NCBI RefSeq assembly: GCF_026343115.1
Contig: NZ_JAPEMC010000001.1
Coordinates: 5,311,001 to 5,375,000, forward strand
Length of the DNA stretch: 64,000 nt
Direction: 5' to 3'
Source of the DNA: Streptomyces sp. NBC_00102
GTDB lineage: Bacteria > Actinomycetota > Actinomycetes > Streptomycetales > Streptomycetaceae
Position numbers and translations under genes: made by a program. Of the stretch, positions 1 through 64,000 are shown one piece after another. Within the stretch, counting starts at the first letter, position 1, and every line of letters starts with the position of its first letter. A model generated the notes under the pieces. That model saw only the letters and a program-made list of their open reading frames with translations, did not search any database and was not told where the DNA came from.

Positions 1-122
1 CGGTTCTCCGGTACACCCGCAGGCACGTGGCGGACACCGGCCGGATCGTCGAGGTCGCCCACCCGATCGTGCGGCGGGCCGACACGACCGTTGTGGATTT
101 CGTCATCGAACTGGACGAGTGA
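1..122 (+). CDS. GntR-family transcriptional regulator, C-terminal fragment (UTRA domain)
   Basis: Only the last 39 codons lie in the window; the gene begins upstream of base 1 and stops with TGA at 120-122. The visible protein contains the stretches RYTRRHVADTGRIVEV and RRADTTVVDFVIELDE. These resemble the last strands of the UTRA effector-binding domain of GntR/HutC-type regulators, which typically ends with a 'D-TVVDF-I-L' beta strand. The DNA-binding domain would be outside the window. The assignment rests on family resemblance only; no regulated gene can be named. The adjacent HAD gene is convergent, so it is not obviously in the same operon. Confidence 0.6.
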   Translation, partial: VLRYTRRHVADTGRIVEVAHPIVRRADTTVVDFVIELDE

Positions 123-215
123 CCTCAGGAGGGTGCCACCTGCGCGGGCGGCGCGATGAGAACACGAGCGCCGTCCAGTGGGGGACCTCGGTCCGATCGC
201 CCGGCGACCGCTGCC

Positions 216-866
216 CTACTCCCGCTCCCCCCGCACCAGTTCCGCCACCTCCGCGAGGGAGTCGACCGACCAGTCCGCCGTGGCGCGGACGGACGGGTCG
301 TCGGCCCACCAGTGGCCCCAGGGCCCGCGCCGCAGGTGGGCGGTGCGCAAGCCGGCCGCGTGGGCGGGGAAGACGTCGTTGACCGGGTGGTCGCCGACGT
401 ACAGGGTGTTCTCGGAGCGGGTGCCCGAGACGCCGAGGACGCGGGCGAAGAACGCCGGGTCCGGTTTGGCGGCGCCCCACTCCTCGGACATCACCACGAG
501 GTCGGCGGGCAGGTCCAGGGCCCGCAGGTGTTCCCCGGCGCGGGCCGTCTGGTTGCCTGCGACGATCACGCGGACGCCCAGCTCGCGCAGCCCGCCCAGG
601 GTCAGCCGTACGTCCGGGTAGAGGTCCGACTCGTCCAGGTACTCGCCCCGGCCCGCCGCCTCGCGGGCCCGCCACTCGGCCTCGACGTCGAGGCCGGGAC
701 GGACCAGGCGCAGCGCGTCGGAGTTGTCGCGGCCCTGGGTCACCACCGCCCCCACCAGGGCGCTCATCGTGTGCCGGGGGACGTCCAGCCAGTCGGCCCA
801 GGAGCTCCAGTACCGGTTGTCGTTGGTCAGCGTCTCGCCGACGTCGAAGACGATGGTCTCGATCAC
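216..866 (-). CDS. HAD-family hydrolase
   Basis: Predicted soluble 216-residue haloacid dehalogenase-superfamily phosphohydrolase; the substrate is unknown. The N-terminus carries motif I as DVGET, where the second aspartate of the classical DxDxT is a glycine. A motif II-like VAGNQT follows, then motif III lysine in AAKPDPAFF and motif IV in YVGDHPVND. The order and length match the HAD subgroup with a helical cap (about residues 15-95). The start is taken as GTG at 864-866 because homologous HADs begin within a few residues of motif I; the reading frame stays open far upstream. It converges with the GntR fragment and is divergent from the csbD-like gene. The altered motif I leaves phosphatase activity uncertain. 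Confidence 0.8.
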   Translation of the reverse strand: MIETIVFDVGETLTNDNRYWSSWADWLDVPRHTMSALVGAVVTQGRDNSDALRLVRPGLDVEAEWRAREAAGRGEYLDESDLYPDVRLTLGGLRELGVRVIVAGNQTARAGEHLRALDLPADLVVMSEEWGAAKPDPAFFARVLGVSGTRSENTLYVGDHPVNDVFPAHAAGLRTAHLRRGPWGHWWADDPSVRATADWSVDSLAEVAELVRGERE

Positions 867-1070
867 CGGGCCGACCCTACTTCCCTTCCGGGCCGGGAGA
901 TTCCACCCCGAATCGTCGGGGAGTTCCGCGGGCGGACCGGCCCACAGCAGTGCGGCCCGGACGCCCGCCTCCCCGTTTCGCCCCGGCCCGGCCGGGCAGA
1001 CGCCGTCCTGCAGGCACTGCCGAGGTGACCTACGTTGGCAGTGCAAGGTTCGTCCATCCGAGGAGGCCCG

Positions 1071-1268
1071 ATGACTGACGGCAGCAAGGACAAGGTCAAG
1101 GGCAAGGCCAAGGAAGTCATGGGCAAGATGACCGGCAACCGCGGCAAGGTCGCCGAGGGCAAGGCCGACCAGGCCAAGGGCGCCGCGAAGGACGCCGTGG
1201 ACGACGCACGCAGGGACCTGCGCGGGAAGTCCGGCCCGAAGAACCCGCTGATCACCGACGACGAGTGA
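1071..1268 (+). CDS. CsbD-family stress-response protein
   Basis: A 65-residue, very hydrophilic protein rich in Lys, Ala, Asp and Gly, with repeated KxKGKAKE / GKVAEGKADQAKG heptad-like segments typical of the CsbD family (small general-stress proteins of unknown biochemical role). The ATG at 1071 is preceded by a strong Shine-Dalgarno AGGAGG at 1061-1066. A TTG further upstream at 1035 is in frame but has no such site. No signal peptide or membrane segment is visible. The gene is followed by a strong hairpin terminator and appears monocistronic. In actinobacteria such genes are usually under stress sigma factors; no such promoter is claimed here. Confidence 0.85.
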   Translation: MTDGSKDKVKGKAKEVMGKMTGNRGKVAEGKADQAKGAAKDAVDDARRDLRGKSGPKNPLITDDE

Positions 1269-1296
1269 GTCCCCCTGCCCACGCGGTACCCGCGTT

Positions 1297-1330
1297 CCGG
1301 GCCTCCGCCCCCACCGGGGCGGGGGCCCGG
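1297..1330 (+). terminator. Hairpin terminator after the csbD-like gene
   Basis: A 15-base arm (1297-1311) pairs with 1316-1330 around a CACC loop, with one T-G wobble. It lies 28 bases after the stop codon. There is no T-run, as is common in Streptomyces. Confidence 0.65.
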
Positions 1331-1459
1331 CGGCGTTCTCCGGCACCGTGGGCGGCACGAAAGCCTTCCCGCCGGGGTACGCAAGGCACGCAAGTAAACC
1401 GGATCGTTCCCTTCCGCTCCCTTGTCCGCGCTCCCCGGCGTACGGCACGGTGACCGGTC

Positions 1460-2797
1460 ATGGGACGCGAACAGTGGAAGAGGATCTGGGTCGGCTCGGC
1501 CGGGAACATGGTCGAGTGGTTCGACTGGTTCGTGTACGCGACCTTCGCGGTCTACTTCGCGGACGCGTTCTTCCCCGAGGGCAACGGGACCGCCAACCTC
1601 ATGAACACCATGGGCATCTTCGCCGTGGGGTTCTTCATGCGGCCGGTCGGCGGCTGGCTGCTCGGACGCATCGGGGACCGCCGGGGCCGCAAGGCGGCGC
1701 TCACCCTCACCGTCACGCTGATGTCGGCCTCCGCGATCCTCATCGCCGTCGCCCCGACGTACGCGGTCGCCGGGTACGGCGGGGTCGCCGTGCTCATGGT
1801 GGCCCGGCTGCTCCAAGGGCTCTCCGTGGGCGGTGAGTACGCGGCCAGCGCCACGTACCTCACCGAGGCCTCACGGCCCGACCGGCGCGGGTTCGCCTCC
1901 AGCTTCCAGTACGTGTCGATGACCGCCGGTCAGCTGATCGGGCTCGGGCTCCTCATCCTGCTCCAGCACACGCTTTCCGAGGAGGCCCTGCACGACTGGG
2001 GCTGGCGGGTGCCGTTCGTCGTCGGGGCGCTCGGCGCGGCCGTCGTCTTCTACCTGCGGCGCACCATGCTGGAGACCGAGGTCTACACGGAGTCCGGCGC
2101 CGCCGAGGACGCCGACCGGGGCACCCTCAAGGCCCTGTGGGCGCACCGGCGCGAGGCGTTCCTCGTCGTCGCGCTGACCATGGGCGGGACCGTCGCGTAC
2201 TACACGTACACGACGTATTTGACGAAGTTCCTCTCCAAGAGCGCCGGGATGGAGAAGTCCACCGCCACCCTCGTCAGCTTCTGCGCGCTCTTCGTCTTCA
2301 TGTGCCTCCAGCCGCTCGCCGGGCTGCTCTCCGACCGGATCGGGCGGCGCCCGCTGCTCATCGGGTTCGCCGTCGGGTCCACCTTCCTGACGGTGCCGGT
2401 CATGATGATGCTCAAGCACGCCGGGACGTTCTGGCCCGCTCTCGGCCTCTCGCTGCTGGCCCTGGTCGTCGTCACCGGCTACACCTCGATCAACGCCTGC
2501 GTGAAGGCCGAGCTCTTCCCCACCGGCATCCGCGCGCTGGGGGTGGCCCTGCCGTACGCCGTCGCCAACGCGCTCTTCGGCGGGACCGCCGAGTACATCG
2601 CGCTCTGGTTCAAGAACGCGGGCTTCGAATCCGGGTACTTCTGGTACGTGGCCGGCTGCGCCGCCGTCTCGCTCGTCGTCTACCTGGGCATGCGCGAGAC
2701 CCGCCGTCTCGACCTGCACCGCATCGGCGCGGGGGAGCCCGCCGTGCCCGGTCCGGTACGGCCCTCGGACGAGACCGGTGTCACGACCGCATTCTGA
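1460..2797 (+). CDS. MFS transporter, metabolite:H+ symporter (MHS, KgtP-like) family
   Basis: A 445-residue integral membrane protein with about twelve hydrophobic segments. The N-terminal GNMVEWFDWFVYATFA is the signature of the MHS branch of the major facilitator superfamily (alpha-ketoglutarate, proline/betaine and citrate symporters: 'G...EWYDF..Y'). Loop motifs GDRRGRK (after TM2) and SDRIGRRPLL (after TM8), and the RLLQGLSVGGEYAAS motif of TM4, support the family. The likely cargo is a dicarboxylate or small organic acid taken up with protons; the sequence does not decide which. The ATG at 1460 is chosen because the conserved helix begins 14 residues later. It is followed by the cimA leader region and probably has its own promoter. 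Confidence 0.88.
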   Translation: MGREQWKRIWVGSAGNMVEWFDWFVYATFAVYFADAFFPEGNGTANLMNTMGIFAVGFFMRPVGGWLLGRIGDRRGRKAALTLTVTLMSASAILIAVAPTYAVAGYGGVAVLMVARLLQGLSVGGEYAASATYLTEASRPDRRGFASSFQYVSMTAGQLIGLGLLILLQHTLSEEALHDWGWRVPFVVGALGAAVVFYLRRTMLETEVYTESGAAEDADRGTLKALWAHRREAFLVVALTMGGTVAYYTYTTYLTKFLSKSAGMEKSTATLVSFCALFVFMCLQPLAGLLSDRIGRRPLLIGFAVGSTFLTVPVMMMLKHAGTFWPALGLSLLALVVVTGYTSINACVKAELFPTGIRALGVALPYAVANALFGGTAEYIALWFKNAGFESGYFWYVAGCAAVSLVVYLGMRETRRLDLHRIGAGEPAVPGPVRPSDETGVTTAF

Positions 2798-2827
2798 GAC
2801 GGGCCCGTCACCGGGTCCGTGCTGTGC

Positions 2828-2842
2828 CAAACTGCTCCCGTG
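2828..2842 (+). promoter_or_regulatory. Putative -10 box and leaderless start of the cimA leader transcript
   Basis: The hexamer CAAACT at 2828-2833 is followed after six bases by the GTG (2840-2842) of a short open frame, with no Shine-Dalgarno between them. This geometry (-10 box 5-9 bases before a start codon) recurs elsewhere in the window and fits a leaderless mRNA. CAAACT is a weak match to TAnnnT. Confidence 0.4.
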
Positions 2843-2890
2843 TCCTCGTTGTCCACGATTATTGGCAGCAGGCGCGCCGGTCCGCAGTGA
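2840..2890 (+). CDS. Putative regulatory leader peptide of cimA (16 residues)
   Basis: Open frame GTG..TGA encoding MSSLSTIIGSRRAGPQ. Two consecutive isoleucine codons are both ATT (2858-2863), a codon rarely used in this GC-rich genome where ATC dominates, and a Leu TTG precedes them. The frame lies upstream of two small hairpins and a strong intrinsic terminator, all before cimA, an enzyme of the isoleucine pathway. This is the layout of amino-acid attenuation: ribosome stalling at scarce Ile-tRNA would decide whether the terminator forms. The peptide itself would have no other function. The function is inferred from layout only, but length, codon choice and context agree. Confidence 0.6.
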   Translation: MSSLSTIIGSRRAGPQ

Positions 2891-2895
2891 CGTCC

Positions 2896-2970
2896 CGTAC
2901 CACCACGTACGGCACGCTCACCGTGCCCCAGACCCGCGCGCAGACCTCTCGCACCCGCGAGGGGTTTTTT
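2896..2970 (+). terminator. cimA leader attenuator (two small hairpins plus intrinsic terminator)
   Basis: CGTAC (2896-2900) can pair with GTACG (2907-2911), and GGCACG (2911-2916) with CGTGCC (2922-2927). The two hairpins share base 2911 and are mutually exclusive at that point. The terminator is CCTCTCG (2945-2951), loop CACCCG, CGAGGGG (2958-2964), then six T residues (2965-2970), a rare canonical T-run for this genome. It lies about 100 bases before the cimA start and 55 bases after the leader-peptide stop, so it would stop transcription before cimA unless an alternative fold wins. I could not identify a convincing antiterminator strand by eye. Confidence 0.65.
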
Positions 2971-3073
2971 CGTTTTCCGGCCCCCACCCTGGCCTGGACG
3001 GCGTGCGCGGGATGATGGGGGCAAGTGGAGCCCGATCGTCCGGATCCACTCATCCGACAGGAGTCGCATCAGC

Positions 3074-4681
3074 ATGACCACCAAGGCCACCGCCACCGAC
3101 GACAGTTTCCATGTCTTCGACACCACCCTGCGCGACGGTGCACAGCGTGAAGGCATCAACCTGACGGTCGCCGACAAGCTGACCATCGCCCGGCACCTGG
3201 ACGACTTCGGCGTCGGATTCATCGAGGGCGGCTGGCCCGGCGCCAACCCCCGGGACACCGAGTTCTTCGCCCGCGCCCAGCAGGAGATCACCTTCGCCAA
3301 CGCCCAGCTCGTGGCGTTCGGCGCGACCCGCCGGGCCGGTGGCAAGGCCGCCGAGGACCCGCAGGTCAAGGCGCTGCTCGACTCCGGCGCCCCGGTGATC
3401 ACCCTGGTCGCCAAGTCGCACGACCGCCACGTCGAACTCGCCCTGCGCACCACCCTGGACGAGAACCTGGAGATGGTCCGCGACACCGTCTCGTACCTGC
3501 GCGAGCAGGGCCGGCGGGTCTTCGTCGACTGCGAGCACTTCTTCGACGGCTACCGCGCCAACCCCGAGTACGCGAAGTCCGTCGTCCGTGCCGCCTCCGA
3601 GGCCGGTGCCGACGTCGTCATCCTCTGCGACACCAACGGCGGGATGCTCCCCGCCCAGGTCCAGGCCGTCGTCTCCACCGTGCTCGCCGACACCGGTGCC
3701 CGGCTGGGCATCCACGCCCAGGACGACACCGGCTGCGCCGTCGCCAACACCCTCGCCGCCGTCGACGCGGGCGCCACCCACGTCCAGTGCACCGCCAACG
3801 GCTACGGCGAACGCGTCGGCAACGCCAACCTCTTCCCGGTCGTCGCCGCCCTGGAACTGAAGTACGGCAAGAAGGTGCTCCCCGAGGGCGCGCTCGGCGA
3901 GATGACCCGCATCTCCCACGCCATCGCCGAGGTCGTCAACCTGACCCCCTCCACGCACCAGCCGTACGTGGGAGTTTCGGCCTTCGCGCACAAGGCCGGG
4001 CTGCACGCCTCCGCGATCAAGGTCGACCCCGACCTCTACCAGCACATCGACCCCGCCCTCGTCGGCAACAGCATGCGGATGCTCGTCTCCGACATGGCCG
4101 GACGCGCCTCCATCGAGCTGAAGGGCAAGGAGCTCGGCATCGACCTGGGTGGCGACCGCGAGCTGGTCGGCCGCGTCGTCGAGCGGGTCAAGGAGCGCGA
4201 ACTCCGCGGCTACACCTACGAGGCGGCCGACGCCTCCTTCGAACTGCTGCTCCGCGGCGAGGTAGCGGGCACCGCGCCCCGCTACTTCCGCACCGAGTCG
4301 TGGCGGGCCATCGTCGAGGACCGCCCCGACGGCGTGCACGCCAACGAGGCGACCGTGAAGCTCTGGGCCAAGGGCGAGCGGATCGTCGCCACCGCCGAGG
4401 GCAACGGACCCGTCAACGCCCTGGACCGGGCGCTCCGGGTGGCCCTGGAGCGGATCTACCCGCAGCTCGCCAAGCTGGAACTGGTCGACTACAAGGTCCG
4501 CATCCTGGAAGGGCGCACCGGCACCGAGTCCACCACCCGAGTCCTCATCACCACGGGTGACGGAACCGGCGAGTGGTCGACCGTCGGCGTCGCGGAGAAC
4601 GTCATCGCCGCGTCCTGGCAGGCGCTGGAGGACGCGTACACCTTCGGTCTGCTGCGGGCCGGGATCGAGCCGACGGAGTAG
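3074..4681 (+). CDS. cimA: (R)-citramalate synthase
   Basis: A 535-residue cytoplasmic enzyme condensing acetyl-CoA with pyruvate to citramalate, the threonine-independent entry to isoleucine (or the homologous alpha-isopropylmalate/homocitrate reaction). The HMGL-like catalytic barrel begins with DTTLRDGAQREGI (about residues 16-28). It continues with the metal-site region GIHAQDDTGCAVAN and the GERVGNANLFPVV loop. A C-terminal regulatory LeuA-dimer domain follows (about 400-535, e.g. RILEGRTGTESTTRVLI). GIHAQDD and GERVGN are the CimA-type variants of the HTHND and GERCGN motifs of isopropylmalate synthase. The ATG at 3074 lies 13 bases after a GACAGGAG Shine-Dalgarno. Expression is probably controlled by the upstream leader peptide and attenuator. 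The next gene is convergent. Confidence 0.92.
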   Translation: MTTKATATDDSFHVFDTTLRDGAQREGINLTVADKLTIARHLDDFGVGFIEGGWPGANPRDTEFFARAQQEITFANAQLVAFGATRRAGGKAAEDPQVKALLDSGAPVITLVAKSHDRHVELALRTTLDENLEMVRDTVSYLREQGRRVFVDCEHFFDGYRANPEYAKSVVRAASEAGADVVILCDTNGGMLPAQVQAVVSTVLADTGARLGIHAQDDTGCAVANTLAAVDAGATHVQCTANGYGERVGNANLFPVVAALELKYGKKVLPEGALGEMTRISHAIAEVVNLTPSTHQPYVGVSAFAHKAGLHASAIKVDPDLYQHIDPALVGNSMRMLVSDMAGRASIELKGKELGIDLGGDRELVGRVVERVKERELRGYTYEAADASFELLLRGEVAGTAPRYFRTESWRAIVEDRPDGVHANEATVKLWAKGERIVATAEGNGPVNALDRALRVALERIYPQLAKLELVDYKVRILEGRTGTESTTRVLITTGDGTGEWSTVGVAENVIAASWQALEDAYTFGLLRAGIEPTE

Positions 4682-4738
4682 GCGGCGGCGACGGCCGCCC
4701 CGCGGCGCGCGGGACGGCCGCCGGTCGTCACACCGAGG

Positions 4739-6625
4739 TCACTGGAGCCGCCACTTCTGGTTGGCGGCCCCGGTGCAGCTCCAGATCTGGGCGCGCGCCC
4801 CGTTGGCCGTGGAGGCGTCCGTGACGTCGAGGCACTTGTTCGCCGCCGTGTTCACCACGTCCCCGGTGGTCGCGTTGTACGTCCACCGCTGGGCCCCCGT
4901 GCCGTTGCAGGTGTAGAGCTGGACCTTCGCGCCGTCCGCGGTCGACGCCGAGGTCACGTCCAGGCAGGCGCCCAGCGCGCGGATCGTGCCGTCGGACTGG
5001 ACCGTCCAGCGCTGCGCGGCCGAGCCGTTGCAGTCGTAGAGCTGGACCGCCGTGCCGTCCGCCGAGCTGCCGTTCGCCGCGTCCAGGCACTTGCCGCCGG
5101 TGCCGGTGAACGCACCCGAGGTGCCGGTCGAGGTGCCGGTGCCGGACTGGGTGCCGGACCAGGTGAAGGTGGCCGAGGTGTGGGCCGGCAGGGAGTAACC
5201 GAAGGTCGAGCCGCCCCAGTTGACGGTGAGCTGCTGGGCCGAGGAGCCGCCGTTGTAGGCGATCAGCGCCTTGGAGCCGTCGGTGTTGCGCCAGGCGACG
5301 TTCGGGACGGTGGAGCTGGCGGTGGAGGCGATCCGGGAGGCGCCGGGGCGGACGAACTTCGTCAGGTGGCCCATCGTGTAGTACTCGATGTTGTAGTCCA
5401 CCTGCCCGCTCCTGGCGTCACCGTTGTGGACCGTGATCAGCCCGTCGCAGGTGCCGCAGCCGCCGTTGTGCGGGCCTCGGTTCTGGTCCACCGCGAGGGA
5501 CCACTTGGTGACCGACTTCGCCCAGTTGCGGGTGTAGTCGATGATGTTGAGCATGTCCTCCTTCTGCTGATCGGCGATCCAGGTGCCGCCCGAGTGCTCG
5601 GTCTGGAAGGCGTCCATCGTGGGGTACTGGTTGTGCACCGCGGTCTGCTTGGCGATGTCGCCGCCGTAGCCGTGCCAGGCGACCCCGCCGAAGTTGGGGT
5701 GGTTGCGCACCGCCGCGTCGTCCACGGTCGGCGCGGCGTACGCGTCGTAGGTGTCCCAGTTCCAGTCGTGCGCCAGCACCTTGGTGGTGAGACCGGCGGC
5801 CTGGAGCTTCGGCAGCAGCTCGCTCTTGGTGAAGTACGCGAGCCCCGAGCCGTTCCAGCTCATCGAGGGGTAGCCCGAGCAGCAGGTCGGCTCGTTCTGC
5901 GCGGTGACGTAGCTCACCGGGACGCCCTGGGCCTGGTACGCCTGGAGGTACTTCACGAAGTAGTCGGCGTACGTGCCGTAGTTCTCGGCCTTCAGCCAGC
6001 CGCCGTTGAGCTGGCCGCTGTCCTTCATCCAGGCGGGGGCGGTCCAGGGCGAGGCCATCGTGGTGAGCGCCGGGTTGAGCTGCTTGGCCTGCTTGGTCAG
6101 CGGGAGCACGTCCGCGAGGTCGTGCGCCACCGAGAACTTCGCCAGCGTGGGGTCGGTCTGCCCGGCGGGCAGGTCGTCGTAGGTGTACCCGGTCCGCGCC
6201 AGGTCCGAACCGCCCATCGGGTTACGGACGAACGAGAGCCCGATGCCCTCCGTCGGCGAGAAGAGCTTCTTCATCGTGGCGTCCCGGGTCGCGTCGCTCA
6301 GCGCCCCGCTGCTCTTCATCAGCCAGGCCGCCGTGTCGGTGAAGGACGCGCCGCCGCCGGTGAACGTCTGGTACCGGGTGTTCTCGTCCACCGTCACCGT
6401 GGTGCCCGCGCTCCCGCTGCCCGCGGCGAAGGAGACCGGCGTCTGGGTTTGGAGGCCCCGGGTGACATGGCGGCCGCCGGAGTCGTCGGTGGTGGTCAGC
6501 ACGATGGAGACACTCTCGCCGGCCGCCTGGGCGGCGGGTGCCGCCAGTGCGGTGAGGCCGGCCGCGGCGAGCGCGGTCGCCAGGAGCGCCGTCGCCGTTT
6601 TCCGCGGTCCGTTCGATCGAATCAT
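4739..6625 (-). CDS. Secreted GH30-family glycosidase with C-terminal ricin-type (CBM13) lectin
   Basis: A 628-residue exoenzyme. A Sec signal peptide (about 1-36, cleavage after AQAA) precedes a glycoside hydrolase family 30 (alpha/beta)8 catalytic domain. The proton donor is the Glu in TAQNEP (about E245) and the nucleophile the Glu in QTEHSGG (about E343). A short beta domain and a Ser/Thr/Gly linker (about 480-500) lead to a beta-trefoil lectin with three QxW repeats (QRW, QRW, QKW). GH30 members include glucosylceramidases, beta-1,6-glucanases and xylanases; I cannot choose between them. The ATG at 6623-6625 directly begins the signal peptide. It is divergent from a LacI-type regulator, which may control it. 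It converges with cimA. Confidence 0.88.
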   Translation of the reverse strand: MIRSNGPRKTATALLATALAAAGLTALAAPAAQAAGESVSIVLTTTDDSGGRHVTRGLQTQTPVSFAAGSGSAGTTVTVDENTRYQTFTGGGASFTDTAAWLMKSSGALSDATRDATMKKLFSPTEGIGLSFVRNPMGGSDLARTGYTYDDLPAGQTDPTLAKFSVAHDLADVLPLTKQAKQLNPALTTMASPWTAPAWMKDSGQLNGGWLKAENYGTYADYFVKYLQAYQAQGVPVSYVTAQNEPTCCSGYPSMSWNGSGLAYFTKSELLPKLQAAGLTTKVLAHDWNWDTYDAYAAPTVDDAAVRNHPNFGGVAWHGYGGDIAKQTAVHNQYPTMDAFQTEHSGGTWIADQQKEDMLNIIDYTRNWAKSVTKWSLAVDQNRGPHNGGCGTCDGLITVHNGDARSGQVDYNIEYYTMGHLTKFVRPGASRIASTASSTVPNVAWRNTDGSKALIAYNGGSSAQQLTVNWGGSTFGYSLPAHTSATFTWSGTQSGTGTSTGTSGAFTGTGGKCLDAANGSSADGTAVQLYDCNGSAAQRWTVQSDGTIRALGACLDVTSASTADGAKVQLYTCNGTGAQRWTYNATTGDVVNTAANKCLDVTDASTANGARAQIWSCTGAANQKWRLQ

Positions 6626-6994
6626 GGGGGAACGCCCTTCTTCGGCACAGGGGTGGGGTGCTGCCGTCGATCGAGGCGTGAGTGAACTGCCCCCGACAGC
6701 CCGCGTCAAGGGGGTGCGTACGTACAAGAGTTGAAGGCATGAGCGCCCTCTCCTGTCCGCCGGACGGGTATGGATCAATCTCGACGTGAAGTATTGACGG
6801 CTCTGTTCGGGCGGGGTTAACTCCAGCCGCGACGCCGGTACCGGTTCCGGGACCGGTACCGCGAAGTGGCCGCTCCCCGGGCGGCTTTCGTGCTCGGCCC
6901 TGCGTCCCGGCGCGGCGAGAACCCGCCGGCCCGGTGGTGAAAACGGCTGTTGTGCCCCGTACGTCCCGTGTTCCGCCTGGTCAGGGAGGCCCCG
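6626..6994. other. Divergent intergenic region between the GH30 gene and the LacI regulator
   Basis: A 369-base region without a gene. It must contain the promoters for both divergent genes. It holds a perfect 9-base inverted repeat, GGTACCGGT (6837-6845) and ACCGGTACC (6852-6860), separated by TCCGGG. There is also a looser TCAAT...ATTGA pair around 6775-6797. Neither has the central CG of a classical LacI operator, so the regulator's binding site is not established. AGGGAGG at 6983-6989 is the ribosome site of the regulator. Confidence 0.5.
6837..6860. repeat. Perfect inverted repeat in the GH30/LacI intergenic region
   Basis: Two 9-base arms with a 6-base spacer. Because the flanking genes are divergent this is not a terminator; it is a candidate operator or a 5'-UTR hairpin. 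Confidence 0.45.
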
Positions 6995-7969
6995 TTGCGC
7001 GTCACCATCGCCGATGTGGCCCGTGCCGCCGGAGTCAGCAAGACCACCGTCTCGCGCGTACTCAACACCAAGTCGGACGTGGACCGTTCCACCGCCTCCC
7101 GCGTTCGTGAAGTGATCGCACACCTCGGCTACGTCCCCAGCTCCGGAGCGGTCGGCCTGGCCCGGGGCAGCAGCCGCACCGTCGGGATGCTGGTGCCCTC
7201 GCTGACCTGGTCCTGGATGGGCGACGTCCTCCAGGGCGTGGTGGACACCGTCGAGGCGGCCGAGTACGGCCTGCTGCTCTTCACCTGCAACCGGGGCGCC
7301 GAGTCCGTCCGCCGCTTCACCACCCAGGTCTCGGCCCGCGCCTTCGACGGGCTCGTGGTCGTGGAACCGGAGAACACCCTCGGCCACCTCACCGCGTTCC
7401 ACCGCAGCGGCCTGCCGATCGTGCTGATCGACGACCGGGGCCACCACCCCGAGTTCCCCTCGGTCGTGACCACCAACCACGAGGGCGGTGCGAGCGCCGC
7501 CCGTCACCTGCTGGCCGACGGGCGCACCCGCCCGCTGGTCCTCAGCGGGCCCGCGCACTACGGCTGCGTACGCGAACGGCTCGACGGATTCCGGTCCGTG
7601 CTGCCGGGCGCCCTCGTCGCCCAGGGCGACTTCACCGAACGCGGCGGCGAACGCGTCATGAGCGAACTCCTCGCCTCCAAAACGCCGTTCGACTCCGTTT
7701 TCGCGCACAACGACGTCAGCGCCACCGGCGCCCTGAGAGCGCTCCACGCCGCCGGGCGCCGGGTACCGGACGACGTCGCCCTCATCGGCTTCGACGACAT
7801 CCCGATGGCCGCGCACACCGCGCCCCCGCTGACCACCGTCCGCCAGCCCACCCGGGCGATGGGCGAGACGGCGGCCCGGATGCTCCTCGCCCATCTCGAC
7901 GGCAGGCCCGCCCCGGACGAACCGGTCGTGCTCCCCACGGAGCTCGTGGTCCGCCGCTCGGCGCCCTGA
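6995..7969 (+). CDS. LacI-family transcriptional regulator
   Basis: A 324-residue repressor. The N-terminal LacI helix-turn-helix and hinge (RVTIADVARAAGVSKTTVSRVLNT, then VRE..AHLGYVPS) spans residues 1-55. A periplasmic-binding-protein-like sugar-sensing core follows (about 60-320), with FDDIPMAAHTAPPLTTVRQP near the end, typical of the family. The start is taken as TTG at 6995 because an AGGAGG-like site lies five bases before it; an in-frame upstream start at 6950 would add 15 poorly conserved residues. It stands between the GH30 gene (divergent) and a GH3 beta-glucosidase (same strand, 161 bases downstream), so both are plausible targets. The effector is presumably an oligosaccharide. 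Confidence 0.88.
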   Translation: MRVTIADVARAAGVSKTTVSRVLNTKSDVDRSTASRVREVIAHLGYVPSSGAVGLARGSSRTVGMLVPSLTWSWMGDVLQGVVDTVEAAEYGLLLFTCNRGAESVRRFTTQVSARAFDGLVVVEPENTLGHLTAFHRSGLPIVLIDDRGHHPEFPSVVTTNHEGGASAARHLLADGRTRPLVLSGPAHYGCVRERLDGFRSVLPGALVAQGDFTERGGERVMSELLASKTPFDSVFAHNDVSATGALRALHAAGRRVPDDVALIGFDDIPMAAHTAPPLTTVRQPTRAMGETAARMLLAHLDGRPAPDEPVVLPTELVVRRSAP

Positions 7970-8130
7970 CCCCCACCCGGCGCACCCCGCGGCTTCGGAC
8001 GGCCGCACGCACCGGTACACCCACACACCCCCACGGGCTCCGGCCCCGCAAGAACCTCCCGCCCCACCCCCCTCGCCCCACCCGTACCGCTGCCGGACCC
8101 CCGCGCAGCCGAGACGAGAGAAGAGCCGCA

Positions 8131-11100
8131 ATGCCAGCTACCCGTCACCGAAGAGGATCGGCGCGGGCCCTCCTCGCCGCCGTCACGGTCCTCGCCGGAC
8201 TGATCACGGCCGCCGTCCCCGCGGCGGCCGACGACCCCGCGCCGGTGCTCGTCGACCGGTACGAGGGCGAGGTCCCCCTCAGCGCTCCGCCCGCCGACTC
8301 GATCTTCACCTGGGGCTCGGACGCCGACGACCAGCCGAAGCTCGCCTTCACCGAGCGCGCCGACGCCCCCGAGGGCTCCAAGGTCCTCGAAGGCACCTAC
8401 GACATCAGCGGCTGGGGCGGGCTGAGCCACGAGTTCGCCGTCGACCAGGCCCCCCAGGACTGGAGCGCCCACAAGGGCATCCGCTTCTGGTGGTACGGGC
8501 AGAACAAGGCGCCCCTGCCGCCCGGTTCCGGCAAGAAGATCAGCTTCGAGATCAAGGACGGCGGCGCCAACGGCGGTGCGTCCGAGCTGTGGACCATGTC
8601 CTTCACCGACGACTGGGAGGGCTGGCACCAGGTCGAGGTCCCGTTCGCGGACTTCGTCTACCGCGGCGACTACCAGCCCGTCGGCGGCATCGACCACATC
8701 CTCGGCCTCGACCGGATGTGGGGCTACGCCCTCACCCTGCCGACCGGCGCCCCCGGCTCCTTCGCCATCGACGGCATGGAGCTCTACGGCAAGGCCGACC
8801 CGGCGCTGACCGCCGGCATCGCCACCGACGCCACCGTGCACCCGGTCGACAACGGAGGCTCCGCGAGCATCGGCCTCACCCTCTCCACCACCGGCGGCCT
8901 GCCCATCGAGGAGCCCGTCACCGTCGCGTACACCACCGAGGGCGGCACCGCGACGGCCGGCACCGACTACACCCCGGTCACCGGTACGTACACCTTCCCC
9001 GCGGGCACCGCGTCCGGCGCGACCCACACCGTCACGGTGACCACCAAGAAGGCGAAGAAGGCGTCCGAGGCCCGGACCGTCCCGCTCGTCCTCACCGTCA
9101 CCGGCGCCAAGGCCCCGACGGAGACCCCCCAGGTCGTCATCAACGCCCACGGCCTGCCCTACCAGAACGCCAAGCTCCCGGTGAAGCAGCGCGTCGCCGA
9201 CCTTCTGAAGCGCCTCTCGCCCGCCGAGAAGGCCGGCCAGATGACGCAGGCCGAGCGCAACGCGCTGCGCAGCCCCGGCGACATCGCCTCCTACGACCTC
9301 GGCTCGCTGCTCTCCGGCGGCGGCTCGGTCCCCACGCCCAACACCCCCGAGGCGTGGGCGTCGATGATCGACTCGTTCCAGCTGCGCGCCCAGGCGACCC
9401 GCTTCCAGATCCCGCTGATCTACGGCGTGGACGCGGTGCACGGCCACAACAACGTCGTCGGGTCGACGATCATGCCGCACAACATCGGCATCGGCGCCAC
9501 CCGCGACCCGCAGACCGCCGAGAAGACCGGCGCGGTCACCGCGAGCGAGGTCCGCGCCACCGGCGTCCCGTGGGACTTCGCCCCCTGCCTCTGCGTCACC
9601 CGTGACGAGCGCTGGGGCCGGTCCTACGAGTCCTACGGCGAGGACCCGGCGCTCGTCGAGTCCATGGAGACCGTGATCCAGGGCATGCAGGGCGCCGCGA
9701 ACGGCAGCGACCTGGACCGCGACGACAAGGTGCTCGCCACCGCGAAGCACTACGTCGGCGACGGCGGCACCGAGTTCGGTTCCTCCTCCACCGGTTCGTA
9801 CACGATCGACCAGGGCGTCACCAAGGTCACCCGCGAGGAGCTGGAGGCGGTGCACCTCGCGCCGTTCCAGGAGGCGGTGGACCGCGGTGTCGGCACCGTC
9901 ATGCCGTCCTACTCCTCCCTGGACATCCTGGGCGACGACCAGGGCCCGGTGAAGATGCACGGCAACGCCGAGATGATCAACGGCGTCCTCAAGGACCGGA
10001 TGGGCTTCGAGGGCTTCGTCATCAGCGACTGGCAGGCCATCGACCAGCTCCCCGGCGACTACGCCAGCGACGTCCGCACCTCGGTCAACGCCGGCCTCGA
10101 CATGATCATGGTGCCGACCGCGTACCAGGACTTCACCACCACGCTCAAGAGCGAGGTCTCCGCGGGCCGCATCAGCCAGGCCCGCATCGACGACGCGGTC
10201 TCCCGCATCCTGACCCAGAAGTTCAAGCTGGGCCTCTTCGAGAACCCCTACGCGGACACCTCGAACATCGACGACATCGGCTCGGACGCGCACCGCGCGG
10301 TGGCCCGCGAGGCGGCCGCCAAGTCCCAGGTGCTGCTGAAGAACGACGGCGCCGTCCTCCCGCTGAAGGCGGACCAGAAGGTCTACGTCGCCGGCTCCAA
10401 CGCCGACAACATCGGCAACCAGGCCGGTGGCTGGACCGTCAGCTGGCAGGGCTCCTCCGGTGACATCACCGAGGGCACCACGATCCTGGAGGGCATGAAG
10501 AAGGACGCCTCCTCGGTCACCTACTCCAAGGACGCCTCCGCCTCCACCGACGGCTACGACGTGGGTGTGGTCGTCGTCGGCGAGACCCCGTACGCCGAGG
10601 GCATCGGCGACGTCGGCAACGGCAACGACCTGGAGCTCACGGCCGCCGACAAGGCCGCGATCGACAAGGTCTGCGCCGCGATGAAGTGCGCCGTCCTGGT
10701 CGTCTCCGGCCGCCCGCAGCTCATCGGCGACCGCCTCGGCGACATCGACGCCCTGGTCGCCTCCTGGCTCCCGGGCACCGAGGGCGACGGCGTGGCCGAC
10801 GTGCTCTACGGCAAGCGTGCCTTCACCGGCCAGCTGCCCGTCACCTGGCCGAAGTCCGAGACCCAGCTGCCCATCAACGTGGGCGACGCCGCCTACGACC
10901 CGCAGTTCCCCTTCGGCTGGGGTCTCACCACCCTGAAGAAGGCCCCCGCCGGCGGCGAGGTCACCCTGACCGCCCTCCAGGTGGCCGCCGGGGTCGCCGA
11001 GAAGCTCCACCTCGGCAAGACCGCGGCGGGCAAGGCGATCGTGGACCAGGCCCGGCTGCTGGTCCAGCAGAAGACCGGCGGCAACCTGACGGCGGCGGTC

Positions 11101-11193
11101 TCCAAGCCGTTCGCCGACGCCGACCACCTGCTGCTCACCGGTGACCTCACCGGCGCGGTGGCCAAGCTGCGGGCGGCCTACCGGGCCGCGTGA
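8131..11193 (+). CDS. Secreted multidomain GH3 beta-glucosidase (exo-glucosidase)
   Basis: A 1020-residue exported enzyme. A signal peptide occupies 1-33. A CBM11/CIA30-like beta-sandwich carbohydrate-binding domain follows (about 38-215, with GGLSHEF and IDHILGLDRMWGYALTLP). Next is a Calx-beta-like domain (about 230-335, TATAGTDYTPVTGTYTF). The GH3 N-terminal barrel (about 350-690) contains YGVDAVHGHNN and the nucleophile Asp in GFVISDWQ (about D633). The GH3 C-terminal sandwich runs from about 720 to 930, and a C-terminal helical tail (about 940-1020) is possibly a cell-surface or dimerisation module. It probably hydrolyses beta-glucosides or cello-/laminari-oligosaccharides outside the cell. 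The ATG at 8131 starts the signal peptide. A strong terminator follows. Confidence 0.9.
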   Translation: MPATRHRRGSARALLAAVTVLAGLITAAVPAAADDPAPVLVDRYEGEVPLSAPPADSIFTWGSDADDQPKLAFTERADAPEGSKVLEGTYDISGWGGLSHEFAVDQAPQDWSAHKGIRFWWYGQNKAPLPPGSGKKISFEIKDGGANGGASELWTMSFTDDWEGWHQVEVPFADFVYRGDYQPVGGIDHILGLDRMWGYALTLPTGAPGSFAIDGMELYGKADPALTAGIATDATVHPVDNGGSASIGLTLSTTGGLPIEEPVTVAYTTEGGTATAGTDYTPVTGTYTFPAGTASGATHTVTVTTKKAKKASEARTVPLVLTVTGAKAPTETPQVVINAHGLPYQNAKLPVKQRVADLLKRLSPAEKAGQMTQAERNALRSPGDIASYDLGSLLSGGGSVPTPNTPEAWASMIDSFQLRAQATRFQIPLIYGVDAVHGHNNVVGSTIMPHNIGIGATRDPQTAEKTGAVTASEVRATGVPWDFAPCLCVTRDERWGRSYESYGEDPALVESMETVIQGMQGAANGSDLDRDDKVLATAKHYVGDGGTEFGSSSTGSYTIDQGVTKVTREELEAVHLAPFQEAVDRGVGTVMPSYSSLDILGDDQGPVKMHGNAEMINGVLKDRMGFEGFVISDWQAIDQLPGDYASDVRTSVNAGLDMIMVPTAYQDFTTTLKSEVSAGRISQARIDDAVSRILTQKFKLGLFENPYADTSNIDDIGSDAHRAVAREAAAKSQVLLKNDGAVLPLKADQKVYVAGSNADNIGNQAGGWTVSWQGSSGDITEGTTILEGMKKDASSVTYSKDASASTDGYDVGVVVVGETPYAEGIGDVGNGNDLELTAADKAAIDKVCAAMKCAVLVVSGRPQLIGDRLGDIDALVASWLPGTEGDGVADVLYGKRAFTGQLPVTWPKSETQLPINVGDAAYDPQFPFGWGLTTLKKAPAGGEVTLTALQVAAGVAEKLHLGKTAAGKAIVDQARLLVQQKTGGNLTAAVSKPFADADHLLLTGDLTGAVAKLRAAYRAA

Positions 11194-11215
11194 CCCAGCG
11201 GTAGCGAGCGTTCGA

Positions 11216-11252
11216 GGTGTGCCCGGGCAGAGCTCCTGTGCCCGGGCACACC
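11216..11252 (+). terminator. Hairpin terminator after the GH3 gene
   Basis: A perfect 14-base stem (11216-11229 with 11239-11252) and a 9-base loop, 22 bases after the GH3 stop codon. It has no T-run. Confidence 0.7.
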
Positions 11253-11320
11253 CGTGCGTCCGGGCGCTTCCGCGCCCCCGGGAGAACGCGCGGGCCCGGT
11301 GGTCCGGAGTAGCGTGAAGT

Positions 11321-12733
11321 ATGCGAAAAAGGCAGATGTTCGCATTTCTGGCCGGTCTGCTGCTGGTCCTCTCGACCGCGCTCTGGACCGCGTCCCTGAC
11401 GGTCTTTGCCGCGTCCGCGTCCGCGTCGGCGGCCCCCGGGCGCGCCCCGGCCGCGACGATCGAGGACGCGGCCCAGGCACTGCGCGAAGACCCGGTGTAC
11501 GTGGACCCGGGCGCCCGCGACCAGCTCTCCACCGGGCAGGAGAAGGCCCTGGAGGACCGGATCACCAAGGCCGACAAGCCGGTCTTCGTCGCCGTACTCC
11601 CGGACAGCTCCGCCTTCCCCGAGGACGGCCTGCTCGCCACCCTGCGCAACGACACCGGCATCACCGGGGTGTACGCCGTACGCCTCGGCGACGGATTCGA
11701 CGCGGGGGCCGACCCGCAGGTCATGCCGGTCCGCGCGGTCGACAACCTCACCGCCGCGGTGAAGGCCCCGGCCGCCGACACCGCCACCGACGCCCAGCTC
11801 GACGCCTTCGTGGACGGCGCACTCGAACAGGCCAAGGGCACCGCCCCGGCCTCCTGGGGCGACGGGAACGGTTCCGCCGCGGCGGGCTCCGCGGGCACCG
11901 GACTGCTCGTCCTCGCCTCAGTGGCCGTCGCGGGGGCCGCGGGCGCCTACGCGGTCATGCGCCGCAACCGCCGCCGGGCCCGGGCCGAGGAGCGCGCCGC
12001 ACTCGACAAGCTCCGGGTCGTGGTCGACGAGGACATCACCGCGTACGGCGAGACCCTGGAACGGCTCGACTTCCACCCCGGCGAGGCCGGCGCCGACGAC
12101 GCGATGCGCGCCGACTACACCCACGCGCTCGACTCGTACGAGAGCGCCAAGTCCCGCATGGAGAAGGCCGAGCGCCCCGCCGACGTGCGGCCCGTCACCC
12201 AGGCCCTGGAGGACGGCCGCTACTCCCTCGCCGTACTGGAGGCCCGCCGCACCGGGTCCGCCCCGCCCGACCGCAGGCCCCCGTGCTTCTTCGACCCGCG
12301 CCACGGTCCCTCCGTCGCCGACGTGCGCTGGCGCCCGGCCGGCGCGTCCTCCCGCGAGGTCCCCGTCTGCGCCGCCGACCGGGCCCGGCTGGAGGACGGG
12401 GAGGACCCGATGAGCCGCACCGTGGACGTGGGCGACGGCAGTCGCCGCCCGTACTGGGAGGCCGGACCGGCGTACGGCCCCTGGGCCGGCGGCTACTTCG
12501 GCGGCGGCCTGCTCCCCGGCCTGCTGATCGGGACGATGCTCGGCTCGATGCTCTCCACCCCCGCCTACGCGGCCGAGTACGGCGGCGGGGACTTCGGATC
12601 CGGCGGCGACTGGTCCGGCGGTGACGTGTCCGGCTCCGACTTCGACTCCTCCGGCTTCGGCGACGGGGGAGGCTTCGGGGACGGCGGCGGCTTCGGCAGT
12701 GGCGGAGGCTTCGACGGGGGCGGCGGGTTCTGA
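11321..12733 (+). CDS. Membrane-anchored protein with glycine-rich C-terminus, function unknown
   Basis: A 470-residue protein. An N-terminal signal or anchor helix (about 5-33) precedes an extracytoplasmic domain of about 150 residues with the PVYVDPGA...LED motif and a TPM/YgcG-like alpha/beta look. A second membrane helix lies at about 190-212 (GLLVLASVAVAGAAGAYAVM). A charged helical cytoplasmic segment (about 213-330) and a third hydrophobic stretch (GLLPGLLIGTMLGSML, about 395-410) follow. The tail is very rich in Gly, Asp, Ser and Phe (GGGFGDGGGFGSGGGF). Such proteins are common in Streptomyces, but I know no experimentally defined role. TAGCGT stands five bases before the ATG with no Shine-Dalgarno, so the mRNA may be leaderless. 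Confidence 0.7.
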   Translation: MRKRQMFAFLAGLLLVLSTALWTASLTVFAASASASAAPGRAPAATIEDAAQALREDPVYVDPGARDQLSTGQEKALEDRITKADKPVFVAVLPDSSAFPEDGLLATLRNDTGITGVYAVRLGDGFDAGADPQVMPVRAVDNLTAAVKAPAADTATDAQLDAFVDGALEQAKGTAPASWGDGNGSAAAGSAGTGLLVLASVAVAGAAGAYAVMRRNRRRARAEERAALDKLRVVVDEDITAYGETLERLDFHPGEAGADDAMRADYTHALDSYESAKSRMEKAERPADVRPVTQALEDGRYSLAVLEARRTGSAPPDRRPPCFFDPRHGPSVADVRWRPAGASSREVPVCAADRARLEDGEDPMSRTVDVGDGSRRPYWEAGPAYGPWAGGYFGGGLLPGLLIGTMLGSMLSTPAYAAEYGGGDFGSGGDWSGGDVSGSDFDSSGFGDGGGFGDGGGFGSGGGFDGGGGF

Positions 12734-12788
12734 GCCGGGCGTGACCGGGCGGGGCCGGGGCGCTTTCGGCCAGGACGTCGGGACGGCG

Positions 12789-12833
12789 CCGGGCCCCTTT
12801 CCCGCCACCGGTCGCGGCGGGAAAGGGGCCCGG
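12789..12833. terminator. Bidirectional terminator between convergent genes
   Basis: A perfect 18-base stem (12789-12806 with 12816-12833) and a 9-base loop, containing an internal TTT/AAA step. It serves the membrane-protein gene on the plus strand and the sedolisin gene on the minus strand. Confidence 0.75.
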
Positions 12834-12884
12834 ACAGTGCTCACCGGCGTCCGGATCAGGACACCGCGTGGATCAGTGCACCGC

Positions 12885-15800
12885 CTACGCCTTCTTCAGG
12901 GTGAAGTCGGTGGTCACCGTCCCCTTCTTGACCACCTTGACGGTGGTCGTCGTCGGGGCGTAGCCGTCCTTGGCCACGATCACGGTCAGGGGGTTGTTGC
13001 GGGCGTCCAGCCAGAGCGCGTAGTGCCCGTCCTCGTCCGTGATCAGCGTGTACGAGGACGCCCACGAGTCGATCTGGACGGTCGCCCCCTTGAGGGGTGC
13101 GGTGACACCGGTGGACGACTTGCCGAGCACCGTGCCGGTGATCTTGCCCCAGGTGCCGGGAGCGGCCACCGTCATCGTGACCGGGACGGACGCCACCGCG
13201 TACGGGGTGTCGGAGGAGATGCCGATCTTGGCCGTGAACGCCCCGGGCTGGGTGATCTCCTCGACCGAGGCCTTCACCGACACGGGGACGGTCACGCTGG
13301 CTCCGGGAGCGAGCGTGAACCCGGTGGAGCCGAGCGACAGCCAGCTGACGTCCGAGCCGCCGGTCTGGTCGTAGCCGGGGAGCACCTCGACCGTGCTGGC
13401 CGGGCTGCCGGGGCCGTCGGCACCGCCGACCTTGTAGAAGCCCGGGGCGCCGCCGCCGCGGTAGGTCGCGACATCGGCGTTGGGCAGGGACGACCAGGTC
13501 CCGGCGGCCGGGTCGTAGGCGTAGCCCGCGTTGGTGAGAGCGTCGCCGCTGACTCCCGAGGAGGCGAGCAGCAGGCCGTTGGCCGCCGTGTAGGAGGACG
13601 CCCACAGGGACGTCGGCATGTCCGGCAGGGCCGACCAGGCGTCCGCCGCCGGGTCGTAGGAGTACGCGGACTTCAGTTCACCGGAGTCGTTGGTGCCACC
13701 GGCGCAGTACAGCAGCGCGTCGATGGCCCCGCAGGCCTGCCAGGCGACGTCCTCGGGGTAACTCGCCGCTTGGGACCAGGAGTTGTCGGACGGGTCGTAG
13801 ACCGTGACCGAGTCGGAGCCGCAGACGTCGGTGCAGCCGCCGACCGAGTACAGCTTGCCGTCCAGGACCGCGGAGCCCGAACCCGCCAGCGGATCGGGGG
13901 AGGGGGCGCCGGTCGTCCAGGTGTCGGACGCCGGGTCGTAGATCTCCAGCTTGGCGTCCGTGCCGCCGTCGGCGCCCCAGCCGCCGACGGCGTACAGCTT
14001 GCCGTCGATGAAGCCGTGGGCCGGGGCCTCCCGGGTGTCGCTCGCGTCGGCCAGCTTCGTCCAGCCCGACTCGGTCTCGTAGACGTAGAGGGACTTGATG
14101 TCGACCGCGCCGTTGTAACCGAAGGCGGAGTAGAGCTTGCCGTCGTCGACCGCGACCGCGTTGTCCTCGATGGTGTCGGGCAGATCGGCGACGGTCTGCC
14201 AGGCGTCGCCGGCCTCGGCCGGAGCGGCCGCGGGGTGCGAGGCTCCACCGGCCAGGCTCTTCGACGACAGCGGCGAGTAGTCGCCCTTCTTGCTGATCAG
14301 CGGGGCGCCGGAGAGCGCCGGCGCGAAGTCCCCGGTCTTCTCGCTCAGTTCGACCGTGGCCGCGGCGCCGCCGGTGTTCTTGACGGTGACGTTCTTGGTG
14401 GCCGAACCACCCCAGGCCACCGGGGCGTCGACGGCGGCGGGCGTCACCTTGAGGCGTCCGGCCTTGAGGGAGAAGTCCTTCGACGTGACCGAGTCGGGGG
14501 CGAAGGTCACGGCCTTGGCCGCGGCCGTGTACTTCGACTTGGCGGCGGTCAGGGTCTGCTTGCCGACCGGTGCGAAGGCCCAGTAGAAGCCGTCGCCGAG
14601 CGCCGCGTCGTCCGGGGTGGCGGCCGTGGCCGTGCTCACGGCGTGGTCACCGGTGCCGGTGAGCGTGGCGCCGACGACGCCGCTGCCGGTGTTGGCGTCG
14701 GCCACCTGACCGACGAGCAGTCCGCCGGGGACGGTCGACAGCGTGCGGGCGCCGACGAAGACGTCGTCGATCTGCCAGAACCAGCCGTACTTACCGGTGA
14801 AGTGGAACCGCACCCGCACGTCGGACTCGCCGGCGTAGTCGGTGAGCGCGACGGTGACCTTGGAACCGGTGACCGCGGTGGTGTGCGAGGAGACCGCGGT
14901 CCAGGTGGTGCCGCCGTCCGTACTCACCTCGACCCGGGCGGTCTGGCCGGAGTACGACTTGTACGTGGTCCGGTAGCCGATTTCGGGCAGGTCCGTGCCG
15001 GTGAAGTCGTACGAGGGGCTGGTCAGCGTGGAGTCCTGCACCTTGCCGGAGCCCGCCTTGTCGCTGTCGACGATGGCGAAAGCGCCCTTGCCGCCCGTGG
15101 TGTTGGTCCGTTTGCCCGGGTCGTCGAACTGCCATCCGCCGGTGGTTCCAGCCGCGTTGCCGACGGTCCACCCCTCGGGGGCGGAGGTGGTCGAGTCGAA
15201 CGGTTCGGTGGTGCCCTCGTCCGCCGCCGTGTACCCGGCCGCGGTGCCCGCCCAGGCGTCGACCGGCAGGCTCACGTCGGCGGAGACGGCCGAGTCGCCC
15301 ACGGTGACGATCTTGTCGGCGCTGCGGTATCCCGGGTAGTTGCTGGTGATCCGAAGGGAGTACTTCTTGCCGGCCGGGAGGTCGACCGAGTAGGTGCCGT
15401 TGGTCGGATCGGTCTCGATGGGCGCGCCCGGCACCCCGTCGACGGCGATCGACGCGTAGAGCGGCCAGCCGTGTCCGGAACCGTCGGTGACCTTGCCGGA
15501 GACGGTCCGGGTCTGGACCGCGGCGAGCGCGAAGTCCTTGCTCACCGCGGCGCCGTCCGCGATCTCGACGCCCGGGAGGGTGGCCGTGGTGTAGCCGTAG
15601 GCGTCGACGACCAGGTCGTAGGTGCCCTCGGCGAGGGCCAGTGTGTAGGTGCCGTCCGCCCCGGACTCCGCCCGGGAGTCGCCCGCGGAGATCTCGGCGC
15701 CGGAAATCGGGGCGCCGGTGGCGCTGTCGGTGACGGTGCCGCTCAGCACGCCGTGCGGGCCGCTGCGGAATGCCTGCGTGCCGTCGGGGGTGCCGAGGCC

Positions 15801-17063
15801 GGTCGGGCCGTCCCAGCCCTCGCCCGCGGTGCAGAGCGTGGCCGGGCTGCAGGAGCCGTTGTCACCGTCGACGACGTCGTTCAGGCCGCTGCCGTCGGCC
15901 GCGTAGGGGTAGGCGGCCGGGTAGCTGCCCTCGGCCGGTGTGCCGGCCGCGGCGTACACGCCGGCGATGATCGGCGCGGAGGCGCTGGTGCCGCCGTAGA
16001 CGGACCAGCCCTCACCGCCGTAGGTCTGGTAGACCGAGACGCCGGTCAGCGGGTCGGCCACCGCGGAGACGTCGGAGACCGCTCGCTTGGCGCAGTCGGT
16101 ACCGGCGCTCTCCTGCCAGGCGGGCCTGGCCTCGTAGACCGAGCAGCCGGAGCCCGGACCGCCGTGGCTGTTGAACCAGACCGATTCGGCCCAGCCGCGG
16201 CTGGTGGAGCTGTCCTGCTCCAGAGCCGTGCCGCCCACGGAGGTCACGTACTGCGAGGCCGCCGGGTAGGCGACCCCGTAGGCGTCGTCTCCCGAGGAGG
16301 CGACGACGGCGACGCCCGGGTGGTTGTAGTGGGCGTCGAGGTCGGTGGTCTCCGACGGGTCCTCACCGCTGCCCGGGGTGCTGGAGTACGCCGAGCCGTA
16401 CGAGTTGGAGACGAACTTGGCGCCCTGCGCGACCGCCTGGTCGACCGCGGAGCCCATGTCCTCGAAGCTGGCGGAGTCGGCTTCCACCAGGACGATGTTC
16501 GCGTTGGGCGCGGACGCCGAGACCATGTCCAGGTCGAGCGAGATCTCCCCGGCCCAGCCGCTGTCGGCCTCCGGGTAGTCGGTGCCGCCCCGCTGGTCGA
16601 CCTTCTTGAAGCAGCCGTTGTCCGTGGTGCAGGCGGGCAGCCCGTACTGCGCCCGGTAGACCGCGAGGTCCTCCTCCGCGGTCGGGTCGTCGTAGGCGTC
16701 GACTATGGCGATGGTCTGTCCGGCCCCGCCTCCGGCGGAGAGGTTGTACGCGTCCTGGAGGGCGGTGGCACCCCAGCCGTCCGGAGTGGTGGCGTCGGGC
16801 CGCACCCCCTTCCAGGAGGTCACGTCGGTGCGTCGCAGCGCGAAGCAGCGGACCTCTCCCGCTTCGGGTTCGGAACAGGAGGCCTCCACCGACGGTTTGG
16901 AGTCCTTGCCGGTGTCCGCGGGATCAGCCGCGTTCGCCGCTGGGGCGGTGAGTCCGAGTACGACCAGGGCCGAGGCGGTTGCCAGGGCGGTCAGCCCGGT
17001 CAGCCTTGCCGGCCAGGTCCTTGCCCGTCTGGCAGCCGGTCTGGATGTTCCGGTGGCAGTCAC
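12885..17063 (-). CDS. Secreted sedolisin-family (S53) serine protease with carboxypeptidase-regulatory-like and kelch domains
   Basis: About 1392 residues from GTG at 17061-17063, preceded by GGGAGA at 17067-17072; an ATG 25 codons upstream lacks a ribosome site. A Tat/Sec-like signal peptide (about 1-46) leads to an S53 catalytic domain (about 75-440). Its charge pair is Glu/Asp in GWAGEISLD (about E173, D177), four residues apart as in sedolisin. The nucleophile is in YGGTSASAP (about S360), and the oxyanion Asp is probably in ASSGDDAYG. Then come two or three carboxypeptidase-regulatory-like beta domains (about 445-620), a galactose-binding-like domain (about 640-780), more beta domains, and kelch repeats (about 960-1220; repeated DGKLYSVGG, YDPA.DTW). 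The final region is again Cpa-like. It acts outside the cell on proteins; no specific substrate is known. Confidence 0.87.
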   Translation of the reverse strand: MTATGTSRPAARRARTWPARLTGLTALATASALVVLGLTAPAANAADPADTGKDSKPSVEASCSEPEAGEVRCFALRRTDVTSWKGVRPDATTPDGWGATALQDAYNLSAGGGAGQTIAIVDAYDDPTAEEDLAVYRAQYGLPACTTDNGCFKKVDQRGGTDYPEADSGWAGEISLDLDMVSASAPNANIVLVEADSASFEDMGSAVDQAVAQGAKFVSNSYGSAYSSTPGSGEDPSETTDLDAHYNHPGVAVVASSGDDAYGVAYPAASQYVTSVGGTALEQDSSTSRGWAESVWFNSHGGPGSGCSVYEARPAWQESAGTDCAKRAVSDVSAVADPLTGVSVYQTYGGEGWSVYGGTSASAPIIAGVYAAAGTPAEGSYPAAYPYAADGSGLNDVVDGDNGSCSPATLCTAGEGWDGPTGLGTPDGTQAFRSGPHGVLSGTVTDSATGAPISGAEISAGDSRAESGADGTYTLALAEGTYDLVVDAYGYTTATLPGVEIADGAAVSKDFALAAVQTRTVSGKVTDGSGHGWPLYASIAVDGVPGAPIETDPTNGTYSVDLPAGKKYSLRITSNYPGYRSADKIVTVGDSAVSADVSLPVDAWAGTAAGYTAADEGTTEPFDSTTSAPEGWTVGNAAGTTGGWQFDDPGKRTNTTGGKGAFAIVDSDKAGSGKVQDSTLTSPSYDFTGTDLPEIGYRTTYKSYSGQTARVEVSTDGGTTWTAVSSHTTAVTGSKVTVALTDYAGESDVRVRFHFTGKYGWFWQIDDVFVGARTLSTVPGGLLVGQVADANTGSGVVGATLTGTGDHAVSTATAATPDDAALGDGFYWAFAPVGKQTLTAAKSKYTAAAKAVTFAPDSVTSKDFSLKAGRLKVTPAAVDAPVAWGGSATKNVTVKNTGGAAATVELSEKTGDFAPALSGAPLISKKGDYSPLSSKSLAGGASHPAAAPAEAGDAWQTVADLPDTIEDNAVAVDDGKLYSAFGYNGAVDIKSLYVYETESGWTKLADASDTREAPAHGFIDGKLYAVGGWGADGGTDAKLEIYDPASDTWTTGAPSPDPLAGSGSAVLDGKLYSVGGCTDVCGSDSVTVYDPSDNSWSQAASYPEDVAWQACGAIDALLYCAGGTNDSGELKSAYSYDPAADAWSALPDMPTSLWASSYTAANGLLLASSGVSGDALTNAGYAYDPAAGTWSSLPNADVATYRGGGAPGFYKVGGADGPGSPASTVEVLPGYDQTGGSDVSWLSLGSTGFTLAPGASVTVPVSVKASVEEITQPGAFTAKIGISSDTPYAVASVPVTMTVAAPGTWGKITGTVLGKSSTGVTAPLKGATVQIDSWASSYTLITDEDGHYALWLDARNNPLTVIVAKDGYAPTTTTVKVVKKGTVTTDFTLKKA

Positions 17064-17929
17064 GTGTCTCCCATGTGATGCACGGGTCGACCACACGCTT
17101 TTCAGGTCGACGGCGAATTGTTTTCGCCGGTCACCCATTAGCCGGGATTCGCAAGGTACATGTCAACGATGCCTTTGTTAAATCTGAACGTTGTCCGACT
17201 GTCAAGGCGGATCATTCGATACCGAAATGAGAGGGAAGTGACGCCTGGTCCGCCCTGTGGCCGGAGGGGTTTTCGCTGGTCGCGGGGGCGGGGCCGGCGA
17301 CTCCTCCCCTTTCGGCCCTCTTCCTCCCTGCCTCCGCTTTCGGCCTTCCGTGCGTCATCGGCCGGCAGGGAGCTGTGCGCCCTTGCGGGCGAAGGCTCGA
17401 TCGGCCTTCTTGCGGACGGGTCTGACCTGCCTGTATGGCGAGGCCCTGTCCGGCGGGGCCGCGCGGGGTGCGACCGGGGGCGGCCGGGAGCCGTCGTGGC
17501 GGTGGGCGTGATCCGGCCACCCGGCTCTCTGGCGAGAGGTCCGACGCGGGTGTGGAGCGGCCCGCGACCAGCATTCCTTCCGTCCGGGGAACTGGCCGGA
17601 CACTCAATTTCGGGCAATGATCCGTGTAGTTTGCATGGGTGCGGCGAGCGTCTGCCTGGCCGGATTACCGATAAAGGCGGGAACTCTTTTGCGGCCCCGT
17701 GAATCGGATCGCCCATTCGAAGGGGAAGGCGGAGTTCCGCGCATTGCGGAGCGGCCCACCGGCTTTCCGGCGCGCCCCTGCGGCCCGTCGTGCCGCGACG
17801 GGCGGGGCGGGGCGGCGCGGTGCGGTCGGCCGGCGCCCCGGATTTGCCGTTCCGGCAAGCGGGCTTGTCCCGGCGCCCGAGCGGGCGCACCCTCTCCCCC
17901 GTAACCCGGCCCGTACGTCAGGAGACCGC
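17064..17929. other. Long intergenic region (866 bases) with no convincing gene
   Basis: This region separates the divergent sedolisin and methyltransferase genes. The open frames here have no family resemblance, no ribosome sites and proline/arginine-heavy translations typical of noise. On the minus strand there are two exact TTGACA hexamers (TGTCAA at 17161-17166 and 17200-17205). The distal one has TTTAAC 17 bases downstream and could be the sedolisin promoter. The stretch 17139-17230 is unusually AT-rich for this DNA. CAGGAG at 17919-17924 is the ribosome site of the methyltransferase. Confidence 0.5.
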
Positions 17930-18586
17930 ATGACCAGCGACAGCACCGCGCCCGCCGGAACGGAAGCGCGCACCCCGGCCGAGATGTGGGACGAGCGCTA
18001 CCGCCGCAGCGACCGGATCTGGAGCGGGAACCCCAACACCGTCCTGGTCCGCGAGGTGTCGGGGGTGAGGCCGGGGCGCGCCCTGGATCTCGGCTGCGGG
18101 GAGGGCGCGGACGCCGTCTGGCTGGCGGGCCTCGGCTGGCAGGTCACCGCGACCGACCTCTCGCGGGTGGCGCTGGAGCGGGCGGCCGTCCACGCGGCCG
18201 ACGCCGGTGTCGCCGACCGCGTCGACTGGCAGTGGCACGACCTCGGAGCGTCCTTCCCGGACGGGGAGTTCGACCTGGTCTCGGCGCAGTTCCTGCACTC
18301 CATGGCGGACCTGCCCAGGGAGCGCATCCTGCGGCGGGCGGCAGCGGCCGTCGCGCCGGGCGGGATTCTGCTGGTCGTCGGCCACGCGGGATTCCCGCAC
18401 TGGGAGGCGAACCCCGACCCGTCCGTGCGGTTCCCGACGCCCGACGAGGTGCTGGCCTCGCTGGAGCCGGCGCCGGGGGAGTGGGAGGTACTGCTCAGCG
18501 GCGAGCACGAGCGGGTGCAGAACGACCCGGACGGCAACCCCACCACCCGTACGGACAACGCCCTGAAGGTCCGCCGCGCCGGGTGA
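17930..18586 (+). CDS. Class I SAM-dependent methyltransferase
   Basis: A 218-residue soluble protein. The SAM-binding motif I is DLGCGEGADAVWLA (about residues 48-61), followed by acidic-loop motif II (VTATDLSRVALERA) and a motif with FDLVSAQFLHS. The N-terminal AEMWDERYRRSDRIWSGNPN is typical of the TehB/thiopurine-methyltransferase-like group ('W..RY......W.G.PN'). Substrates in this group range from metalloids to small thiols; none can be assigned. The ATG at 17930 follows CAGGAG by five bases. The gene stands alone and is followed by a large hairpin shared with the convergent YceI gene. Confidence 0.85.
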   Translation: MTSDSTAPAGTEARTPAEMWDERYRRSDRIWSGNPNTVLVREVSGVRPGRALDLGCGEGADAVWLAGLGWQVTATDLSRVALERAAVHAADAGVADRVDWQWHDLGASFPDGEFDLVSAQFLHSMADLPRERILRRAAAAVAPGGILLVVGHAGFPHWEANPDPSVRFPTPDEVLASLEPAPGEWEVLLSGEHERVQNDPDGNPTTRTDNALKVRRAG

Positions 18587-18649
18587 CCCCACCCGGCGCC
18601 CGGCACCGAAGGCCCGCCGCGCTGACGAACGGTTCCGGCCGCGCACGCG

Positions 18650-18702
18650 CGAGCGCCCGCCCCGGTACTCCCTCGTGGGGGAGCCGGTGGCGGGCGCGCT
18701 CG
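18650..18702. terminator. Long hairpin between convergent methyltransferase and YceI genes
   Basis: CGAGCGCCCGCC at 18650 pairs with GGCGGGCGCGCTCG ending at 18702, with an inner CTCCC/GGGAG stem and a small internal loop. It is a probable bidirectional terminator. Confidence 0.6.
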
Positions 18703-18715
18703 GGTGACGCGGGGA

Positions 18716-19324
18716 TCAGGCGGCCTTGATCGCCGAGATGTCGAAGGTCAGCTTGACCTTGTCGCTGACCATCACACCGCCGGTCTCCAGAGCGGCGTTC
18801 CAGGTCAGGCCCCAGTCGGAGCGGAGGATGTTGGTGCTGCCCTCGAAGCCGACGCGCTGGTTGCCGTACGGGTCGGTGGCCGAGCCGTTGAACTCCAGGT
18901 CGATGGAGAGCGGGCGGGTGACGTCCTTGATGGTGAGGTCGCCGGTGATCCGGTAGGTGTCGCCGCCGAGCTGCTCGGCGCTGGTGGAACGGAACGTCAT
19001 CAGCGGGAACGCCTCGGCGTCGAAGAAGTCGCCGCTGCGCAGGTGGGCGTCGCGGTCGGCGATGCCGGTGTCGATGCTGGCGATCTTGACGTCGATGGAG
19101 GCGGTGGAGTGGTGCGGGTCGGTGCCGTTCAGCACCAGGGTGCCCTCGTGCTCACCGAAGGAGCCGCGCACGTTCGTCACCATCGCGTGCCGCACGGTGA
19201 AACCGATGCTGGTGTGGGCCGGGTCGATCGTGTAGGTGCCGGTCAGGGCGGCGAGCGCGGGGTCCACGGCGGGCTTCTCGGCGACAGCGGTCGTGGTGGC
19301 GGACTTGCGATTGAACAGAGCCAT
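18716..19324 (-). CDS. YceI-family protein
   Basis: A 202-residue lipocalin-like beta-barrel protein of the YceI family, which binds polyisoprenoid or other hydrophobic molecules. Family landmarks are TYTIDPAHTSIGFTVRHAMVTNVRG near residue 35, IDVKIASIDTG.ADRDAHLRSGDFFDAE in the middle and LTIKDVTRPLSIDLEF in the C-terminal half. No signal peptide is present; the N-terminus MALFNRKSATT suggests a cytoplasmic location, unlike the periplasmic E. coli protein. The ATG at 19322-19324 is preceded by GAGGAGGAG. A near-consensus promoter overlaps repeated TTGAA-type half sites upstream, suggesting control by a repressor (MarR-type regulators commonly accompany such genes, but none is adjacent here). 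Confidence 0.87.
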   Translation of the reverse strand: MALFNRKSATTTAVAEKPAVDPALAALTGTYTIDPAHTSIGFTVRHAMVTNVRGSFGEHEGTLVLNGTDPHHSTASIDVKIASIDTGIADRDAHLRSGDFFDAEAFPLMTFRSTSAEQLGGDTYRITGDLTIKDVTRPLSIDLEFNGSATDPYGNQRVGFEGSTNILRSDWGLTWNAALETGGVMVSDKVKLTFDISAIKAA

Positions 19325-19370
19325 GGCTCCTCCTCGGGAGACGTGTTCCTCGAAGTCGAAGGCTCGGTTT

Positions 19371-19420
19371 GTTCAACCTTCAACGACATTGACTGTAGAC
19401 CTGTTTAGTTCAAAGTTCAA
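19371..19420 (-). promoter_or_regulatory. YceI promoter overlapped by two TTGAAnnTTGAAC repeats
   Basis: Reading the minus strand, -35 TTGAAC is at 19420-19415, followed by 17 bases and -10 TACAGT at 19397-19392, a good housekeeping promoter about 70 bases before the ATG. Two 13-base direct repeats of the form TTGAAnnTTGAAC lie at 19408-19420 (covering the -35) and 19371-19383 (just downstream of the start site). Their positions are those expected of operators for a repressor. Confidence 0.6.
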
Positions 19421-19745
19421 CATTGAGTGCGAGGGTTCGTGCGCAGACGCCCTCCCGGGGCGGCCTGAGCGGGCGGTTGCCGCCCTGTCGGGGTGCCGGG
19501 GGTCGGTCGCCGGAGGGTCCAGGTGGGGGGCATGGCGCCGCCGCCACGGGATTCACCGCATCGCCGGGGAGGCGTCATGGCGGCGCGGCCCCCGGGATTC
19601 ACCGCATCGCCACGGACGCGGTCTGGCGGACGCGCGTAGAACTCGGGCAGTATCGCCATGCCGCGCCGCGCGGCGCTCCCGCGCCCCAGGCGTCCCGCCG
19701 TTCGGCCATCGACCAGAACTTGTCATGAGCAGGAGGAGACCCCCC
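19421..19745. other. Intergenic region with an 18-base direct repeat
   Basis: No gene is visible between the YceI promoter and the M15-like gene. GGGATTCACCGCATCGCC occurs exactly twice, at 19548-19565 and 19594-19611, 46 bases apart, each after a GC-rich CGGC/GGCGG stretch. A good ribosome site (AGGAGG, about 19730-19735) precedes the next gene. The role of the repeats is unknown. Confidence 0.5.
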
Positions 19746-20267
19746 ATGTTGACCCGTCCCAGGCTCCGCTCCGCCCTCACCGCCCTCGCCCTCGTGCTGG
19801 GCGTCCTCTTCGCGCCGGGAGTCGGCGTGATCGGCGGCGCCACCGACGCCCACGCCGCCACCAAGCTCACCCACGCCCAGGCCACCGCCCGGTTCAGCTC
19901 GTCCGGGATCACCTGGTCCTCCTCGGGCGGCTGTTCCGACCGCAACGTCTCGACCTGTACCTCCTTCGACCAGCTCAACCTGGCCACCGCCCAGGGCGCC
20001 CAGACCCTCAAGAGCGCCACCGGCTGCGCCATCAACATCACCGGCGGTACGGAGACCGGCCACGCGAGCGGCACCTACTCGCACTGGAACGGCTACAAGC
20101 TCGACTTCGCGAAGAACACCTGCCTGAACAACTACGTCACCGGCACCTTCACCTACATCGGGCTCCGCGGTGACGGATACGCCCAGTACCAGGCGGCCTC
20201 CGGCAACATCTACGTCAACGAGGGCAACCACTGGGACACGACCTACTACAACTGCGGCGGCTGCTGA
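19746..20267 (+). CDS. Small secreted M15-like (D-Ala-D-Ala carboxypeptidase/VanX-type) protein
   Basis: A 173-residue exported protein. The signal peptide (1-37, cleavage near AHAA) precedes a compact domain. Its metal and catalytic residues match peptidase family M15: H113 and D120 in SHWNGYKLD fit HxxGxxxD, and E159 and H162 in NEGNHW fit the ExxH of VanX/VanY enzymes. Six cysteines (63, 71, 94, 126, 170, 173) suggest disulfides. The likely role is cleavage of cell-wall peptides outside the cell. The start is ATG at 19746, downstream of AGGAGG; the sequence upstream is not signal-peptide-like. The family call is from motifs only, and overall length is short for M15. Its terminator has been split by the following IS element. 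Confidence 0.65.
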   Translation: MLTRPRLRSALTALALVLGVLFAPGVGVIGGATDAHAATKLTHAQATARFSSSGITWSSSGGCSDRNVSTCTSFDQLNLATAQGAQTLKSATGCAINITGGTETGHASGTYSHWNGYKLDFAKNTCLNNYVTGTFTYIGLRGDGYAQYQAASGNIYVNEGNHWDTTYYNCGGC

Positions 20268-20300
20268 CCCGGCACCGGGCGCACCGGCCCACCGCGCACA

Positions 20301-20335
20301 CGTGTGCCCCCTCTCCCGCCGCCGGGCGGGTTCCA
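20301..20335. terminator. Left arm of a bidirectional terminator split by an IS30 element
   Basis: The sequence from 20301 to about 20333 is complementary to 21787-21820, beyond the IS. An uninterrupted 18-base stretch (CGTGTGCCCCCTCTCCCG) is followed by CG, CGGGCGG and TTC matches, with only three differences in about 33 positions, one of them a G-T wobble. Rejoined, the two arms would form one long hairpin between the convergent M15-like and GH64 genes. Confidence 0.75.
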
Positions 20336-20337
20336 CT

Positions 20338-20378
20338 GATCCCCGCAACACCCTGGAGTTCCAGGGGTTGCGGGGATC
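20338..20378 (+). repeat. 41-base palindrome at the left end of the IS, abutting the transposase start
   Basis: GATCCCCGCAAC pairs with the complementary 12 bases ending at 20378, and CCCTGGA pairs with TCCAGGG inside, with a single bulged A. The last base of the hairpin is immediately before the transposase ATG (20379). Transcripts entering from outside would fold this stem and hide the start region. Confidence 0.7.
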
Positions 20379-21778
20379 ATGGATTTTGAGGCGCTGAAGT
20401 CGAGGTTCTTCGAGGCGTTGGACGAGGCGGACGGCAGCGTCACCGGGGCGGCTCGGGCGGTAGGGGTGAGCCGGCATACGGCGGCCGGGTGGGCTCGCAA
20501 GGCCGGCATTCGTGGTCGTGGCAAGCCCAGCAGGGGCGGGCATCCCCGACGGGCGGAGTACGAGCGCCTTCGGGCGGCCGGGGTCCGACGCCGTGAGGCT
20601 GCGGTCCAGGCCGGTGTCCACCCGCGCACAGCCCAGGACTGGGACCGAGGCATTCGGCAGATCGGCCACTCACGTCTGCATGCGGACGGCCGCTTGATCG
20701 ACTATACGACTGGTGTGACCACCACCGTTGTGTCGGGGGGCCCGTCCCTGACCGCCGTCGAGGCCGATCTCCACCCCCGGTTCCTCACCGTGGCCGAGCG
20801 GGAGCTGATCGCCGACATGCGGCGCGAGGGCCACTCGCTGCGCGCGATGGGCCGGGCCCTGGGTCGGCCGGCCTCGACCGTCAAGCGCGAGATCGACACC
20901 CACTCGGCAGGCGGCACCTACCGCCCGCACCAAGCCCAGCGCGCATGGGCCAGGAGCCGGTCCCGCCCCAAGGAGTCCAAGCTCGCCCAGAAAGGTCCAC
21001 TGCGCGACTTCGTCGCGGACCGGCTCCAGGAACGCTGGTCGCCCGAGCAGATCTGCAACGCTCTCCCCATCGAGTTCCCCGACGACGAGGGCATGCGGGT
21101 GAGTCCGGAGACGATCTATCAGGCGGTTTACGTCCAGGCCCGCGGCGGACTGCGCCGTGAAGTCGCGCTGGCGCTGCGCACCGGGCGCACCCGCCGCAAG
21201 CCGCACCGAAGCCCGGACCAACGCCAGCGCCGGTTCGTCGACGAGATGGTGATGATCTCTGAGCGGCCCGCCGAGGTCGAGGACCGGGCGGTCCCCGGCC
21301 ATTGGGAAGGCGATCTGATCGTCGGTCCCCGGAGCGCGAGCGCGATCGTGACTCTGGTCGAGCGCTCCACCCGCTACGTCATGCTCGGACATCTGCCCGG
21401 CGGACACACCGCCGAGGAGGTGCGCGACGTACTGGTCCCGCTGATCCGGACCCTGCCCGCACACCTGCGTGGCTCACTGACCTGGGACCAGGGGTGCGAG
21501 ATGGCCGCCCACAAGCAGTTCACCGTGGCCACCGGAGTCCCCGTCTACTTCTGCGACCCCCACTCTCCCTGGCAGCGCGGGTCGAATGAGAACACCAACG
21601 GTCTGCTGCGGCAGTACTTTCCCAAGGGCACCGACCTGTCCGTCCACAGCCCCGAAGACCTCGAACACGTCGCCCAGCAACTCAACGGCCGGCCACGCAA
21701 GACGCTCGGCTGGAGAACCCCAGCCGAGCGCCTGCGTGCTCTACTGACAACCGCATAGGCCATCAGGTGTTGCGAGGA
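20340..21778 (+). mobile_element. IS30-family insertion sequence, apparently intact
   Basis: About 1.44 kb carrying one transposase gene. The imperfect terminal inverted repeats are TCCCCGCAACACC (20340-20352) and, at the right end read on the minus strand, TCCTCGCAACACC (21778-21766), with 12 of 13 positions equal. The exact ends are uncertain by a few bases and no target duplication is evident. The element is inserted in the loop of the terminator between the M15-like and GH64 genes. Confidence 0.75.
20379..21758 (+). CDS. IS30-family transposase
   Basis: A 459-residue DDE transposase with a full-length, uninterrupted frame. N-terminal helix-turn-helix segments comprise AARAVGVSRHTAAGWARKAGI (about 22-42) and a second typical IS30 HTH (LRAMGRALGRPASTVKREI, about 149-170). 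The catalytic triad is D312 (HWEGDLIVG), D370 (LTWDQGCEM) and E404 (QRGSNENTNG), with the D-E spacing of 33 residues characteristic of IS30. WSPEQI and PHSPWQRGSNEN are also family signatures. The ATG sits directly after the 41-base left-end palindrome and no separate ribosome site is visible, so translation probably depends on a structural or leaderless mechanism. The intact gene and near-intact ends suggest a recent insertion. Confidence 0.93.
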   Translation: MDFEALKSRFFEALDEADGSVTGAARAVGVSRHTAAGWARKAGIRGRGKPSRGGHPRRAEYERLRAAGVRRREAAVQAGVHPRTAQDWDRGIRQIGHSRLHADGRLIDYTTGVTTTVVSGGPSLTAVEADLHPRFLTVAERELIADMRREGHSLRAMGRALGRPASTVKREIDTHSAGGTYRPHQAQRAWARSRSRPKESKLAQKGPLRDFVADRLQERWSPEQICNALPIEFPDDEGMRVSPETIYQAVYVQARGGLRREVALALRTGRTRRKPHRSPDQRQRRFVDEMVMISERPAEVEDRAVPGHWEGDLIVGPRSASAIVTLVERSTRYVMLGHLPGGHTAEEVRDVLVPLIRTLPAHLRGSLTWDQGCEMAAHKQFTVATGVPVYFCDPHSPWQRGSNENTNGLLRQYFPKGTDLSVHSPEDLEHVAQQLNGRPRKTLGWRTPAERLRALLTTA

Positions 21779-21784
21779 CCCCAA

Positions 21785-21820
21785 GAATCCGCCCGCCGTC
21801 GGGAGAGGGGGCACACGCGC
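21785..21820. terminator. Right arm of the split bidirectional terminator
   Basis: Complementary to 20301-20335 on the other side of the IS. It is now the nearest downstream sequence for the GH64 gene but can no longer form the original short-loop hairpin. Confidence 0.7.
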
Positions 21821-21840
21821 CGTGGGGGTCCGGGAGCAGG

Positions 21841-23067
21841 TCAGGAACCGACGCTCACCGTGAAGCGCCGGGGGTTGCCGTCGTTGGCGGCGCCCGAGAC
21901 GTCCGGCTGGCCGTCGGGACGTACGTCGTCGTAGGGGAAGGCGTAACCGATCGGGCTGTTGGCGTGCACGATGCGCGACCAGTGGTTGGTCACGGCCTCC
22001 TGGTAGTAGTCCGCGGTGGTCGTCCCGTTCGGCTGGTCCGGGTGGCTGAGCATGATCGAGCGGTTGAACCCGGCCGCGAGCCGCGCCAGCAGTGCCTTCT
22101 TGTCGTCCGAGTCCGCGGGGTTGTTGGTGAAGGGCCCGTGGTTGCAGGTGAAGACGTCCTTGGACACCGGCTTGGTGAAGGTGTGGCCGCCGTCGAAGAC
22201 CAGGTCGTCCCCGCTGACCCGGCCGGCCAGCACACCCCGGCCGCCCTGCAGGTCGATCCGCAGATCGGTGGAGCGGTACTTCTCCCAGACCTGGTCGATC
22301 TGCGCGGTGAACAGGTCCCGGAAGGGCATCTGGTCCGGGCGGTCGAAGTAGGGCGCCATGAGGTTCTGCGGGGAGACGACCCGCAGCACCTGGCCGTCCG
22401 CGCCCCGGGTGACCAACTGGTCCCAGGGCTGCCCGTCCGCCGCCGCCTGCGCGATCAGCCCGTCCGCGATCCGCTGCACCGCGCCGTCCGGCAGCGGGGC
22501 GACGGTGTGGGTGGAGTCGCCCTCCAGGGTCAGCCCGATCGGGAGCGCCGTGACGAGGTCGACGTAGCTGATGTTCGCGTAGAGCTGCTGCGGGTTGAAG
22601 GTGAACTCGCAGAAGGACCAGGTCCGCCCGTAGTTGGCGTCCGTCGGGGTGGCGAAGGCCGGCTCCACCAGCGCCGGGCCCGGATTCAGGTAGAAGTCCA
22701 GCGTGTCGTCGCGGACGAAGTACACCCGGGCGCCGTACATCTGCGGGAGCGTCAGCACCACCGGGGCGCCGCCCGCCGGGTTCAGCGGGATCGAACAGTC
22801 GACCGGCAGCGGGGTCTGGGCGGCGGCGGGGGAGTCGGGCCGGTAGAGGCTGCCGTCCGCCCGGAGCAGCACCCAGCGGTCGGTGCCCTGCTCGTGGCCG
22901 GTGACGTAGGCGCGCACCGTACCGGGCAGCGAGCGGTTCACCAGGGCCAGCTCGCAGGTCGCGGCGGCGGCCGAGGCGCTGGGGGAGAGGGCGCTGCCCC
23001 AGACGGGATAGCTGAGCGCCGCCGCGGAGGCGGCCGCACCGGTGAGGAAGAGACGACGAGAGATCAC
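21841..23067 (-). CDS. Secreted GH64 endo-beta-1,3-glucanase
   Basis: A 408-residue exported enzyme. The N-terminus SRRLFLTGAAASAAALS is a twin-arginine signal (RR at residues 4-5). The mature protein matches GH64 laminaripentaose-producing beta-1,3-glucanases. It begins with a thaumatin-like beta-barrel (LALVNRSLPGTVRAYVTGHEQGTDRWVLLRADGSLYRP, described here in parts) and has FDGGHTFTKPVSKDVF and HPDQPNGTTTADYYQ in the C-terminal half. It would attack fungal or algal beta-1,3-glucan outside the cell. GTG at 23065-23067 is chosen because GGAG lies six bases upstream and the Tat motif follows at once. A perfect 16-base palindrome upstream is a probable sugar-responsive operator. Confidence 0.88.
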   Translation of the reverse strand: MISRRLFLTGAAASAAALSYPVWGSALSPSASAAAATCELALVNRSLPGTVRAYVTGHEQGTDRWVLLRADGSLYRPDSPAAAQTPLPVDCSIPLNPAGGAPVVLTLPQMYGARVYFVRDDTLDFYLNPGPALVEPAFATPTDANYGRTWSFCEFTFNPQQLYANISYVDLVTALPIGLTLEGDSTHTVAPLPDGAVQRIADGLIAQAAADGQPWDQLVTRGADGQVLRVVSPQNLMAPYFDRPDQMPFRDLFTAQIDQVWEKYRSTDLRIDLQGGRGVLAGRVSGDDLVFDGGHTFTKPVSKDVFTCNHGPFTNNPADSDDKKALLARLAAGFNRSIMLSHPDQPNGTTTADYYQEAVTNHWSRIVHANSPIGYAFPYDDVRPDGQPDVSGAANDGNPRRFTVSVGS

Positions 23068-23620
23068 GCGGAGCTCCGGAGGGGTGGGGGGACGAGGTGG
23101 GGGAGCACGGCCCGGCCGTGCGGGCGGTGGGGGCCGCCCTGTGATGCCGACCACTCTCACCACACCCGTCACAGGCGTCAATAGGTGTGACTGAGAGCGC
23201 TCTCAGAATCCGGATTTCTTCACAACTCGTCTTCACCGTGCCCGTGTTGGCGGCTACGGAGGCGCGCCCCCGGCCGGCCGTGCCCGGTGGTGACAAGAGG
23301 TGAAAGAGGGGGCCCCGCCGGCGTCCCGCGCGTCCCGCCTGTCCGGCCGCCTGGAGGGTGGTGCCGGATCGTCGCCGGCGGCCACCGCGGCCGTCGTCCT
23401 CCGGAGGCGGGCGTTCCACTACGCTCGGTCCCGCAGGAGCCGCTCGCCCTTCCCGGGCCCCTTCACCCTGTTTGTGGGAACCCCATAAGGCGGAGTGGGT
23501 CCCAGATGGTGGATCGCACGCATGGTGCGAGGGTTCTGTCGGTCCCCGCCAGGAAACCGGTCAGGAGACTGTACGGATTCGACGGCGGTATTTGCATCGC
23601 CGGATTCGTAGGGTCGGTAC
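23068..23620. other. Intergenic region between divergent GH64 and pccB genes (553 bases)
   Basis: No gene is seen. The GH64 side contains TTGACG (minus strand, about 23178-23183) and the palindromic operator. Around 23473-23505 there is a GTGGGAACCCC...GTGGGTCCCAG stretch able to fold. Just before pccB, TAGGGT at 23609-23614 stands six bases ahead of the ATG without a Shine-Dalgarno, consistent with a leaderless pccB mRNA. A GGATTCG direct repeat flanks GGCG...CGCC at about 23575-23608. Confidence 0.5.
23191..23206. promoter_or_regulatory. Perfect 16-base palindromic operator upstream of the GH64 gene
   Basis: CTGAGAGCGCTCTCAG, an exact palindrome with a central GCGC. It differs only at symmetric flank positions from the CebR operator consensus (TGGGAGCGCTCCCA) known for cellulose utilisation in streptomycetes. 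It lies about 125 bases before the GH64 start and just upstream of a TTGACG -35-like element. It is probably bound by a CebR-like LacI-family repressor. Confidence 0.7.
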
Positions 23621-25204
23621 ATGACCGTTGTGGACGAAATCCCGGGTGAGCCGAGCGACACGCGTGGCCGGGTGGCCGAACTGCTGGCCCTGCGCGAGCA
23701 GGCGCGGCGCGGCCCGAGCGACCGGGCGACCGAGGCGCAGCACGCCAAGGGCAAGCTGACCGCCCGCGAGCGCATCGAGCTCCTGCTGGACGCCGGTTCG
23801 TTCAAGGAGGTCGAGCAGCTCAGGCGGCACCGGGCCACCGGCTTCGGCCTGGAGTCCAAGAAGCCCTACACCGACGGTGTCATCACCGGCTGGGGCACGG
23901 TCGACGGCCGGACGGTCTTCGTCTACGCGCACGACTTCCGGATCTTCGGCGGCGCGCTGGGCGAGGCCCACGCCACCAAGATCCACAAGATCATGGACAT
24001 GGCCATTTCGGCCGGAGCGCCGCTGGTCTCCCTGAACGACGGCGCCGGCGCCCGTATCCAGGAGGGCGTAAGCGCGCTCGCCGGCTACGGCGGCATCTTC
24101 CAGCGCAACACCCGGGCCTCCGGTGTCATCCCGCAGATCAGCGTGATGCTCGGCCCGTGCGCGGGCGGCGCGGCGTACAGCCCCGCCCTCACCGACTTCG
24201 TCTTCATGGTCCGCGAGACCTCGCAGATGTTCATCACCGGACCCGACGTCGTCAAGGCGGTCACCGGTGAGGAGATCACCCAGAACGGCCTCGGCGGCGC
24301 GGACGTGCACGCCGAGACCTCGGGCGTCGCGCACTTCGCGTACGACGACGAGGAGACCTGCATCGCCGAGGTCCGCTACCTCATCGGGATGCTGCCCTCG
24401 AACAACCGTGAGAACCCGCCGACCGTCGCGAGCGACGACCCGGCGGACCGCCGCGGCGACGTCCTGCTGGACCTCGTGCCGGCCGACGGCAACCGCCCGT
24501 ACGACATGCACAAGGTCATCGAGGAGCTCGTCGACGACGGCGACTACCTCGAGGTCCATGAGCGCTGGGCCCGCAACATCATCTGCGCCCTCGCCCGGAT
24601 GGACGGCCAGGTCGTCGGCATCGTCGCCAACCAGCCGCAGTCCCTGGCCGGTGTGCTGGACATCGAGGCGTCCGAGAAGGCCGCGCGATTCGTCCAGATG
24701 TGTGACGCGTTCAACATTCCCATCATCACTCTTCTGGACGTACCCGGCTTCCTCCCGGGCGTGGACCAGGAGCACGGTGGGATCATCCGGCACGGCGCCA
24801 AGCTGCTCTACGCGTACTGCAACGCCACCGTGCCGAGGATCTCGCTGATCCTGCGCAAGGCCTACGGCGGCGCGTACATCGTCATGGACAGCCAGTCCAT
24901 CGGTGCCGACCTGACCTACGCCTGGCCGACCAACGAGATCGCGGTCATGGGAGCCGAAGGTGCCGCCAACGTCATCTTCCGCCGCCAGATCGCCGAGGCC
25001 GAGGACCCCGAGGCCATGCGCACCCGCATGGTCAAGGAGTACAAGGCCGAGCTGATGCACCCGTACTACGCGGCGGAGCGCGGACTGGTCGACGACGTCA
25101 TCGACCCGGCCGAGACCCGCGAGGTGCTGATCGCCTCGCTCGCGATGCTCCGGAACAAGCACGCCGACCTGCCGTCCCGCAAGCACGGCAACCCCCCGCA
25201 GTAG
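23621..25204 (+). CDS. pccB: Acyl-CoA (propionyl-CoA) carboxylase beta subunit, carboxyltransferase
   Basis: A 527-residue subunit transferring the carboxyl group from biotin to propionyl-CoA (and perhaps acetyl-CoA), giving methylmalonyl-CoA for lipids and polyketides. It contains the two crotonase-like halves. The N-terminal half has KGKLTARERIELLLD and GARIQEGVSALAGYGGIF; the C-terminal half has LDVPGFLPGVDQEHGGIIRHGAKLL (named here in parts) and RKAYGGAYIVMDS. Length and motifs match PccB/AccB of Streptomyces. It forms a hexamer and needs a separate biotinylated alpha subunit, not in this window. The ATG at 23621 has TAGGGT six bases upstream and no ribosome site. The epsilon-subunit gene follows after 73 bases. 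Confidence 0.93.
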   Translation: MTVVDEIPGEPSDTRGRVAELLALREQARRGPSDRATEAQHAKGKLTARERIELLLDAGSFKEVEQLRRHRATGFGLESKKPYTDGVITGWGTVDGRTVFVYAHDFRIFGGALGEAHATKIHKIMDMAISAGAPLVSLNDGAGARIQEGVSALAGYGGIFQRNTRASGVIPQISVMLGPCAGGAAYSPALTDFVFMVRETSQMFITGPDVVKAVTGEEITQNGLGGADVHAETSGVAHFAYDDEETCIAEVRYLIGMLPSNNRENPPTVASDDPADRRGDVLLDLVPADGNRPYDMHKVIEELVDDGDYLEVHERWARNIICALARMDGQVVGIVANQPQSLAGVLDIEASEKAARFVQMCDAFNIPIITLLDVPGFLPGVDQEHGGIIRHGAKLLYAYCNATVPRISLILRKAYGGAYIVMDSQSIGADLTYAWPTNEIAVMGAEGAANVIFRRQIAEAEDPEAMRTRMVKEYKAELMHPYYAAERGLVDDVIDPAETREVLIASLAMLRNKHADLPSRKHGNPPQ

Positions 25205-25277
25205 TCGTCGGCCCGCGCGGTACCCGCGCACCGGCCCCGAACCCTGCCGAATCCTGCCGAGAAGACGGAGACATCCC

Positions 25278-25478
25278 ATGAGCGTCACTGCCGCCGAGTC
25301 CGTGCTGCGCGTCGAGAAGGGCCACGCCGCCCCCGAGGAGCTCGCGGCCATCACCGCCGTACTGCTCGCCCGCGCGGCCGCCCAGCCCGCTCCCGCCCGC
25401 ACGGTCCGCGACACGGCCCGGTGGCGTCGCCTGGAGCGCACCCCGGGCTTCCGCGCCCCGCACAGCTGGCAGGGCTGA
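25278..25478 (+). CDS. pccE: Acyl-CoA carboxylase epsilon subunit
   Basis: A 66-residue protein with the epsilon-subunit pattern: LRVEKGHAAPEELAAITAVLLARAA near the N-terminus, an Ala/Pro linker, and a C-terminal W..LER..GFR.PHSWQG. In actinobacteria this small subunit stimulates the carboxylase by binding the beta hexamer and is encoded directly after pccB, as here. The ATG at 25278 is preceded by GACGGAGA. It is followed by two strong hairpins that end the operon. Confidence 0.88.
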   Translation: MSVTAAESVLRVEKGHAAPEELAAITAVLLARAAAQPAPARTVRDTARWRRLERTPGFRAPHSWQG

Positions 25479-25594
25479 CACCCCGCACCGGGGGACGCGC
25501 GAACGCCGGATCGCGTTTCGCGGTCCCCCGGTGCGGCGGACAACTCGCCCACACCACCACGGAAGGCCCTGAGGGCCGCTCCGGCGACGCACGA

Positions 25595-25625
25595 GGCCCC
25601 GGCCGGGAACTCTCCCGCCGGGGCC
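25595..25625 (+). terminator. Hairpin terminator after pccE
   Basis: An 8-base GGCCCCGG/CCGGGGCC stem extends by five more pairs (CGGGA/TCCCG) after a single-base bulge, with a short ACTC loop. Confidence 0.65.
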
Positions 25626-25703
25626 ATTGCATGGCCGGAAACAGCCGTTACGGGCCCCTCAGGGCCGCACGGGTGCGAAGACCCGGCCCGTACGCACACG
25701 GAA

Positions 25704-25745
25704 GAAGCCCCGACCTCCCGGTGAACAACCGGGGGCCGGGGCTTC
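25704..25745. terminator. Bidirectional terminator between pccE and the first conservon
   Basis: GAAGCCCCG pairs with CGGGGCTTC and inner CCCGGT with ACCGGG around a GAACA loop. It serves the conservon operon, whose last gene stops at 25772. Confidence 0.75.
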
Positions 25746-25771
25746 TCGTCGTGCGGGGTCGTCCCCGGACG

Positions 25772-26353
25772 TCAGCGCAGCCGGGCCATGAGGGCGTGCT
25801 CGACAAGGGTGATGAGTGCGCTCTTGGCGTCCGAGCGGTGGCGGGCGTCGGTGGTGAGGATCGGGGTGTCGGGTCCGATCTGGAGTGCTTCGCGTACTTC
25901 GTCGGGGGTGTACGGCTGGTGTCCGTCGAAGCCGTTGAGGGCGATGACGAAGGGGAGGCCGCTGTTCTCGAAGTAGTCGACGGCGGGGAAGCAGTCGGCG
26001 AGGCGGCGGGTGTCGACCAGGACGACGGCGCCGATGGCGCCGCGTACGAGGTCGTCCCACATGAACCAGAAGCGGTCCTGTCCGGGGGTGCCGAACAGGT
26101 ACAGGATCAGGTCCTGGTCCAGGGTGATGCGTCCGAAGTCCATGGCCACCGTGGTGGTGGTCTTGTCTCCGGTGTGGGTCAGGTCGTCGATGCCCGCCGA
26201 GGCGGACGTCATCACGGCTTCGGTGCGCAGCGGGTTGATCTCCGAAACGGCACCGACAAACGTGGTCTTACCCACGCCGAAGCCCCCTGCCACCACGATC
26301 TTCGCCGAGGTGGTGGAGCGGGCCGCTCCGCCGCTAGAGCTTGCGAAGTCCAC
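25772..26353 (-). CDS. cvnD: Conservon GTPase CvnD (first conservon)
   Basis: A 193-residue Ras/MglA-like small GTPase. G1 is GGFGVGKTTF (about residues 23-32). The G3 region reads FGTPGQDRFW, where the canonical DxxG aspartate is Thr. G4 is ALNGFDG (an NGxD form instead of NKxD). These are the usual variants in conservon GTPases. It is the last gene of a cvnA-B-C-D operon and overlaps cvnC by 20 bases. Conservon proteins are known to form a membrane-proximal complex likened to G-protein-coupled receptor signalling. The protein differs from the second conservon's CvnD at only three positions (residues 10, 40, 193), and the DNA contains a 416-base tract identical to it. Confidence 0.93.
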   Translation of the reverse strand: MDFASSSGGAARSTTSAKIVVAGGFGVGKTTFVGAVSEINPLRTEAVMTSASAGIDDLTHTGDKTTTTVAMDFGRITLDQDLILYLFGTPGQDRFWFMWDDLVRGAIGAVVLVDTRRLADCFPAVDYFENSGLPFVIALNGFDGHQPYTPDEVREALQIGPDTPILTTDARHRSDAKSALITLVEHALMARLR

Positions 26354-27002
26354 TGAGCACCCTTTCGAGCAGTGTCACATCTGGCTGGCCGCCGGCGGTC
26401 TCGTCGCCGCCGGGCTGATGGATAGCGACGAGTCCGGCCTCGGCCAGGTCGGCGACGAGGATCCGGGCAACGCCGAGCGGGATCGAGAGAAGGGCCGAGA
26501 TCTCGGCCACCGACTTGATCTCGAAGCAGAGCCGGCAGATCCGCTGGTGCTCGGGCAACTGCCCTTGCAGCCGGGACGGATCGGCCGTCGTACTGACCAG
26601 CGCCTCGATGGCGAGCTGGTAACGCGGCCGCGTCCGTCCGCCGGTCATGGCGTACGGACGGACCAACGGGTTGTGAGCGGCGGGCGCCGACGGCGCGGGC
26701 CGCGAAGGCCGCTGCGCCACCGGCTGGATCCGGTGCGCCGGGGCGTCGAACCGCTGAGGCGGCTCCTGCCGGGGCTGCCACTCGGACTGCTGCCGCTGGG
26801 ACCACTCCGGTCCCGGCTGTTGGGGCCAGTCGGCTCCGCGGGGGTGCGCCTGCGCGGGCTGCTGGGGCGGGAGATAAGGGTCGTAACCCTGCATGCCACC
26901 CTCGCCGCTCGCCGCGGAGGGGAAGTTGAAGCGGTTTTCCCCGTGCTCGTCCGGAACCCGCTGACTGCCGTCATACGGGTGTCCGCCTGTGGGTGCTGCC
27001 AC
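26334..27002 (-). CDS. cvnC: Conservon protein CvnC (DUF742), first conservon, with long N-terminal extension
   Basis: A 222-residue protein. The C-terminal half (about 110-222) is the DUF742 domain with a winged-helix character (GRTRPRYQLAIEALVS, LPEHQRICRLC, LLSIPLGVARILVADLAEAG), ending in DVTLLERVLSGLRKL. The N-terminal 105 residues are a Gln/Pro-rich, probably disordered extension that is absent from the second conservon's CvnC. The start is GTG at 27000-27002, with AGGAGGAG four bases upstream; in-frame starts further up would add 16 residues without a ribosome site. It overlaps cvnD by 20 bases. Its biochemical role is unknown; DUF742 proteins act with CvnB and CvnD downstream of the CvnA histidine kinase-like protein. 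Confidence 0.9.
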   Translation of the reverse strand: MAAPTGGHPYDGSQRVPDEHGENRFNFPSAASGEGGMQGYDPYLPPQQPAQAHPRGADWPQQPGPEWSQRQQSEWQPRQEPPQRFDAPAHRIQPVAQRPSRPAPSAPAAHNPLVRPYAMTGGRTRPRYQLAIEALVSTTADPSRLQGQLPEHQRICRLCFEIKSVAEISALLSIPLGVARILVADLAEAGLVAIHQPGGDETAGGQPDVTLLERVLSGLRKL

Positions 27003-27092
27003 GTCTCCTCCTCCTACTGCCATTCGCCGATCCCAGTGGGGCCGCGCCACCGCACCCTATGGCGCGGTGACGAGAAACGCACTGTCTGTCTC

Positions 27093-27515
27093 CTAGTTGA
27101 GAAGACTTCCCTGGAGTTCGGCGCGCAGATCCGGCGTCAGAACACCGCCCGCGCGGTCCACCAGAAGTGCCATTTCGTACCCAACCAGGCCGATATCGGC
27201 GTCCGGGTGGGCCAGAACGGCCAGTGAAGATCCGTCGGAAATCGACATGATGAAGAGAAATCCTCGCTCCATCTCCACAACGGTCTGGTTGACGGCGCCG
27301 CCCTCGAAGATCCGGGAGGCACCCGCGGTCAGCGACGTCAGACCGGAGGCGACGGCCGCCAACTGGTCGGCGCGGTCGCGCGGGAACCCCTCGGACATGG
27401 CCAGCAGGAGTCCGTCGGCGGAGACCACCACCGTGTGCGACACCCCGGGGGTGCTGTCCACGAAGCTGGTGATCAACCAGTTGAGATTCTGCGCCGCCTG
27501 GCTCATCGGGCTCAC
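27093..27515 (-). CDS. cvnB: Conservon roadblock/LC7 protein CvnB (first conservon)
   Basis: A 140-residue roadblock/LC7-fold protein (NLNWLITSFVDSTPGVSH, VVVSADGLLLAMSEG, QLAAVASGLTSL, with LVGYEMALLVDRAG near the end), related to the MglB-type GAPs of Ras-like GTPases. It presumably works on CvnD. It starts at GTG 27513-27515, with GGAG overlapping the end of cvnA; the cvnA stop lies one base before, so translation is probably coupled. It differs from the second conservon's CvnB at about eight positions, so it is less conserved between copies than the GTPase. No membrane segment is present. Confidence 0.92.
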   Translation of the reverse strand: MSPMSQAAQNLNWLITSFVDSTPGVSHTVVVSADGLLLAMSEGFPRDRADQLAAVASGLTSLTAGASRIFEGGAVNQTVVEMERGFLFIMSISDGSSLAVLAHPDADIGLVGYEMALLVDRAGGVLTPDLRAELQGSLLN

Positions 27516-27516
27516 A

Positions 27517-30500
27517 CTAACGCTCCTGGTTGTAGGTATTACTGCTGTCCGACCCCTGCTTGCGTCCCTGCTGGATACCTCGCCGCAGGTTGCTCAACCT
27601 GCCGCGGATGTCCTCGGGCGTGCGGGAGACCTGGGGGCCGCCCTGCTGGGTCTGCTCCGCGGTGCCCTCGACCAGATTGGCCTTGGGCACCCGCCGGGGA
27701 AGCCCCGAGAGGGTTATTCCGCCGGCCTTCGGGTCCCGGAGCTGCTCGGCCCGCTCCCAGCGCTCGTCGTTGGTCGAACGCCAGTCGTCGGTGCTCTCGC
27801 CGTCCTGCGGTTCGACGGCCGACGGGGAGTCCTGCCGCTGGGGCGGGTTCGCCGCCTCGGGCCGGGCGTTGTCCGATCCGCCTGGCTGCCAGTGCTGCTG
27901 CCCGCCCCGGCGCGGGAGCCCCGCGTCGGTCATCTCGTGACCGGCGTTCGCGGTGGGACCCGAATGATCGAAGCCTACGCGCTCGGGCGTCTCCTCGGGA
28001 GCGCCGGGAGCGGATTCCGCTTCTTCCTGGGCGGAGGTCTCGTAACCCGCCTGGAAACCACCCTGTTCCGGCCACCCGCCCTGCTGGTGCTGGTCACCGT
28101 GCGGCGTGAACTGGTCACCGTACGAAGGCTGTTGGGTGCCCTCGGTGGGGTAGGCCTGTTCCGGATAGCCGCCCTGGGGGAGCTGCTCGGCATCCGGCCG
28201 GAAGCCGGCGTCCGCCGCGTACGGGGCGTACGTCTCCTGGTGGCCCGTCTGCCCGAAGCCCTGCTGCTCGTAGGAGCCCGGCTCGAAGGAATCCTGCTCG
28301 AACGTGCCCTGCGGGTAGCCGTTCCGGTCGTACGCGGGCTGCTGCCCGTAACCGGCCTGCGGGTAGCCGTCCTGCTCGAACTGCTGCCGGGGGGCGTCCT
28401 GGCCGGGGCCGTCGAACGGAGACTGCTCGCCGGCGGTGTGGGCGGCCTCCAGAGCGGCGCGGCGCTCTTCGCGCATCAGCGAGCGGCCCACCGGGTCGAG
28501 CGTCGGCGAGTCCGGCTCGTAACGCGAGTCGTCGAAGCCGAGTTCGGCGGCCGTGCGCATGCCCGAGAGCTGCGGAGCGGCGGGCAGCGGGTGCTGCTGC
28601 TCGGGGATGATCGAGGAGACGGTGAAGTCGTCCGACGCGGCGACCGGTTCGCCACCACCACCGTGGGTGATCGCGTCCGGCAGCATGACCAGGGAGGTCG
28701 TGCCGGCCTGCTCGCCCGAGGGGCGCAGCTGGACCCGGACGCCGTGGCGGTCGGAGAGCCGGCCGACCACGAAGAGGCCCATCCGCTGGGACACCGCGGC
28801 GTCCACGGTCGGCGGGTTGGCGAGCTTGTGGTTGATGTCGGCGAAGTCCTCGGCGGTGAGGCCGATTCCCTTGTCGTGGATCTCGATCATCACGCGGCCG
28901 TCCGGCAGACGGGTCGCGGTGACACGGACCTTGGTCTGCGGCGACGAGAACACCGTGGCGTTCTCCAGCAGCTCCGCCAGCAGGTGCACGAGGTCGGTGA
29001 CGGCCTGACCGTGGATCTCGGTGTCCGGGACCCCGGTGAGCTCGATGCGCTCGTACGACTCCACCTCGGAGGAGGCGGCGCGGAGCACGTCCACCAGCGG
29101 TACCGGCTGGTTCCAGCGGCGGCCCGGCTCCTCACCGGCGAGGACCAGGAGGTTCTCGCCGTTGCGGCGCATACGGGTGGCCAGGTGGTCCAGCTTGAAG
29201 AGGCTCTCCAGCTGGTCCGGGTCGGCCTCGTTGTTCTCCAGGTCGGTGATGAGGGTCAGCTGGCCCTCGATGAGCGACTGGTTGCGGCGCGAGAGGTTGG
29301 TGAAGATCGCGTTGACGTTCCCCCGCAGCATCGCCTGCTCCGAGGCGAGCCGGACGGCCTCGCGGTGCACCTGGTCGAAGGCGCGGGCGACCTCGCCGAT
29401 CTCGTCGCTGGTGTTGATCGGGATGGGCTGGACCCGGGTGTCGACCCGGCCCGGGTCGGTCCGGGACAGCTGGTCGACGAGGGACGGCAGCCGCTGCTCG
29501 GCGACCTCGAAGGCGGCGGTGCGCAGTCGGCGCATCGCGCGGCTCATCTGGCGGGCCATGAATCCGGCCACGACGAACGCGGCGAGCAGGGCGACGACGA
29601 CGATCGAGGCGTTGACGATGGCGTCGGTCTTGGCGTCGGAGGAGATCTGCGCGGCCTCGTCCACCGCCTTGTCGACGAGCTCGTCCGTGACGGTGGCGTA
29701 CCCCTCGAACTTCGCGGTGGAGGCGGCCGTCCAGGTCTCCGGGGTGATCCCCTTCGCCTTCAGCTCCGACGGGGAGAGCCCCTTGCCGATCTGCGCGGCC
29801 ATTCCGTCGAAGACGGAGCCGTCGACGCCGGGCGGGGTCACGAACGGCGCCCCGGCGGCCTCGGCCTGCTCCTTGGCGGCCTTCAGCTGCTCGGCTCCCT
29901 CCGCGGCCTTGCCCTCCATGACGGTCTTGAGGCGGTTCACGTCCGTCTGGGTGCCACCGGAGTTGAACTCGCCGAGGGCGATCTGCTCCAGGTAGTTGTA
30001 CGAGCCGAAGGCCTTGACCTGCGCGTTGAACGTGGTCTCGTCCTCGCTCGGACGCACCAGCAGGTGCAGTCCGATCGAGCGCTGGAGCGATTCGGCCGCC
30101 TGCGAGAGTTCGAGCGCGTAGACGGTACGGCCGTAGCTGGTGACGTTGCCGGTACCCAGGCCGAGTTCGTTGGCGAACTCCATCAGCGAGTGCTGGATCT
30201 GGGTGTAGCCCTCCTCGGTCTTCACCGGGTCCAGGCTCGTGGTGTACGCGGCCTTGCGCAGCGCGGCGAGTTTCGGCTCCTCGCCCCTGAAGAGCTTCAG
30301 CCTGCGCTGCAGACCCGCCTTCTGCGGCATGTCGGCGACCGCGGCGGTGAACCCCGAAGCGGCGGCGTCGGTGGCGGCACGGCTCTGGGTCACGACGGAG
30401 TCGGTGGACTCCTTCTTCAGGAGGGGCTGAGCGGTGAGGTCACGCTCGTTCAGCAGCGCCTGCCCGTACACCGAGGCCGCGCGGACGACCAGAGCGGTCT

Positions 30501-30777
30501 TCTCGGCGTCCTGCGCCTCGTTCCAGGTGTCGATGGACCCCTTCACCTGGAAGCCGCCCATGGTGAGGCCCACCAGTGCGGGGATCAGGAGGATCGCGTT
30601 CAGGCGCGTCGCCACGCGCCAGTTGCGCGGGGACAGCTTGCTCGTGCTGCCGACGGGCGATCCGTCGTCGGCCGTGTCCGCACGGTCGGCGTGCTCCCCG
30701 GGGGATACAGCAGTGCGCGGCGGCGTGAAGTTGCCCCGCTCAGGCTGTGTCGGGGAGCCTTCGTTGCTTCGCCTCAC
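27517..30777 (-). CDS. cvnA: Conservon sensor CvnA, nitrate/nitrite-sensor-like histidine kinase (first conservon)
   Basis: A 1086-residue membrane protein. A disordered cytoplasmic N-terminus is followed by TM1 (about 58-78, LNAILLIPALVGLTMGG) and a large extracellular NIT-type helical sensor domain (about 80-375). TM2 is at about 385-405 (ASIVVVALLAAFVVAGFM), then HAMP-like and dimerisation helices (about 405-520). The HATPase_c domain (about 560-700) has N-box LLAELLENATVFSS, G1 HDKGIGL and MGLFVVGRLSDRHG. A Gln/Gly/Glu-rich disordered tail (about 720-1086) follows. The helix where a phospho-accepting His is expected reads VNAIFTNLSRRNQSLIEGQL and lacks a clear H-box. The start is GTG 30775-30777. 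The ligand is unknown. Confidence 0.92.
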   Translation of the reverse strand: MRRSNEGSPTQPERGNFTPPRTAVSPGEHADRADTADDGSPVGSTSKLSPRNWRVATRLNAILLIPALVGLTMGGFQVKGSIDTWNEAQDAEKTALVVRAASVYGQALLNERDLTAQPLLKKESTDSVVTQSRAATDAAASGFTAAVADMPQKAGLQRRLKLFRGEEPKLAALRKAAYTTSLDPVKTEEGYTQIQHSLMEFANELGLGTGNVTSYGRTVYALELSQAAESLQRSIGLHLLVRPSEDETTFNAQVKAFGSYNYLEQIALGEFNSGGTQTDVNRLKTVMEGKAAEGAEQLKAAKEQAEAAGAPFVTPPGVDGSVFDGMAAQIGKGLSPSELKAKGITPETWTAASTAKFEGYATVTDELVDKAVDEAAQISSDAKTDAIVNASIVVVALLAAFVVAGFMARQMSRAMRRLRTAAFEVAEQRLPSLVDQLSRTDPGRVDTRVQPIPINTSDEIGEVARAFDQVHREAVRLASEQAMLRGNVNAIFTNLSRRNQSLIEGQLTLITDLENNEADPDQLESLFKLDHLATRMRRNGENLLVLAGEEPGRRWNQPVPLVDVLRAASSEVESYERIELTGVPDTEIHGQAVTDLVHLLAELLENATVFSSPQTKVRVTATRLPDGRVMIEIHDKGIGLTAEDFADINHKLANPPTVDAAVSQRMGLFVVGRLSDRHGVRVQLRPSGEQAGTTSLVMLPDAITHGGGGEPVAASDDFTVSSIIPEQQHPLPAAPQLSGMRTAAELGFDDSRYEPDSPTLDPVGRSLMREERRAALEAAHTAGEQSPFDGPGQDAPRQQFEQDGYPQAGYGQQPAYDRNGYPQGTFEQDSFEPGSYEQQGFGQTGHQETYAPYAADAGFRPDAEQLPQGGYPEQAYPTEGTQQPSYGDQFTPHGDQHQQGGWPEQGGFQAGYETSAQEEAESAPGAPEETPERVGFDHSGPTANAGHEMTDAGLPRRGGQQHWQPGGSDNARPEAANPPQRQDSPSAVEPQDGESTDDWRSTNDERWERAEQLRDPKAGGITLSGLPRRVPKANLVEGTAEQTQQGGPQVSRTPEDIRGRLSNLRRGIQQGRKQGSDSSNTYNQER

Positions 30778-31127
30778 TCGACCAACAACCTCTCGGCGTC
30801 GGCACCTACGTTGTGCCGGTAAATTCGTTCAGGGCCGTACTACTCGGGAGTTCGCCGCATTCCAGCATGGGGACCGGCCGCGTTCCAAACACTCGGAGTC
30901 GATCATTCCGAGTGGCGTAAGCCTCAGATAAAACGGGCATAAAGAACGAGCCCCGCCAAAAGGCGAGGCTCACATGAGCGGAGGGGCACCGGATGGATGC
31001 GTCGGGTGTCGGTCCACCGGAAATTCTCTGTCGAAACGTTATGAACGCGGGGGCGGATCGTGTCGAAGGACACAGGGCCACCCCCGCGTGACTACGGCAA
31101 CTTGCCTATGCCAATACCGACTTATGC
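30778..31127. other. Region between the two conservons
   Basis: A 350-base region without a gene. It contains the promoter region of the first conservon and the terminator of the second. A GATCATTCCGA motif at 30901-30911 is partly shared (ATCATTCCGA) with the region upstream of the second cvnA at 37002-37011. No regulator binding site can be proven. Confidence 0.4.
30948..30971 (-). terminator. Terminator of the second conservon operon
   Basis: A ten-base stem GAGCCCCGCC/GGCGAGGCTC with one mismatch and an AAAA loop, followed in the minus-strand direction by the T-rich sequence TTCTTTAT. It lies 157 bases after the cvnD stop. Confidence 0.7.
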
Positions 31128-31709
31128 CTACTTCAGCCGGGCCATGAGGGCGTGCTCGACAAGGGTGATGAGCGCGCTCTTGGCGTCCGAGCGGTGGCGG
31201 GCGTCGGTGGTGAGGATCGGGGTGTCGGGTCCGATCTGGAGTGCTTCGCGTACTTCGTCGGGGGTGTACGGCTGGTGTCCGTCGAAGCCGTTGAGGGCGA
31301 TGACGAAGGGGAGGCCGCTGTTCTCGAAGTAGTCGACGGCGGGGAAGCAGTCGGCGAGGCGGCGGGTGTCGACCAGGACGACGGCGCCGATGGCGCCGCG
31401 TACGAGGTCGTCCCACATGAACCAGAAGCGGTCCTGTCCGGGGGTGCCGAACAGGTACAGGATCAGGTCCTGGTCCAGGGTGATGCGTCCGAAGTCCATG
31501 GCCACCGTGGTGGTGGTCTTGTCTCCGGTGTGGGTCAGGTCGTCGATGCCCGCCGAGGCGGACGTCATCACGGCTTCGGTGCGCAGCGGACTGATCTCCG
31601 AAACGGCACCGACAAACGTGGTCTTACCCACGCCGAAGCCCCCCGCCACCACGATCTTCGCGGACGTGGTGGAGCGGGCCGTACCGCCGCTAGAGCTTGC
31701 GAAGTCCAC
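31128..31709 (-). CDS. cvnD: Conservon GTPase CvnD (second conservon)
   Basis: A 193-residue small GTPase with the same G motifs as the copy at 25772-26353 (GGFGVGKTTF, FGTPGQDRFW, ALNGFDG) and only three substitutions (T10, S40, K193). At DNA level the two genes differ at about eight bases, and 31174-31589 is identical to 25818-26233. Such identity, greater than that of the flanking cvnB and cvnC genes, points to recent gene conversion or strong constraint. It is the last gene of its operon, overlapping cvnC by 20 bases, and is followed by a T-rich terminator. Confidence 0.93.
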   Translation of the reverse strand: MDFASSSGGTARSTTSAKIVVAGGFGVGKTTFVGAVSEISPLRTEAVMTSASAGIDDLTHTGDKTTTTVAMDFGRITLDQDLILYLFGTPGQDRFWFMWDDLVRGAIGAVVLVDTRRLADCFPAVDYFENSGLPFVIALNGFDGHQPYTPDEVREALQIGPDTPILTTDARHRSDAKSALITLVEHALMARLK

Positions 31710-32097
31710 TGAGCACCCTTTCGAGCAGTGTCACATCCGGCGTTCCGCCGGCCTCTCCGTTGCCCGGCTGGTGGATGGCCACCATGCCGGCTTCCGCCAG
31801 GTCCGCGACCAGGATCCGGGCCACACCGAGCGGCATGGACAGCAGAGCCGAAACCTCGGCCACCGACTTGACCTCGCGGCAGAGGTGGCAGATCCGCTGG
31901 TGCTCGGGCAGCAGCGTTCCCAGGTGCGCGGGGTCGGCCGTCGTACTGACCAACGCCTCGATGGCGAGCTGGTAACGCGGTCGCGTCCTTCCGCCGGTCA
32001 TGGCGTACGGACGAACCAGCGGCTGATCGCCTTCCCCGTCGTACGACGCGTGGTGCAGAGCGCCGTACGGATCGGGTGAGGCGGGTGGCGGGGTCAT
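31690..32097 (-). CDS. cvnC: Conservon protein CvnC (DUF742), second conservon
   Basis: A 135-residue DUF742 protein, close to the usual compact size. A short N-terminus (MTPPPASPDPYG) leads directly into the domain LVRPYAMTGGRTRPRYQLAI, then LPEHQRICHLCREVKSVAE (two Cys) and LLSMPLGVARILVADLAEAG. It ends in the same DVTLLERVLSGLRKL as its paralogue. The ATG at 32095-32097 has GGAGG four bases upstream. It lacks the 105-residue Gln/Pro extension of the first conservon's CvnC, so the two differ in what they could recruit. A 134-base gap separates it from cvnB. Confidence 0.92.
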   Translation of the reverse strand: MTPPPASPDPYGALHHASYDGEGDQPLVRPYAMTGGRTRPRYQLAIEALVSTTADPAHLGTLLPEHQRICHLCREVKSVAEVSALLSMPLGVARILVADLAEAGMVAIHQPGNGEAGGTPDVTLLERVLSGLRKL

Positions 32098-32231
32098 GAA
32101 TCCTCCGGGCGTGACAGCGACGTGTCTACTCGCCGTCTGCAAGGGGCCGGTGGGGGCGGTGAGCGGCCGGACGAGTGAGGGTGGTGGGCAGTACCTGAGG
32201 AGATCCCGAGGGATTTCCACTGCGTGGCCGC

Positions 32232-32654
32232 CTAGTGGAGCAGACTGCCTTGGAGCTCGGCGCGCAGGTCGGGCGTGAGGACGGTGCCGGCACGGTCGAC
32301 CAGCAGAGCCATCTCGTACCCCACGAGGCCGATGTCGGCCTCCGGGTGCGCGAGAACGGCCAGCGACGATCCGTCCGAGACGGACATCAGGAACAGGAAG
32401 CCGCGCTCCATCTCCACCACGGTCTGGCTGACGGCACCACCCTCGAAAATGCGGGAGGCGCCGGCGGTCAGCGAGGTGAGCCCGGAGGCGACCGCGGCCA
32501 GTTGGTCGGCGCGGTCGCGCGGGAATCCTTCGGACATGGCCAGCAGGAGTCCGTCGGCGGAGACCACCACCGTGTGCGACACCCCGGGGGTGTTGTCCAC
32601 GAAATTGGTGATCAGCCAGTTCAGATTCTGCGCGGCCTGACTCATGGGGCTCAA
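32232..32654 (-). CDS. cvnB: Conservon roadblock/LC7 protein CvnB (second conservon)
   Basis: A 140-residue roadblock/LC7 protein, about 94% identical by eye to the first conservon's CvnB, with substitutions concentrated at the N-terminus (S17N, S21N) and in the C-terminal half. It probably modulates the partner GTPase. The start is TTG at 32652-32654, equivalent to the GTG used by its paralogue; the ATG three codons later is an alternative. The frame directly follows the cvnA stop codon, with GGAG inside the end of cvnA, which indicates translational coupling. Confidence 0.92.
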   Translation of the reverse strand: MSPMSQAAQNLNWLITNFVDNTPGVSHTVVVSADGLLLAMSEGFPRDRADQLAAVASGLTSLTAGASRIFEGGAVSQTVVEMERGFLFLMSVSDGSSLAVLAHPEADIGLVGYEMALLVDRAGTVLTPDLRAELQGSLLH

Positions 32655-35600
32655 CTAACGCTCCTGCTGGTGAGTGGGGCCGAGTTGGAAGCTGCCGATC
32701 GACTGGCTGTTCGCCTGCCGACCCTGCTGGATGCCCCGGCGGAGATTGGTCAGACGCCCGCGCACGTCGTCGGGCGCACGAGAAACCTGAGGTCCGGTCT
32801 GGTGATTCTGCTGCTGAGCGGTACCAGGAACCAAATTGGCACGCGGAACCCGCCGGGGAAGCCCCGAAGTGGTGACACCGCCGGCAGCCGGCTTCTTGAC
32901 CCGCTCGGCCTGGCGTACGAGTTCGTCGTTGGGCGAAGCCCGCCACGGGCCGGCCGGAGTCGCGTCACCGGAGGACCGACGCGGAGCGGCCGGGGCCGCC
33001 AGGCCGTCCGACGGTGAAGGAGCCGCCGCCTCGGCCGGCCGCCCGCCCTGCTGCGGACCGTGGAACCAGTTGGTCTCCAGCGTGTCGTACAACGGGGTGC
33101 GGCCGTCGCCCGGACCGGCCGGCGGCAGCGCCTCGGGCGCGGGCCGGCGCGGCGGCAGCGAGCGCTGCGGCGGCTCGGCGGCCGGACGCGGTACACCCTG
33201 CTCGTTGCCGTACTGGCGCGGAGCGGGCAGTCCCTGGTCCGGAGCCCCGAAGTCGGGACGGGCGAACTGGGCGGTGCCCGCGGGGTCCTGCGACTGCGGG
33301 ACGTGCGGCGCCGAGAAGTCCGGGCGCGCGAACTCCGAGGTGGAGCCCGGTCCCTGGCGGTCGTCGCCGGGAGTGCGCCGATTCAGCGGGGAGTTGAAGT
33401 TCCGGTTCGGGACGGGTCCCGCCGGAGCGGCGAACTGGCCCGTGGACTCGGCCTCTTCGTGCCCGCGGGGCGCGTCGGCCGGACCGCGGCGCTGAGCGCC
33501 CCGGTCCTCCACGCCCCAGGTGGTGGTCTGCGGGTGCTGCGGCTGCGGGTTGCCCCCGGGCAGCTCGGCACGCGGGCCACCGGGTGGCGGCAGCTGACGG
33601 CCCGGGCCGCCGGGCTGCTGGAACCCGAGCTGACCCGGACCCCCCTGACCCTGGCCGGCCATGCCCTGGCCGCGCTGGTCCTGACCGCGCTGGTCCTGAC
33701 CGTACTGGTCCTGACCGTACTGGGGCGGGTTGGCCTGGTTCTGGCCACCCGGGCCGAACTGGTTCTGACCGCCCTGACCGCCCTGACCGCCCTGACCGAA
33801 CTGGCCGGGCTGCCCCTGACCGGTCTGACCGGCCTGGCCGAACTGGCCGAACTGGCCGTTCGGGTTGCCCTGGCCGTTCGGGCTGCCCTGCGCCGGCCAC
33901 TGCTGCTGGCCGTTGGCGCCGCCGAACACGTCCTGCCGTACGGGGCGGTCGCCCTGCTCCGGCCGGCCCATCGGGGCCTGCTGCCCCATGGGTGCCTGAG
34001 CTCCCATCGGGGCCGTGGCGTTGTGCCCGAAGAGGTTCGGCTGGTCCTGCTCCGGAACGCTCTGCGGACCGCGGGCGCCCAGCCGGGCGCCGCCGCCCTG
34101 CCGCTGGGGCTCGGACCGCCCGAAGTCCTGCGGTCCCTGAGGTGCCTGCGGGCGACCCGCCTGCGGGCCTCCCTGCGGGACGGAAGGCTGCCGCTGGGGC
34201 CCGCCGGCCTGCGGTCCGCCCTGCGGACCGGGCTGCTGGGGACCGCGCGCAGCGGCGTCGCGCGACGGGAGCGCCGCACGCGGACCCGAGCCCGCGCCGA
34301 CCTGACCGCGCGCGGGCGCGGCGCCCGGGAGCCCCTTGGCACCGGCCGGCGAACCGCCGAGACCGGCGCGCGGGGCACCGGAGCCGCCGGCGAGCAGACC
34401 GCCGGGAGCCTGCTGCTGGCCCGGGCCCTGCTTGGACGGGGGCTGCTTGCCGCCGTGCGCGACGTCCACCGGCAGCATGACGAGCGCCGTGGTTCCGCCG
34501 GAGTCGGAGGGCCGCAGCTGGATACGGATGCCGTGACGCAGGGACAGCCGGCCGACCACGAACAGACCCATGCGGCGGGAGACCGACACGTCCACGGTGG
34601 GTGGCGAGGCGAGCCGCTCGTTGATCGCCGCGAGGTCCTCGGGCGACAGGCCGATACCGGTGTCGTGGATCTCGACGAGCACCCGGCCGTCCGGCAGGGC
34701 GTGACCGGTGACCCGGACCTTCGTCTGCGGGGAGGAGAACGACGTGGCGTTCTCCAGCAGCTCGGCGAGGAGGTGCACGAGGTCGTTGACGACCCGGCCG
34801 GCCACTTCGGTGGCGGGCACCGCGGCCAGTTCGATGCGCTCGTACTGCTCCACCTCGGAGGCGGCGGCGCGGAGCACGTCGACCAGCGGGACGGGGCGGG
34901 TCCAGCGGCGGCCCGGTTCCTCACCGGCGAGGACGAGGAGGTTCTCGCCGTTCCGGCGCATACGGGTCGCGAGGTGGTCGAGCTTGAAGAGCGAGGACAG
35001 CTGGTCCGGGTCGGCCTCGCGGGACTCCAGCTCGGAGATGAGCGAGAGCTGACGCTGGATGAGGCCCTGGCTGCGGCGCGAGAGGTTGGTGAACATCGCG
35101 TTGACGTTCCCTCGCAGGAGCGCCTGTTCGGCGGCGAGGCGGACGGCCTCGCGGTGCACGTCGTCGAAGGCCGCGGCCACCTGGCCGATCTCGTCGCGGG
35201 AGTGGACACCGACGGACTCGACGGAGGTGTCGACGTCCTGCGGGTCGGTCTCGGAGAGCTGGCGGACGAGCTCGGGCAGCCGGTCCTGGGCGACCCGGGT
35301 CGCGGTGTCCTGGAGGCGGCGCAGCGAGCGGATCATGGACCGCGCGACGACGAAGGCGCCGACGAGGGAGACGCCGAGCACCAGCAGGATGATGGCACCG
35401 TTGAGGATCGCCTCGCGCTGGGAGGCCTCGCGCAGCTCGCGCGCCTTGCCCTCCATGTCGCTGAGGAGCGTCGCCTCGATGGTCTCCATCGCCTGGATCT
35501 TCGTGGAGCTCTGGTCGTACCAGTCGAGGTACGACCGCGACTTGTGGCCGTCGATGCCGACCGTGGTGTCGAGCACCTGCTTGGCGTAGGTGTCGGCCGC

Positions 35601-36599
35601 CTGGATCTCGGGGTTGCCGCTGCTCAGCGGCGCGGTGAGGTCGGAGGCGCTGTTGCCGGTGGTGGCGTAGATGGTCTCGAAGGAGTTCATCGCCAGGCTC
35701 TCCTTGCGGAGGGCGTTGCGACCGAACTGCTGGTCGTTGGCGCTGAGATGGGGCTTGGTGCTGTTTCCGCCCGGCAGCGCGGCGGCGATGATCGCCCGCT
35801 GGACCGAGGCGTACTCCTTGGCGGAGGAGAAGGCCGCCAGCGCACGGGTGCGCTTGATCATCTCCGGGCTGGAGGTCGCCTGCGCCATGTCCTGCGAGAG
35901 GCTCAGCAGCGAGGTGATCAACTGGCTGTACTGGTCGATCGTGTTGACGCTCGGAGTGCCCTTGGCGTACGCGGTCTTGCGGATGTCGCGGATCTGCCCG
36001 AGCTGCGTCGCGATCATGTTGACGCTGGCGTGGATGCCTTCGAGCGCCTCGTCGTTCTGGGTGTCCCCGATGGCCATGGTGGCGTCGAGGAAGGCGTCCT
36101 TGGCCCGGTCCGTCTTCTTCCGGGGTTCGGTGACCTTGTAGTTGGTCGCCTTCACGCCGTTGGAGAGCGGTCCCGCCGACTCGTCGCGCTCTACCTGCAG
36201 GGCCTGAGCCAGCGCGGTGGCCTGCTTGGTCATCTGCGTCAGCAGCTGCATGTGCTCCAGCTGCTGCATGTCGTTCATGGACTCGTTGATGCGGAGTCCG
36301 CCCAACGACGTGGCGGCGACCACGGGGAGCGCCAGGAGGGAGACCAGGCGGGTGCTGATGCGCCAGTTACGCAGGGCTACGCGTGAGCCCGTACTGACGG
36401 GGTCACGGGGTTTTGCGACCGCCGCCTGTTCGGCGTCCTCGGTCGTGGTGGAACCCGGGCGCGCGGTCTGCTCCGCGCCGTCGTCGGCGCCTGCCGACCC
36501 GGGGTTCTGGGCGTGCTGGGGCGAGGAACCGCGGTCGGTCCCGCCGCGCGGCTCCTGTTCCGCCGGAGCGCTGCCATCCCTCTTGAAACGTCCCTGCAC
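32655..36599 (-). CDS. cvnA: Conservon sensor CvnA, nitrate/nitrite-sensor-like histidine kinase (second conservon)
   Basis: A 1314-residue membrane protein of the same architecture as the first CvnA. TM1 is at about 82-105 (RLVSLLALPVVAATSLGG). A NIT-like extracellular sensor (about 105-395) is clearly diverged from the first copy. TM2 is at about 400-422 (GAIILLVLGVSLVGAFVVA), then HAMP, then HATPase_c (about 575-715: LLAELLENATSFSS, HDTGIGLS, MGLFVVGRLSLRHG). The tail of about 590 residues is extremely rich in Gly, Gln, Pro and Asn, with tandem GQFGQ / GGQGGQ / YGQDQ motifs (DNA 33640-33910). The start is GTG 36597-36599. The long low-complexity tail may be a docking or condensate-forming region; this is inference. 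Confidence 0.92.
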   Translation of the reverse strand: MQGRFKRDGSAPAEQEPRGGTDRGSSPQHAQNPGSAGADDGAEQTARPGSTTTEDAEQAAVAKPRDPVSTGSRVALRNWRISTRLVSLLALPVVAATSLGGLRINESMNDMQQLEHMQLLTQMTKQATALAQALQVERDESAGPLSNGVKATNYKVTEPRKKTDRAKDAFLDATMAIGDTQNDEALEGIHASVNMIATQLGQIRDIRKTAYAKGTPSVNTIDQYSQLITSLLSLSQDMAQATSSPEMIKRTRALAAFSSAKEYASVQRAIIAAALPGGNSTKPHLSANDQQFGRNALRKESLAMNSFETIYATTGNSASDLTAPLSSGNPEIQAADTYAKQVLDTTVGIDGHKSRSYLDWYDQSSTKIQAMETIEATLLSDMEGKARELREASQREAILNGAIILLVLGVSLVGAFVVARSMIRSLRRLQDTATRVAQDRLPELVRQLSETDPQDVDTSVESVGVHSRDEIGQVAAAFDDVHREAVRLAAEQALLRGNVNAMFTNLSRRSQGLIQRQLSLISELESREADPDQLSSLFKLDHLATRMRRNGENLLVLAGEEPGRRWTRPVPLVDVLRAAASEVEQYERIELAAVPATEVAGRVVNDLVHLLAELLENATSFSSPQTKVRVTGHALPDGRVLVEIHDTGIGLSPEDLAAINERLASPPTVDVSVSRRMGLFVVGRLSLRHGIRIQLRPSDSGGTTALVMLPVDVAHGGKQPPSKQGPGQQQAPGGLLAGGSGAPRAGLGGSPAGAKGLPGAAPARGQVGAGSGPRAALPSRDAAARGPQQPGPQGGPQAGGPQRQPSVPQGGPQAGRPQAPQGPQDFGRSEPQRQGGGARLGARGPQSVPEQDQPNLFGHNATAPMGAQAPMGQQAPMGRPEQGDRPVRQDVFGGANGQQQWPAQGSPNGQGNPNGQFGQFGQAGQTGQGQPGQFGQGGQGGQGGQNQFGPGGQNQANPPQYGQDQYGQDQRGQDQRGQGMAGQGQGGPGQLGFQQPGGPGRQLPPPGGPRAELPGGNPQPQHPQTTTWGVEDRGAQRRGPADAPRGHEEAESTGQFAAPAGPVPNRNFNSPLNRRTPGDDRQGPGSTSEFARPDFSAPHVPQSQDPAGTAQFARPDFGAPDQGLPAPRQYGNEQGVPRPAAEPPQRSLPPRRPAPEALPPAGPGDGRTPLYDTLETNWFHGPQQGGRPAEAAAPSPSDGLAAPAAPRRSSGDATPAGPWRASPNDELVRQAERVKKPAAGGVTTSGLPRRVPRANLVPGTAQQQNHQTGPQVSRAPDDVRGRLTNLRRGIQQGRQANSQSIGSFQLGPTHQQER

Positions 36600-37179
36600 T
36601 AGCGTCGCAACCTCTGGACCAGGCGTCCCTCCGCATACGCGGCGGTGACGGTGTCGGCGTCGTGGGGCACTGGACGCGCCCCATGGTGGTCGATGAACGA
36701 CCGGCGTTCTTTAACCCCCTCCGCCGCCACTCGGCGCTGCGTTGCGCCCCTGCGCGCCGGTCTCTACCCGCGGCGGTGCGTGGAATTTCAGCACAGTGCC
36801 GGACCTCCAACAAGGCCCGTGGGTTCCCCACGGGCAGGCGTCACCAAGTGTGATGGTCGCGTGACCAGCCGTGCAGCGTGTTCATGCGGAAAGTGGATCA
36901 TTACGGACAGGGCGACCGGACGAGTGTGGTGTCCCAGTCCTGATGATCAGGAGCGGAATAGAGCATTCAGCTATGCAATGTCCGTTTCCTCTTGCGTGAT
37001 CATCATTCCGATATGCGGCATTTGGGGGGTCGTTCGTGAGCAAACTCACACGATGATCGCCGTCTCATCCGGGGCTCGGCCGGGAATCCGATGTTTAGCC
37101 TGACGCTTTACTGGGATGGCGAAACCCGACAACTGGGCGCACCCCAGGGCGCGCCCTCGGCGAAAGGTCCGAACGGCAG
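36600..37179. other. Intergenic region upstream of the second conservon (580 bases)
   Basis: No gene is evident. The part from about 36890 to 37080 is AT-richer than its surroundings and contains palindromic TGATCA-type words: CCTGATGATCAGG (36939-36951), GTGATCATCATTCC (about 36996-37009) and ACGATGATCG (about 37050). It should include the promoter of the second conservon (minus strand) and that of the following small gene (plus strand). No sigma-factor motif is convincing. Confidence 0.4.
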
Positions 37180-37344
37180 ATGACCACGACCCAGTACCGC
37201 AGCCTCGCCAACCCCCGGCGCACCACTCTGGCCCACCTCCCGGACGCTTCCACGCTGCGCCGCGCCGAGCTGCCCGAGCAGCCCGAAGGCACCGCCGCAC
37301 TCCCCACGCAGACGGCCAACCCGCGCCGCACCGTCCTCAGGTAG
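37180..37344 (+). CDS. Small conserved-looking protein of 54 residues with a duplicated ANPRRT motif
   Basis: The open frame runs from ATG 37180 to TAG 37342-37344 and encodes a basic, proline/arginine-containing peptide. It begins MTTTQYRSLANPRRTTL and ends TANPRRTVLR, so the unit ANPRRT(T/V)L occurs at both ends of the protein, 35 residues apart. There is no signal peptide, cysteine pair or membrane helix. An AAAGG sequence lies about 12 bases upstream, farther than ideal. Codon usage has the high third-position GC of real genes. I do not recognise a characterised family; the repeated motif could bind RNA or an acidic partner. It lies alone between the conservon and the FAH gene. Confidence 0.6.
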   Translation: MTTTQYRSLANPRRTTLAHLPDASTLRRAELPEQPEGTAALPTQTANPRRTVLR

Positions 37345-37496
37345 TTCCCCGGCAGGTGCCGGCCGTCCCTCCCCGCCGTTCCTCCGGGGAGGCGGCCGCG
37401 GCCGTCCGCCGGGCACTCCCGGGTCCCCGCACGGTGAGGCGATAGCCTGGAGCGTCAGTCTTCAGCCAGCCAGCAAGTGAGGGGCGACAGCATCCC

Positions 37497-38282
37497 GTGC
37501 GCATCGCCAGGTTCTCCATCGACGGCAATGTCGCCTTCGGCGCCGTCGAGGGTGAGGGCACCGTGGAATCCGGTGGCCTCGTCCTCGACATCATCAAGGG
37601 CATTCCGTACGCCGACTTCGAGCTCTCCGGTACCAAGGTCCCGCTGAACAAGGTCAGGCTCCTGCCCCCCGTGCTCCCCAACAAGGTCGTGGCCATCGGC
37701 CGCAACTACGCGGAGCACGCCGCCGAACTGGGCAACGAGGTCCCGGACGTCCCGGTCGCCTTCTTCAAGCCCACCACCTCGGTGATCGGTTCCGGCGACG
37801 CCATCGAGTACCCCTCCTTCTCGAACGAGGTCCACCACGAGGCCGAACTGGCCGTGGTGATCGGCCGGATGTGCCGCGAGGTCCCCCGCGAGCGCGTCAA
37901 GGACGTCGTCTTCGGCTACACCTGCGCCAACGACGTCACCGCCCGTGACGCGCAGAAGCGCGAGAAGCAGTGGGCCCGGGCCAAGGGTTTCGACACCTCC
38001 TGCCCGCTCGGCCCCTGGGTGGAGACCGACCTGGACCCGTCCGACCTGGCCATCCAGGCGACGGTCAACGGCGAACAGCGCCAGCTCGGCCGTACGAGCG
38101 AGATGATCCGCTCCATCGAGGACCTGATCGTCCACATCACCGAGGCGATGACGCTCCTCCCCGGCGACGTCATCCTCACCGGAACCCCCGCGGGGGTCGG
38201 CCCCCTGCACGTCGGCGACGAGGTCGCCGTCACCATCGAAGGCATCGGCACTCTCACCAACAAGGTGATCAAGCGTGGTTAA
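37497..38282 (+). CDS. Fumarylacetoacetate hydrolase-family protein
   Basis: A 261-residue enzyme of the FAH/2-hydroxyhepta-2,4-diene-1,7-dioate isomerase family, acting on 2-oxo or 1,3-diketo acids (hydrolysis, isomerisation or oxaloacetate decarboxylation). Motifs are [13 protein letters not shown] (about 70), the metal ligands in [12 protein letters not shown] (about 117-128) and [20 protein letters not shown] (about 143-162), then [12 protein letters not shown] near the end. The start is GTG 37497, with GAGGGG upstream and a -10-like TAGCCT near 37443. It overlaps gltX by eight bases, suggesting coupled translation, though no metabolic link is apparent. The true substrate is unknown. Confidence 0.87.
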
Positions 38283-39750
38283 CGGATCTTCCCCCCGTGT
38301 CCGGTTCTGTCCCTCCCCGACCGGCAACCCCCACGTGGGCCTGGTCCGGACGGCTCTCTTCAACTGGGCCTTCGCCCGGCACAACGAGGGCTCGCTGGTC
38401 TTCCGCATCGAGGACACCGACGCGGCGCGCGACTCGGAGGAGTCGTACCAGCAGCTGCTCGACTCGATGCGCTGGCTCGGCTTCGACTGGGACGAGGGCC
38501 CCGAGGTCGGCGGCCCGCACGCCCCGTACCGGCAGTCGCAGCGGATGGACATCTACCGTGACGTCGCCGAGAAGCTGAAGGCCGGCGGGTACGCGTACGA
38601 CTGCTACTGCACCACCGAGGAGCTCGACGCCCGCCGCGACGCCGCCCGCGCCGCCGGCAAACCGTCCGGGTACGACGGCCACTGCCGCGACCTCACCGCC
38701 GAGCAGGTGGCGGCGTACGAGGCCGAGGGCCGCGCGCACATCGTGCGTTTCCGGATGCCCGACGTGCCGCAGACCTTCACCGACCTGGTGCGCGGCGAGC
38801 TGACCTTCCAGCCGGAGAACGTGCCGGACTACGGCATCGTCCGCGCCAACGGCGCCCCGCTCTACACGCTGGTCAACCCGGTCGACGACGCGCTGATGGA
38901 GATCACCCACGTCCTGCGCGGCGAGGACCTGCTCTCCTCCACCCCCCGCCAGCTCGCCCTGTACGCGGCCCTCACCGAGCTGGGCATCGCCAAGGCGACC
39001 CCGGTCTTCGGCCACCTCCCCTACGTCATGGGCGAGGGCAACAAGAAGCTCTCCAAGCGTGACCCGCAGGCGTCGCTCAACCTCTACCGCGAGCGCGGCT
39101 TCCTCCCCGAGGGGCTGCTCAACTACCTCTCGCTGCTGGGCTGGTCGATCGCAGAGGACCGCGACATCTTCTCGGTCGAGGAGATGGTGGCGGCCTTCGA
39201 CATCGCGGACGTCAACGCCAACCCGGCCCGCTTCGACCTCAAGAAGGCCGAGCACGTCAACGCCGAGCACATCCGCCGGCTCGACGTGAAGGACTTCACC
39301 GACGCGTGCGGTCCCTGGCTGGTGGCGCCGTACGCGAACTGGGCCCCCGAGGCGTTCGACGCGGACAAGTTCGCCGAGATCGCGCCGCACGCCCAGACCC
39401 GGGTGACCGTCCTCTCCGACATCACCGCCAACGTCGACTTCCTCTTCCTCGACGAGCCGGTCCAGGACGAGGCGTCCTGGACCAAGGCGATGAAGGAGGG
39501 CTCCGACGCCCTGCTCACCACCGCCCGCGCCAACCTGGCCGGCGCGGAGTGGAACGCCGAGGCGCTGAAGAGCGCCGTCCTCGCGGCGGGCGAGGCCCAC
39601 GGCCTCAAGCTCGGCAAGGCCCAGGCCCCGGTGCGCGTCGCCGTCACCGGCCGCACGGTCGGCCTGCCGCTCTTCGAGTCCATGGAGATCCTGGGCCGTG
39701 AGAAGACCCTCTCCCGGGTCGACGCGGCCCTCGCCAGGCTCACCGCGTAG
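38275..39750 (+). CDS. gltX: Glutamyl-tRNA synthetase
   Basis: A 491-residue class I aminoacyl-tRNA synthetase joining Glu to tRNA-Glu. In organisms without a GlnRS it also charges tRNA-Gln, which is then amidated by GatCAB. The HIGH-type motif is [12 protein letters not shown] (about 12-23), and the KMSKS-type motif is KKLSKRDP (about 258-265). Catalytic-domain landmarks include RIEDTDAAR and the anticodon-binding helical C-terminal domain (about 330-491). The start is GTG 38275 inside the end of the FAH gene (8-base overlap). A 19-base perfect stem terminates it, and a cluster of its presumed tRNA substrates lies about 1 kb downstream. Confidence 0.95.
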
Positions 39751-39770
39751 CGCGGCGCCGTACGCACGTC

Positions 39771-39812
39771 CCGAGGGGCGGACCGCCGGAATCCCGGCGG
39801 TCCGCCCCTCGG
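39771..39812 (+). terminator. Strong hairpin terminator after gltX
   Basis: A perfect 19-base stem (39771-39789 with 39794-39812) closed by an AATC loop, 20 bases after the stop codon. Confidence 0.8.
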
Positions 39813-39902
39813 GCGTTCCCGGAGGCCCCCGGGGCCGTTTCCGGCCGGGCGGGGGTGCTTCCGGAGGGGGCGGGTCCGGGCGGGAGCCCTTAGCGTGGCC
39901 GT

Positions 39903-40619
39903 ATGCCGATTCGCGCCGTGCTCTGGGACATCGACGACACGCTTTTCGACTACTCCGGCGCCGACCGGCAGGCCATGGCGCGGATGCTGGAGCTGGAGGG
40001 GCTGCCAGGCGGGCACACCACGCCCGACGAGGCGCTGGATGAATGGCGGGCGATCACCGGACGCCAGTGGGAGCGCTTCGCCGCGGGGGAGACGGACTAC
40101 GAGGGGCAGCGCAGGGACCGGGTGCGGGAGTTCCTGGCGCGGGACCTGGCGGACGCGGAGGCCGACGCGTGGTTCGGGCGGCACGCGGTCCACTACGAGG
40201 CCGCCTGGAGCCTGTTCCCGGACGTGCTCCCGGTCCTCGACCTGCTGGACGGCTACCGCCACGGCGCGCTGTCGAACGCCGGCGCGCTCGTGCAGGACCG
40301 CAAGCTGATCGCGCTCGGCGTCCGGCACCGGTTCGAGGCGCTGCTGTGCGCCGTGGAGCTGGGTGTCTCCAAGCCCGATCCCGGCGCCTTCCACGCCGCC
40401 TGCGCGACGCTCGCGCTGGAACCGCACGAGGTCGCGTACGTCGGGGACGAGCCGGACATCGACGCCGCGGGCGCGGTCGCGGCCGGACTCACCGGGATCT
40501 GGCTGGACCGCCGGGGACTCGGCGGAAGGGCCGATCTCGTGCGGATCACGAGCCTCCACCAGCTGCCCGCGCTGCTGGCCGGCGATACCCGTTTTGGAGC
40601 GCCGGACACCTTCGGGTAA
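39903..40619 (+). CDS. HAD-family hydrolase
   Basis: A 238-residue haloacid dehalogenase-type phosphatase. Motif I is the canonical WDIDDTLFD (residues 8-16), motif II GALSNAG, motif III SKPDPGAF and motif IV YVGDEPDIDAAGA. A helical cap spans about 17-95. The pattern is typical of C1-capped phosphatases acting on small phosphorylated metabolites; the substrate is unknown. TAGCGT stands six bases before the ATG with no ribosome site, so a leaderless mRNA is likely. A long foldable sequence follows the stop codon and precedes the tRNA cluster. Confidence 0.87.
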   Translation: MPIRAVLWDIDDTLFDYSGADRQAMARMLELEGLPGGHTTPDEALDEWRAITGRQWERFAAGETDYEGQRRDRVREFLARDLADAEADAWFGRHAVHYEAAWSLFPDVLPVLDLLDGYRHGALSNAGALVQDRKLIALGVRHRFEALLCAVELGVSKPDPGAFHAACATLALEPHEVAYVGDEPDIDAAGAVAAGLTGIWLDRRGLGGRADLVRITSLHQLPALLAGDTRFGAPDTFG

Positions 40620-40620
40620 T

Positions 40621-40679
40621 GTTCTTTCTGCGCCGCCCGAGCGGGACGAAAAGTCCGGCGGGGAAGCGCAGACAGAAAC
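40621..40679 (+). other. Long structured RNA element between the HAD gene and the tRNA cluster
   Basis: GTTCTTTCTGCGC (40621-40633) is nearly fully complementary to GCGCAGACAGAAAC (40666-40679). Inside, CGCCCG can pair with the GGCGGG region and GGAC with GTCC around a GAAAA loop (40648-40652). It could terminate the HAD transcript or be a processing structure at the 5' end of the tRNA precursor. There is no T-run. Confidence 0.5.
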
Positions 40680-40704
40680 AAGACCCGCAGGGGTTGCGTT
40701 TCAG

Positions 40705-40776
40705 TGGGCTATGGTGTAATTGGCAACACTACGGTTTCTGGTACCGTCATTCTAGGTTCGAGTCCTGGTAGCCCAG
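40705..40776 (+). tRNA. tRNA-Gln (anticodon CTG), copy 1
   Basis: A 72-base cloverleaf. The acceptor stem is TGGGCTA/TAGCCCA, the anticodon stem ACGGT/ACCGT with loop TTCTGGT, and the T arm contains GGTTCGAGTCC. The 3' CCA is not encoded. It is part of a 183-base block repeated exactly at 41033. Confidence 0.95.
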
Positions 40777-40785
40777 CGCAAGTCC

Positions 40786-40804
40786 CGAAGTCCCCTGGAC
40801 TTCG
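40786..40804 (+). other. Hairpin in the tRNA-Gln/tRNA-Glu spacer
   Basis: CGAAGTCC and GGACTTCG form a perfect 8-base stem with a CCT loop between the two tRNAs; the same spacer recurs after 41104. It is probably a processing signal in the tRNA precursor. Confidence 0.5.
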
Positions 40805-40812
40805 TGTAACAA

Positions 40813-40885
40813 GCCCCCGTTGTGTAGCGGCCTAGCACGCTGCCCTCTCACGGCAGTAGCGCCGGTTCGAATCCGGTCGGGGGTA
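40813..40885 (+). tRNA. tRNA-Glu (anticodon CTC), copy 1
   Basis: A 73-base cloverleaf. The acceptor GCCCCCG pairs with CGGGGGT. The anticodon stem is CTGCC/GGCAG with loop CTCTCAC, and the T arm is GGTTCGAATCC. CCA is not encoded. Confidence 0.95.
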
Positions 40886-40947
40886 CAGATCCTTCCCGCG
40901 GGAACAATCCGGGTCGCACCCGATGTTCTTGATGCAGGATCGCTAGG

Positions 40948-41020
40948 GCCCCCGTTGTGTAGCGGCCTAGCACGCTGCCCTCTCACGGCAGTAGCGCCGG
41001 TTCGAATCCGGTCGGGGGTA
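40948..41020 (+). tRNA. tRNA-Glu (anticodon CTC), copy 2
   Basis: Identical to the copy at 40813-40885, but flanked by different spacers. Confidence 0.95.
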
Positions 41021-41032
41021 CGTATCACACCA

Positions 41033-41104
41033 TGGGCTATGGTGTAATTGGCAACACTACGGTTTCTGGTACCGTCATTCTAGGTTCGAGTCCTGGTAGC
41101 CCAG
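41033..41104 (+). tRNA. tRNA-Gln (anticodon CTG), copy 2
   Basis: Identical to the copy at 40705-40776, including the following 36-base spacer. Confidence 0.95.
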
Positions 41105-41140
41105 CGCAAGTCCCGAAGTCCCCTGGACTTCGTGTAACAA

Positions 41141-41213
41141 GCCCCCGTTGTGTAGCGGCCTAGCACGCTGCCCTCTCACGGCAGTAGCGCCGGTTCGAAT
41201 CCGGTCGGGGGTA
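41141..41213 (+). tRNA. tRNA-Glu (anticodon CTC), copy 3
   Basis: Identical to the other two tRNA-Glu genes. It is the last gene of the array, 18 bases before the terminator stem. Confidence 0.95.
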
Positions 41214-41230
41214 CAACTCAGCAGTAGAGA

Positions 41231-41262
41231 ACGGCCCTTCACTTCGGTGGAGGGCCGTTTTC
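41231..41262 (+). terminator. Terminator of the tRNA array
   Basis: ACGGCCCT pairs with AGGGCCGT, with an inner TCAC/GTGG stem around a TTCG tetraloop, followed by TTTTC. Confidence 0.85.
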
Positions 41263-41570
41263 GTGCGCCAGGGCCGCAGTTCACGCCGGTCCGCGCCGCG
41301 AGGCGCGGACCGGGCCGAGAGGATTCCCGAGCCCGGCCCCATCTCCCCTCCCGCGCCCGCCGGTTCGGGCCGGCCGTGCCCACGTGCCCTCCGTGCTGCC
41401 CGTCCGCTGCCCGCCCCGAGGGGTTCCGTCCCTGGAGCCGGACATGAAAAAGGCCGCCACGACGCTGGGGCGGCCAGTACGAACAAGAGCGGTAACGCGA
41501 GCAAGGGCGGTGGCGGTAAAAGCGGGAGAGGAGACGGGGGCACGGGTGGAGGAGCGGGTGCCGGAGCCGG
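41263..41570. other. Intergenic region between the tRNA array and ndgR
   Basis: About 300 bases with no gene seen. It contains the ndgR terminator hairpin at 41447-41475; the remainder is GC-rich, then purine-rich sequence without recognisable signals. Confidence 0.4.
41447..41475 (-). terminator. Terminator of the ndgR gene
   Basis: On the minus strand, GGCCGCC (41475-41469) pairs with GGCGGCC (41458-41452) and is followed by TTTTT, a canonical intrinsic terminator about 95 bases after the stop codon. Confidence 0.75.
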
Positions 41571-42284
41571 TCAGCCGCGGCGCAGCGCGTCGCTGAGTCG
41601 CGCGGCCGAGTCGATGACCGCCTGGGCGTGCATCCGGCCGGGGTGGCGGGTCAGCCGCTCGATCGGACCGGAGATGGAGACCGCGGCCACCACCCGGTTC
41701 GACGGCCCGCGCACCGGCGCGGAGACCGACGCGACGCCCGGCTCGCGCTCACCGATCGACTGGGCCCATCCCCTGCGGCGTACCCCGGAGAGGGCCGTAG
41801 CCGTGAACCGGGCGCCCTGGAGGCCCCGGTGGAGGCGCTCGGGCTCCTCCCAGGCCATCAGGATCTGCGCGGAGGAGCCCGCCTTCATGGTGAGCGTGGA
41901 GCCGACCGGCACGGTGTCCCTGAGCCCGGAGAGCCGCTCCGCCGCGGCGACACAGATGCGCATGTCGCCCTGGCGGCGGTAGAGCTGCGCGCTCTCGCCG
42001 GTGATGTCCCGGAGGTGGGTGAGTACGGGTCCGGCCGTCGCCAGGAGGCGGTCCTCGCCGGCCGCCGCGGCGAGCTCGGCGAGCCGCGGGCCGAGAATGA
42101 ACCGGCCCTGCATGTCCCGGGCCACCAGGCGGTGGTGTTCGAGTGCCACAGCCAGTCGGTGGGCCGTGGGGCGAGCGAGACCGGTCGCCGCGACCAGCCC
42201 GGCGAGGGTGGCCGGACCGGACTCCAGAGCGCTCAGTACGAGTGCAGCCTTGTCGAGAACGCCGACGCCGCTAGAGTTGTCCAT
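41571..42284 (-). CDS. ndgR: IclR-family regulator of amino acid metabolism (NdgR-like)
   Basis: A 237-residue IclR-type regulator divergent from leuCD, the position held by NdgR in streptomycetes, where it controls leucine and other amino acid genes. A short N-terminus is followed by a winged HTH (about 8-70: VLDKAALVLSALESGPATLAGL described in parts, ATGLARPTAHRLAVALE). The effector-binding domain runs from about 80 to 237 (GESAQLYRRQGDMRICVAAAE, VPVGSTLTMKAGSSAQILMAW named in parts). The ATG at 42282-42284 is chosen because IclR members of this subgroup begin MDNSSGVGVLDKA; the frame is open upstream. It probably binds the palindrome at 42297-42317 and so controls itself and leuC. Confidence 0.88.
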   Translation of the reverse strand: MDNSSGVGVLDKAALVLSALESGPATLAGLVAATGLARPTAHRLAVALEHHRLVARDMQGRFILGPRLAELAAAAGEDRLLATAGPVLTHLRDITGESAQLYRRQGDMRICVAAAERLSGLRDTVPVGSTLTMKAGSSAQILMAWEEPERLHRGLQGARFTATALSGVRRRGWAQSIGEREPGVASVSAPVRGPSNRVVAAVSISGPIERLTRHPGRMHAQAVIDSAARLSDALRRG

Positions 42285-42296
42285 ACGACGATATTC

Positions 42297-42317
42297 GCGT
42301 CTCACTCTGTGAAACGC
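42297..42317. promoter_or_regulatory. Candidate NdgR operator in the ndgR-leuC intergenic region
   Basis: A 21-base imperfect palindrome: GCGT.TCAC at the left and GTGA.ACGC at the right, with 16 of 21 positions symmetric. It lies 13 bases upstream of the ndgR start and about 160 bases before leuC. Position and symmetry suit an IclR-type repressor site; binding is inferred. Confidence 0.5.
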
Positions 42318-42475
42318 AAGTTCAATTTTCTCCGGAAGTTGCGAACCTGTACCGGCGGCCGCACGACGGCCCGTAGCCGCCGCCCCGATCGGGGGAGCCG
42401 TCCCGCACGGGACCGGGACGGTGGCGCACCGAATCTCTAGTTGGGCCGGCGAAGACGCCGGTCGGAGGGAAAGCG

Positions 42476-43900
42476 ATGGGTAGGACACTCGCGGAGAAGG
42501 TCTGGGACGACCACGTCGTCCGGCGCGCAGAGGGCGAGCCCGACCTCCTCTACATCGATCTGCACCTGCTGCACGAGGTGACCAGCCCGCAGGCCTTCGA
42601 CGGTCTGCGGCAGGCCGGACGCCCGGTGCGGCGCCTCGACCTCACCATCGCCACTGAGGATCACAACACCCCGACCCTCGACATCGACAAGCCGATCGCC
42701 GACCCGGTGTCCCGCGCCCAGCTGGAGACCCTGCGCAAGAACTGCGCGGAGTTCGGCGTCCGGCTGCACCCGCTCGGCGACGTCGAGCAGGGTGTCGTGC
42801 ACGTGGTCGGCCCCCAGCTGGGTCTGACCCAGCCGGGCATGACCGTCGTCTGCGGCGACTCCCACACCTCGACCCACGGAGCCTTCGGCGGACTGGCGTT
42901 CGGCATCGGCACCAGCCAGGTCGAGCACGTGCTGGCCACCCAGACGCTGCCGATGGCCCGCCCGAAGACGATGGCCATCACCATCGACGGCGACCTCCCC
43001 GCGGACGTCACGGCCAAGGACCTCATCCTGGCGGTCATCGCCCGGATCGGCACCGGCGGCGGCCAGGGGTACATCCTCGAATACCGCGGCTCCGCCATCG
43101 AGAAGCTCTCGATGGAAGCCCGGATGACCATCTGCAACATGTCGATCGAGGCCGGCGCCCGCGCGGGCATGATCGCCCCGGACGAGACGACCTTCGCGTA
43201 CCTGAAGGGCCGCGCCCACGCACCCGTGGGCGAGGACTGGGACGCCGCCGTCGCGTACTGGAAGACCCTGCGCAGCGACGACGACGCCGTCTTCGACGCC
43301 GAGGTCGTCTTCGAGGCCGCCTCGCTCGCCCCGTTCGTCACCTGGGGCACCAACCCCGGTCAGGGCGCTCCGCTCTCCGCGAACGTCCCCGACCCGGCTT
43401 CGTACGAAGACGCCTCGGAGCGGCTGGCCGCCGAAAAGGCCCTGGAGTACATGGGGTTGACCGCGGGGCAGCCGCTCCGCGAGATCGGTGTGGACACCGT
43501 CTTCGTGGGTTCCTGCACCAACGGCCGCATCGAGGACCTGCGCAACGCCGCGGCGATCCTGGAGGGCCGCAAAGTCGCCGACGGCGTACGGATGCTGGTC
43601 GTCCCCGGCTCGGTCCGGGTCGCCCTGCAGGCGGTCTCCGAGGGCCTGGACAAGGTCTTCACCGAGGCCGGTGCCGAATGGCGCCACGCGGGCTGCTCGA
43701 TGTGCCTCGGCATGAACCCGGACCAGCTGGCCCCCGGCGAGCGCTCCGCGTCCACCTCGAACCGCAACTTCGAGGGCCGGCAGGGCAAGGGCGGCCGGAC
43801 GCACCTGGTCTCCCCGCAGGTCGCCGCCGCCACCGCGGTGCTCGGCCACCTGGCCTCGCCCGCCGACCTGTCCGACGACCGCACGCCTGCCGGAGTCTGA
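42476..43900 (+). CDS. leuC: 3-isopropylmalate dehydratase large subunit
   Basis: A 474-residue aconitase-family enzyme that, with LeuD, isomerises 2-isopropylmalate to 3-isopropylmalate in leucine synthesis; the pair also processes citramalate in the isoleucine route begun by CimA. The [4Fe-4S] ligands are the Cys in FVGSCTNGR (about 345) and the two in [12 protein letters not shown] (about 405 and 408). Other landmarks are [12 protein letters not shown] and [17 protein letters not shown]. The ATG at 42476 has GGAGGGA six bases upstream. leuD follows after five bases. The operon is divergent from ndgR and probably repressed by it. Confidence 0.95.
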
Positions 43901-43905
43901 GAACC

Positions 43906-44499
43906 ATGGAAGCTTTCACCACGCACACCGGCCGGGCCGTCCCGCTGCGCCGCAGCAACGTCGACACCGACCAGATCATCCCCGCGCACTGGCTGAAGAA
44001 GGTCACCCGCGACGGGTTCGAGGACGGCCTCTTCGAAGCCTGGCGCAAGGACGAGAACTTCGTCCTCAACCGCCCCGAACGCCAGGGTGCCTCGGTCCTG
44101 GTGGCCGGCCCCGACTTCGGTACCGGCTCCTCCCGCGAGCACGCCGTCTGGGCCCTGCAGAACTACGGTTTCAAGACCGTGATCTCGGCCCGCTTCGCCG
44201 ACATCTTCCGCGGCAACTCGCTGAAGAACGGCCTGTTGACCGTGGTTCTCGACCAGGCGGTCGTGGACGCGCTGTGGGACCTGACCGAGGCCGACCCCAC
44301 CGCCGACATCACCGTCGACCTGGAGGCCCGCCAGGTCCGGGCCGAGGGCATCGAGGCGGCCTTCGAGCTGGACGAGAACGCCCGCTGGCGTCTGCTGAAC
44401 GGGCTGGACGACATCAGCCTCACCCTTCAGAACGAAGCGGACATCGCGGCATATGAGGTGGCAAGGCCGACCTTCAAGCCGCGTACAATTGAGGTCTGA
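43906..44499 (+). CDS. leuD: 3-isopropylmalate dehydratase small subunit
   Basis: A 197-residue swivel-domain partner of LeuC. It starts [27 protein letters not shown] and contains [15 protein letters not shown] (the GSSREHA loop contacting substrate) and [16 protein letters not shown]. Length and motifs are standard. The ATG at 43906 lies five bases after leuC, so the pair is translationally linked. A perfect 16-base stem with a TTCG loop terminates the operon. Confidence 0.95.
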
Positions 44500-44513
44500 G
44501 CAGCGCTTTTCCA

Positions 44514-44549
44514 GACTGCGCCCCCTGCCTTCGGGCAGGGGGCGCAGTC
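44514..44549 (+). terminator. Terminator of the leuCD operon
   Basis: A perfect 16-base stem (44514-44529 with 44534-44549) closed by a TTCG tetraloop, 15 bases after leuD. Confidence 0.85.
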
Positions 44550-44602
44550 GCTTGTTGAGACCCTGTCGGGCGACAACTCGCCTCAGATGGCACAATCGGT
44601 GC

Positions 44603-44830
44603 ATGGGAGGCGACAACCAACTCAAGCTCTATGGTCAAGTCGCCGACCAATTGAAGGAAGCGCACGGAAGGGTGCGCGCACTGCAAGTCCCGGAGGGCGT
44701 ACGGATGGCGCTGTCCCGGAAGCTGTTGGCCGTCACGGCGACGGCGAAGCACGATCTCTCAGGCGCGGCAAGGCGCCTGGACCGGTTGATGAAGGACCTC
44801 GATGAGGGCCGATTCCCCGAAGGTGACTGA
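44603..44830 (+). CDS. Small helical protein of unknown function (75 residues)
   Basis: A soluble, charged and probably all-helical protein (GGDNQLKLYGQVADQLKEAHG..., then RMALSRKLLAVTATAKHDLSGAARRLDRLMKDLDEGRFPEGD, given in parts). No signal peptide, cysteine or membrane segment is present. It starts at ATG 44603, with CACAAT six bases upstream and no ribosome site, which fits a leaderless mRNA. It stands between leuCD and hupS with its own transcription signals. I recall similar small genes at this place in other Streptomyces but know no function. Confidence 0.7.
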   Translation: MGGDNQLKLYGQVADQLKEAHGRVRALQVPEGVRMALSRKLLAVTATAKHDLSGAARRLDRLMKDLDEGRFPEGD

Positions 44831-44893
44831 CTCCGCGGAAGTCCGCATCAGTCGACTTCGTTGCGGCACTAGGGTGATTAGCCCGTTTCGTGT

Positions 44894-44922
44894 TTGATTT
44901 GCGGTATATATCTGCCTAACGT
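44894..44922 (+). promoter_or_regulatory. hupS promoter
   Basis: -35 TTGATT (44894-44899), a 17-base spacer, then -10 TAACGT (44917-44922), in an AT-rich stretch (GGTATATATCT) unusual for this DNA. The start codon follows about 50 bases downstream. Confidence 0.65.
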
Positions 44923-44973
44923 GCGAAAACGCTTGAACACTTTCGTTCTGGCAATGTCTCCGAAGGGGAAGAC

Positions 44974-45627
44974 GTGAACAAGGCACAGCTCGTAGAAGCG
45001 ATTGCCGAGAAGGTCGGCGGCCGTCAGCAGGCCGCGGACGCGGTGGACGCGGTTCTGGACGCGATCGTCCGCGCCGTCGTGGCCGGAGACCGTGTCTCGG
45101 TCACCGGTTTCGGCTCGTTCGAGAAGGTCGACCGCCCGGCGCGGTACGCCCGCAACCCGCAGACCGGCGAGCGCGTCCGGGTCAAGAAGACCTCGGTGCC
45201 CCGCTTCCGCGCGGGTCAGGGCTTCAAGGACCTGGTGAGCGGCTCCAAGAAGCTCCCCAAGAACGACGTGGCCGTGAAGAAGGCTCCCAAGGGCAGCCTC
45301 TCGGGCGGTGCTTCCACCCGTACGACCACCAAGGCCGCGGCCAAGAAGGCCACCGCCCGCAAGGCGGCGACGGCGCGGAAGACCACCGCCGCCACGACGG
45401 CGGCGAAGAAGACCACCGCCACGCCCGCGAAGAAGGCGACCACCGCCGCAGCCGCGAAGAAGACCACGGCTGCCGCCAAGAAGGCTGCCACGCCGGCGAA
45501 GAAGACCGCGGCCGTCGCGAAGAAGACGGCCCCGGCCAAGAAGGCCACCGCCAAGAAGGCGCCCGCCAAGAAGACCACGGCGCGCACCACCACGGCCAAG
45601 AAGGCTGCCACCGCTCGCAAGAAGTGA
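44974..45627 (+). CDS. hupS: HU-family nucleoid protein with long lysine-rich tail (HupS type)
   Basis: A 217-residue DNA-binding protein. Residues 1-93 form a complete HU domain (MNKAQLVEAIAEKVGG, VTGFGSFEKVDRPARYARNPQTGERV in parts, PRFRAGQGFKDLV). Residues 94-217 are a basic tail of AAKK/PAKK/TAKK units resembling eukaryotic histone H1. In Streptomyces, HupS is the sporulation-associated HU homologue that compacts the chromosome in spores, whereas the short HU (HupA) lacks the tail. The start is GTG 44974, with AAGGGGAAG upstream. A near-consensus promoter lies 50-80 bases upstream. The tail's repetitive codons make length variation between strains likely. Confidence 0.93.
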   Translation: MNKAQLVEAIAEKVGGRQQAADAVDAVLDAIVRAVVAGDRVSVTGFGSFEKVDRPARYARNPQTGERVRVKKTSVPRFRAGQGFKDLVSGSKKLPKNDVAVKKAPKGSLSGGASTRTTTKAAAKKATARKAATARKTTAATTAAKKTTATPAKKATTAAAAKKTTAAAKKAATPAKKTAAVAKKTAPAKKATAKKAPAKKTTARTTTAKKAATARKK

Positions 45628-45661
45628 GACCGAGCACCCGCTCGCTCTCGCACGACGCGCC

Positions 45662-45691
45662 GGGCCGGGTTCCCCTCGGGGAGCCCGGCCC
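45662..45691 (+). terminator. Hairpin terminator after hupS
   Basis: GGGCCGGG pairs with CCCGGCCC, with inner TCCCC/GGGGA-type pairing, 35 bases after the stop. Confidence 0.65.
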
Positions 45692-45780
45692 GCGGGCTGT
45701 CCGGGAGTTCCGGGCCGGTACGGCCGAACGGACGGGCGGAGCAGCGCCCAAGGGGCCCACAGGGCCCGCCCGGGGGCAGT

Positions 45781-45984
45781 TCAGAAGGTCTGCAGGGTCA
45801 CCAGGTCGATCCGGAGCGAGGCGCCCTCGCCCGAACCCTCGATCCGCACCCGCTGGCCCGGGCGGAGCAGCCGCAGGCCGCCCGCGTCGAAGGCGGCGGC
45901 GGTGAAGTCCACCGGGGTGCCGTCGTCGAGCAGCACACTGCCGCTGCGGGTCTCGGAGTCGTACGTGTACGCGGTCGCCTGCAT
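45781..45984 (-). CDS. Small beta-rich protein resembling a cold-shock (OB-fold) domain
   Basis: A 67-residue protein. MQATAYTYDSETRSGSVLLDDGTPVDF has the strand pattern of a cold-shock domain ('..G.V..DDG..V.F'), followed by LRLLRPGQRVRIEG, where CSPs have 'L..GQ.V.F'. The aromatic RNP motifs of true cold-shock proteins are weak, so nucleic-acid binding is uncertain. It is encoded just downstream of the cofC gene on the same strand, ten bases from its end, and could be co-transcribed with it. The ATG at 45982-45984 is the only plausible start. Confidence 0.65.
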   Translation of the reverse strand: MQATAYTYDSETRSGSVLLDDGTPVDFTAAAFDAGGLRLLRPGQRVRIEGSGEGASLRIDLVTLQTF

Positions 45985-45994
45985 GGGCCGCAGC

Positions 45995-46726
45995 CTATCG
46001 CCCGGTGGGAGCGGGGCCCGCTGACCGGGGGACGGCCCCCAGCCGCACGGTGTCGCGCAGTTCCGCCGTCCGCGGCCCCACGCCCAGGGTCAGCGCCACC
46101 CGCAGATCGTCCCCGGTGTCCACGTCCCGGCGGACCGAATCCAGTCCGGCGGCCGGCACCTCCCGCGCACCCGACGCGAGGTGGCGCTCGCGCGAGGGTC
46201 CGCCGAAAGCCGGCCGCAATTCCACTCCGGGTGCCGCCGAGAGAAATGTCGTTCCGATTCCCGCGGCATCCGAAAGGAATGCCCGGGGGAATCCGGATGA
46301 GAATTCGAGAACCTGCGACAATTCCGAGGCGCGCAGCGCGGGGAGATCCGCGTTGAGTGCCGCGACCGCGGCGGACGGCCGTACGGCGCGCACCAGACCC
46401 GCGCCGTACGCGAGCGCCGCGTTGAGACCCGCGGCCGGAAAGTCGGGTACGACACGGGCTCCCAGCGCCGCCAGGGAGTCCCCTGCCACCGTGTCGTCCG
46501 TGACGACCACCACATCCCGAACGTCCGGGCAGGAGAGCGCCGCCGCGACCGTGTCCTCGGCGAAGGCCAGGGCGAGTCGGGGCCGCAGTCCTTCGCCCAG
46601 CGCGTCCCGCAGCCTGCTCTTGGCGTACGCCAGTGGCTTCAACGGGACGACCAGGGACCAGCGGCCGACCGGGTCGGTGTTCGTGGCGATCTCCCCCTCG
46701 TGAACGGTGGCGGTGTCCCGGGACAC
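45995..46726 (-). CDS. cofC: Phospholactate/phosphoenolpyruvate guanylyltransferase of coenzyme F420 synthesis
   Basis: A 243-residue nucleotidyltransferase with the CofC/FbiD pattern. The N-terminal WSLVVPLKPLAYAKSRLRDALG carries the Lys residues that grip the GTP phosphates. DVVVVTDD, LNADLPALR (metal-binding Asp) and GIGTTFLSA with an AFGG..S..RH segment complete the site. It makes the guanylated intermediate used by CofD for F420. The start is GTG 46724-46726, the nearest allowed start before the conserved region; a longer version from ATG 46831 would overlap the divergent upstream region and is less likely. It is divergent from plsC. Confidence 0.85.
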   Translation of the reverse strand: MSRDTATVHEGEIATNTDPVGRWSLVVPLKPLAYAKSRLRDALGEGLRPRLALAFAEDTVAAALSCPDVRDVVVVTDDTVAGDSLAALGARVVPDFPAAGLNAALAYGAGLVRAVRPSAAVAALNADLPALRASELSQVLEFSSGFPRAFLSDAAGIGTTFLSAAPGVELRPAFGGPSRERHLASGAREVPAAGLDSVRRDVDTGDDLRVALTLGVGPRTAELRDTVRLGAVPRSAGPAPTGR

Positions 46727-46891
46727 CGCCAGGCCCCCATTCTGGCCCGTCGGGTACGACGGCCTGCAGGTCCGGTCCTGGGAGCGGGGCGTACGGTGTT
46801 CTCGACAGAGCAGGGGCCTGGGGCGGGACATGACCGTCCGTGGCCGAGCAGCAGGTCAGGTCCGAGAGAAACCCATGTGAAAGGGGTCCGA

Positions 46892-47644
46892 GTGTCCCGC
46901 CGCAGAATCGGCTTCTGGTACCGCCTGGCGGCGGTCATCGCCAAGCCGCCACTGTTGCTTCTCTTCAAGCGCGAGTGGCGGGGGATGGAGAACATTCCGG
47001 CCGACGGCGGGTTCATCACGGCCGTCAACCACAACTCCTACGTGGACCCGCTCTCGTACGGGCACTTCCAGTACAACACCGGCCGGGTGCCGAGGTTCCT
47101 GGCGAAAGCGGCCCTCTTCCGGGCCCCGTTCGTCGGCATGATGCTGCGCGGCACCGGCCAGATCCCCGTGTACCGCGAGACCACCGACGCGTTGAACGCC
47201 TTCCGCGCCGCCGTGGCCGCGATCGAGAACGGCGAGTGCGTCGCCTTCTACCCCGAGGGCACTCTCACCCGCGACCCCGACATGTGGCCGATGAACGGCA
47301 AGACCGGCGCCGCCCGCGTGGCCCTGATGACCCGGGCGCCCGTCGTCCCGGTCGCCCAGTGGGGCGCGAACCTCGCGATGCCGCCGTACGCCAAGGAGAA
47401 CAAGTACCGGTTCTTCCCCCGGAAGACCCTCCAGGTACAGGCCGGACCCCCCGTCGACCTCAGCCGCTTCTACGACGCCGAGCCGACGCCCGAGGTACTG
47501 CGCCAGGTCACCGAGGTGATCATGGCCGCGATCACCGAGCAACTGGAGACCGTGCGCGGCGAGAAGGCTCCCGCCGAGCCGTACGACCACCGCAAGGCCC
47601 GCGCCGAGCAGCGCCGCGCGGCCGAAGAGAAGGGCTCCCAGTGA
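46892..47644 (+). CDS. plsC: 1-acyl-sn-glycerol-3-phosphate acyltransferase
   Basis: A 250-residue membrane-associated enzyme making phosphatidic acid. The acyltransferase HX4D motif is VNHNSYVDPL (about 45-54) and the FPEGT-type motif is AFYPEGTLTRD (about 120-130). An N-terminal hydrophobic segment (WYRLAAVIAKPPLLLLF) could anchor it. The C-terminus is charged (KARAEQRRAAEEKG). The start is GTG 46892, with AAAGGGG five bases upstream; a GTG 15 bases earlier is also in frame. It overlaps gpsA by four bases (GTGA), so two successive steps of phospholipid precursor supply are translationally coupled. Confidence 0.9.
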   Translation: MSRRRIGFWYRLAAVIAKPPLLLLFKREWRGMENIPADGGFITAVNHNSYVDPLSYGHFQYNTGRVPRFLAKAALFRAPFVGMMLRGTGQIPVYRETTDALNAFRAAVAAIENGECVAFYPEGTLTRDPDMWPMNGKTGAARVALMTRAPVVPVAQWGANLAMPPYAKENKYRFFPRKTLQVQAGPPVDLSRFYDAEPTPEVLRQVTEVIMAAITEQLETVRGEKAPAEPYDHRKARAEQRRAAEEKGSQ

Positions 47645-48651
47645 CCGAACCGCGCAAAGTCGCCGTCTTCGGGGCGGGCTCCTGGGGCACCGCCTTCGCC
47701 GTGATCCTGGGCGACGCGGGCTGCGACGTCACCGTCTGGGCCCGCCGTGCCGAGGTCGCCGAGTCCATCAACACCACCCGGACCAACCCCGGCTACCTTC
47801 CCGGCGCCGAACTGCCCACGTCCGTCCGGGCCACCACCGATCCCGCCGAGGCGCTGCGCGGCGCCGAGTTCGCGGTGCTGGTGGTGCCCTCCCAGACGCT
47901 GCGCGCCAACCTCGCCGAGTGGGCCCCCCACCTGGAGCCGGACACCGTCCTCGTCTCGCTGATGAAGGGCGTCGAACTCGGTTCCGCCAAGCTGATGAGC
48001 GAGGTGATCGCGGACGTGACGAAGGTCTCCGCCGACCGCATCGCCGTCGTCACCGGCCCCAACCTCGCCGGGGAGATCGCCGCACGGCGTCCCGCCGCGG
48101 CCGTCGTGGCCTGCCGGGACGAGTCGGTGGCCCAGCGGCTCCAGGCCGTCTGCCACACCCCGTACTTCCGCCCGTACACCAACACCGACGTCGTCGGCTG
48201 CGAACTCGGCGGCGCCGTCAAGAACGTCATCGGTCTCGCGGTCGGCATCGCCGACGGCATGGGACTCGGCGACAACGCCAAGGGCTCGCTCATCACCCGC
48301 GGGCTCGCCGAGACCACCCGGCTGGGTCTCGCCATGGGCGCCGACCCGTTGACGTTCTCCGGACTCGCGGGCCTCGGGGACCTGGTGGCGACCTGCTCCT
48401 CGCCGCTCTCGCGCAACCACGGCTTCGGCACCAACCTCGGCCGGGGCATGACGCTCCAGGAAGCGATCGCCGCCACCAGCCAGACCGCGGAAGGCGTCAA
48501 GTCCTGCGAATCGGTGCTCGATCTGGCCCGCCGGCACGGAGTCGACATGCCGATCACGGAGACGGTCGTCGAGATCGTCCACGAGGGCAAGCCGCCCGCC
48601 GTCGCGGTCAAGGAACTGATGTCGCGGAGCGCCAAGCCCGAGCGGCGCTGA
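47641..48651 (+). CDS. gpsA: NAD(P)-dependent glycerol-3-phosphate dehydrogenase
   Basis: A 336-residue enzyme reducing dihydroxyacetone phosphate to sn-glycerol-3-phosphate for phospholipids. A Rossmann domain begins with VAVFGAGSWGTAFA (about 7-20). GPNLAGEIA and the catalytic-Lys region GGAVKNVIGLAVGIADGMGLGDNAK (named in parts, about 190-215) follow, with GLGDLVATC in the C-terminal domain. The start is GTG 47641, overlapping the plsC stop by four bases; a larger upstream frame belongs to another reading of plsC. Length is standard for GpsA. Confidence 0.95.
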   Translation: MTEPRKVAVFGAGSWGTAFAVILGDAGCDVTVWARRAEVAESINTTRTNPGYLPGAELPTSVRATTDPAEALRGAEFAVLVVPSQTLRANLAEWAPHLEPDTVLVSLMKGVELGSAKLMSEVIADVTKVSADRIAVVTGPNLAGEIAARRPAAAVVACRDESVAQRLQAVCHTPYFRPYTNTDVVGCELGGAVKNVIGLAVGIADGMGLGDNAKGSLITRGLAETTRLGLAMGADPLTFSGLAGLGDLVATCSSPLSRNHGFGTNLGRGMTLQEAIAATSQTAEGVKSCESVLDLARRHGVDMPITETVVEIVHEGKPPAVAVKELMSRSAKPERR

Positions 48652-48686
48652 CTCCGTCCGGTACCAGCAGGTACGCTCATCGCGAT

Positions 48687-49862
48687 ATGAGCAGCGAGAA
48701 CCTCCCCCAGAGCCCTGAGCGTCCCGAGAGCCCTGAGCAGCAGCGCCGTAAGCCGCGTGTGGCTGTCGTGTTCGGCGGACGCAGCTCCGAACACGGCATC
48801 TCGGTCGTCACGGCCGGCGCCGTCATGAAGGCCATCGACCGGTCCGTCTACGACGTCCTGCCGATCGGCATCACCAAGGACGGCCGCTGGGCACTGACCG
48901 GTGACGACCCGGCCCGCATGGCCATCACCGACCGGCAGGTGCCCGACGTGGACGCGCTCGCCGAGTCGGAGAAGGGCGGCGTGGTTCTCTCCGTGGACCC
49001 GGGCAGCCGCGAAGTCGTCCTCAACGAGCCCGGATCGGTGCCCCGGGCGCTCGGCGAGGTGGACGTCGTCTTCCCCGTGCTGCACGGCCCGTACGGCGAG
49101 GACGGCACCCTCCAGGGCCTCCTGGAACTCTCCGGCGTCCCCTACGTCGGCGCGGGCGTCCTCGCCTCCGCCGTCGGCCAGGACAAGGAGTACATGAAGC
49201 GGGTCTTCATCTCCTTCGGGCTCCCCGTCGGCCCGTACCTGGTCGTCCGCCCCCGCGAATGGGAGAACGACCCCTCCGCCGCCCGCAAGAGGATCGTCGA
49301 CTTCGCCGGCGAGCACGGCTGGCCGCTCTTCGTGAAGCCCGCGCGCGGCGGCTCGTCGGTGGGCATCAGCAAGGTCGACGACATCGGCGGCCTGGAGGCC
49401 GCGATCGAGGAGGCCCGCCGCCACGACCCGAAGTTCCTCGTCGAGTCGCTGCTGAGCGGACGCGAGATCGAGTGCGGGGTGCTGGAGTTCGAGGACGGCC
49501 CGCGCGCCAGCGTGCCGGCCGAGATCCCGCCGGTCACCGCGCACGACTTCTACGACTTCGAGGCCAAGTACATCGACGCGGCCGACGCCCTGGTGCCCGC
49601 CCCGCTCACCCCGGAGCAGACCGCCGAGGTCCAGCGGCTCGCCGTCGACGCCTTCGAGTCCGTCTCCTGCGAGGGCCTGGTGCGCGCCGACTTCTTCCTC
49701 ACCGACGACGGCGAGTTCGTCATCAACGAGATCAACACCCTGCCCGGATTCACGCCCATCTCGATGTTCCCGAGGATGTGGCAGGAGAGCGGCGTCGGCT
49801 ACCCGGAGCTGGTCGACCGGCTGATCCAGGCGGCCCTGACCCGTTCCACCGGCCTGCGCTGA
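48687..49862 (+). CDS. ddlA: D-alanine--D-alanine ligase
   Basis: A 391-residue ATP-grasp enzyme joining two D-Ala for peptidoglycan. RVAVVFGGRSSEHGISV is the N-terminal substrate loop (about 24-40). ATP-grasp motifs are LFVKPARGGSSVGISKV and EVQRLAVDAFES, with metal site VINEINTLPGFTP (about 350-362). TYR/GYPELVDRLI ends the domain. The ATG at 48687 is preceded by TACGCT nine bases upstream and no ribosome site, suggesting a leaderless transcript. It is the third gene in the run plsC-gpsA-ddl but appears separately transcribed. Confidence 0.94.
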   Translation: MSSENLPQSPERPESPEQQRRKPRVAVVFGGRSSEHGISVVTAGAVMKAIDRSVYDVLPIGITKDGRWALTGDDPARMAITDRQVPDVDALAESEKGGVVLSVDPGSREVVLNEPGSVPRALGEVDVVFPVLHGPYGEDGTLQGLLELSGVPYVGAGVLASAVGQDKEYMKRVFISFGLPVGPYLVVRPREWENDPSAARKRIVDFAGEHGWPLFVKPARGGSSVGISKVDDIGGLEAAIEEARRHDPKFLVESLLSGREIECGVLEFEDGPRASVPAEIPPVTAHDFYDFEAKYIDAADALVPAPLTPEQTAEVQRLAVDAFESVSCEGLVRADFFLTDDGEFVINEINTLPGFTPISMFPRMWQESGVGYPELVDRLIQAALTRSTGLR

Positions 49863-49870
49863 GACCCGCC

Positions 49871-49905
49871 GCTCCCGCCGGCCGGCCGGACCCGCCGGCG
49901 GGAGC
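49871..49905. terminator. Hairpin terminator between convergent ddl and the DUF3515 gene
   Basis: GCTCCCGCCGG (49871-49881) pairs with CCGGCGGGAGC (49895-49905), an 11-base perfect stem. Confidence 0.65.
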
Positions 49906-49958
49906 GCGGTTCGCGGGAGGGCGGACGGGGGTTCACCGGACGCTGCCGGGACTCCGGT

Positions 49959-50441
49959 TCAGAGACTGTCGGGCACCGTCTCGCGGACCGCCTTCGCGAA
50001 CTCGGCGAGCGGGCTGGCGTCGTGGGCGAACTCCGTCCCCAACGTGACCTCGACGTACGCCTTGCGGTACGTCGTCGTGAACCGGGGCCCCTCGTCCGGG
50101 CGTTGCTCCAGCAGCCAGTTCACACCGTCCGCGTCGATCCCCTTGGACGCCGCGTCCGCCATGGCGGCGGGCCGGGGAACCCCGCAGCGAAGTACGATCG
50201 CCCCGTCCCCCCAGCCGGCGGTCAGCTCCGACTCCGGTGCGGGATCGTCGCGTTCCATCCCGGCCACGGTCTTCGGCAGCGCCTTGTCCAGCGCCGAACA
50301 GTACGGGACCGCGTCCCGGGACGGGGTGGGCACCGCGACCGAGGGCTGCGAGCCGCCGGAGCAGCCCGCCGCCAGCAGGAGTGCGGCGGCGGACGGCACG
50401 AGGAACGACGGGCGGAGCGACCGGAGGCGGGAAGACGTCAC
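49959..50441 (-). CDS. DUF3515 family lipoprotein
   Basis: A 160-residue exported lipoprotein. The signal sequence ends in the lipobox LLLAAGC, with the lipidated Cys at residue 27. The domain has PYCSALDKALPKTVAGM, a TAGWGDGAIVLRCGVPRPA segment and two conserved Cys that could form a disulfide, matching DUF3515 proteins of actinobacteria. The molecular role is unknown. It is encoded downstream of, and on the same strand as, the Lrp-type domain gene (20-base gap) and opposite thiL. Confidence 0.8.
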   Translation of the reverse strand: MTSSRLRSLRPSFLVPSAAALLLAAGCSGGSQPSVAVPTPSRDAVPYCSALDKALPKTVAGMERDDPAPESELTAGWGDGAIVLRCGVPRPAAMADAASKGIDADGVNWLLEQRPDEGPRFTTTYRKAYVEVTLGTEFAHDASPLAEFAKAVRETVPDSL

Positions 50442-50461
50442 CGGACCAGCGTAGACGGGGG

Positions 50462-50695
50462 TCAGAGGTGGACTACGGGGCAGGTCAGGGTTCGCGTGAT
50501 GCCTTCCACCTGCTGGACCCGGGCGACCACCATGCGGCCGATCTCGTCCACCGTCTCGGCCTGGGCACGCACGATCACGTCGTAGGGTCCGGTGACGTCC
50601 TCTGCCTGGATCACTCCCGGAAGTTTCGCGATGGTCTCGGCGACGATCGACGCCTTGCCCACCTCGGTCTGAATAAGGATGTACGCCTGTACCAC
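50462..50695 (-). CDS. Stand-alone Lrp/AsnC ligand-binding (RAM) domain protein
   Basis: A 77-residue protein consisting only of the Lrp/AsnC effector-binding alpha/beta-sandwich (VQAYILIQTEVGKASIVAETI, GPYDVIVRAQAETVDEIG in parts, VEGITRTLTCPVVHL). It has no DNA-binding helix-turn-helix. Such proteins bind amino acids and form rings, and may modulate full-length Lrp regulators. The start is GTG 50693-50695, with GGAGG four bases upstream; longer frames lack ribosome sites. It is co-directional with the DUF3515 gene and divergent from thiL. Confidence 0.88.
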   Translation of the reverse strand: MVQAYILIQTEVGKASIVAETIAKLPGVIQAEDVTGPYDVIVRAQAETVDEIGRMVVARVQQVEGITRTLTCPVVHL

Positions 50696-51001
50696 GGAAC
50701 CTCCAGGGCGGCCACGAGGATCATGTGGGGGAGAGGAACGCCACGTTATCGCGTCGCGGACGGGAGCGGGGAGACCCGGGGACCGGGAGACGTCCGTAGC
50801 GTGGCGTACGGGCGACACGAGCCGACGTGTCTTCCGACGTTACAGACAGCGGCGCCCGCCCGCGACCGCGGAGCGGCCCGGCCCGTGCGGGGGACGGGCG
50901 CCCCGCACGGAAGCGGCCCCGGGGAGGGCCGCGGCCGGTGCGCGGACACGTCCCAGCAGCCCGCACCGGACGCCGGTGCGACGAACGAGAGGTGACACCC
51001 G
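50696..51001. other. Intergenic region between the RAM-domain gene and thiL
   Basis: A 306-base region without a gene; it must contain the two divergent promoters. GAGAGG at 50987-50992 is the thiL ribosome site. Nothing else is supportable. Confidence 0.4.
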
Positions 51002-51973
51002 GTGAAGGGAACCGTGGGTGAGTTGGGGGAGTTCGGGCTCATCAGAGAGCTCACCGCCCGCCTCACCACCACTCCGGCGGTACGGCTGGGGCCCGGCGAC
51101 GACGCCGCGGTCGTGGCGGCCCCGGACCGCAGGGTCGTGGCCAGTACCGACGTACTGATCGAAGGACGCCACTTCCGCCGCGACTGGTCGACCGCGTACG
51201 ACGTCGGGCGCAAGGCCGCGGCGCAGAACCTCGCCGACATCGCGGCGATGGGCGCCGTGCCGACCGCGCTGCTCCTCGGCCTCGTCGTACCGGCGAGCCT
51301 CCCGGTGACCTGGGCGACCGAACTCATGGACGGGCTCCGCGACGAGTGCCAGGTCGCCGGAGCCGCCGTGGTCGGCGGCGACGTGGTCGGCGGGGACACC
51401 ATCACCGTCGCGATCACCGCGCTCGGCGATCTCCGCAACCACGAACCGGTCACCCGGTCCGGTGCCCGCCCGGGCGACGTCGTCGCCGTCACCGGCTGGC
51501 TCGGCTGGTCCGCCGCCGGATTCGCCGTACTCTCCCGGGGATTCCGCTCGCCCCGCGCCTTCGTCGAGGCCCACCGGCGCCCCGAACCGCCCTACCACGC
51601 GGGCCCCGCGGCGGCCGGGCTCGGCGCCACCGCGATGACCGACGTCAGCGACGGACTCGTCGCCGACCTCGGGCACATCGCCGAGGCCAGCAAGGTCCGT
51701 ATCGACCTGCGCTCCGGACTCATCGACATCCCGTCCCAGATGTCGGACATCGGGCAGGCGGTCGGCGTCGACCCGCTCCAGTGGGTGCTCACCGGCGGAG
51801 AGGACCACGCGATCGTGGCGACCTTCCCGCCCGACGTGAAACTGCCCGCCCGCTGGAAGGTGATCGGCGAGGTCCTCAACCCGTCGGCCCTGCCCCAGGT
51901 CACCGTCGACGGCGCGCCCTGGACCAGCAGGGGAGGCTGGGACCACTTCGGCGAGGCCGAGGACACCCCGTGA
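51002..51973 (+). CDS. thiL: Thiamine-monophosphate kinase
   Basis: A 323-residue enzyme phosphorylating thiamine monophosphate to the active diphosphate. N-terminal GELGEFGLIRELTARL, then GPGDDAAVVAAPD (metal/ATP-binding Asp pair), DVLIEGRHFRRDWS and GRKAAAQNLADIAAMGA. GGDVVGGD, TDVSDGLVADLGHIAEAS and GGEDHAIVATFP also match ThiL of the PurM/AIR-synthase fold. The start is GTG 51002, with GAGAGG nine bases upstream. thiD follows after 63 bases, so two thiamine-salvage kinases are neighbours. Confidence 0.94.
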   Translation: MKGTVGELGEFGLIRELTARLTTTPAVRLGPGDDAAVVAAPDRRVVASTDVLIEGRHFRRDWSTAYDVGRKAAAQNLADIAAMGAVPTALLLGLVVPASLPVTWATELMDGLRDECQVAGAAVVGGDVVGGDTITVAITALGDLRNHEPVTRSGARPGDVVAVTGWLGWSAAGFAVLSRGFRSPRAFVEAHRRPEPPYHAGPAAAGLGATAMTDVSDGLVADLGHIAEASKVRIDLRSGLIDIPSQMSDIGQAVGVDPLQWVLTGGEDHAIVATFPPDVKLPARWKVIGEVLNPSALPQVTVDGAPWTSRGGWDHFGEAEDTP

Positions 51974-52036
51974 GCCGGTGTCCGGCCGGTGGACCGGCGA
52001 CCCGTCGGACCACCGGTCCCCAGTAAATTTGCGGGC

Positions 52037-52843
52037 ATGCCGATAACTGCCGCCGTGCCTCCCCGTGTCCTCACCGTCGCCGGATCGGACTCCGGCGGCG
52101 GTGCCGGCATCCAGGCCGACCTCAAGACGATGCTGGCGCTCGGCGTGCACGGAATGAGCGTGCTCACCGCCGTGACCGCCCAGAACTCCCTCGGCGTGCA
52201 GGGCGCCTGGGAGTTGCCGGCCGAGGCGGTTCGCGCCCAGTACCGCAGCGTCGTCGACGACATCGGCGTCCAGGCGGTGAAGACGGGCATGCTCTCGTCC
52301 GCCGCCCTGGTCGAGACGGTCGCCGGACTCCTCGCGGGCACCCGTGCCCCGATCGTCGTCGACCCGGTGGGCGTCTCCAAGCACGGGGACGCGCTGCTCG
52401 CCGTCGAGGCCCTGGAAAACGTACGGACCAAACTCCTGCCGCTGGCCACGGTCGCCACCCCGAACCTCGACGAAGTGGCGCAGCTCACGGGCGTGGAGGT
52501 GGCCGAGGAGCCTGACATGCGGCGTGCGGCCGCCGCCGTACTCGCCTTCGGCCCCCGCTGGGTGGTGATCAAGGGCGGCCATCTCCCCGGTGAGGCCGTC
52601 GACCTGCTCACCGACGGGGACCAGGAACACTGGCTGCGCGCCCCGCGCCACGACAACCGGCACACCCACGGCACCGGCTGCACCCTCGCCTCGGCCATCG
52701 CCTGCGGCCTGGCGCGCGGCCAGAACGTGCCCACGGCGGTACGGAACGCGAAGACCTACGTCACCGGGGCGATCGAGGCCGGCTACGCGCTCGGCTCCGG
52801 GATCGGCCCGGTCGACCACGGCTGGCGGAGCCGCCGGGCCTGA
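52037..52843 (+). CDS. thiD: Hydroxymethylpyrimidine / phosphomethylpyrimidine kinase
   Basis: A 268-residue ribokinase-fold enzyme phosphorylating HMP and HMP-P for thiamine synthesis. Motifs are [22 protein letters not shown] (in parts, about 11-30), [33 protein letters not shown] (Lys often replaced in family variants), [12 protein letters not shown] and [14 protein letters not shown], with the catalytic Asp/anion-hole glycine region near 215. The ATG at 52037 has TAAATT seven bases upstream and no ribosome site, so the mRNA may be leaderless and separate from thiL. Two hairpins follow. Confidence 0.94.
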
Positions 52844-52853
52844 GGCCGCGGGG

Positions 52854-52897
52854 GAGGCCCCGGCCCGTCAGGACGCATCCGTCAGGACCGGGGCCTC
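52854..52897 (+). terminator. Hairpin after thiD
   Basis: GAGGCCCCGG (52854-52863) pairs with CCGGGGCCTC (52888-52897) around a 24-base loop. Confidence 0.5.
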
Positions 52898-52915
52898 CCC
52901 CCGCGTGGGCACAGC

Positions 52916-52949
52916 AAAAAGCCGGTCCACCGAGGTGGACCGGCTTTTT
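52916..52949. terminator. Strong bidirectional terminator between thiD and rpmB
   Basis: AAAAAGCCGGTCCAC pairs perfectly with GTGGACCGGCTTTTT around CGAG, giving a canonical T-run for both strands. Confidence 0.9.
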
Positions 52950-52982
52950 GGGCAACCGGAAGGCTGCGCTACGACGGGAACG

Positions 52983-53168
52983 TCAGCGCGCGACCTTGCC
53001 GGCCTTGATGCACGAGGTGCAGACGTTGAGCCGCTTCGGCGTCCGACCGACCACGGCACGCACGCGCTGGATGTTGGGATTCCAGCGACGAGACGTACGG
53101 CGGTGCGAGTGCGAAATGTTGTTGCCGAAGCCCGGCCCCTTGCCGCAGACGTCGCAGTTGGCAGCCAC
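52983..53168 (-). CDS. rpmB: 50S ribosomal protein L28
   Basis: A 61-residue ribosomal protein of the zinc-binding (C+) type. It has one CxxC near the N-terminus ([14 protein letters not shown]) and a second near the C-terminus ([11 protein letters not shown]), with [16 protein letters not shown] between. It starts at GTG 53166-53168, with GGAG seven bases upstream. It lies alone on the minus strand, divergent from the DAK2-type gene. An 18-base perfect palindrome lies about 40 bases upstream of its start. Confidence 0.95.
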
Positions 53169-53204
53169 GGGTCACTCCAAAGACTTCAGATGCACTTACA
53201 GTGA

Positions 53205-53222
53205 ATTCCGGCGCGCCGGAAT
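53205..53222. repeat. 18-base perfect palindrome upstream of rpmB
   Basis: ATTCCGGCGCGCCGGAAT, located in the divergent rpmB/DAK2-gene region, 37 bases from the rpmB start. It is a candidate operator or a 5'-UTR hairpin. It does not resemble the AT-rich Zur box expected for zinc control of ribosomal proteins. Confidence 0.45.
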
Positions 53223-53426
53223 CAGCGAACTGAAGTGACGGCACCGGAGGAATGGCCCGACTTTCATCGGGCAACCGAAACACCATACAACGGCTGCGTC
53301 GGTACAACGAAACTACCATGGTTCGGCCGTCCGCCCTCCCGCCCCCCGCTCCGGGCCACTCCCCGGCTGCCCGGGGTTAACCTGCGGAGCAGCCCGCCGT
53401 ACACGGCCGCTTCAAGGAGGACCCAG

Positions 53427-55109
53427 GTGCCGCAGCCCCCCGACGTTTTCGACGCCGTCGCGGTACGCACCTGGTGCTCCCTGGCCCTCGAAGCCCTGGG
53501 CCGGGAGCGCGCCGCGATCGACGCGATCAACGTCTACCCGGTCCCCGACGGGGACACCGGAACCAACCTCTTCCTCACCGTGGAGTCCGCGCGGGCCGCC
53601 GTCGAGACCGTCTTCGCGGCCCACGCCCGCGTGGACGCGGGACCCGGTTCCGCGGGACCGGCCGCCGCCGACGCGGTACGCGCCATGGCCCACGGGGCGC
53701 TCATCGGGGCGCGGGGCAACTCCGGCACCATCCTCGCCCAACTCCTGCGCGGGATGGCGTCCGTGCTCGCGGACGGCGGGGACGCGGACCACCTGGCCCG
53801 GGCGCTGGACCACGCCGCCACCGCCGCCCGCCGGGCCGTCGCCCACCCCGTCGAGGGCACCGTCCTCACCGTCGCCACCGCCGCCGCGCGGGCCGCCGGG
53901 GCGGCCGGTGCGGCGAGCTCCCTGGCGGCCGTCGCGCGGGCGGCCCACGCGGGCGCCGCCGAGGCGCTGGAGGAGACCCCCGCCCGGCTGCCGGTGCTCG
54001 GCCGCGCCGGAGTCGTGGACGCCGGCGGCCAGGGCCTGGTGACCGTGCTGGGGGCGCTGGTGGAGACGGTGACCGGGCAGGCGCCCGTACACGTACCCCG
54101 GCAGGCGCCCGAACCGCTCGCCGTACCGGACGGGGGCGCCCCCGCGCACGCGGGCGAGTGCTGCGACCCGGACGAGCGCGGGGGCGGAACCGCGCCCGGC
54201 GACGGGCCCGCCTTCGAGGTCATCTACCTGCTGGAGGCCGAGGAAGCCGCGGTGGACCTGCTCCGTGAACGGCTCGACGCCCTCGGCGACTCCCTCGTCG
54301 TGGTCGGCGGCGACGGACTCTGGAACGTCCACGTACACGTCGACGACGCGGGCGCCGCCGTGGAGGCCGGCGTGGAGGCCGGACGCCCGCACCGTATCCG
54401 CGTCACCCACTTCGGCGCCGCGCGCGCCGCCCCGCGCGCGGAACCCGCCCCGCGCTCCGTCGTCCTGGTCGTGCCCGGCGAGGAACTCCGGGGACTCTGC
54501 GAGGAGGCCGGCGCCGTCACCGTCCTCGCGCGCCCCGGCGAGCAGCCCGCCAGCGGCGAACTCGTCGACGCCGTACGCCGGGCCAACGCCCGCGAGGTCG
54601 TGCTGCTCCCCAACGACGCGACCCTGCGCCACGTCGCGGCCGTCGCCGCCGAGCAGGTCAGGGCCGACGGCATCCGGGTCGCCGTCGTCCCCACGCGCGC
54701 CGTCGTCCAGGGCATCGCCGCCCTGGCCGTGCACGAGCCCGGCCGCAGTTTCGACGAGGACGTCGTCGCCATGACCGCGGCCGCCGGAGCCACCCGCTAC
54801 GCCGAACTCGCCGTCGCCGAACGGCAGTCATGGACCACGGCCGGCATCTGCCAGGCCGGTGACATCCTCGGCCTGATCGACGGGGACGTGGCCGTCATCG
54901 GCGCGGACGTCCCCGGCACCGCCCGTACCGTCCTCGACCGGATGCTCGCGGCCGGCGGGGAACTGGTCACCCTCGTCCTCGGCGAACACGCACCGGACAC
55001 CCTCGGCGACACGCTGGAGGCGTACGTGCGCGAGGGGCACCTGGCCGTGGACACCACGGTCTACCGGGGCGGACACCCGGGAACCCCGCTGCTGATCGGC
55101 GTCGAGTAG
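53427..55109 (+). CDS. DAK2 domain protein, FakA-like fatty-acid/dihydroxyacetone kinase homologue
   Basis: A 560-residue protein. The N-terminal DhaL/DAK2 helical ATP-binding domain (about 5-215) has AIDAINVYPVPDGDTGTNLF (the Asp cluster that chelates Mg-ATP) and HGALIGARGNSGTILAQLLRG in parts. A middle domain (about 250-340, VVVGGDGLWNVHVHVDDAG) and a C-terminal DegV-like domain (about 350-560, VVLLPNDATLR, TAGICQAGDILGLIDGDV) follow. The architecture matches FakA/YloV proteins, which phosphorylate fatty acids bound to DegV-type FakB. The start is GTG 53427, with AAGGAGG six bases upstream. recG follows after 104 bases. Confidence 0.87.
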   Translation: MPQPPDVFDAVAVRTWCSLALEALGRERAAIDAINVYPVPDGDTGTNLFLTVESARAAVETVFAAHARVDAGPGSAGPAAADAVRAMAHGALIGARGNSGTILAQLLRGMASVLADGGDADHLARALDHAATAARRAVAHPVEGTVLTVATAAARAAGAAGAASSLAAVARAAHAGAAEALEETPARLPVLGRAGVVDAGGQGLVTVLGALVETVTGQAPVHVPRQAPEPLAVPDGGAPAHAGECCDPDERGGGTAPGDGPAFEVIYLLEAEEAAVDLLRERLDALGDSLVVVGGDGLWNVHVHVDDAGAAVEAGVEAGRPHRIRVTHFGAARAAPRAEPAPRSVVLVVPGEELRGLCEEAGAVTVLARPGEQPASGELVDAVRRANAREVVLLPNDATLRHVAAVAAEQVRADGIRVAVVPTRAVVQGIAALAVHEPGRSFDEDVVAMTAAAGATRYAELAVAERQSWTTAGICQAGDILGLIDGDVAVIGADVPGTARTVLDRMLAAGGELVTLVLGEHAPDTLGDTLEAYVREGHLAVDTTVYRGGHPGTPLLIGVE

Positions 55110-55213
55110 CCGCACGCCAGGGCGGCAGCGCCCCGCCCAGGGTGCGGCCGGAGCCCCCGCGCGGACACGCCCCGGGCACTCCGGGCCGACGACTGTCGGT
55201 GGCGTGGTGTGCA

Positions 55214-57496
55214 ATGGAACCCGTGTCCGCGCTCGATGAACCCCTCAAGAAGCTGCTCGGCGGAGCCACCGCGAAGGTGATGGCCGAACACCTCGGCCTG
55301 CACACCGTCGGCGACCTGCTGCACCACTACCCGCGACGGTACGAGGAGCGGGGACGGCTCACCCCGCTCTCCGACCTCCCGCTGGACGAACACGTCACGG
55401 TGGTCGCCCAGGTCGCCGATGCCCGGGTGCTGGGCTTCAACAACGGCCGCGGCAAACGCCTGGAGGTCACCCTCACCGACGGCAGCGGCCGGCTCCAGCT
55501 CGTCTTCTTCGGCCACGGGGTGCACAAGCCGCACCAGGAACTCCTCCCCGGCCGACGGGCGATGTTCGCGGGCAAGGTCGGCGTCTTCAACCGCAAGACC
55601 CAGCTCGCCCACCCCACGTACCAACTGCTCGACACCGAGGCCGGTTCGGCGGACGGGGAAGCGGGCGTGCGCGAGGCCGTCGACGCCTTCGCCGGACGCC
55701 TGCTGCCCCTCTACCCCGCCTGCAAGCAGCTCGACTCCTGGCGCATCGCCAAGGCCGTGGACACCGTGCTGCCCAGCGCCCAGGAGGCCGTCGACCCGCT
55801 GCCCGCCGCGCTGCGGGAAGGGCGCGGATTCGTCTCGCTGCCGGAAGCCTTGGTCAAGGTGCACCGGCCGCAGACCAAGGCGGACATCGAGGACGCCAGG
55901 GAGCGGCTCAAGTGGGACGAGGCGTTCGTCCTCCAGGTCGCGCTCGCCCGCCGCCGGTACGCCGACACCCAGCTCCCCGCCGTCGCCCGCCGCCCGGCCC
56001 CCGACGGGCTGCTCGACGCCTTCGACGCCCGGCTGCCGTTCACCCTCACCGAGGGCCAGACGAAGGTGTCCGCCGAGATCTTCGGCGACCTCGCCACCGA
56101 ACACCCCATGCACCGGCTGCTCCAGGGCGAGGTCGGCTCCGGCAAGACCATGGTGGCCCTGCGCGCGATGCTCGCCGTCGTGGACAGCGGCGGCCAGGCC
56201 GCGATGCTCGCCCCCACCGAGGTGCTCGCCCAGCAGCACCACCGCTCCATCACCGAGATGATGGGCGACCTCGCCGAAGGCGGGATGCTCGGGGGCTCCT
56301 CGCTCGGCACGAAGGTCGTCCTGCTCACCGGCTCCATGGGGACGGCGGCCCGCCGCCGGGCGCTGCTGGACCTGACCACCGGCGAGGCCGGACTGGTCAT
56401 CGGCACCCACGCGCTGATCGAGGACAAGGTCTCCTTCCACGACCTCGGGCTGGTCGTCGTCGACGAGCAGCACCGCTTCGGGGTGGAACAGCGCGACGCC
56501 CTGCGCTCCAAGGGCAAGCAGCCGCCCCACCTGCTGGTGATGACCGCCACACCCATCCCGCGCACCGTCGCGATGACGGTCTTCGGCGACCTGGAGACGT
56601 CCGTCCTGGACCAGCTCCCCGCCGGGCGCTCGCCGATCGCCACCCACGTGGTGCCCGCCACCGACAAACCGCACTTCCTCGCCCGCGCCTGGGAGCGGGT
56701 CCGCGAGGAGGTGGAGGGCGGCCACCAGGCGTACGTCGTCTGCCCCCGGATCGGCGACGACGCCGAGGAGACGGCCGGGGGCAAGGGGGCGGCGAAGGGC
56801 TCGAAGTCCGCCGCGAAGTCCCCGGCCGGGGCCGAGGAGCCGGACGGCCCGGACGCGCCGAGCCCCACCGACGGCGACAAGCGGCCGCCGCTCGCCGTGC
56901 TCGACATCGCGGCCCGGCTGACCGCCGGACCGCTCGCGGGGCTCCGGATCGAGGTGCTGCACGGCCGGATGAACCCGGACGACAAGGACGACGTGATGCG
57001 GCGGTTCGCCGCGGGCCAGGTCGACGTGCTGGTGGCCACCACCGTGATCGAGGTCGGGGTGAACGTCCCCAACGCCACCGCGATGGTGATCATGGACGCG
57101 GACCGGTTCGGCGTCTCCCAGCTGCACCAGCTGCGCGGCCGGGTCGGCCGCGGCTCCGCCCCCGGGCTCTGCCTGCTGGTCAGCGAGGCCCACGAGGCGA
57201 GCCCGGCCCGCGCCCGGCTCGGAGCGGTCGCCGCCACCCTGGACGGCTTCGAACTCTCCCGGATCGACCTCGAACAGCGCCGCGAGGGCGATGTCCTCGG
57301 CCAGGCCCAGTCCGGGGTCCGCTCCTCGCTGCGGATGCTCACCGTCATCGACGACGAGGAGATCATCACCGCCGCACGCGCCGAGGCCACCAGGATCGTC
57401 GCCGCAGACCCGGAGCTGACCGGCCACCCGGAGCTGCGGACCGCCCTGGACGCCTTGCTGGACAAGGACCGCGAGGAGTTCCTCGACAAGGGGTGA
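55214..57496 (+). CDS. recG: ATP-dependent DNA helicase RecG
   Basis: A 760-residue helicase that regresses stalled replication forks and branch-migrates Holliday junctions. An N-terminal wedge/OB domain (about 1-200, with GDLLHHYPRRYEERG) precedes the helicase core. Its motifs are LLQGEVGSGKTMVAL (Walker A, about 303-316), VVVDEQHRFGVEQR (motif II), TATPIPRT (III), FGDLETSVLDQLP, GRMNPDDKD and QLRGRVGRG (VI). A Lys/Ala/Pro-rich insertion of about 45 residues (around 515-560) within the core is typical of actinobacterial RecG. The start is ATG 55214; an upstream in-frame start would add 24 unconserved residues. Confidence 0.93.
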   Translation: MEPVSALDEPLKKLLGGATAKVMAEHLGLHTVGDLLHHYPRRYEERGRLTPLSDLPLDEHVTVVAQVADARVLGFNNGRGKRLEVTLTDGSGRLQLVFFGHGVHKPHQELLPGRRAMFAGKVGVFNRKTQLAHPTYQLLDTEAGSADGEAGVREAVDAFAGRLLPLYPACKQLDSWRIAKAVDTVLPSAQEAVDPLPAALREGRGFVSLPEALVKVHRPQTKADIEDARERLKWDEAFVLQVALARRRYADTQLPAVARRPAPDGLLDAFDARLPFTLTEGQTKVSAEIFGDLATEHPMHRLLQGEVGSGKTMVALRAMLAVVDSGGQAAMLAPTEVLAQQHHRSITEMMGDLAEGGMLGGSSLGTKVVLLTGSMGTAARRRALLDLTTGEAGLVIGTHALIEDKVSFHDLGLVVVDEQHRFGVEQRDALRSKGKQPPHLLVMTATPIPRTVAMTVFGDLETSVLDQLPAGRSPIATHVVPATDKPHFLARAWERVREEVEGGHQAYVVCPRIGDDAEETAGGKGAAKGSKSAAKSPAGAEEPDGPDAPSPTDGDKRPPLAVLDIAARLTAGPLAGLRIEVLHGRMNPDDKDDVMRRFAAGQVDVLVATTVIEVGVNVPNATAMVIMDADRFGVSQLHQLRGRVGRGSAPGLCLLVSEAHEASPARARLGAVAATLDGFELSRIDLEQRREGDVLGQAQSGVRSSLRMLTVIDDEEIITAARAEATRIVAADPELTGHPELRTALDALLDKDREEFLDKG

Positions 57497-57671
57497 CCAC
57501 CTCATCGACCAGGAGTGCCCGGGTCCGCCCGGCCCGCGCCGCCCGCACGCCATATCGTGGGACCAGGTTCTTCCGTGCGGACCGGGCCGGCCGGCCCGGC
57601 CCGAGCCGCACGGACGACCCCAGAGGCCCGCGACCCCCGCGCGCCCTCCCGCGACCCGAGGACCGACTCCC

Positions 57672-58256
57672 ATGACCCGCGTGATCGCCGGCTCGGCCGG
57701 CGGACGCCGCCTGGCCGTACCGCCCGGCAACGGCACCCGCCCCACCTCCGACCGTGCGCGCGAGGGCCTCTTCTCGACCTGGGAAGCGCTGCTCGGCACG
57801 CTCGACGGCATCCGGATCGCCGATCTGTACGCGGGCTCCGGCGCGGTCGGCCTCGAAGCGCTCTCCCGGGGCGCGGTCCACGTGCTGCTCGTGGAGGCCG
57901 ACCCGAAGGCCGTCCGTACCGTCCGTGAGAACGCCCGCGCCGTCGGCCTGCCCGGCGCCGAGGTCCGTACCGGCAAGGCCGAACAGACCGTGTCCGGACC
58001 GGCTCCCGCCGACCCGTACGACGTGGTCTTCCTGGACCCGCCCTACGTCGTCACCGACGACGATCTCCGGGAGATCCTGCTCACACTCCGCTCGCGGGGC
58101 TGGCTTGGCGAGGGCGCACTCGTCACCGTGGAACGAGCCACCAGAGGCGGGGAATTCGGCTGGCCGGAGGGTTTCGAGCCGTTGAGGTCCCGTCGTTACG
58201 GCGAAGCGACCCTTTGGTACGGTCGCGCCGCCTCCACGTGCGAAGACGCACGATGA
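57672..58256 (+). CDS. rsmD: 16S rRNA (guanine(966)-N2)-methyltransferase
   Basis: A 194-residue SAM-dependent rRNA methyltransferase. The N-terminal [31 protein letters not shown] (in parts) is the RsmD signature. The SAM motif I is [19 protein letters not shown] (about 55-73), and the catalytic NPPY-type motif reads [14 protein letters not shown] (about 117-130). It ends just inside coaD: ATG 58253 within its stop overlaps in ATGA, but the coaD start is taken further on. This gene pair is conserved in many bacteria. Confidence 0.93.
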
Positions 58257-58282
58257 CCGGACCCGGGAGCGAGGGAATCACG

Positions 58283-58762
58283 TTGCGCCGCGCCGTCTGT
58301 CCGGGGTCGTTCGACCCCATCACCAACGGACATCTCGACATCATTGGCCGAGCCTCGAAGCTGTACGACGTCGTACACGTCGCGGTGATGATCAACCAGT
58401 CCAAGAAAGGGCTGTTCACCGTCGACGAGCGGATCGAGCTGATCCGCGAAGTCACCTCCGACTTCGGCAACGTCGAGGTCGAGGCCTTCCACGGCCTGCT
58501 GGTCGACTTCTGCAAGCAGCGGGAGATCCCGGCCATCGTGAAGGGGCTCAGGGCGGTCAGCGACTTCGACTACGAACTGCAGATGGCCCAGATGAACAAC
58601 GGCCTCTCCGGTGTCGAGACGCTCTTCGTCCCCACCAACCCCACCTACAGTTTCCTGTCGTCCTCGCTGGTCAAGGAGGTCGCGACCTGGGGCGGAGACG
58701 TCTCCCACCTGCTGCCGCCGACCGTCCACGCCGCGCTCCAGCAGCGGCTGGAGCGGCACTGA
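58283..58762 (+). CDS. coaD: Phosphopantetheine adenylyltransferase
   Basis: A 159-residue hexameric nucleotidyltransferase making dephospho-Co[17 protein letters not shown] is the T/HxGH nucleotide-binding motif, and [17 protein letters not shown] is the ISSTxxR-equivalent. [12 protein letters not shown] lies between. The start is taken as TTG 58283 because GAGGG lies seven bases upstream and the resulting length equals the family norm. The ATG at 58253, overlapping the rsmD stop, would add ten residues and is possible. Confidence 0.93.
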
Positions 58763-58915
58763 GGGCAGTCCCGCGATCCCTGGTGGGTGCGCGACGACAG
58801 CTGCGGGACGGCCCTCGGGCGTCTGAGCGACCGTCACCCGGTGTCGGACGGGAGCCGACTGGCCTTACAGTCGTCCCGTCCGTCTCCAACAGCGGCAGAG
58901 AGTGGCGAGCACACG

Positions 58916-60037
58916 GTGGACGTGCAGAAGAAGCTCGACGAGATCGTCGAGGCGGTCGGGAACGCCCGGTCCATGCCCATGTCGGCCTCGTGCGTGATCA
59001 ACCGCGCCGATCTGCTCGGGATGCTCGAAGAGCTCCGCGAAGCACTGCCCGGCTCGCTCGCGCACGCCGAGGAGGTCATCGGCGGCAGTGAGCAGCTCGT
59101 CGACCGGGCCCGCCAGGAGGCGGAGCGGATCATCGAGTCCGCCCACGCCGAGCGCGGCTCGCTCGTCTCCGGCACCGAGATCGTCGTACGGGCCCAGGCC
59201 GAGGCCGACCGCGTCCTGGCCGAGGCCCGCCGCGAGGCCGCCGAGGTCAAGGCGGAGGCCGACGAGTACGTCGACAGCAAGCTCGCCAACTTCGAGGTCG
59301 TCCTCACCAAGACCATCGGTTCCGTGGACCGGGGCCGGGAGAAGCTGCTCGGCCGCAGCCAGGGCCTGGACGAGCAGGGCTACGAGGACCCCGACTTCGC
59401 CGAGGCCCCCGAGCGCAGCGCCGACCCGGAGACGCTCCAGCGCCGTGCCGACGAGTACGTCGACACCAAGCTCGGCGCCTTCGAGGCCGTCCTCGGCAAG
59501 ACCCTGGAAGCGGTGGGCCGCGGCCGGCAGAAGCTGCACGGCCGGGTGGCCACCGACGACCTCGGCGTGCACATGGCCGCCCAGGACGCCGCCGGCGGCC
59601 AGGGCCACACCAGCGACGCCGACTATCTGGCGGGTCTGGCCGAGCTCGCCGACCCGGAGCCGCCGCAGGCATCCCCGAACTACCCGGCGCGGCCCCAGTC
59701 CCCGTACGCCGAGCCCGTCCAGGCCTACGACTACCAGCAGCCGGTCCAGCAGGACGCGTACGGCTACGAGCAGCCGCAGGACGGTTACGCGCGGCAGGAC
59801 GGCTACGAGCAGCCGCAGCAGGACGTGTACGCCTACCAGCAGCAGGCGTACGACCCGAACGCCTACCAGCCGCAGGACGGGCTCAGCGGGCAGACCGGGC
59901 AGACCGGGCAGCCCGAATACGGATGGGCCGACCAGCAGCAGCCCCAGCAGCCGCAGCCCGCGCTCGACGAGACCAGCCTCTTCGACACCAGCATGATCGA
60001 CCTGGAGCAGCTGCGCCGGTACGAACAGGGCCACTGA
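58916..60037 (+). CDS. Coiled-coil protein, DivIVA / ATP-synthase-b-like, with Gln/Tyr-rich tail
   Basis: A 373-residue cytoplasmic protein. An N-terminal helix (VQKKLDEIVEAVGNARSMPMSASCVINRADLL, in parts) leads into a long Ala/Glu coiled coil (about 30-215). The coil includes two copies of a 33-residue unit beginning ADEYVD(S/T)KL at about residues 115 and 178. The C-terminal half (about 250-355) is disordered and rich in Gln, Tyr and Pro (YDYQQPVQQDAYGYEQPQ), ending SLFDTSMIDLEQLRRYEQGH. Such proteins are annotated as cell-division-initiation or F0-b-like in Streptomyces and may scaffold polar growth; the function is unproven. The start is GTG 58916, and GTG 58922 is also possible. Confidence 0.75.
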   Translation: MDVQKKLDEIVEAVGNARSMPMSASCVINRADLLGMLEELREALPGSLAHAEEVIGGSEQLVDRARQEAERIIESAHAERGSLVSGTEIVVRAQAEADRVLAEARREAAEVKAEADEYVDSKLANFEVVLTKTIGSVDRGREKLLGRSQGLDEQGYEDPDFAEAPERSADPETLQRRADEYVDTKLGAFEAVLGKTLEAVGRGRQKLHGRVATDDLGVHMAAQDAAGGQGHTSDADYLAGLAELADPEPPQASPNYPARPQSPYAEPVQAYDYQQPVQQDAYGYEQPQDGYARQDGYEQPQQDVYAYQQQAYDPNAYQPQDGLSGQTGQTGQPEYGWADQQQPQQPQPALDETSLFDTSMIDLEQLRRYEQGH

Positions 60038-60068
60038 CCGGGCGCCGCAAGGCCCCCACCGGTCCGGA

Positions 60069-60098
60069 TTGGGTGCTGAGCGGTACGTCAAGTATCCT
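60069..60098 (+). promoter_or_regulatory. Promoter of the DUF177-rpmF-rnc-mutM gene run
   Basis: -35 TTGGGT (60069-60074), an 18-base spacer, then -10 TATCCT (60093-60098), about 110 bases upstream of the DUF177 gene. Confidence 0.55.
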
Positions 60099-60211
60099 GG
60101 CTCCTCGGTCGCGCGTATCTCCGCCGATCCCGGCTGCCCGTTTCGACTCCGGAACGGCCGGCCCCTCCCGACGCAGTGCGATGCACATGAATCCCGAAAG
60201 CAGGAAAAGCC

Positions 60212-60853
60212 CTGAACGGCCACCTCGACCACCGCAATCCTCTCGTGTTCGATACGCACGAGCTGGGTCGGCGTCCCGGTGCCCTGAAGCGGCTGACCCG
60301 CTCGGTGGAAGCACCGAGGGACCTGGGTATCGACGGCGTCATCGGCGTGCCGGAAGGCGCAACGCTGACGCTGGACCTCCGCCTCGAATCGGTCATGGAA
60401 GGGGTGCTCGTCACAGGCACCGCCCGTGCAACCGCCGAGGGGGAGTGCGTAAGGTGTCTGGAGCCGCTGACCTTCGAGGTCGAAGCGGACTTCCAGGAAC
60501 TGTTCTCGTACCCTGACGCCGACGACCGGGGTCGCAGCAAGACTGCGGACCCGGCCGACGACGCCGAGGACGACGAGGACGAGTTTTTCCTTGAGGACGG
60601 CTTGTTCGACCTCGAAACGGTGCTGCGTGACGCGGTAGTGCTCGCACTGCCGATGCAGCCGGTGTGCACGGAGACCTGTGCCGGTCTGTGTTCCGAATGC
60701 GGAATCAGGCTGGACGGGAATCCTGGCCACCACCACGATGCCGCCGACCCCCGGTGGGCGGCACTGCAAGGACTCGCCGAGACCGTTCAGGACGGCGAGA
60801 AGGACAACATGGGCGGCGCCGAGCCTGGCGTCGACGAGAAGCAGGAGAAGTAG
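60212..60853 (+). CDS. DUF177 (YceD) family protein
   Basis: About 213 residues. YceD proteins are encoded directly before rpmF across bacteria and affect 23S rRNA levels. Here two Cys motifs are visible ([10 protein letters not shown], about residue 73, and [13 protein letters not shown], about 150-162), which probably bind zinc. An acidic linker ([14 protein letters not shown]) separates them. The conventional start would be GTG 60245, but it has no ribosome site and cuts off [15 protein letters not shown], which I recall as conserved at the N-terminus of Streptomyces homologues. CTG 60212 has AGGAAAAG upstream and restores it, so I place the start there with caution. rpmF follows after two bases. 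Confidence 0.8.
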
Positions 60854-60855
60854 CC

Positions 60856-61029
60856 GTGGCTGTTCCGAAGCGGAAGATGTCGCGCAGCAACACGCGCCAC
60901 CGCCGGTCGCAGTGGAAGGCTGCGGTCCCCACCCTGGTTTCGTGCGAGCGTTGCCAGGAGCCGAAGCTCCAGCACATTGCGTGCCCGAGCTGCGGCACGT
61001 ACAACAAGCGCCAGGTCCTCGAAGTCTGA
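60856..61029 (+). CDS. rpmF: 50S ribosomal protein L32
   Basis: A 57-residue ribosomal protein starting at GTG 60856 with AGGAGAAG upstream. [20 protein letters not shown] is the invariant N-terminus. A zinc ribbon is formed by CERC and CPSC ([20 protein letters not shown]), so this is the zinc-binding form. It lies two bases after the DUF177 gene and is followed by rnc after 19 bases, the usual bacterial order. Confidence 0.95.
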
Positions 61030-61048
61030 GTGGCTGGTGAGAGGCACG

Positions 61049-61873
61049 ATGTCTGAGTTGTCCCACGCCAAGAAGCAGGCAGACAACGTCAACACAGCCT
61101 CGTCCCACACGCTTCTGGAAGGGCGGCTCGGGTATCACCTTGAGTCCGCCCTTCTGGTGCGTGCGCTGACCCACCGTTCGTTCGCATACGAGAACGGCGG
61201 TCTGCCCACCAACGAGCGGCTCGAATTCCTCGGGGATTCGGTGCTCGGCCTGGTGGTCACGGACACGCTGTACCGCACCCACCCCGACCTGCCCGAAGGC
61301 CAGCTGGCCAAGTTGCGGGCCGCGGTGGTCAACTCACGTGCACTCGCGGAAGTGGGCCGCGGCCTAGAACTCGGCTCCTTCATCCGGCTCGGCCGCGGTG
61401 AAGAGGGCACGGGTGGCCGGGACAAGGCTTCCATCCTCGCCGACACCCTTGAAGCGGTGATCGGCGCGGTCTATCTCGATCAGGGCCTCGACGCGGCCTC
61501 GGAGCTGGTCCACCGGCTCTTCGACCCGCTCATCGACCGGTCCTCGAACCTCGGTGCCGGCCTGGACTGGAAGACCAGTCTCCAGGAGCTCACCGCGAGC
61601 GAGGGTCTCGGAGTTCCCGAGTACCTCGTCACGGAGACCGGCCCGGACCACGAGAAGATCTTTACTGCTGCCGCTCGCGTCGGTGGTGTCTCGTACGGCA
61701 CCGGCACCGGTCGTAGCAAGAAGGAAGCGGAGCAGCAGGCGGCCGAGTCCGCCTGGCGCGAGATCAGCGCCGCCGCCGAAGCGAGGGCGACCGCGGAGAA
61801 GTCCGCGATCGACGCAGGGGCCGCCGACACCCCTGCCGAACCCCCGCGGGACACGGACGTTTCTCCGGCCTGA
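61049..61873 (+). CDS. rnc: Ribonuclease III
   Basis: A 274-residue double-strand-specific RNase for rRNA and mRNA processing; in Streptomyces rnc mutants (absB) lose antibiotic production. The catalytic domain has the signature [16 protein letters not shown] (about 51-66) and [13 protein letters not shown] (about 131-143), which supply the Asp/Glu metal ligands. The dsRNA-binding domain (about 170-240) contains [11 protein letters not shown] and [16 protein letters not shown]-terminal Ala/Asp tail follows. ATG 61049 has GAGAGG four bases upstream; a GTG 12 bases earlier is in frame. Confidence 0.94.
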
Positions 61874-61973
61874 CCCCGTTCGCGACCCCCCGGTGCCCCG
61901 TGCGCCGGGGGGTCGTGGCATTTCCCGTCACCTTCCCCCGATTTCCCCCCTGGCTCTCTGGAGGAGCTTCACC

Positions 61974-62831
61974 GTGCCCGAGCTGCCCGAGGTCGAAGTC
62001 GTACGCCGGGGTCTGGAACGCTGGGTCGCCGGCCGGACCGTCTCCGAGGTGGAGGTCATGCACCCGCGCTCGGTGCGACGCCACCTCGCGGGCGGGGTGG
62101 ACTTCGCGGCCCGGCTGACCGGCACGCGTCTGGGAACCGCCATGCGGCGCGGCAAGTACCTGTGGATTCCGCTGGAGGACGAGCCCGTCTCCCTCCTCGG
62201 CCATCTCGGGATGAGCGGCCAGCTGCTGGTACGGCCCTTCGACGCCCCGGACGAGAAGCACCTGCGGATCAGGATGCGCTTCGACGACACCCTCGGCACC
62301 GATCTGCGCTTCGTCGACCAGCGCACCTTCGGCGGGCTCTCGCTGCACCCCACCACCGCGGACGGGCTCCCCGACGTCATCGCGCACATCGCCCGCGACC
62401 CCCTCGACCCCGCCTTCGACGACGCGGCCTTCCACACCGCGCTGCGCCTGCGCCGTACGACGGTCAAACGGGCCCTGCTCGACCAGTCGCTGATCAGTGG
62501 CGTCGGCAACATCTACGCGGACGAGGCGCTCTGGCGCGCGAAACTCCACTACGACCGGGCCACCGCGACCCTCACCCGCCCCAAGTCCGCCGAGCTGCTC
62601 GGCCACGTCCGGGACGTGATGAACGCGGCGCTCGCCCAGGGCGGCACCAGCTTCGACAGCCTGTACGTCAACGTGAACGGTGAATCCGGCTACTTCGACC
62701 GTTCGCTCGACGCCTACGGCCGCGAGGGCGAGCCCTGCCACCGCTGCGGCACCGCCATGCGCCGCCGCCCCTGGATGAACCGCTCCAGCTACTTCTGCCC
62801 GAACTGCCAGCGGCCGCCCCGGGCGCGGTGA
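61974..62831 (+). CDS. mutM: Formamidopyrimidine-DNA glycosylase
   Basis: A 285-residue base-excision repair enzyme removing 8-oxoguanine and Fapy. The N-terminal [14 protein letters not shown] supplies the catalytic Pro2 and Glu3. GKYLWIPL and LGMSGQLLV carry the conserved Lys and Met, and the H2TH region is [17 protein letters not shown]. The C-terminal zinc finger is C-x2-C (CHRCG) ... C-x2-C (CPNCQ), about 250-280. The start is GTG 61974 with GGAGGAG eight bases upstream. It follows rnc after 100 bases and ends in a long hairpin. Confidence 0.94.
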
Positions 62832-62874
62832 AGCCGGTTCGGCCCGGCGACGCACGGACGGGCCGGTCCACGAC

Positions 62875-62918
62875 GACGGCGGCCGCCCGGAACCCCAAGG
62901 TCCCGGGCGGCCGCCGTC
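62875..62918. terminator. Bidirectional terminator between mutM and the following minus-strand gene
   Basis: GACGGCGGCCGCCCGGAACC pairs with its near-perfect complement ending at 62918, around a CCAA loop, with one mismatch in 20 pairs. Confidence 0.8.
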
Positions 62919-62928
62919 ACTGTCGGGA

Positions 62929-64000
62929 TCAGCAGGGGAAGGTGCCGCGGTAGAGCGCGTGTCCGTACGAGGAGCTCCCGGAGCCGAAGCCGTAGACGCC
63001 GTCGTCGCTCCAGACCGCTTCGCGCAGGCCGGCGACGCACGTGGAAGCCGGCGCGAGGGCGAAGCCCTCCAGGTTGTCGGCCGGCATGACGGCCGGGTTC
63101 GTGTAGGTCACGTCCGGCACGATCGAGCCGGTGGAGCCGACCTTCATGAAGGTGTGCGTCTCGCCGCAGGTGTTGTCGCAGGTCGCGACGAGGCGCTGGG
63201 TACCGGCGTCGAACATCACGTCCATCACGGAGGTCTTGCCGGTGGCGATCGTCGCGAACGTGGTGAAGGTACCGTCGGAGTTCAGGCCGTAGACGTGCAG
63301 CGAGCCGTCGTACTCCAGCCCGGCGAAGAACAGGCCGGCCCCGTGTGACGGGTAATTCGCCGGGTCGTAGGCGGCGTGGGTGAGCGGGTCGATCCAGCCG
63401 TTCGCGGTCAGCCAGGTGTCCGGCACGTACCCGACACCCTCGAAGCCCAGGTTGGCGTCGTCCTTGTCACCGGTGTCCAACTGCGGGAACTGCGCGGTCA
63501 TGTCCCACTGGTGCACCGGCGTCAGCGTCGAACCGGTCGCCGTCGGGTCGAACTCCAGGATGGTGTCCTTGGGCGCCGTGTTCTTGGTGTTGTCGCGCTC
63601 GGAGGTGACGTAGAGGTGGCCGTTGCCGCCGATCGTCAGACCCTCGGAGTCCGGCTCGCCGGAGCCGCCCGCGAAGCGGATCTGCTTGCCGGTCGCGCTC
63701 CAGGACGCGTCCGGAATCCACTTGCCGTTGCTTTTGACCAGCTTGTAGAGCCAGTTCTTGTTCTTGGCGGCCCACAGCACCGACGGGTTGGCCGGGTCGA
63801 ATGCCAGGCCGCTCACGTCCCGGCCTTCCGGGCCGGTGGACGTGGTGAACGCACAGACGTCGTCCGCGATCGTGACGTCCGCCCCGCCGGGCCACGCGAG
63901 GGTGCCGGTCGGCGTGGAGCCCGTACCGGAGGCCGATTCGGGGGTGCAGCCGCTGGTGAGGGAACCGCCGCCGCCCAGCAGCTCGCCGGCAGGGGTGCCG
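62929..64000 (-). CDS. Secreted protein with esterase-like/phytase-like beta-propeller, N-terminus outside the window
   Basis: The visible 357 codons are the C-terminal part; the frame continues beyond base 64000. A Gly/Ser/Thr-rich linker (STPTGTLAWPGG) leads to repeated beta-propeller-like blades. They include DVSGLAFDPANPSVLWAAKNK, GGNGHLYVTSERDN, DTILEFDP, NLGFEGVGYVPD, DNLEGFALAP and SVMDVMFD, with Cys pairs (CDNTCGET, TFPC at the end) suggesting an extracellular location. It resembles the esterase-like domain that often follows lamin-tail domains in Streptomyces exoproteins. Substrate and catalytic residues are not identified. Confidence 0.7.
   Translation of the reverse strand, partial: GTPAGELLGGGGSLTSGCTPESASGTGSTPTGTLAWPGGADVTIADDVCAFTTSTGPEGRDVSGLAFDPANPSVLWAAKNKNWLYKLVKSNGKWIPDASWSATGKQIRFAGGSGEPDSEGLTIGGNGHLYVTSERDNTKNTAPKDTILEFDPTATGSTLTPVHQWDMTAQFPQLDTGDKDDANLGFEGVGYVPDTWLTANGWIDPLTHAAYDPANYPSHGAGLFFAGLEYDGSLHVYGLNSDGTFTTFATIATGKTSVMDVMFDAGTQRLVATCDNTCGETHTFMKVGSTGSIVPDVTYTNPAVMPADNLEGFALAPASTCVAGLREAVWSDDGVYGFGSGSSSYGHALYRGTFPC

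Follow-up and report, generated by a model that had tools for sequence, protein, structure and literature searches.

The leader of citramalate synthase gene cimA in Streptomyces sp. NBC_00102 is probably an isoleucine-responsive, ribosome-mediated transcription attenuator, as judged by sequence comparison. An isoleucine-codon leader attenuator of cimA had been proposed in a first-pass annotation of this DNA. That proposal is borne out in the conservation of the start codon, the isoleucine codons and the terminator, in covariation, and in codons that follow the gene, but it missed a partner hairpin, hereinafter designated P1. In the window, the terminator begins at the nucleotide after the last one of P1, and the two share no strand.

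The cimA leader

In the window, the whole 64,000-nt stretch of DNA that was analysed, a 276-nt leader separates a transporter gene (1460-2797) from cimA (3074-4681). The top NCBIfam models for the transporter gene are of the metabolite/H+ symporter type, with scores below their cut-offs. The cimA product catalyses the first step of the threonine-independent route to isoleucine; the cimA gene of S. coelicolor is presumably SCO5529. A large frame at 4739-8131 on the minus strand is, by eye, glycoside hydrolase-like with ricin-type lectin repeats at its end. The features of the leader and of cimA are as follows.

2825..2833, plus strand: −10-like element TGC-CAAACT; its xAxxxT spacing is conserved upstream of the start codon
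2840..2890, plus strand: leader ORF MSSLSTIIGSRRAGPQ followed by a stop, 16 codons, GTG start (kept in the genus), predicted leaderless
2858..2863, plus strand: regulatory codons ATT ATT (Ile Ile), conserved in-frame isoleucine codons
2872..2882, plus strand: P1 helix, 5' strand GCGCGCCGGUC, pairs with 2931-2941; covariation outside the genus
2883..2925, plus strand: apical continuation of P1, contains the hairpin CCGUAC(CACCAC)GUACGG at 2895-2912
2931..2941, plus strand: P1 helix, 3' strand GACCCGCGCGC, from folding and comparison; covariation outside the genus
2942..2967, plus strand: intrinsic terminator hairpin, arms 2942-2952 and 2957-2967, loop ACCC, 0 nt after P1
2965..2970, plus strand: U-tract of six T, read from the sequence, overlaps the lowest terminator pairs
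3059..3063, plus strand: AGGAG, likely Shine-Dalgarno sequence of cimA, read from the sequence
3074..4681, plus strand: cimA, citramalate synthase, 535 aa (TIGR00977, 635 bits against a cut-off of 450)

The 16-codon frame annotated at 2840-2890 is present as a GTG frame encoding MSSLSTIIGSRRAGPQ. GTG serves as start codon in 100 leaders of the genus set and ATG in one; this set comprises the 101 distinct sequences among 110 aligned leaders (the window, 80 loci and 29 genus genomes). Upstream of it stands the element TGC-CAAACT, which we take to be an extended −10. The xAxxxT motif ends 6 nt 5' of the start codon in 91/91 placed leaders (genus set plus L116, from a sister genus) and lies 5-7 nt 5' of it in 51/67 other leaders, against a background of 5.5%. 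The constant 6-nt spacing points to a leaderless message; transcription would start at or near the GTG at 2840. In 11 of the 101 genus leaders a 1-nt deletion after the isoleucine codons shifts the frame while the RNA is kept, which suggests that the peptide tail is unimportant and that the isoleucine codons and the RNA are what matters.

In-frame isoleucine codons

The tandem ATT at 2858-2863 is found in the sequence as annotated. The first isoleucine codon is ATT in all 101 distinct genus leaders, while the second is ATT in 67, ATC in 29, ATG in 4 and ACC in 1. Tandem ATT is thus usual, not universal. A single isoleucine codon is left in 5/101 genus leaders, which counts against an isoleucine attenuator.

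The earlier argument that ATT is rare and its doubling not due to chance holds up in the counts. ATT accounts for 0/20 isoleucine codons in the window cimA and 0/13 in the upstream gene. In the genus, it accounts for 157/178 leader isoleucine codons (91 leaders, 90 from the genus set plus L116), compared with 7/1518 in 80 cimA bodies from the genus search. Outside the genus, the corresponding numbers are 79/143 leader codons and 55/1012 cimA-body codons (Fisher test of ATT vs ATC, p 6e-46). The codons are also bound to the frame. Specifically, 66/66 placed non-genus cimA leaders have an isoleucine codon in the leader frame at most 20 nt upstream of P1, compared with 1/66 and 6/66 for the other two frames. 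Six non-genus cimA leaders and 11 of the genus set were left unplaced by the script; in the six, isoleucine codons ahead of a stop are visible by eye. A short ORF with codons for the pathway amino acid is present in all 91 placed leaders (genus set plus L116). Loss of the frame and of ATT with retention of the terminator, which would speak against the attenuator, did not occur.

P1 and the terminator

As annotated, a terminator with a six-T run at 2965-2970 is present, between the leader ORF and the structural gene. The two small hairpins annotated at 2896-2927 do not hold up as a conserved pair: the first (2895-2912) forms the apical portion of a long stem-loop, and the second (2912-2926) was rejected as a unit because it is not conserved across the genus leaders by eye. 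In the window, the basal helix of this stem-loop, P1, has ten pairs and one C-C mismatch and runs on into the apical stem, whose sequence and length vary among genus leaders while its pairing is largely kept (by eye). The annotation had also stated that no antiterminator is visible. A partner hairpin does exist, namely P1, and is strongly conserved; it misses the terminator, so the statement was right in that the layout is not that of E. coli.

Across the 101 genus leaders, the 3' strand of P1 does not vary and the 5' strand differs in a single leader. Because P1 is nearly invariant in the genus, covariation support comes from other genera. In an unfitted MAFFT alignment of 36 leaders (A3), 57 both-side changes are observed, compared with 16.2 +/- 3.8 in shuffled alignments, with 0/500 as high; a structure-fitted alignment of 83 rows (A2) gives 176 compared with 38.5 shuffled. 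A weaker measure, the number of further pair types in A3, gives 24 compared with 20.9, and 17/500 shuffles reach it. P1 pairs 1-4 (GCGC) are invariant in 36/36 leaders of A3, the next two show compensated variation, and pairing fails at pair 7 in 11/36 and at pair 8 in 10/36.

The gap between P1 and the terminator is 0 nt in 100/101 leaders of the genus set and 1 nt in the remaining one. For 79 leaders from outside this set, which precede cimA or other genes, it is 0 nt in 63, 1 nt in 13, 2 nt in 2 and 3 nt in 1; L192 and L222 are omitted from the resulting count of 180 leaders. A perfect helix of at least 6 bp lies within 3 nt of the terminator core in 100/120 leaders, compared with 24/90 other terminator-like sites, chosen by a looser terminator definition, and 143/600 random positions. 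Stricter controls yielded few other terminators, 4 and then 5, of which 4/5 are also adjacent to a helix. The first adjacency control had a context too short for the long Streptomyces P1, and all 15 leaders were scored not adjacent.

P1 and the terminator are predicted to coexist. In the 98 loci folded, the terminator still contributes −12 to −21.7 kcal/mol when P1 is present; by folding energy the two do not exclude each other, which counts against the attenuator. No conserved alternative partner for the terminator 5' arm was found by folding these loci.

Spread in the genus and beyond

By DNA, the leader is matched in 293/295 genus genomes, the position relative to cimA not being checked for each. 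The two genomes without a match (G081 and G178) are fragmented assemblies. The leader lies upstream of cimA in all of the best 80 of 583 DNA matches, 78 of which are titled Streptomyces.

A covariance model built from 27 genus-set leaders (R1) matches 136/296 class genomes in 55/108 genera. Outside the genus it gives 110 matches in 107 genomes, and the 80 loci examined among them stand before cimA (72), ilvB (5), leuA (1, L232), an ilvA-like gene (1, L204) and a gene for a short protein (1, L234). One ilvB call (L205) was made by NCBIfam and the other four were read from translations; the ilvA-like gene, for a threonine ammonia-lyase, scores below family cut-offs. At L234, a leader MFTPRIII-stop precedes a short protein with an ACT-domain match below cut-off. 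The short form of the leader is typically ~100 nt long and consists of a start, ~8-14 codons with isoleucine before the P1 foot, a stop just before or inside P1, then P1 and the terminator.

A second model, built from 36 leaders and spanning P1 and the terminator (R2), matches 215/296 class genomes in 94/108 genera. An R2 match anywhere in the genome is present in 204/237 cimA-positive genomes compared with 11/59 cimA-negative ones (Fisher p 5e-23); 33/237 cimA-positive genomes have none. In the phylum sample, R2 matches 40/119 genomes. Twenty phylum-level loci were examined, with ilvB in 13 cases (~0.05-1.2 kb downstream), leuA in 1, cimA in 3 (~2 kb downstream) and no branched-chain gene identified in 3 (L287, on a short contig, L296 and L302); in 17/20, P1 and the terminator are separated by 0-1 nt. 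By eye, the match at L302 precedes an isocitrate lyase-like gene, with a frame GTA GCC ATC GCC TAG, and at L296 a prephenate dehydratase-like open frame starts ~200 nt downstream. It is possible that the layout was recruited to other genes at these two loci, or that both matches arose by chance. Taken together, the comparison proposed as a check of the annotation indicates that the start, the in-frame isoleucine codons and the terminator are kept in the genus and beyond, and that the P1 stem covaries outside the genus.

The same layout before other branched-chain genes

By best tblastn hit to four reference proteins, 42 further R2 loci were assigned to ilvB (18), leuS (12), cimA (6), ilvA (2), leuA (1) and none of these (3); leuS was called by NCBIfam for L242 and L247 and read from the protein start for the remainder. 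L274, L275 and L282 were rejected as members of the layout, since no branched-chain gene follows them and the matches appear to be spurious. At 17/18 ilvB, 10/12 leuS, 2/2 ilvA, 1/1 leuA and 5/6 cimA loci, the gap is 0-1 nt. Of the two other leuS loci, one has a gap of 2 nt between the P1-like hairpin and the terminator and one gave no result. No gap was obtained at 4/59 loci measured (one ilvB, one leuS and two phylum-level).

The leader peptides differ by gene: LLLTGPR-like before leuS, ILVL or LVVL types before ilvB, II or III before cimA, AIT or GIT before ilvA, and LLLIE before leuA; none was returned for the leuS leader L242. In ilvB and leuS leaders (for example L241, L244, L254 and L263), regulatory codons such as ATT, GTA and CTT look rare for GC-rich genomes, counts having been made for ATT in cimA leaders only. 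Three loci (L204, L266 and L267) have threonine ammonia-lyase-like genes with an isoleucine codon in the leader (MAIT-stop, MGIT-stop). The switch may thus be found on both entry routes to isoleucine, depending on the lineage.

In the genome of the window itself, R2 finds the cimA leader and, both weakly, the ilvB leader (L241, C1:5278734-5278838, E 0.003) and the leuS leader (L242, C1:1848317-1848393, E 0.05). The ilvB leader lies ~35 kb upstream of cimA, and its peptide is that of S. lividans IlvL, MRTRILVLGKRVG.

Proposed mechanism

The attenuator would work as follows. Transcription would start at about the GTG at 2840, and a ribosome would translate the leaderless frame. When Ile-tRNA is plentiful, the ribosome would reach the stop codon and cover most of the P1 5' strand, so that P1 is blocked, the terminator folds and cimA is off. 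When Ile-tRNA is scarce, the ribosome would stall on the ATT at 2858 with its front edge at the foot of P1. P1 would then fold flush (0 nt) against the terminator, with no nucleotide shared, and its GC-clamped duplex, fixed at the base of the terminator stem, would keep that stem out of the RNA polymerase exit channel. Because P1 and the terminator can coexist, the terminator 5' arm has no conserved partner and the flush placement exceeds background, such a steric block is the most likely way in which termination is prevented. The frame, the codons, P1, the terminator, their spacing, conservation and covariation are seen in the sequences; the direction of control, the stalling and the site of transcription start are, like the steric step, inferred.

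The spacing fits an attenuator with P1 as its starvation structure. We modelled a 26-nt ribosome centred on the codon, a figure given in PMC13236596. Of the first 10 nt of the P1 5' strand, the model ribosome on the first isoleucine codon covers none in 91/91 leaders (genus set plus L116) and 0-3 nt in 63/66 other leaders. On the stop codon, it covers 6-7 nt (genus set plus L116) or 8-10 nt (others). On the last isoleucine codon, it covers 5-7 nt in 55/66 non-genus leaders. The model therefore needs the stall at the first isoleucine codon.

The direction of control is taken by analogy with M. tuberculosis ilvB1, where induction was lost once the LVVI codons had been replaced by AAAA (PMC13236596). 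Counting against the model, in work cited by PMC1262725, changed regulatory codons were without effect for S. coelicolor ilvB, which has the same layout here.

Could P1 instead act by pausing or timing, so that the ribosome can catch up, with some other effect of the stalled ribosome (NusG coupling, Rho or pushing of RNA polymerase) bringing about antitermination? A hairpin ahead of the terminator is the normal timing device of the E. coli trp leader, and P1 would probably emerge as RNA polymerase nears the terminator. Such a hairpin would nevertheless need neither to abut the terminator nor to keep its GCGC foot invariant (36/36), and the footprint spacing fits release and masking of P1. We consider this unlikely.

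A classical attenuator, in which a hidden antiterminator takes a terminator arm by strand exchange, possibly through a pseudoknot or short-lived pairing, is less likely still. In its favour, PMC1262725 describes the Streptomyces leuS leader as classical, with antiterminator and terminator hairpins, and PMC13236596 gives mutually exclusive structures for ilvB1. In the window, short GGUC/GACC matches between the leader and the terminator foot can also be seen by eye. Strand sharing of the E. coli trp type is not what is found, however: P1 and the terminator are disjoint and abutting, so classical strand exchange is not supported, and P1 ends 0-1 nt before the terminator in 177/180 leaders. In folds of the 98 loci that stop at the terminator loop, 98/98 keep 4 or more of the 6 basal P1 pairs, and 16% of the terminator 5' arm is paired on average. 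In 16/98 loci at least half of this arm is otherwise paired before the 3' arm is made, which counts against the flush-hairpin reading. One specific antiterminator, formed by the P1 3' strand and the terminator 3' arm, was rejected, as a compensated change in L063 and L069 breaks this pairing and keeps the terminator (by eye).

A riboswitch, T-box or nascent-peptide arrest in place of codon sensing is very improbable. Nucleotide conservation in the genus is strong, as such an element would have it, but the conserved bases sit in helices or regulatory codons. Rfam gave no match for window positions 2600-3200 at E up to 10 and, for eight related loci at E up to 1, nothing except a tRNA in L263, on which grounds a riboswitch or T-box was discarded. 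Arrest by the nascent peptide was discarded because the peptide beyond the isoleucine codons varies and is frameshifted in the clade of 11/101 genus leaders.

Least probable, and dismissed here, is a plain terminator, made of two hairpins, that belongs to the upstream transporter gene and has a short frame next to it by chance: a terminator does stand between the two genes, but the −10-like element and start codon are conserved downstream of the transporter gene, the isoleucine codons are in frame (66/66 vs 1 and 6), and the layout goes with branched-chain genes in many genera.

Codon-dependent control by P1, probably steric, is the preferred reading for cimA. Extended to the Actinomycetota, it would mean that one old attenuator layout serves cimA, ilvA, ilvB, leuA and leuS, with an antiterminator that never competes for a terminator strand and a ribosome-gated flush hairpin that blocks sterically in the RNA polymerase exit channel. 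We put this forward tentatively, as a generalization that has somewhat less than an even chance of being right.

The leader gives cimA a predicted control and brings several actinobacterial leaders under one layout. It raises the question of whether a terminator can be switched off by a hairpin flush against it when no strands are exchanged. Use of the leader as an isoleucine sensor in GC-rich hosts is also conceivable.

Comparison with known systems

In the trp, ilv and his attenuators of E. coli, codon-dependent stalling picks the terminator or another structure, and the antiterminator shares a strand with the terminator. The stalling logic proposed for cimA is alike; the differences are that P1 shares no strand and that a leaderless start is predicted.

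Leaders of ilvB and leuS in Streptomyces have been published (PMC1262725, PMC8079986), as has that of ilvB1 in M. tuberculosis (PMC13236596). Table 4 of PMC8079986 gives eight S. lividans leader peptides, none of them before cimA, and no cimA leader is reported in the portion of PMC1262725 considered here. Our search for papers on a leader of cimA or citramalate synthase brought up an unrelated methanogen paper alone. With no cimA leader in this literature and no match in Rfam, what appears to be new is cimA as a gene added to the published ilvB/leuS-type leaders, and the flush-hairpin layout as a variant.

The closest relative is the actinobacterial ilvB leader (PMC1262725; ilvB1 of M. tuberculosis, PMC13236596; ilvL of S. 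lividans, PMC8079986), which, as described there, has an ORF with branched-chain codons and a terminator, as in cimA. In 2005, the way in which ilvB is regulated was described as not clear (PMC1262725). ilvB leaders carry isoleucine, leucine and valine codons together, whereas cimA leaders carry isoleucine codons; and the ilvB1 structures are mutually exclusive as published (PMC13236596), whereas P1 and the terminator of cimA can coexist. The Streptomyces leuS attenuator (PMC1262725; leuL2 in PMC8079986) likewise combines a short leucine-codon ORF with a P1-like hairpin and a terminator in the 12 leuS loci found here. It differs from the cimA leader in its leucine codons and in controlling a tRNA synthetase. 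Finally, the LEU element before leuA in Actinobacteria has a leucine-codon leader ORF, like the present layout; compared by its description in PMC1262725, it is a pseudoknot in which a base stem pairs to the Shine-Dalgarno box.
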